Origin: a bacterium
GTDB taxonomy: Bacteria > Patescibacteriota > Minisyncoccia > UBA6257 > 2-01-FULL-56-20
Assembly: GCA_021780545.1 (NCBI GenBank)
Contig: JAJXYP010000052.1
Coordinates: 1-11,872, forward strand
DNA length: 11,872 nucleotides
Direction: 5' to 3'
A program made the translations under genes and the position numbers. Positions 1 through 11,872 of this stretch are shown here, piece by piece (within the stretch, counting starts at the first letter, position 1; each line of letters starts with the position of its first letter). The notes beneath the pieces were generated by a model, which made no database searches, was not told the DNA's origin, and saw nothing but the letters and a program-made list of their open reading frames with translations.

Positions 1-361
1 TATAGCCGTACGTTTCGATATGCAGGATGGTCGCGAGCGCGATGATGATGATGCCGAGTACGAACCCGAGATTCGCCAGGGCGAGCGTTGCGGCAAAACC
101 TTTTTGGACGATGGGGGTGGAAAAAACGTCATTATTGATGGCGAGGACCACGCTTACCAGCCAGGTTTCAACGGTAATGACGAGCCCGCCGAGGATTGCG
201 AGAACGTAAGCGATGCCGAATACAACCTTACCGATGATGTAATAACTGATGGTACCGGCAGCGGAGACGACGGTGTTTACGGCGGCATTCGTAATACTTC
301 CGCTAGCCTTAGCGATTTGATATGCTAATTCATATTCTGAAGCCGGATTTGTCGGATCCAT
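1..361 (-). CDS. VirB6/TrbL-like multi-pass membrane protein (partial, 3' end outside window)
   Basis: An open reading frame runs leftward from an ATG at 361 to the window edge: 120 residues seen, no stop reached. The start is MDPTNPASEYELAYQIAKAS, then a small-residue helix, then two strongly hydrophobic segments at about residues 46-74 and 88-115, the second ending in ATILHIETYGY. The pattern of TM helix, short loop with STPIVQKGF, then a long TM helix closing in an 'ATIL-x-IE-x-Y' motif resembles the VirB6/TrbL-like proteins of type IV secretion-like clusters in Parcubacteria; this match is from memory, not a search. The gene begins 3 bases after the stop of the 733-residue secreted protein and in the same frame (TAA, GAT, ATG), so the two are almost certainly co-transcribed. 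No Shine-Dalgarno sequence is visible, which fits translational coupling. Family assignment is moderately sure; that it is a real membrane-protein gene is very likely. Confidence 0.75.
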   Translation of the reverse strand, partial: MDPTNPASEYELAYQIAKASGSITNAAVNTVVSAAGTISYYIIGKVVFGIAYVLAILGGLVITVETWLVSVVLAINNDVFSTPIVQKGFAATLALANLGFVLGIIIIALATILHIETYGY

Positions 362-364
362 ATC

Positions 365-2566
365 TTATGGAATAGTTATCGATTGGCACGTCGCGGTTTC
401 GCCGCTTGCGGCTGCGTTCGTGAGTGTCACGACATAAGTACCGGATGCGTTAAAGGTGTATGTCGCAGGGGTACCGGACGCGATGGTCGTTCCGTTAAGC
501 GACCAGACGAACGAGCCGGGCATTGCCTGACCATTGGAATTGTCGACCTCGCCGCCGCTCGCCGTGAAGGTGTAGGTGGATGGATCGGTCGGGTTGGTTT
601 GCTGGGCGTCGCAGGAAATAGGCATCGCTATCGTGGCCGGAGGGAGATTGGCTTCTCGGGTGAGTTCGGTTTTTATCAGGCTAGTCGCCGAATTGATGCT
701 TTCGTTCGCCAGCGAATCGAGGAGCGAGGTGAGGAGCGAGGTGAAGAATTGCTGAATAAAGGCGCTTGTATCATTCGCGCTGCTGACGAGTTTAAAGTTG
801 CTCGCGATGGCGGCGGAAAGCGCTTTGGAGTCCGTTTGCCCGGGGCTCGTATCTTTTGGTTCGCTGCCGTCGGCGCAGAGCCCGTTATTCGGAGCATTCG
901 TTATTGTGTAGGTCATGCCTTTATTCGGACAGGTGAACTCGGGCTGTCCGGTATTGATCACCGAGGCCTGCACCGTGTTACCATTAGCGTATTGGCATAC
1001 GGCATGCATTCCGCTCGGACTGAATTTTCCTTGCGGTGAAGTGTAAACACTCTGGTCGCCTGGACAGGCGGAAGAACCCTGGAATCCCTGGTTGGCGATC
1101 GCTTTGGCCTGTTCGGCTTGCTGCGCCTGTCCGGCATCGGCCAGTTCTTTGTCTTGGATGTCGAGCATGGCGGTCCATGGGTTGTTGTCGGGCTGGAAAA
1201 GCGACGTAAATGCCGCAAAGCCACCCTGAGAAAACAGGTTGTTTGTGGCAAGGTTGAAAGTGAATGAATTGGCGCAGACATTATTTCCGCCGGCTCCTTG
1301 AGCGCTTCCTCCGGAGGCTGGCGGCATGAGCAGCAATCTAAGCTGTGGAGCATAGGCGGGGTTTACGCAGGCAAATTGGTTATTTAGCGAAGCGAGTGCG
1401 CGTGCTTCAAAGGTGTTTGCGAGCGTGGTCCCCCATTGCTGGATGAAATGAGGCGCGCCGTTGCCATTGATCCACTTGTACACGGTATTTTGCATAATCA
1501 AAACCAGGCCGTTTTTCGCAATCTGGATAGCGATGTTTTTCAGATATTTAAGAAGGATGGTATGAAGTTGTACCAAGCCGTCCGCCGCGCGCTTGGATGT
1601 ATTTGCTTCGGTTATGAGATCTTGTACGGGTATATTGACTCCGACAACAAAAGCATGCGCGACTGGAATCCCGAAGATTGTTTTCAGGAAAGACAGAGCG
1701 CCGTTTCCTTGCTGATTTTGGAATGAAAAGAGGTTTGCCGCGACCGCTTGCTGGACTGCGGTTTGGAACTCGTTGAGAGCAAGCTGATAATTATTCTGCT
1801 CCGCTTGAAAGACAACGGCCGATTTCAAAGGGTCCGATGACGTGCCATTAAAGAGGTCGATGGAATTTTTGTCGTAAACAAGAATTTTAACGAGGCTTTT
1901 TTGAAAGTTTACCCCGGCAGCCGGTGTTTTAAGTCCGCTGATGTCCCGAAGGGCTGTTTTTATATTGTCATGCAGATAAGGAAGCGAGCTTGGGTCCGCG
2001 GTCTGATTGAGCACGTTCTGCATACCGGACGATATCAGATTCTTGTTTAGAATATCAGTTAGGGCGGACCCGTAATCCGCGAACGCCGTCGGGGAATTTG
2101 GAATTATGGTAATCGGTATGGCGGCAGCTTCGGCATCCCAGTCGGGAATTTGCAGCGAATTAACCGTAGAACTGCTCTCAAACTGTTGAAGTACATTATC
2201 CATTGAGGGCTGGGAAAGAGTCGGATTTCCATTAGAATCCGTTTGTGCGCCGCTAGGGTTGGTTGCCATGAGTTCATTCAGATAAGCGTTCGCAAAAACA
2301 TCCGTCAGATTATTCGGATCGTTGGTGTTGTTCGCCGACGTTAGGATGACGTCCGTTGGATTATTGGTCGTGGGCGCGAACGCATTCCCGGCGATAGCGT
2401 CGGCGGCGGGATGCGCGGTGCCGGTTGTAGCAGGTGCGGTTGCTGAGCTGTCTGAGGTGTTGCCGCTGGCACTCCCCACGGTCGACGCAATCATCGCCGC
2501 CGTGCCGGTTCCGACGGCAAGTATCAAAAATCCAGTTATGAACTTCTTGACGTCAATCATGTACAT
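365..2566 (-). CDS. large exported protein with C-terminal PKD-like domain, T4SS-associated
   Basis: 733 residues if the first ATG (2566) is used. Residues 9-29 (FITGFLILAVGTGTAAMIAST) form an N-terminal membrane or signal segment. An Asn/Thr/Ser/Ala-rich linker follows (about 30-125), then a long helical middle part (about 125-400). All eight cysteines lie in the C-terminal half (400, 431, 501, 524, 546, 564, 652, 727), suggesting extracytoplasmic disulfides. Residues about 651-733 look like a PKD/immunoglobulin-type beta domain: SFVWSLNG, then TPATYTFNASGTYVVTLT. It lies directly upstream of a VirB6-like gene, so a role in a type IV secretion or pilus-like envelope apparatus is inferred from context. 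The promoter TGCTATAAT at 2577-2569 predicts transcription starting near 2562, so the in-frame ATG at 2560 (giving MIDVKKFITG...) is a better start than 2566. The precise function is unknown. Confidence 0.85.
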   Translation of the reverse strand: MYMIDVKKFITGFLILAVGTGTAAMIASTVGSASGNTSDSSATAPATTGTAHPAADAIAGNAFAPTTNNPTDVILTSANNTNDPNNLTDVFANAYLNELMATNPSGAQTDSNGNPTLSQPSMDNVLQQFESSSTVNSLQIPDWDAEAAAIPITIIPNSPTAFADYGSALTDILNKNLISSGMQNVLNQTADPSSLPYLHDNIKTALRDISGLKTPAAGVNFQKSLVKILVYDKNSIDLFNGTSSDPLKSAVVFQAEQNNYQLALNEFQTAVQQAVAANLFSFQNQQGNGALSFLKTIFGIPVAHAFVVGVNIPVQDLITEANTSKRAADGLVQLHTILLKYLKNIAIQIAKNGLVLIMQNTVYKWINGNGAPHFIQQWGTTLANTFEARALASLNNQFACVNPAYAPQLRLLLMPPASGGSAQGAGGNNVCANSFTFNLATNNLFSQGGFAAFTSLFQPDNNPWTAMLDIQDKELADAGQAQQAEQAKAIANQGFQGSSACPGDQSVYTSPQGKFSPSGMHAVCQYANGNTVQASVINTGQPEFTCPNKGMTYTITNAPNNGLCADGSEPKDTSPGQTDSKALSAAIASNFKLVSSANDTSAFIQQFFTSLLTSLLDSLANESINSATSLIKTELTREANLPPATIAMPISCDAQQTNPTDPSTYTFTASGGEVDNSNGQAMPGSFVWSLNGTTIASGTPATYTFNASGTYVVTLTNAAASGETATCQSITIP

Positions 2567-2568
2567 TT

Positions 2569-2577
2569 ATTATAGCA
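2569..2577 (-). promoter_or_regulatory. extended -10 promoter of the PKD-domain protein gene
   Basis: On the minus strand the bases read TGCTATAAT: a perfect -10 hexamer (2574-2569) with the TG of an extended -10. No good -35 is seen 17 bases upstream, which is usual for extended -10 promoters. Normal spacing puts the transcript start at about 2562, two bases before the ATG at 2560. The mRNA would therefore be essentially leaderless. Confidence 0.6.
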
Positions 2578-2596
2578 AACGCCGCGCGCGTTTTGT

Positions 2597-2605
2597 TTAT
2601 CCACA
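2597..2605 (+). promoter_or_regulatory. isolated perfect DnaA-box sequence
   Basis: TTATCCACA, identical to the Escherichia coli DnaA-box consensus, lies in the gap between rsmA and the PKD-protein gene, about 20 bases upstream of the -10 element. It is the only perfect copy I found in the window. A chance match is possible, at roughly one in ten for a 9-mer over this length on both strands. Binding by DnaA is not shown. Confidence 0.35.
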
Positions 2606-2669
2606 GAAGCGGGTATGGCGCGGAAAATCTACAAAATCACTTTAAAACAAAAAGAGGGTTCCGTTGGCC

Positions 2670-3713
2670 TTACGCCAGAACATCCTTAAATTCACGGGCG
2701 ATGGCATGAATATCTTCCACTGTCAAATTTTGCGGACGAAGCGAGGAATCAATGCCGATCGATGCGAAGCGGTCGATAATCGCGTCGCGGAGAGCGGCGG
2801 CACTCGTTTCTTTTGGAGTCCTCCGATCCGATTTTCCCGAAATCATGATGGCGGCCCTGATATTGTTCGATATTGTTTTTCGCGGTTGCGCGAAGAGCGC
2901 GCGAACGGTTGCATAATAGAGGCGGCTGTCGGAGGCGTGAGACTGACCGGATGCGCGAGGTTGACGGCGCGGCGAACGCGAACCACCCGTTTCTTCTTCG
3001 TGCTCCGTCGCGCCCACTGGGGCCACGTCGGTTTTTCTGCTCAACCTTATGACGGCTGAGTCGACGTTCGGCGGCGGCGCGAAGTCTTCGCGCGGTACGT
3101 GCAGGATGATTTCGGGGCGCGCCCAGAACTGGATACTTGCAGCGAGCCGATTCATCCGCGGCGGTTGCGCAGCGATCCGTTCGGCGACTTCTTCTTGTAT
3201 GAGAAATACGCACAAATCCGGCGCGCAATCCAGTTCGCTGATGATCCGTAGGAGGTGGCCGGTTATATAATACGGAATGTTGCCGACGATCTTAAGGGTA
3301 TGGCCGCTGGCTCGAGGGGCGGTTGTTGTAGCATGCAGTAACCGCCGTTCAGCGTGAGGTTGATATTTTGTGGCGACGCTTTGCTTTGGCGGAAAATTGC
3401 CATCATTGAAGGTGATGCCGTGGCGCGCATCCGTATATTTACGTATCATCGCCGGCAGCATCTCGAGCGCGTCTCCAGAAACAACCTCGATCCCCCATCC
3501 TTCCCGGGTGGCTCTCTGGCGCAGCTCCTCCGCGAGCCGCTCATCTTTTTCGATGACGGAAAAGGCGTCGGTTCGATTTGCGAGTTGCGCCGACAGCTCT
3601 CCGTGCCCGGGGCCGATTTCGATGATGATATCCCCGGCCTTCGGGTCGATGCTCCGGGCGATCGTTTTGACAACGCCGGAGTTTTTTAGAAAATGCTGGC
3701 CCAGTTTTTTCAT
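2670..3713 (-). CDS. rsmA: 16S rRNA (adenine1518-N6/adenine1519-N6)-dimethyltransferase with two insertions
   Basis: RsmA/KsgA transfers four methyl groups from S-adenosylmethionine to two adjacent adenines in the 3' hairpin of 16S rRNA, a late step in small-subunit maturation. Seen here: the family N-terminus KKLGQHFLKN at residues 2-11, SAM-binding motif IEIGPGHGEL at 31-40, the acidic SAM-contacting segment VIEKDERL (53-60), GDAL (80-83), catalytic motif NIPYYI (145-150), FAPPPNVDSAV (211-221) and the C-terminal VRALFAQPRKTISNNI (270-285). The start is fixed because the family begins exactly at KKLGQHFL. At 347 residues it is longer than the usual 260-280. The extra length sits in two blocks, about 95-138 and 228-264, both rich in Arg/Ser/Thr and both holding the string PRASG. 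The gene lies 24 bases after the helicase stop and is probably in its transcription unit. Assignment is secure. Confidence 0.95.
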   Translation of the reverse strand: MKKLGQHFLKNSGVVKTIARSIDPKAGDIIIEIGPGHGELSAQLANRTDAFSVIEKDERLAEELRQRATREGWGIEVVSGDALEMLPAMIRKYTDARHGITFNDGNFPPKQSVATKYQPHAERRLLHATTTAPRASGHTLKIVGNIPYYITGHLLRIISELDCAPDLCVFLIQEEVAERIAAQPPRMNRLAASIQFWARPEIILHVPREDFAPPPNVDSAVIRLSRKTDVAPVGATEHEEETGGSRSPRRQPRASGQSHASDSRLYYATVRALFAQPRKTISNNIRAAIMISGKSDRRTPKETSAAALRDAIIDRFASIGIDSSLRPQNLTVEDIHAIAREFKDVLA

Positions 3714-3737
3714 GCGGTCGTTAAATTATTCGTTGAA

Positions 3738-5762
3738 TTAAATGGATATATACGGTTCTGCGTTGTCGATTTCATCATCGTAATCGTTTTGGAAGCGGCG
3801 ACTCGTTCCGGCAGAGGGGCCGCCTGTCCCCGTTGCGCCGGATGTCGATTCAATATCCGCAGCCGTTTTGAAAGTTATGAATTCTTCCGGTATTTCGCCG
3901 ATGAATCGCGAAGGCAATCCGTAAAAACTGATAGAGAGCGACTTTTTGGCGCGTGTCATGGCGACATACATCAGGCGACGCTCCTCTTCGAGCGACGCCT
4001 CCTTTTCAATGGAGCGCTCGTGCGGCAGCAGACCCTCCCCTGCTCCGGCAATGAAAACAGCCGCGAATTCCAAACCTTTTGCCATATGGATCGTGGAAAG
4101 ATGAACCGGCGGGACGCTGCTCGCCTTGGGACGCGCCGCGATGCCTGACGAGCCGCTTTTCTCTGCTGTGTCGTCGAACAGCGGACTGCCCGCCGGCGCG
4201 CGTTCGCCTGCGGACGCATTTTCGTCGTCGGTCGCCTGGAGCAGGCTGAGGCGCTCCAGAAAGTCCGGCAGCCGTTCAAATTCCCCGGCAAAACGCGCAA
4301 GTTCCGCGATATTTTCTTCGCGTTCGTCGGCGTTGGTAAATCCTTCCTCCAAATAGGTCATATAGCCGAACGTTTCGAGAAAAATCGCGAGCGTTTCACT
4401 CGGCGCCATGGTTTCCGCGCCGTCGGCTTTTGTGCTGCCCGCAGCGGCGAGCGCGGCGCGGTAGGCCGCAAACTTTTTTTTGGTCAGATTTTTTTCGAGC
4501 CGCTCGCGGCTCAACTCATCACGGGGATTTGCCGCATAGCGAAGCGCCGCAACGGCGTCTTTTACCTCGCGCCGTTCATAGAATTTCAGTCCGCCGAAAA
4601 TGCGGTACGGAATATTTTCCCGGATGAGCGCCTGTTCAATAGCCCGGGATTGCGCGTTTGTCCGGTATAGGACGGCGATGTCAGCGTTCGATCCGCGGGC
4701 ATCAGCGATTCTTGCGGCGATCCAGGCCGCTTCATCGTTTTCGCCCCATGCTTCATAGAGAACAATCGGGGTGCCGGCGGCTGCTGAAGTCCATAATTTT
4801 TTCGGCGTTCGGAGCCGGTTATTTTTAACCATGGCGGATGCGGCGTTAACAATCGTTCCGGTTGAGCGATAGTTCTCTTCGAGGAATCGCACGGTGGCGC
4901 CGGGCCAATCCCTCTCAAATCCGAGAAAAATTTTTATATCCGCATACCGCCACGTATAGATGGTTTGCTCGTCGTCGCCCACGACGGTGAGGTTGTGATG
5001 CGCGCCGGCGAGCATCCGCACCAACTGGTACTGTTTCGGGTTGATGTCCTGATATTCGTCGACCAGTATTGCGTCAAACCGGTTTTGATATTTTTTTAAT
5101 ATATCCGGACGGGAAAGAAACAGCGCAACTGGTTTTTCGATGAGGTCGTCGAAATCAAAGGCGTTATTTCTCTCCAGCGCGGATTCATATGATGCAAATA
5201 TTTTTTGCACGAGAGCGTTTTCCGCGTCGGTCGACGAGGCGCCTTCCTCGACTCGATTTTTCAGTTCGGATATTTTTGCGGAGAAGTAGGCGGGCGATTC
5301 TTTGGTTTTTTCCCGGCGGCGAGCGGTCGCGCCGAGCGTCGGTTCCCCGTCATGTTTTGGCAGTATGGCCTTGACCGACTTTTTAATCAAATCGAAGGAA
5401 TCGTGATCGTCAAAAATGACGAAGTTCGGCGTGCGTCCGAGATGACCGCATTCGCGCCGGAGGATGCTTGCTCCGAGCGCGTGGAAAGTTCCTATGTACG
5501 GCCCGCGCTTTGCTGCGGTTGAATCGGGCCGAACGCCTGTCATAGCGGCTAGGCGGTCCGACATTTCTTTCGCCGCCTTGTTGGTAAAGGTAACCGCGCA
5601 AATGCGCTCAGGCGGCATTCCTGAAGCAAGGAAGTGGACAATTCTGCTTGTAAGTGTTCTGGTTTTACCGGTTCCGGCGCCCGCTACTATTAATAGAGGG
5701 ATATGTGGCGATTCGGCGGCGCTCTTTTGTTCCGGATTCAGTTTTGGTATAATGGATTCCAT
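3738..5762 (-). CDS. uvrD: UvrD/PcrA-type superfamily 1 DNA helicase
   Basis: An ATP-dependent 3'-5' DNA helicase of the UvrD/PcrA/Rep family, acting in repair and replication-conflict handling in the cytoplasm. Motifs appear in order: Walker A GAGTGKT (28-34), Ia TFTNKAAKEM (58-67), Ib YIGTFHALG (89-97), II LVDEYQD (233-239), III VVGDDEQTIYTWR (260-272), IV EENYRST (295-301), IVa YRIFGGLKFYERREVKD (386-402), V STIHMAKGLEF (556-566) and VI RRLMYVAMTRAK (595-606). Length 674, slightly shorter than E. coli UvrD (720). The stretch between IVa and V is short and holds a low-complexity linker at about 511-552, so subdomain 2B looks reduced. Motif III differs from the usual GDDDQSIYGWRGA. The Tudor-like C-terminal tail seems absent or very short. 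The start ATG (5762) is the only in-frame ATG available and overlaps the start of the divergent LysM gene. UvrD, PcrA and Rep cannot be told apart here. Confidence 0.93.
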   Translation of the reverse strand: MESIIPKLNPEQKSAAESPHIPLLIVAGAGTGKTRTLTSRIVHFLASGMPPERICAVTFTNKAAKEMSDRLAAMTGVRPDSTAAKRGPYIGTFHALGASILRRECGHLGRTPNFVIFDDHDSFDLIKKSVKAILPKHDGEPTLGATARRREKTKESPAYFSAKISELKNRVEEGASSTDAENALVQKIFASYESALERNNAFDFDDLIEKPVALFLSRPDILKKYQNRFDAILVDEYQDINPKQYQLVRMLAGAHHNLTVVGDDEQTIYTWRYADIKIFLGFERDWPGATVRFLEENYRSTGTIVNAASAMVKNNRLRTPKKLWTSAAAGTPIVLYEAWGENDEAAWIAARIADARGSNADIAVLYRTNAQSRAIEQALIRENIPYRIFGGLKFYERREVKDAVAALRYAANPRDELSRERLEKNLTKKKFAAYRAALAAAGSTKADGAETMAPSETLAIFLETFGYMTYLEEGFTNADEREENIAELARFAGEFERLPDFLERLSLLQATDDENASAGERAPAGSPLFDDTAEKSGSSGIAARPKASSVPPVHLSTIHMAKGLEFAAVFIAGAGEGLLPHERSIEKEASLEEERRLMYVAMTRAKKSLSISFYGLPSRFIGEIPEEFITFKTAADIESTSGATGTGGPSAGTSRRFQNDYDDEIDNAEPYISI
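5745..5753 (+). promoter_or_regulatory. extended -10 element overlapping the LysM/M23 gene start
   Basis: TGGTATAAT, a perfect -10 hexamer (5748-5753) with extended TG. The hexamer physically overlaps the ATG at 5752. If used, transcription would begin near 5760, inside the predicted coding region, so the ATG could not be in that transcript. The true start may then be downstream, or a further promoter lies upstream inside the helicase gene. It could also be chance. Confidence 0.45.
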
Positions 5763-6699
5763 AAGTAATTTCTTCGGAAAACCGGATAGGGCATACAGGC
5801 CATTGATTGTGGCTCTTTTTTTGGGTGCGGTTGCCGTCGTACCCGGAGCGACAATCTATCAATCTAACCAGAGTATACAATATGGTTTACTTGGCAACCC
5901 GTCTCCTCCGGAAGCGTTGATTAGGACGGCCTTTGGTGCTGTTATCGATACAGCCGCTTTCCCCGGAGAATCTCCGGTGGCCATGAGCAATGCTATGGCC
6001 GGCGTCCAAGGTTTGCCGATCGCAATGGTTAACGGTGGCGTCGCGGCCGATTCTGCAATTTCTGCCGCGGTGGTTCGGGATCCGGGCCAACCCATTGGTT
6101 TGCCGCCGGGCGTCCAATATCAGAGCTCAGTCGGTCGGACATGGACCATGTCAATTTATACCGTTTCACGGGGTGACACGTTGTCCCGCATCGCCAATCA
6201 TTTCAATATATTGATCAAGGATATTATGCTCGCAAATCCCAATCTTAACAAATCATTACGGGCCGGTGAAAAAATAAATATTTCGAGCTGGACGAACGCA
6301 CCCGTTTCTTCCGGGAATCTTCCGGATTACAACACATATTTCATCATGCCCTCCCAGGGATATGACTGGGGTAATTTGCAAAACGATAACAGCATTGAAA
6401 TTTCAAACTCCTGCGGGACGCCGGTCGTCGCGGCCGCCGATGGCGTGGTGGTGCCGGATCCGGCCATTTCTGATTCGCAGGGCGCCTGGAACGGCGGATA
6501 CGGCAACTTCGTTCTTTTGGAACATGCTTTCGGAAACGGGATACGCACACGTTATGCACATCTCGAACAAGCTCTGGTTCAGCCTGGCGATTTTGTGAAA
6601 CAAGGGCAGCAGATAGGGCTCATGGGCGAGTCCGGTGGAGTCAATGGATGCGAATTAGATTTTCAGGTAATCGGTGCTCGTAATCCGTTTCAGCGTTAA
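5752..6699 (+). CDS. LysM-domain envelope protein with degenerate M23 (LytM) peptidase domain
   Basis: 315 residues from the ATG at 5752. One N-terminal membrane or signal segment lies at about 18-38 (LIVALFLGAVAVVPGATIYQ). A LysM peptidoglycan-binding domain follows at 134-178 (SIYTVSRGDTLSRIA...). The C-terminal part, about 195-315, has the M23 layout: GTPVVAAADGVV, GYGNFVLLEH (H258), RYAHL (H270), GDFVKQGQQIGLMGESG. The metal-binding positions are not kept. The expected H-x3-D is replaced around DNSIEI, and the final HLHFE motif reads ELDFQ (301-305). The protein is therefore probably a non-catalytic LytM domain, as in the amidase activators EnvC and NlpD, acting at the cell wall outside the membrane; that role is inferred. 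It is alone on the plus strand here. An in-frame extension back to 5464 lies wholly over the helicase gene and was not used. The -10 overlap at 5748-5753 leaves the exact start open. Confidence 0.87.
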   Translation: MDSISNFFGKPDRAYRPLIVALFLGAVAVVPGATIYQSNQSIQYGLLGNPSPPEALIRTAFGAVIDTAAFPGESPVAMSNAMAGVQGLPIAMVNGGVAADSAISAAVVRDPGQPIGLPPGVQYQSSVGRTWTMSIYTVSRGDTLSRIANHFNILIKDIMLANPNLNKSLRAGEKINISSWTNAPVSSGNLPDYNTYFIMPSQGYDWGNLQNDNSIEISNSCGTPVVAAADGVVVPDPAISDSQGAWNGGYGNFVLLEHAFGNGIRTRYAHLEQALVQPGDFVKQGQQIGLMGESGGVNGCELDFQVIGARNPFQR

Positions 6700-6704
6700 G
6701 AATT

Positions 6705-6733
6705 GCCGTCATGACTTTTGTCGCGGCTTTTTT
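6705..6733 (+). terminator. probable rho-independent terminator of the LysM/M23 gene
   Basis: Six bases after the LysM gene stop, GCCG (6705-6708) pairs with CGGC (6724-6727). An inner GAC-tttt-GTC helix is separated from it by a small internal loop, and six T residues (6728-6733) follow directly. The stem is imperfect, so confidence is moderate. It lies between convergent genes, where a terminator is expected. Confidence 0.45.
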
Positions 6734-6760
6734 CGTATAATTTGTAAATTAATAATCCGG

Positions 6761-8281
6761 CTAATCCCCTCTGAGTCGATAGCCAAATGCCTCGGCGATG
6801 TGCTCGGCTTTCGTCGCGCGGCTTTCTTCGAGATCTGCAATTGTCCGCGCCACTTTTAGCAGTCGATAAAACGAGCGCGGCGACAAATTTTTTGCCCGAA
6901 GGCCATCGAGAAACTTGAGAGCCGACGGGTCGCCTTCAATGTGCCGGCGAACTTCCCGCGAGGTCATTTCTCCGTTTGTTTTGCTCATGCCCTGGAAGCG
7001 TTCCCGCTGTCGATCGCGAATTAAGATAATTCGCCGTTTGATGTTCGCGCTTTCATCCGGGCCGGACTCATGTTTCAGCTCCGGCACCGCAACCCGCCCG
7101 ACTTTGAATTGCATATCGATACGATCCAACAAGGGCCCGGAGATTCGTTTTTGATATTTGGCAATTTCATACGCAGAGCAGACGCATTCTTTTTGCGGAT
7201 CGCCGAAATAGCCGCAGGGGCATGGATTCATCGCGAGCACCAATATGAATTTTGAAGGGAACCAGGTCGTGCCTTTCGCGCGGGATATAGGAATTCTTCC
7301 TGTTTCGATAGGTTGTCGCAATGCTTCGAGCGCTTCCCGTTTGAATTCGGGAGTCTCATCGAGGAACAGGACTCCATGATGGGCAAGGCTAATTTCGCCT
7401 GGTCGTGGCTCTGCTCCCCCGCCGATCAGGGATGTTACGGACGCGGTATGATGAGGCGCGCGAAGTGGGCGTTCGCGTATCAATCCTTCGGGTTGCAGGC
7501 CGGCGGCACTCCAGATTTTGGTAACTTCTATGGCCTCGTCGCGCTCAAGGTCCGGCAGTACGCCGTCGAGCGCCTGAACTAACATACTTTTCCCGATACC
7601 GGGCGGCCCCGACATCGCTATGTTGTGACCGCCGGCGGCGGCAATGATGAGTGCGCGTTTGGCACTCTCTTGCCCCAGGATTTCTGAAAAATCAATCTGC
7701 GGAAGTTTCTTTGCCGGTGATGGAACGACCTGAGAAGCGGTGGCTGATTTTCCACCCAGCAAAACATCGATCGCTTCGTTTAAGTTGCGTATCGGCACCA
7801 CGGTTATATTTTCAATCGCGAACGCCTCTCCCGAGTTCTCATATGGAACGAATATTGTGCGGAAGTTTTTATCACGCGCCATTTGAGTGATGCTCAACGA
7901 TCCACTGATCGGGCGCAGCCGTCCATCAAGCGCAAGCTCACCTAGAAATAATTTGTCGCGGACATCGAGTCGGGGAATCTGCTTCCCTGCCATAAGATAA
8001 CCGAGCGCAATTGCAAGATCGTATTGGGTGCCTGTTTTTCTGAGGTCGGCCGGAGCGAGATTGATAATAATTTTTCGGTTCTCGCGGTTTGGAGGTTTCA
8101 AGCCGGAATTTTTTAGCGCTGAATTCACCCGCTCACGCGCTTCCCGTAATGCTTTATCTGCAAGACCGACGATGTTAAATTCCCGGATCCCGACATGCAA
8201 ATCGATTTCAATTTCGACCAAGCGCGCATTGATTCCTTCCAATTCCGCCGAATAGACCGTGGCAAGATTATTAGTCGGCAT
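6761..8281 (-). CDS. comM: ComM/YifB-type Mg-chelatase-like AAA+ ATPase
   Basis: ComM is a hexameric AAA+ helicase that drives branch migration during integration of transforming DNA; this role is established in Vibrio and Acinetobacter and is transferred here by family. Length 506 is typical. The N-terminal ChlI-like domain (1-175) contains HVGIREFNIVGLADKALREARERV and the LAPADLRKTGTQYDLAIA signature (75-92). The ATPase core has Walker A GPPGIGKS (225-232), RAPHHTAS (274-281), Walker B GVLFLDE (303-309) and SGPLLDRID (381-389). The family's four-cysteine cluster, NPCPCGYFGDP then ECVC, covers 352-368. The C-terminal lid has SPRSFYRLLKVARTIADLE (467-485). It begins 52 bases after the DksA-like gene and may be cotranscribed. 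A possible weak -10 (TATCGT at 8294-8289) sits 7 bases before the ATG, the same geometry as other starts here. Its presence suggests, but does not prove, natural competence. Confidence 0.93.
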   Translation of the reverse strand: MPTNNLATVYSAELEGINARLVEIEIDLHVGIREFNIVGLADKALREARERVNSALKNSGLKPPNRENRKIIINLAPADLRKTGTQYDLAIALGYLMAGKQIPRLDVRDKLFLGELALDGRLRPISGSLSITQMARDKNFRTIFVPYENSGEAFAIENITVVPIRNLNEAIDVLLGGKSATASQVVPSPAKKLPQIDFSEILGQESAKRALIIAAAGGHNIAMSGPPGIGKSMLVQALDGVLPDLERDEAIEVTKIWSAAGLQPEGLIRERPLRAPHHTASVTSLIGGGAEPRPGEISLAHHGVLFLDETPEFKREALEALRQPIETGRIPISRAKGTTWFPSKFILVLAMNPCPCGYFGDPQKECVCSAYEIAKYQKRISGPLLDRIDMQFKVGRVAVPELKHESGPDESANIKRRIILIRDRQRERFQGMSKTNGEMTSREVRRHIEGDPSALKFLDGLRAKNLSPRSFYRLLKVARTIADLEESRATKAEHIAEAFGYRLRGD

Positions 8282-8333
8282 GTCGCCAACGATAACGCAT
8301 CGGCATTAAAAAGAGCTTAAAGGACCCTCGTGT

Positions 8334-8663
8334 TTAAATGTTTGTTTTGCAATTCTTACAGAAGCGGGATTCTGGATCAATATCGAGAATGTCGGAGGAG
8401 ATTTCTCCGTTGCATTTTTCGCAAGTCCCGTAGGTGCCGGTTTTGATTTTTGCGATGGCGGATTCTACGTCATCAAGCCGTTTTTTTAAGTCGTGAGCGA
8501 CGGCCAGTTGGTTGCCCAATTCTTCTACCTGATCAGAATCATCTTCAGTGTCGATATTGTTACCAAAATCGACAACTGTTTCGTTCTGTTTGATTTCGTT
8601 CAGTATGGTGCGACGCTCTTCCTCGAGCTTTAGTTTATATTGATCAATGTTTTCTTTTGTCAT
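8334..8663 (-). CDS. TraR/DksA-family C4 zinc-finger protein
   Basis: 109 residues. The N-terminal two-thirds is charged and predicted to form a helical coiled coil (KLKLEEERRTILNEIKQNE, then DDSDQVEELGNQLAVAHDLKKRL). The C-terminus holds a zinc finger of pattern C-x2-C-x17-C-x2-C, starting at TGTYGTCEKCNGEI and ending in RFCKNC. This is the TraR/DksA architecture. Classical DksA binds RNA polymerase in the secondary channel with ppGpp to adjust rRNA and amino-acid promoters, but small family members like this are diverse and the exact role is uncertain. A weak promoter can be read upstream: TTGTAA at 8699-8694, 17 bases, TAGTGT at 8676-8671, then 7 bases to the ATG. A purine-rich AAGGA at 8681-8677 is 13 bases from the start, rather far for a ribosome-binding site. 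comM follows downstream. Confidence 0.88.
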   Translation of the reverse strand: MTKENIDQYKLKLEEERRTILNEIKQNETVVDFGNNIDTEDDSDQVEELGNQLAVAHDLKKRLDDVESAIAKIKTGTYGTCEKCNGEISSDILDIDPESRFCKNCKTNI

Positions 8664-8723
8664 GGATATAACACTATCCTTCCCGGGGATTGATTACAAG
8701 TATGCATGGATGAAAAACTTAAA

Positions 8724-8815
8724 TCGGCAATAAACTAACTGGCAATTCTCTCCAAAGATTATAATTGCCGAAATTGACAAAGAATCGGCAATATGATGTT
8801 TTAATATTGCCGATT
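8724..8815. repeat. array of TCGGCAAT motifs in alternating orientation
   Basis: The octamer TCGGCAAT occurs at 8724-8731 and 8785-8792, and its complement ATTGCCGA occurs at 8764-8771 and 8807-8814. A partial copy (TGGCAAT) lies near 8740-8746. The orientations alternate (+, -, +, -), giving two inverted pairs. The second pair is a perfect 12-bp inverted repeat, AATCGGCAATAT (8783-8794) with ATATTGCCGATT (8804-8815), around a 9-base loop. It could be a transcript hairpin or paired protein-binding sites; no T-run follows, so it is not a standard terminator. Confidence 0.8.
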
Positions 8816-8840
8816 AATCCGATAAGCCCATAAATCCTAA

Positions 8841-9058
8841 TGATAAACACTTTTGTTTATCAAAATGTTTCGCGACAAACAATGTTTAGCGCTAAACATT
8901 GTAATTTTCTTAATAAGAATGTTTCGCGCTAAACATTACGATTAAAAAATCTCTCATTAGAGGGTATTCGAATCGATTTTGCAAAGAGTTGTTTTAATTA
9001 TCATTGTTTAGCGCTAAACAATGATAATTAATCAAGTTTAATGTTTAGCGCTAAACAT
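8841..9058. repeat. cluster of six palindromes of the TGTTTAGCGCTAAACA family
   Basis: Six palindromic units lie upstream of yraN. (1) 8841-8862: TGATAAACA/TGTTTATCA, 9-bp stem with 4-base loop. (2) 8866-8881: TGTTTCGCGACAAACA, imperfect. (3) 8881-8900: AATGTTTAGCGCTAAACATT, perfect. (4) 8918-8937: AATGTTTCGCGCTAAACATT, one mismatch. (5) 8994-9031: perfect 38-bp palindrome with core GTTTAGCGCTAAAC. (6) 9041-9058: ATGTTTAGCGCTAAACAT, perfect. Most have no central loop, which fits dimer-binding DNA sites better than RNA hairpins. Centre-to-centre distances are 22, 17, 37, 85 and 37 bases. The two 37-base units (8891-8927 and 9013-9049) look like diverged direct copies. Unit 6 ends 8 bases before the yraN ATG, where a repressor would block transcription. 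Confidence 0.9.
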
Positions 9059-9066
9059 AGTTAGAA

Positions 9067-9432
9067 ATGAATCCAAAACAGATTGGAATTTATGGTGAAG
9101 AATTAGCGTGTATCTATCTTAATAGAATCGGTTTTAGTATTTATTCAAGAAATTTTAGAACTAAGTTTGGAGAGATAGATATTGTCGCCGTAGATGTTAG
9201 TGGCATATTGGTGATTATAGAAGTTAAAACTCTTCGATCGATTTATGGATCGATATTTCTACCCGAAGATAATTTTACAACACAAAAACATAGACATGTC
9301 AATCGAATGGCGGAATATTTTATAGCAAAACACCCCGATTTAATTTTTGATATCGGATGGAGAATTGATTTGATTGCGATCGAAATTATGGAGGACAAAA
9401 AAATAAAACTTCGTCATTATAAAAACATATAA
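9067..9432 (+). CDS. yraN: YraN/UPF0102 family endonuclease-fold protein
   Basis: 121 residues, the normal size for the family. The family pattern is clear: GIYGEELACIYLNRIGFSI (7-25) with E11, RNFRTKFGEIDIVAVD (28-43), then VIIEVKT (49-55), which gives the E-x-K of the PD-(D/E)XK nuclease fold (E52, K54) with D38 as the acidic partner, and WRIDLIAIEI near the C-terminus. YraN is widespread, often near DNA-processing or ribosome genes, and its cellular role is not established; a structure-specific nuclease or Holliday-junction-related activity has been proposed by fold similarity. Base composition is unlike the neighbours: about one third GC by eye, with many AGA, TTA and ATA codons, against more than half in gyrA. 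No Shine-Dalgarno sequence is present. CATAGT (9056-9061), partly inside palindrome 6, is a possible weak -10 giving a leaderless transcript. Confidence 0.92.
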   Translation: MNPKQIGIYGEELACIYLNRIGFSIYSRNFRTKFGEIDIVAVDVSGILVIIEVKTLRSIYGSIFLPEDNFTTQKHRHVNRMAEYFIAKHPDLIFDIGWRIDLIAIEIMEDKKIKLRHYKNI

Positions 9433-9448
9433 CAGTAAAATATTTTTA

Positions 9449-9477
9449 TTGAATTGATGTAAAATCTCTGCTATCAT
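9449..9477 (+). promoter_or_regulatory. sigma70-type promoter of the MBL-fold gene
   Basis: TTGAAT (9449-9454), a 17-base spacer, then TATCAT (9472-9477) preceded by TG for an extended -10 (TGCTATCAT). Predicted transcription starts at about 9484-9485, on or one base before the ATG, so the mRNA should be leaderless. It is the best complete promoter in the window and would also drive the small membrane protein and perhaps gyrA. Confidence 0.65.
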
Positions 9478-9484
9478 TAGCGGG

Positions 9485-10060
9485 ATGGTTATTACTTATT
9501 TTGGCGACGGATGCTTCCGCCTGCAGAGTGGCGACGTTTCGATTCTTACCAATCCGGATAACGGACGTTTGAAGGCGGACGTCATTTTAAAAACAATTAT
9601 ATCTACAGAGACAGACGTTGCAGCTGAAGCTTCTGATATCCCGGTCATATCTTTCCCCGGGGAATACGAAGTGAAGGGGATAGAATTTTTTGGCTTTCCA
9701 ATTACGGGGGAGTCGACGGAAAAATTTTTAAAAACAGCATATGCTGTTTGGTGGGAGGATATGAAATTTGTATTCCTTGGACATTTATCTTCACCGATTG
9801 ATGCTGCGCTGGCGGAAGAATTCGGTGAACCTGATATTTTATTTTTACCGGTTGGCGGCGGGCCATTCCTAGATCCGGCGGTTGCGGCGCGAATTGCCAA
9901 GCAATTGGAGGCGCGGGTTGTTATCCCGAGTTTTTACAAAGAACCGGACGAATTTTTGAAAGCCATGGGAAAGAAAGCGGAAATCTTGGAGAAATTTGTC
10001 TTCAAGCAGAAGGATGTTGCAAGCGAAAAGAGCCGCCCGATAATTTTAGCGAAGAACTGA
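9485..10060 (+). CDS. metallo-beta-lactamase-fold protein lacking the metal-binding histidines
   Basis: 191 residues. Fold clues match the UlaG-like branch of the metallo-beta-lactamase superfamily: the start MVITYFGDGCFRLQSGDVSILTNP, FPGEYEVKGIEFFGF (57-71), FVFLGHL (95-101), EPDILFLPVGGGPFLDPAVAARIAKQL (115-141) and VVIPSFY (145-151). In active members the first segment continues to an HxHxDH motif. Here the equivalent area, about 31-50, reads ADVILKTIISTETDVAAEAS with no histidine. The usual IPMHY reads IPSFY. H100 is the only histidine in the whole protein. It is therefore probably catalytically inactive, or has another use for the fold. The start is fixed by the promoter 7 bases upstream. 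The small membrane protein gene follows after 7 bases, implying an operon. Fold assignment is fairly sure, function unknown. Confidence 0.8.
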   Translation: MVITYFGDGCFRLQSGDVSILTNPDNGRLKADVILKTIISTETDVAAEASDIPVISFPGEYEVKGIEFFGFPITGESTEKFLKTAYAVWWEDMKFVFLGHLSSPIDAALAEEFGEPDILFLPVGGGPFLDPAVAARIAKQLEARVVIPSFYKEPDEFLKAMGKKAEILEKFVFKQKDVASEKSRPIILAKN

Positions 10061-10067
10061 CTTTGCT

Positions 10068-10382
10068 ATGAAAGAAGATCATAAACGATCGTTTATCGAC
10101 GAACTGCGCTCGTTGGAAGAACCAAAAAAGAAAAAGATTTTGGTAGGCGTGACTATTATTATTATGTTTCTCGTTCTGTATTTTTGGTTGATATATTTTA
10201 ATAGCATCGTGGCCGGAGGGTCGGTGGCGCCAGCTGCGGCGGTTCCATCGGAAGCGGATACTTTGGGTGCGTTGCAGGCGGCAACCGACACCGTCGGTGG
10301 AGGAACGGCTCCGAGCGACTGGCAAAAGATACTCGACTTTTTCGGCGGCGGCGGCGGATCGTATTCGGTGTCTCCTCAATAA
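10068..10382 (+). CDS. small single-pass membrane protein of unknown function
   Basis: 104 residues, no family recognised. A charged N-terminus (MKEDHKRSFIDELRSLEEPKKKK) precedes one strong membrane helix at about 24-44 (ILVGVTIIIMFLVLYFWLIYF). Next comes an Ala/Gly/Thr-rich extracytoplasmic stretch and a C-terminal tail with a five-glycine run (93-97), SYSVSPQ. Lysines before the helix predict the N-terminus inside and the C-terminus outside. It starts 7 bases after the MBL-fold gene and ends 13 bases before gyrA, so all three are likely one transcription unit. Codon use matches the neighbours, and its tight fit between two genes supports it being real. Confidence 0.75.
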   Translation: MKEDHKRSFIDELRSLEEPKKKKILVGVTIIIMFLVLYFWLIYFNSIVAGGSVAPAAAVPSEADTLGALQAATDTVGGGTAPSDWQKILDFFGGGGGSYSVSPQ

Positions 10383-10395
10383 TCATCATCTTTAT

Positions 10396-11872
10396 ATGTC
10401 CAATCTCGAGAAGCGGGAAATCACAAAAGAACTTGGAGAGTCGTATCTAGATTATGCGATGTCCGTTATCGTCGCTCGCGCACTGCCGGATGTGCGTGAC
10501 GGATTCAAGCCGGTTCATCGCCGGGTGCTTTGGGATATGTGGGAATCGGGTCTGACATACCGGGCGAAGACAAAAAAATCGGCGAACGTCGTCGGGGAAA
10601 CGATGGCGCGCTACCATCCTCATGGTGATTCGGCGATTTACGATACATTGGTTCGCATGGCGCAGGTTTTTTCATTGCGATATCCGCTGGTTCTGGGGCA
10701 GGGAAATTTTGGCAGCGTAGACGGCGATGCGCCGGCGGCCATGCGCTACACAGAGGCGAAGATGTCGGCGATCGCAGAGGAGATGATGATTGATATCGAA
10801 AAGGAGACAGTCGACTGGACGCCGAATTATGATTCGACCCGCGATGAGCCACGATTTTTACCCGGTAAGCTTCCCAATCTGCTGTTGAATGGGTCGCTTG
10901 GCATTGCGGTTGGAATGGCGACTAGTATCCCGCCGCACAACCTGAATGAGGTTGCCGACGCGATTCTGCATGTCGCTGACAATCCGGATGCGGGAAACGA
11001 GGATGTCATGGAGTTCATTCAAGGGCCTGATTTTCCGACTGGCGGGATCATTTATGACACGAAAGCGATCCGCGAAGCATATGCAACGGGGCGCGGCGGT
11101 ATCGTGGCTCGGGCGAAAGCGGAGATCGTCGAGGCGAAAGCGGGGAAACAGTTCAATATTATCGTCACGGAGATTCCTTACCAGGTGAACAAATCAGAGC
11201 TTATCAAATCGATTGCCGAGTTGCATGCGGAGAAGAAGCTTGAGGGTATCCGGGATTTGCGTGACGAGTCCGACCGCGATGGCATGCGGATCGTGATTGA
11301 GCTGAAGAACGACGTACCGCCGCAGAAGGTTTTGAATTGGCTTTATAAACACACGGATCTGGAGAAGAATTTCAATCTGAATATGATCGCGCTCGTGAAC
11401 GGCATCGAGCCGCGTTTGCTCTCAGTCCGCGATTTTATCGTCGAATATCTGGCCCATAGGAAAGAGGTGGTCCGCCGCCGGACGCAGTTCGATTTGCGCA
11501 AGGCGCAGGAGCGGGCGCATATTCTCGAGGGATTAAAGAAAGCTTTGGATGCTATCGATCGCGTGATTGCGACGATCAAGAAATCGAAAGATAAGGATGA
11601 AGCGCGCGTGAATTTGATAAAGTTGTTTTCTTTGAGTGATGTGCAGGCAACGGCGATTCTCGAGATGCGCCTTCAGACGCTTGCGGCGCTTGAGTACCAG
11701 AAGATCGAGGAAGAGCTGAAAGAGAAACGGGCGCTGATAGCCGAGCTGACGTTGATTTTGAAGAGTCCGGCGAAAATCGTGAAAATCATCAAGGATGAAG
11801 TTGTCGAGCTGAAACAGAAATACGGCGACAATCGCCGAACGCAGGTGGTCCGCCGCGCGCCTGAAGCGATGA
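10396..11872 (+). CDS. gyrA: DNA gyrase subunit A (partial, 3' end outside window)
   Basis: 492 codons are seen from the ATG at 10396; the frame is open at the window end. GyrA is the breakage-reunion subunit of gyrase (A2B2), which introduces negative supercoils. Visible features: EKREITKELGESYLDYAMSV at the N-terminus (residues 5-24), RALPDVRDGFKPVHRRVLW (28-46), the DNA-gate and quinolone region ARYHPHGDSAIYDTLVRMAQ (71-90), GQGNFGSVDGDAPAAMRYTEAKM (101-123) with catalytic Tyr118, and LPNLLLNGSLGIAVGMAT. The long coiled-coil arm is reached at about residue 340 onward. The two positions most often changed in quinolone resistance (E. coli Ser83, Asp87) are Ser79 and Asp83, the sensitive type. 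The C-terminal beta-pinwheel is outside the window, so ParC cannot be formally excluded, though GyrA is more likely. No Shine-Dalgarno sequence is visible. Confidence 0.93.
   Translation, partial: MSNLEKREITKELGESYLDYAMSVIVARALPDVRDGFKPVHRRVLWDMWESGLTYRAKTKKSANVVGETMARYHPHGDSAIYDTLVRMAQVFSLRYPLVLGQGNFGSVDGDAPAAMRYTEAKMSAIAEEMMIDIEKETVDWTPNYDSTRDEPRFLPGKLPNLLLNGSLGIAVGMATSIPPHNLNEVADAILHVADNPDAGNEDVMEFIQGPDFPTGGIIYDTKAIREAYATGRGGIVARAKAEIVEAKAGKQFNIIVTEIPYQVNKSELIKSIAELHAEKKLEGIRDLRDESDRDGMRIVIELKNDVPPQKVLNWLYKHTDLEKNFNLNMIALVNGIEPRLLSVRDFIVEYLAHRKEVVRRRTQFDLRKAQERAHILEGLKKALDAIDRVIATIKKSKDKDEARVNLIKLFSLSDVQATAILEMRLQTLAALEYQKIEEELKEKRALIAELTLILKSPAKIVKIIKDEVVELKQKYGDNRRTQVVRRAPEAM

Follow-up and report, generated by a model that had tools for sequence, protein, structure and literature searches.

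A putative chromosomal parS array with an altered core beside yraN in a family of Patescibacteriota

Chromosomal parS is described as highly conserved, with the consensus TGTTNCACGTGAAACA (PMC7022226, excerpts). Jalal et al. examined 17 ParB proteins, every one of which favoured the same site over NBS, the Noc binding site; NBS is unlike parS at positions 1 and 6 of the half-site, and its copies occur all round the genome (PMC7383237, excerpts). Here we describe parS-like sites in a stretch of patescibacterial DNA of 11,872 nucleotides (contig JAJXYP010000052.1), hereafter the window. Their motif, TGTTTAGCGCTAAACA, agrees with the consensus in the excerpts of PMC7022226 at 12 of 16 positions; it keeps the outer TGTTT/AAACA and the central CG of parS and differs at 16-mer positions 6-7 and 10-11. 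Because these four of 16 positions depart from the exact consensus, the motif was filed as a variant and not as canonical parS. The first-pass annotation had not recognised it from any known system, a view that the agreement does not support. The locus comprises the following features.

8334-8663, minus strand: DksA/TraR zinc-finger-like gene to the left of the array (Pfam score 19.8 bits; curated cut-off 24.9, hence sub-threshold)
8724-8813: four TCGGCAA/TTGCCGA repeats, at 8724, 8765, 8785 and 8807
8841-8862: everted repeat TGATAAACA-CTTT-TGTTTATCA, two outward-facing half-site-like arms, outside the 16-bp motif
8866-8881: parS-like site 1, TGTTTCGCGACAAACA, three mismatches to TGTTTAGCGCTAAACA, 6 of 8 pairs symmetric
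8883-8898: parS-like site 2, TGTTTAGCGCTAAACA, perfect, 1 bp from site 1
8920-8935: parS-like site 3, TGTTTCGCGCTAAACA, one mismatch to TGTTTAGCGCTAAACA
9005-9020: parS-like site 4, TGTTTAGCGCTAAACA, perfect, at the centre of a perfect 38-bp palindrome (8994-9031)
9042-9057: parS-like site 5, TGTTTAGCGCTAAACA, perfect; 9 bp separate it from the start codon of yraN
9067-9432, plus strand: yraN (UPF0102, Pfam match), which adjoins the array and is probably not its target

All five 16-bp sites (8866-9057) fit the degenerate form TGTTTNNCGNNAAACA, and the intergenic stretch that holds them (8680-9066, 387 nt) is AT-rich, with 31% GC. The palindromes are genuine: five matches to the core with at most three mismatches were observed in the window against 0.05 expected by chance, and shuffling of the 387-nt intergenic region gave on average 0.0005 sites of the degenerate form, with a maximum of 1, against five in the real one. 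The three units described earlier as perfect are indeed exact copies of TGTTTAGCGCTAAACA, and the perfect 38-bp palindrome, the two equal 37-bp spacings (8883 to 8920 and 9005 to 9042) and the identity of yraN were likewise confirmed. Six units with a common core had been counted; five of them hold it, and the first (8841-8862) lacks it, being the everted repeat. The proposal that the intervening sequences are diverged copies did not stand, as the two 21-nt spacers match at 10 of 21 positions only (by eye); a 57-nt repeat (77%) does span two 16-bp sites, which supply most of its agreement. Within the window, Rfam gave no match at gathering cut-offs and a tRNA search found none. Elsewhere in the window's 675-kb assembly (83% complete) there is no site with at most two mismatches and none of the degenerate form.

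We consider it very probable, from the sequences compared here, that the five sites are a chromosomal centromere, that is a putative parS array whose core has been altered. Four observations support this reading: the position of canonical arrays in sister families, transitional sites, proximity to the origin in relatives and the presence of ParB.

Within the window's family, the degenerate motif was found in 23 of 38 genomes and the reversed control in none of the 38; by the patterns used, 15 of the 38 have no site. One array per genome accounts for 88 of the 96 family sites; of these 88, 83 lie inside yraN or no more than about 1 kb from it, the other five being in G024, where no yraN was matched. 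The sites thus recur at the same locus in relatives and are not dispersed through the genome, so that neither the absence from relatives nor the generic scatter named by the first-pass annotation as counting against its reading occurred. Core letters vary between genera of the family and several core variants coexist: the half-site cores (n=176) are AG (77), GT (37), GC (18), CG (15), GG (14), TA (9), AT (3), AC (2) and TG (1), with the canonical CA half in 0 of 176. Pure AG arrays are seen in G006 and G035, and a search of nine family genomes for exact canonical parS gave no match in any of them. Two close AG sites occur in three records, among them one Liptonbacteria MAG and one Paceibacterota MAG, which places the window among Liptonbacteria-like Paceibacteria. 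When array-less genomes were searched for perfect palindromes with arms of at least 6, no parS-like family appeared except TGTTTAGATCTAAACA (G047), TGTTGGTCGACCAACA (G051) and AGTTTGCCGGCAAACT (G059). The first of these is surrounded by a 36-bp perfect palindrome at -344 of yraN (L050), another core change in which the central CG is lost too.

Canonical sites TGTTTCACGTGAAACA occupy the place upstream of yraN in other families of the same order, with five copies in G042, seven in G046, seven in G053, five in G058 and three in G060, while G052 and G057 carry mixed arrays before yraN, composed of canonical TGTTTCACGTGAAACA plus variants. Transitional sites were found as well. G346 has four copies of TGTTTAGCGTGAAACA, half canonical and half window-type AG, and G430 has two copies of TGTTTAGCGTGAAACA and two of TGTTTCACGCTAAACA, again half canonical and half AG, in both cases near a frame with a yraN-like motif (motif match only). 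The G049 site TGTTTCGCGTGAAACA joins a CG half, a type also present in the window, to a canonical half, and in G043 a GT half is joined to a canonical one. Core changes similar to those of the family therefore occur in other families of the order. The other-family half-sites (n=216, 120 of them CA) include loci fetched because they matched, and their proportions are not those of a random sample. In the order sample, exact parS was present in 37 of 121 genomes and the form without C at position 5 (non-C5) in 26 of 121, with at least two sites in 14 and a single site in 12; the reversed control matched in 6 of 121, once each. The 62 of 121 genomes without a site are counted by the two patterns used, which overlook sites that join two kinds of half, as in G043 and G049, and 57 of these 62 have a ParB_N match (seven of them weak, family f9). 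Over the 286 genomes of the phylum sample, canonical sites were found in 23 and degenerate ones in 49, and since the reversed control also matches about 43 genomes (by eye), singletons at this level carry little meaning. Places of the phylum sites are those among the matches listed, and non-canonical clusters are claimed for the order only.

On the ParB tree, all 21 labelled arrays of the family are of the changed type. To place the changed class on this tree takes 6 changes (at least 4 when counted by starred branches), and to place all three classes takes 11, against a shuffle mean of 24.0; the core has therefore changed more than once. One genome labelled as changed, G050, has its two sites on different contigs, which may be chance.

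The array and dnaA lie on one contig in 14 of the 23 site-bearing family genomes, 5.3-52 kb apart (the distance in G013 being counted across contig ends, on the assumption of a circle); in the other nine the two sit on separate contigs or no dnaA was found. The cumulative GC-skew minimum of G013 falls at about 9.3 kb (2.5-kb bins, 83 kb), 0.5 kb away from the array at 9.78-10.05 kb. In G030 the minimum, local and shallow, is at about 277.5 kb (2.5-kb bins, 60 kb), 1.3 kb from the array at 278.7-279.1 kb. In these two genomes the inferred origin is marked better by the array than by dnaA. Over 20 sampled stretches of the single-contig G013, the skew is positive to about 386 kb (the first near zero) and negative from 420 kb, which places a genome-wide change of sign at the same contig end as the array. 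The clustering of chromosomal parS around the origin is thus seen in relatives only. In the fragmented genome of the window, dnaA is on a contig other than the array's, and GC skew in the window climbs at the array without being negative on the left of it. The TCGGCAA/TTGCCGA cluster, situated between the left-hand gene and the array, is also clustered nearby in relatives (L034, L035, L123 and L049); it is possible that these repeats are an origin element.

The putative reader of the array is ParB. Matches to ParB_N were obtained in 36 of 38 family genomes, in all 24 further order-level genomes (one weak) and in 113 of the 121 genomes of the order sample (seven weak, family f9). Symmetric protein binding, as favoured earlier for these palindromes, is supported, and the expectation that the binder's gene lies outside the window agrees with the location of this likely candidate on another contig, where the gene stands at the contig end, behind the C-terminus of a ParA-like gene (CbiA 20.7 bits against a Pfam cut-off of 25.4, which it does not reach). 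The protein, of 358 aa, has the ParB_N, HTH_ParB and ParB_C domains, and it retains every one of the parS DNA-contact residues named in the excerpts of PMC7383237, namely Q162, G170, K171, S172, R173, N178 and R204. Arg173, which contacts G1 of parS (same excerpts), is kept in 132 of 132 aligned ParBs by our reading; among these 132, Arg204 is missing in G025 and G400 and Lys171 in G396.

Residue 184, one of four specificity positions (PMC7383237, excerpts), is a candidate, and only a candidate, for a changed specificity suggested by the alignment. All 36 family ParBs and that of G038 have Asp184; among the labelled ParBs, none of the 32 from genomes with canonical half-sites has it. The labelled counts leave out the 73 of 132 rows that carry no site label. 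Of the 27 labelled ParBs from changed-array genomes, six lack Asp184, every one of them outside the family, and on the tree its gain amounts to about one event: with four independent pairs, a mean of 0.9 agree in direction and none run the opposite way. Columns 226, 225 and 180 of the alignment are also associated with array type. Residue 201 was considered as a cause and rejected: S or T201, usually with E200, is found in most ParBs of the order, including those of canonical-parS genomes. G201 occurs in 14 of 132 ParBs; the genomes concerned have canonical sites or none, apart from G427 with its single non-canonical site, so that the association is weak.

Family f9, with weak or no ParB_N matches, has canonical or non-C5 sites in 0 of 8 genomes, against 59 of the 113 others in the order sample. 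In its members (G045, G350, G368, G384, G398, G408, G417 and G426) chromosomal-type ParB and both kinds of parS have seemingly been lost together. Sites without a ParB_N match were seen in G361 (single contig, 100% complete), G406 (91%) and G430 (66%); in the first of these, two canonical parS sites lie at G361:C1:124646-124888 (L319).

If the array works as known ParABS systems do, ParB dimers would nucleate on the 16-bp palindromes, load with CTP and then spread across the origin region, the array being at or near the replication origin, and ParA would move the ParB-bound origin region. The core would have been altered from CA-CG-TG to AG-CG-CT (also CG-CG-CT and CG-CG-AC), so the cognate ParB would have to recognise, or at least accept, different bases at both inner half-site positions. 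Binding, loading, segregation and a change in ParB behind the new specificity are what we infer from these comparisons.

Other functions may be envisaged for palindromes in such a position. They could be an operator array for a transcription regulator of yraN, as the first-pass annotation proposed, or of the divergent DksA-like gene; site 5 stops 9 bp short of yraN and most arrays found adjoin this gene. Yet the arrays of G024, with no yraN match, and of G351 precede a nusA-like gene (named by our reading), that of G040 is 16.5 kb away from yraN, and one site lies inside yraN in G006, G029, G030 and G031, with other sites up to 0.9 kb off. Moreover, the left neighbour is not constant (a ruvA-like ORF, by our reading, in G006 and G035-G037), the window genome has no second site elsewhere, and sister families hold canonical parS in the same place. 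The yraN operator is therefore set aside, and we regard regulation of either gene as quite improbable. Replication-origin iterons for DnaA or another initiator, instead of or besides parS, would account for the array's nearness to the GC-skew minimum in G013 and G030, for the AT-rich region and for the adjoining TCGGCAA repeats, and the sole TTATCCACA within 83 kb of G013 is 0.2 kb from the array. However, TTATCCACA is absent near the array in the window and in G030, the half-site is that of parS and the sister arrays are exact parS, which leaves iterons improbable.

Sites of the Noc type, serving nucleoid occlusion, come to mind because TIGR04285 Noc is the top NCBIfam match of the window genome's ParB. 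Its 205.7 bits are nonetheless below the Noc cut-off of 315, whereas TIGR00180 ParB is passed (169.9 bits against a cut-off of 58.45); R173 instead of Q173, together with G at site position 1, is the ParB state, and the sites are confined to one locus, unlike NBS. The Noc reading is accordingly very improbable. A REP-type or other mobile palindromic repeat would explain copies in tandem and the extension of some palindromes, but the window genome has sites at the array locus only and the position is constant over many genera, so this last possibility has next to no likelihood. The parS array thus remains our preferred identification.

Among the 47 yraN loci that have 400 nt or more upstream, 9 lack an intact array and have in its stead an opposite-strand gene of about 140-175 codons.

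About -560 to -60 of yraN, opposite strand: LAGLIDADG homing-endonuclease-like genes at L032, L046, L030, L043, L039 and L041 (family f1) and at L106, L108 and L116 (other families)

The carriers are G008, G011, G025, G027, G032 and G033 in the family, and G039, G059 and G061 in three other families. One gene was tested with a profile (LAGLIDADG_1, E 1.4e-8), and the remaining eight were assigned by common sequence. At least two strict sites are present at 0 of the 9 endonuclease loci (G025 has one site) against 27 of the 38 others (Fisher p 1.2e-4, kinship ignored), G012, which has a degenerate endonuclease relative and one site, being counted among the loci without the gene. This relative in G012 (L049, about -500 to -60 of yraN) stands beside one remaining AG site, and its catalytic-type motif looks degenerate, with LFNQKGIFSF for LVEGEGCFTF. 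In several loci, half-matching TGTTTNNCGNTTTACR sites, or their reverse, lie at the ends of the endonuclease gene. Relatives of the endonuclease number 212; the few named organisms among the best 120 of the 212 are Liptonbacteria, Colwellbacteria, Parcubacteria or Patescibacteria. Perhaps single-motif LAGLIDADG enzymes recognise parS or its ParB-bound surroundings, and repeated attack drove new parS and ParB codes in a centromere arms race, a scenario that we find rather unlikely. Gene and missing array are associated in the loci sampled here; that the enzyme cuts parS, or drives its change, is a guess. If the arms race were true, a nearly invariant bacterial centromere would diversify as eukaryotic centromeres do.

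The novelty lies in the sequence of the site, the canonical CA half being replaced by AG, GT, GC, CG and others. Related families with arrays that are canonical, mixed or fully changed offer a natural series for following how a centromere and its reader may change together without loss of the chromosome. Scans with the canonical 16-mer overlook such putative centromeres, and the array flags where the origin probably lies in genomes for which assemblies are almost the only source. Among titles and abstract starts of open-licence PMC papers, we found none on parS in Patescibacteria, Parcubacteria or CPR, and none on an association of a homing endonuclease with parS and ParB.

Compared with known systems, the window array resembles chromosomal parS most fully: both have 16-bp palindromes in several copies with outer TGTTT/AAACA and central CG, a ParB and a ParA-like gene in the genome and, for the array, an origin-proximal place in relatives and synteny with canonical sister arrays. 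It differs in that the family's arrays lack the canonical half-site altogether and carry several cores side by side. NBS is likewise a related 16-bp palindrome, read by a ParB paralogue; the window sites, however, have G at position 1 and occupy one locus, and in place of the Noc signature (Q173, K179/K184, R201) the window genome's ParB has R173, S179, D184 and S201. As in plasmid parS, where the centromere sequence varies between replicons (PMC7022226, excerpts), the sequence varies within the window's family, but here the array is chromosomal, its putative reader is a chromosomal-type ParB and its sequence stays near that of canonical chromosomal parS.
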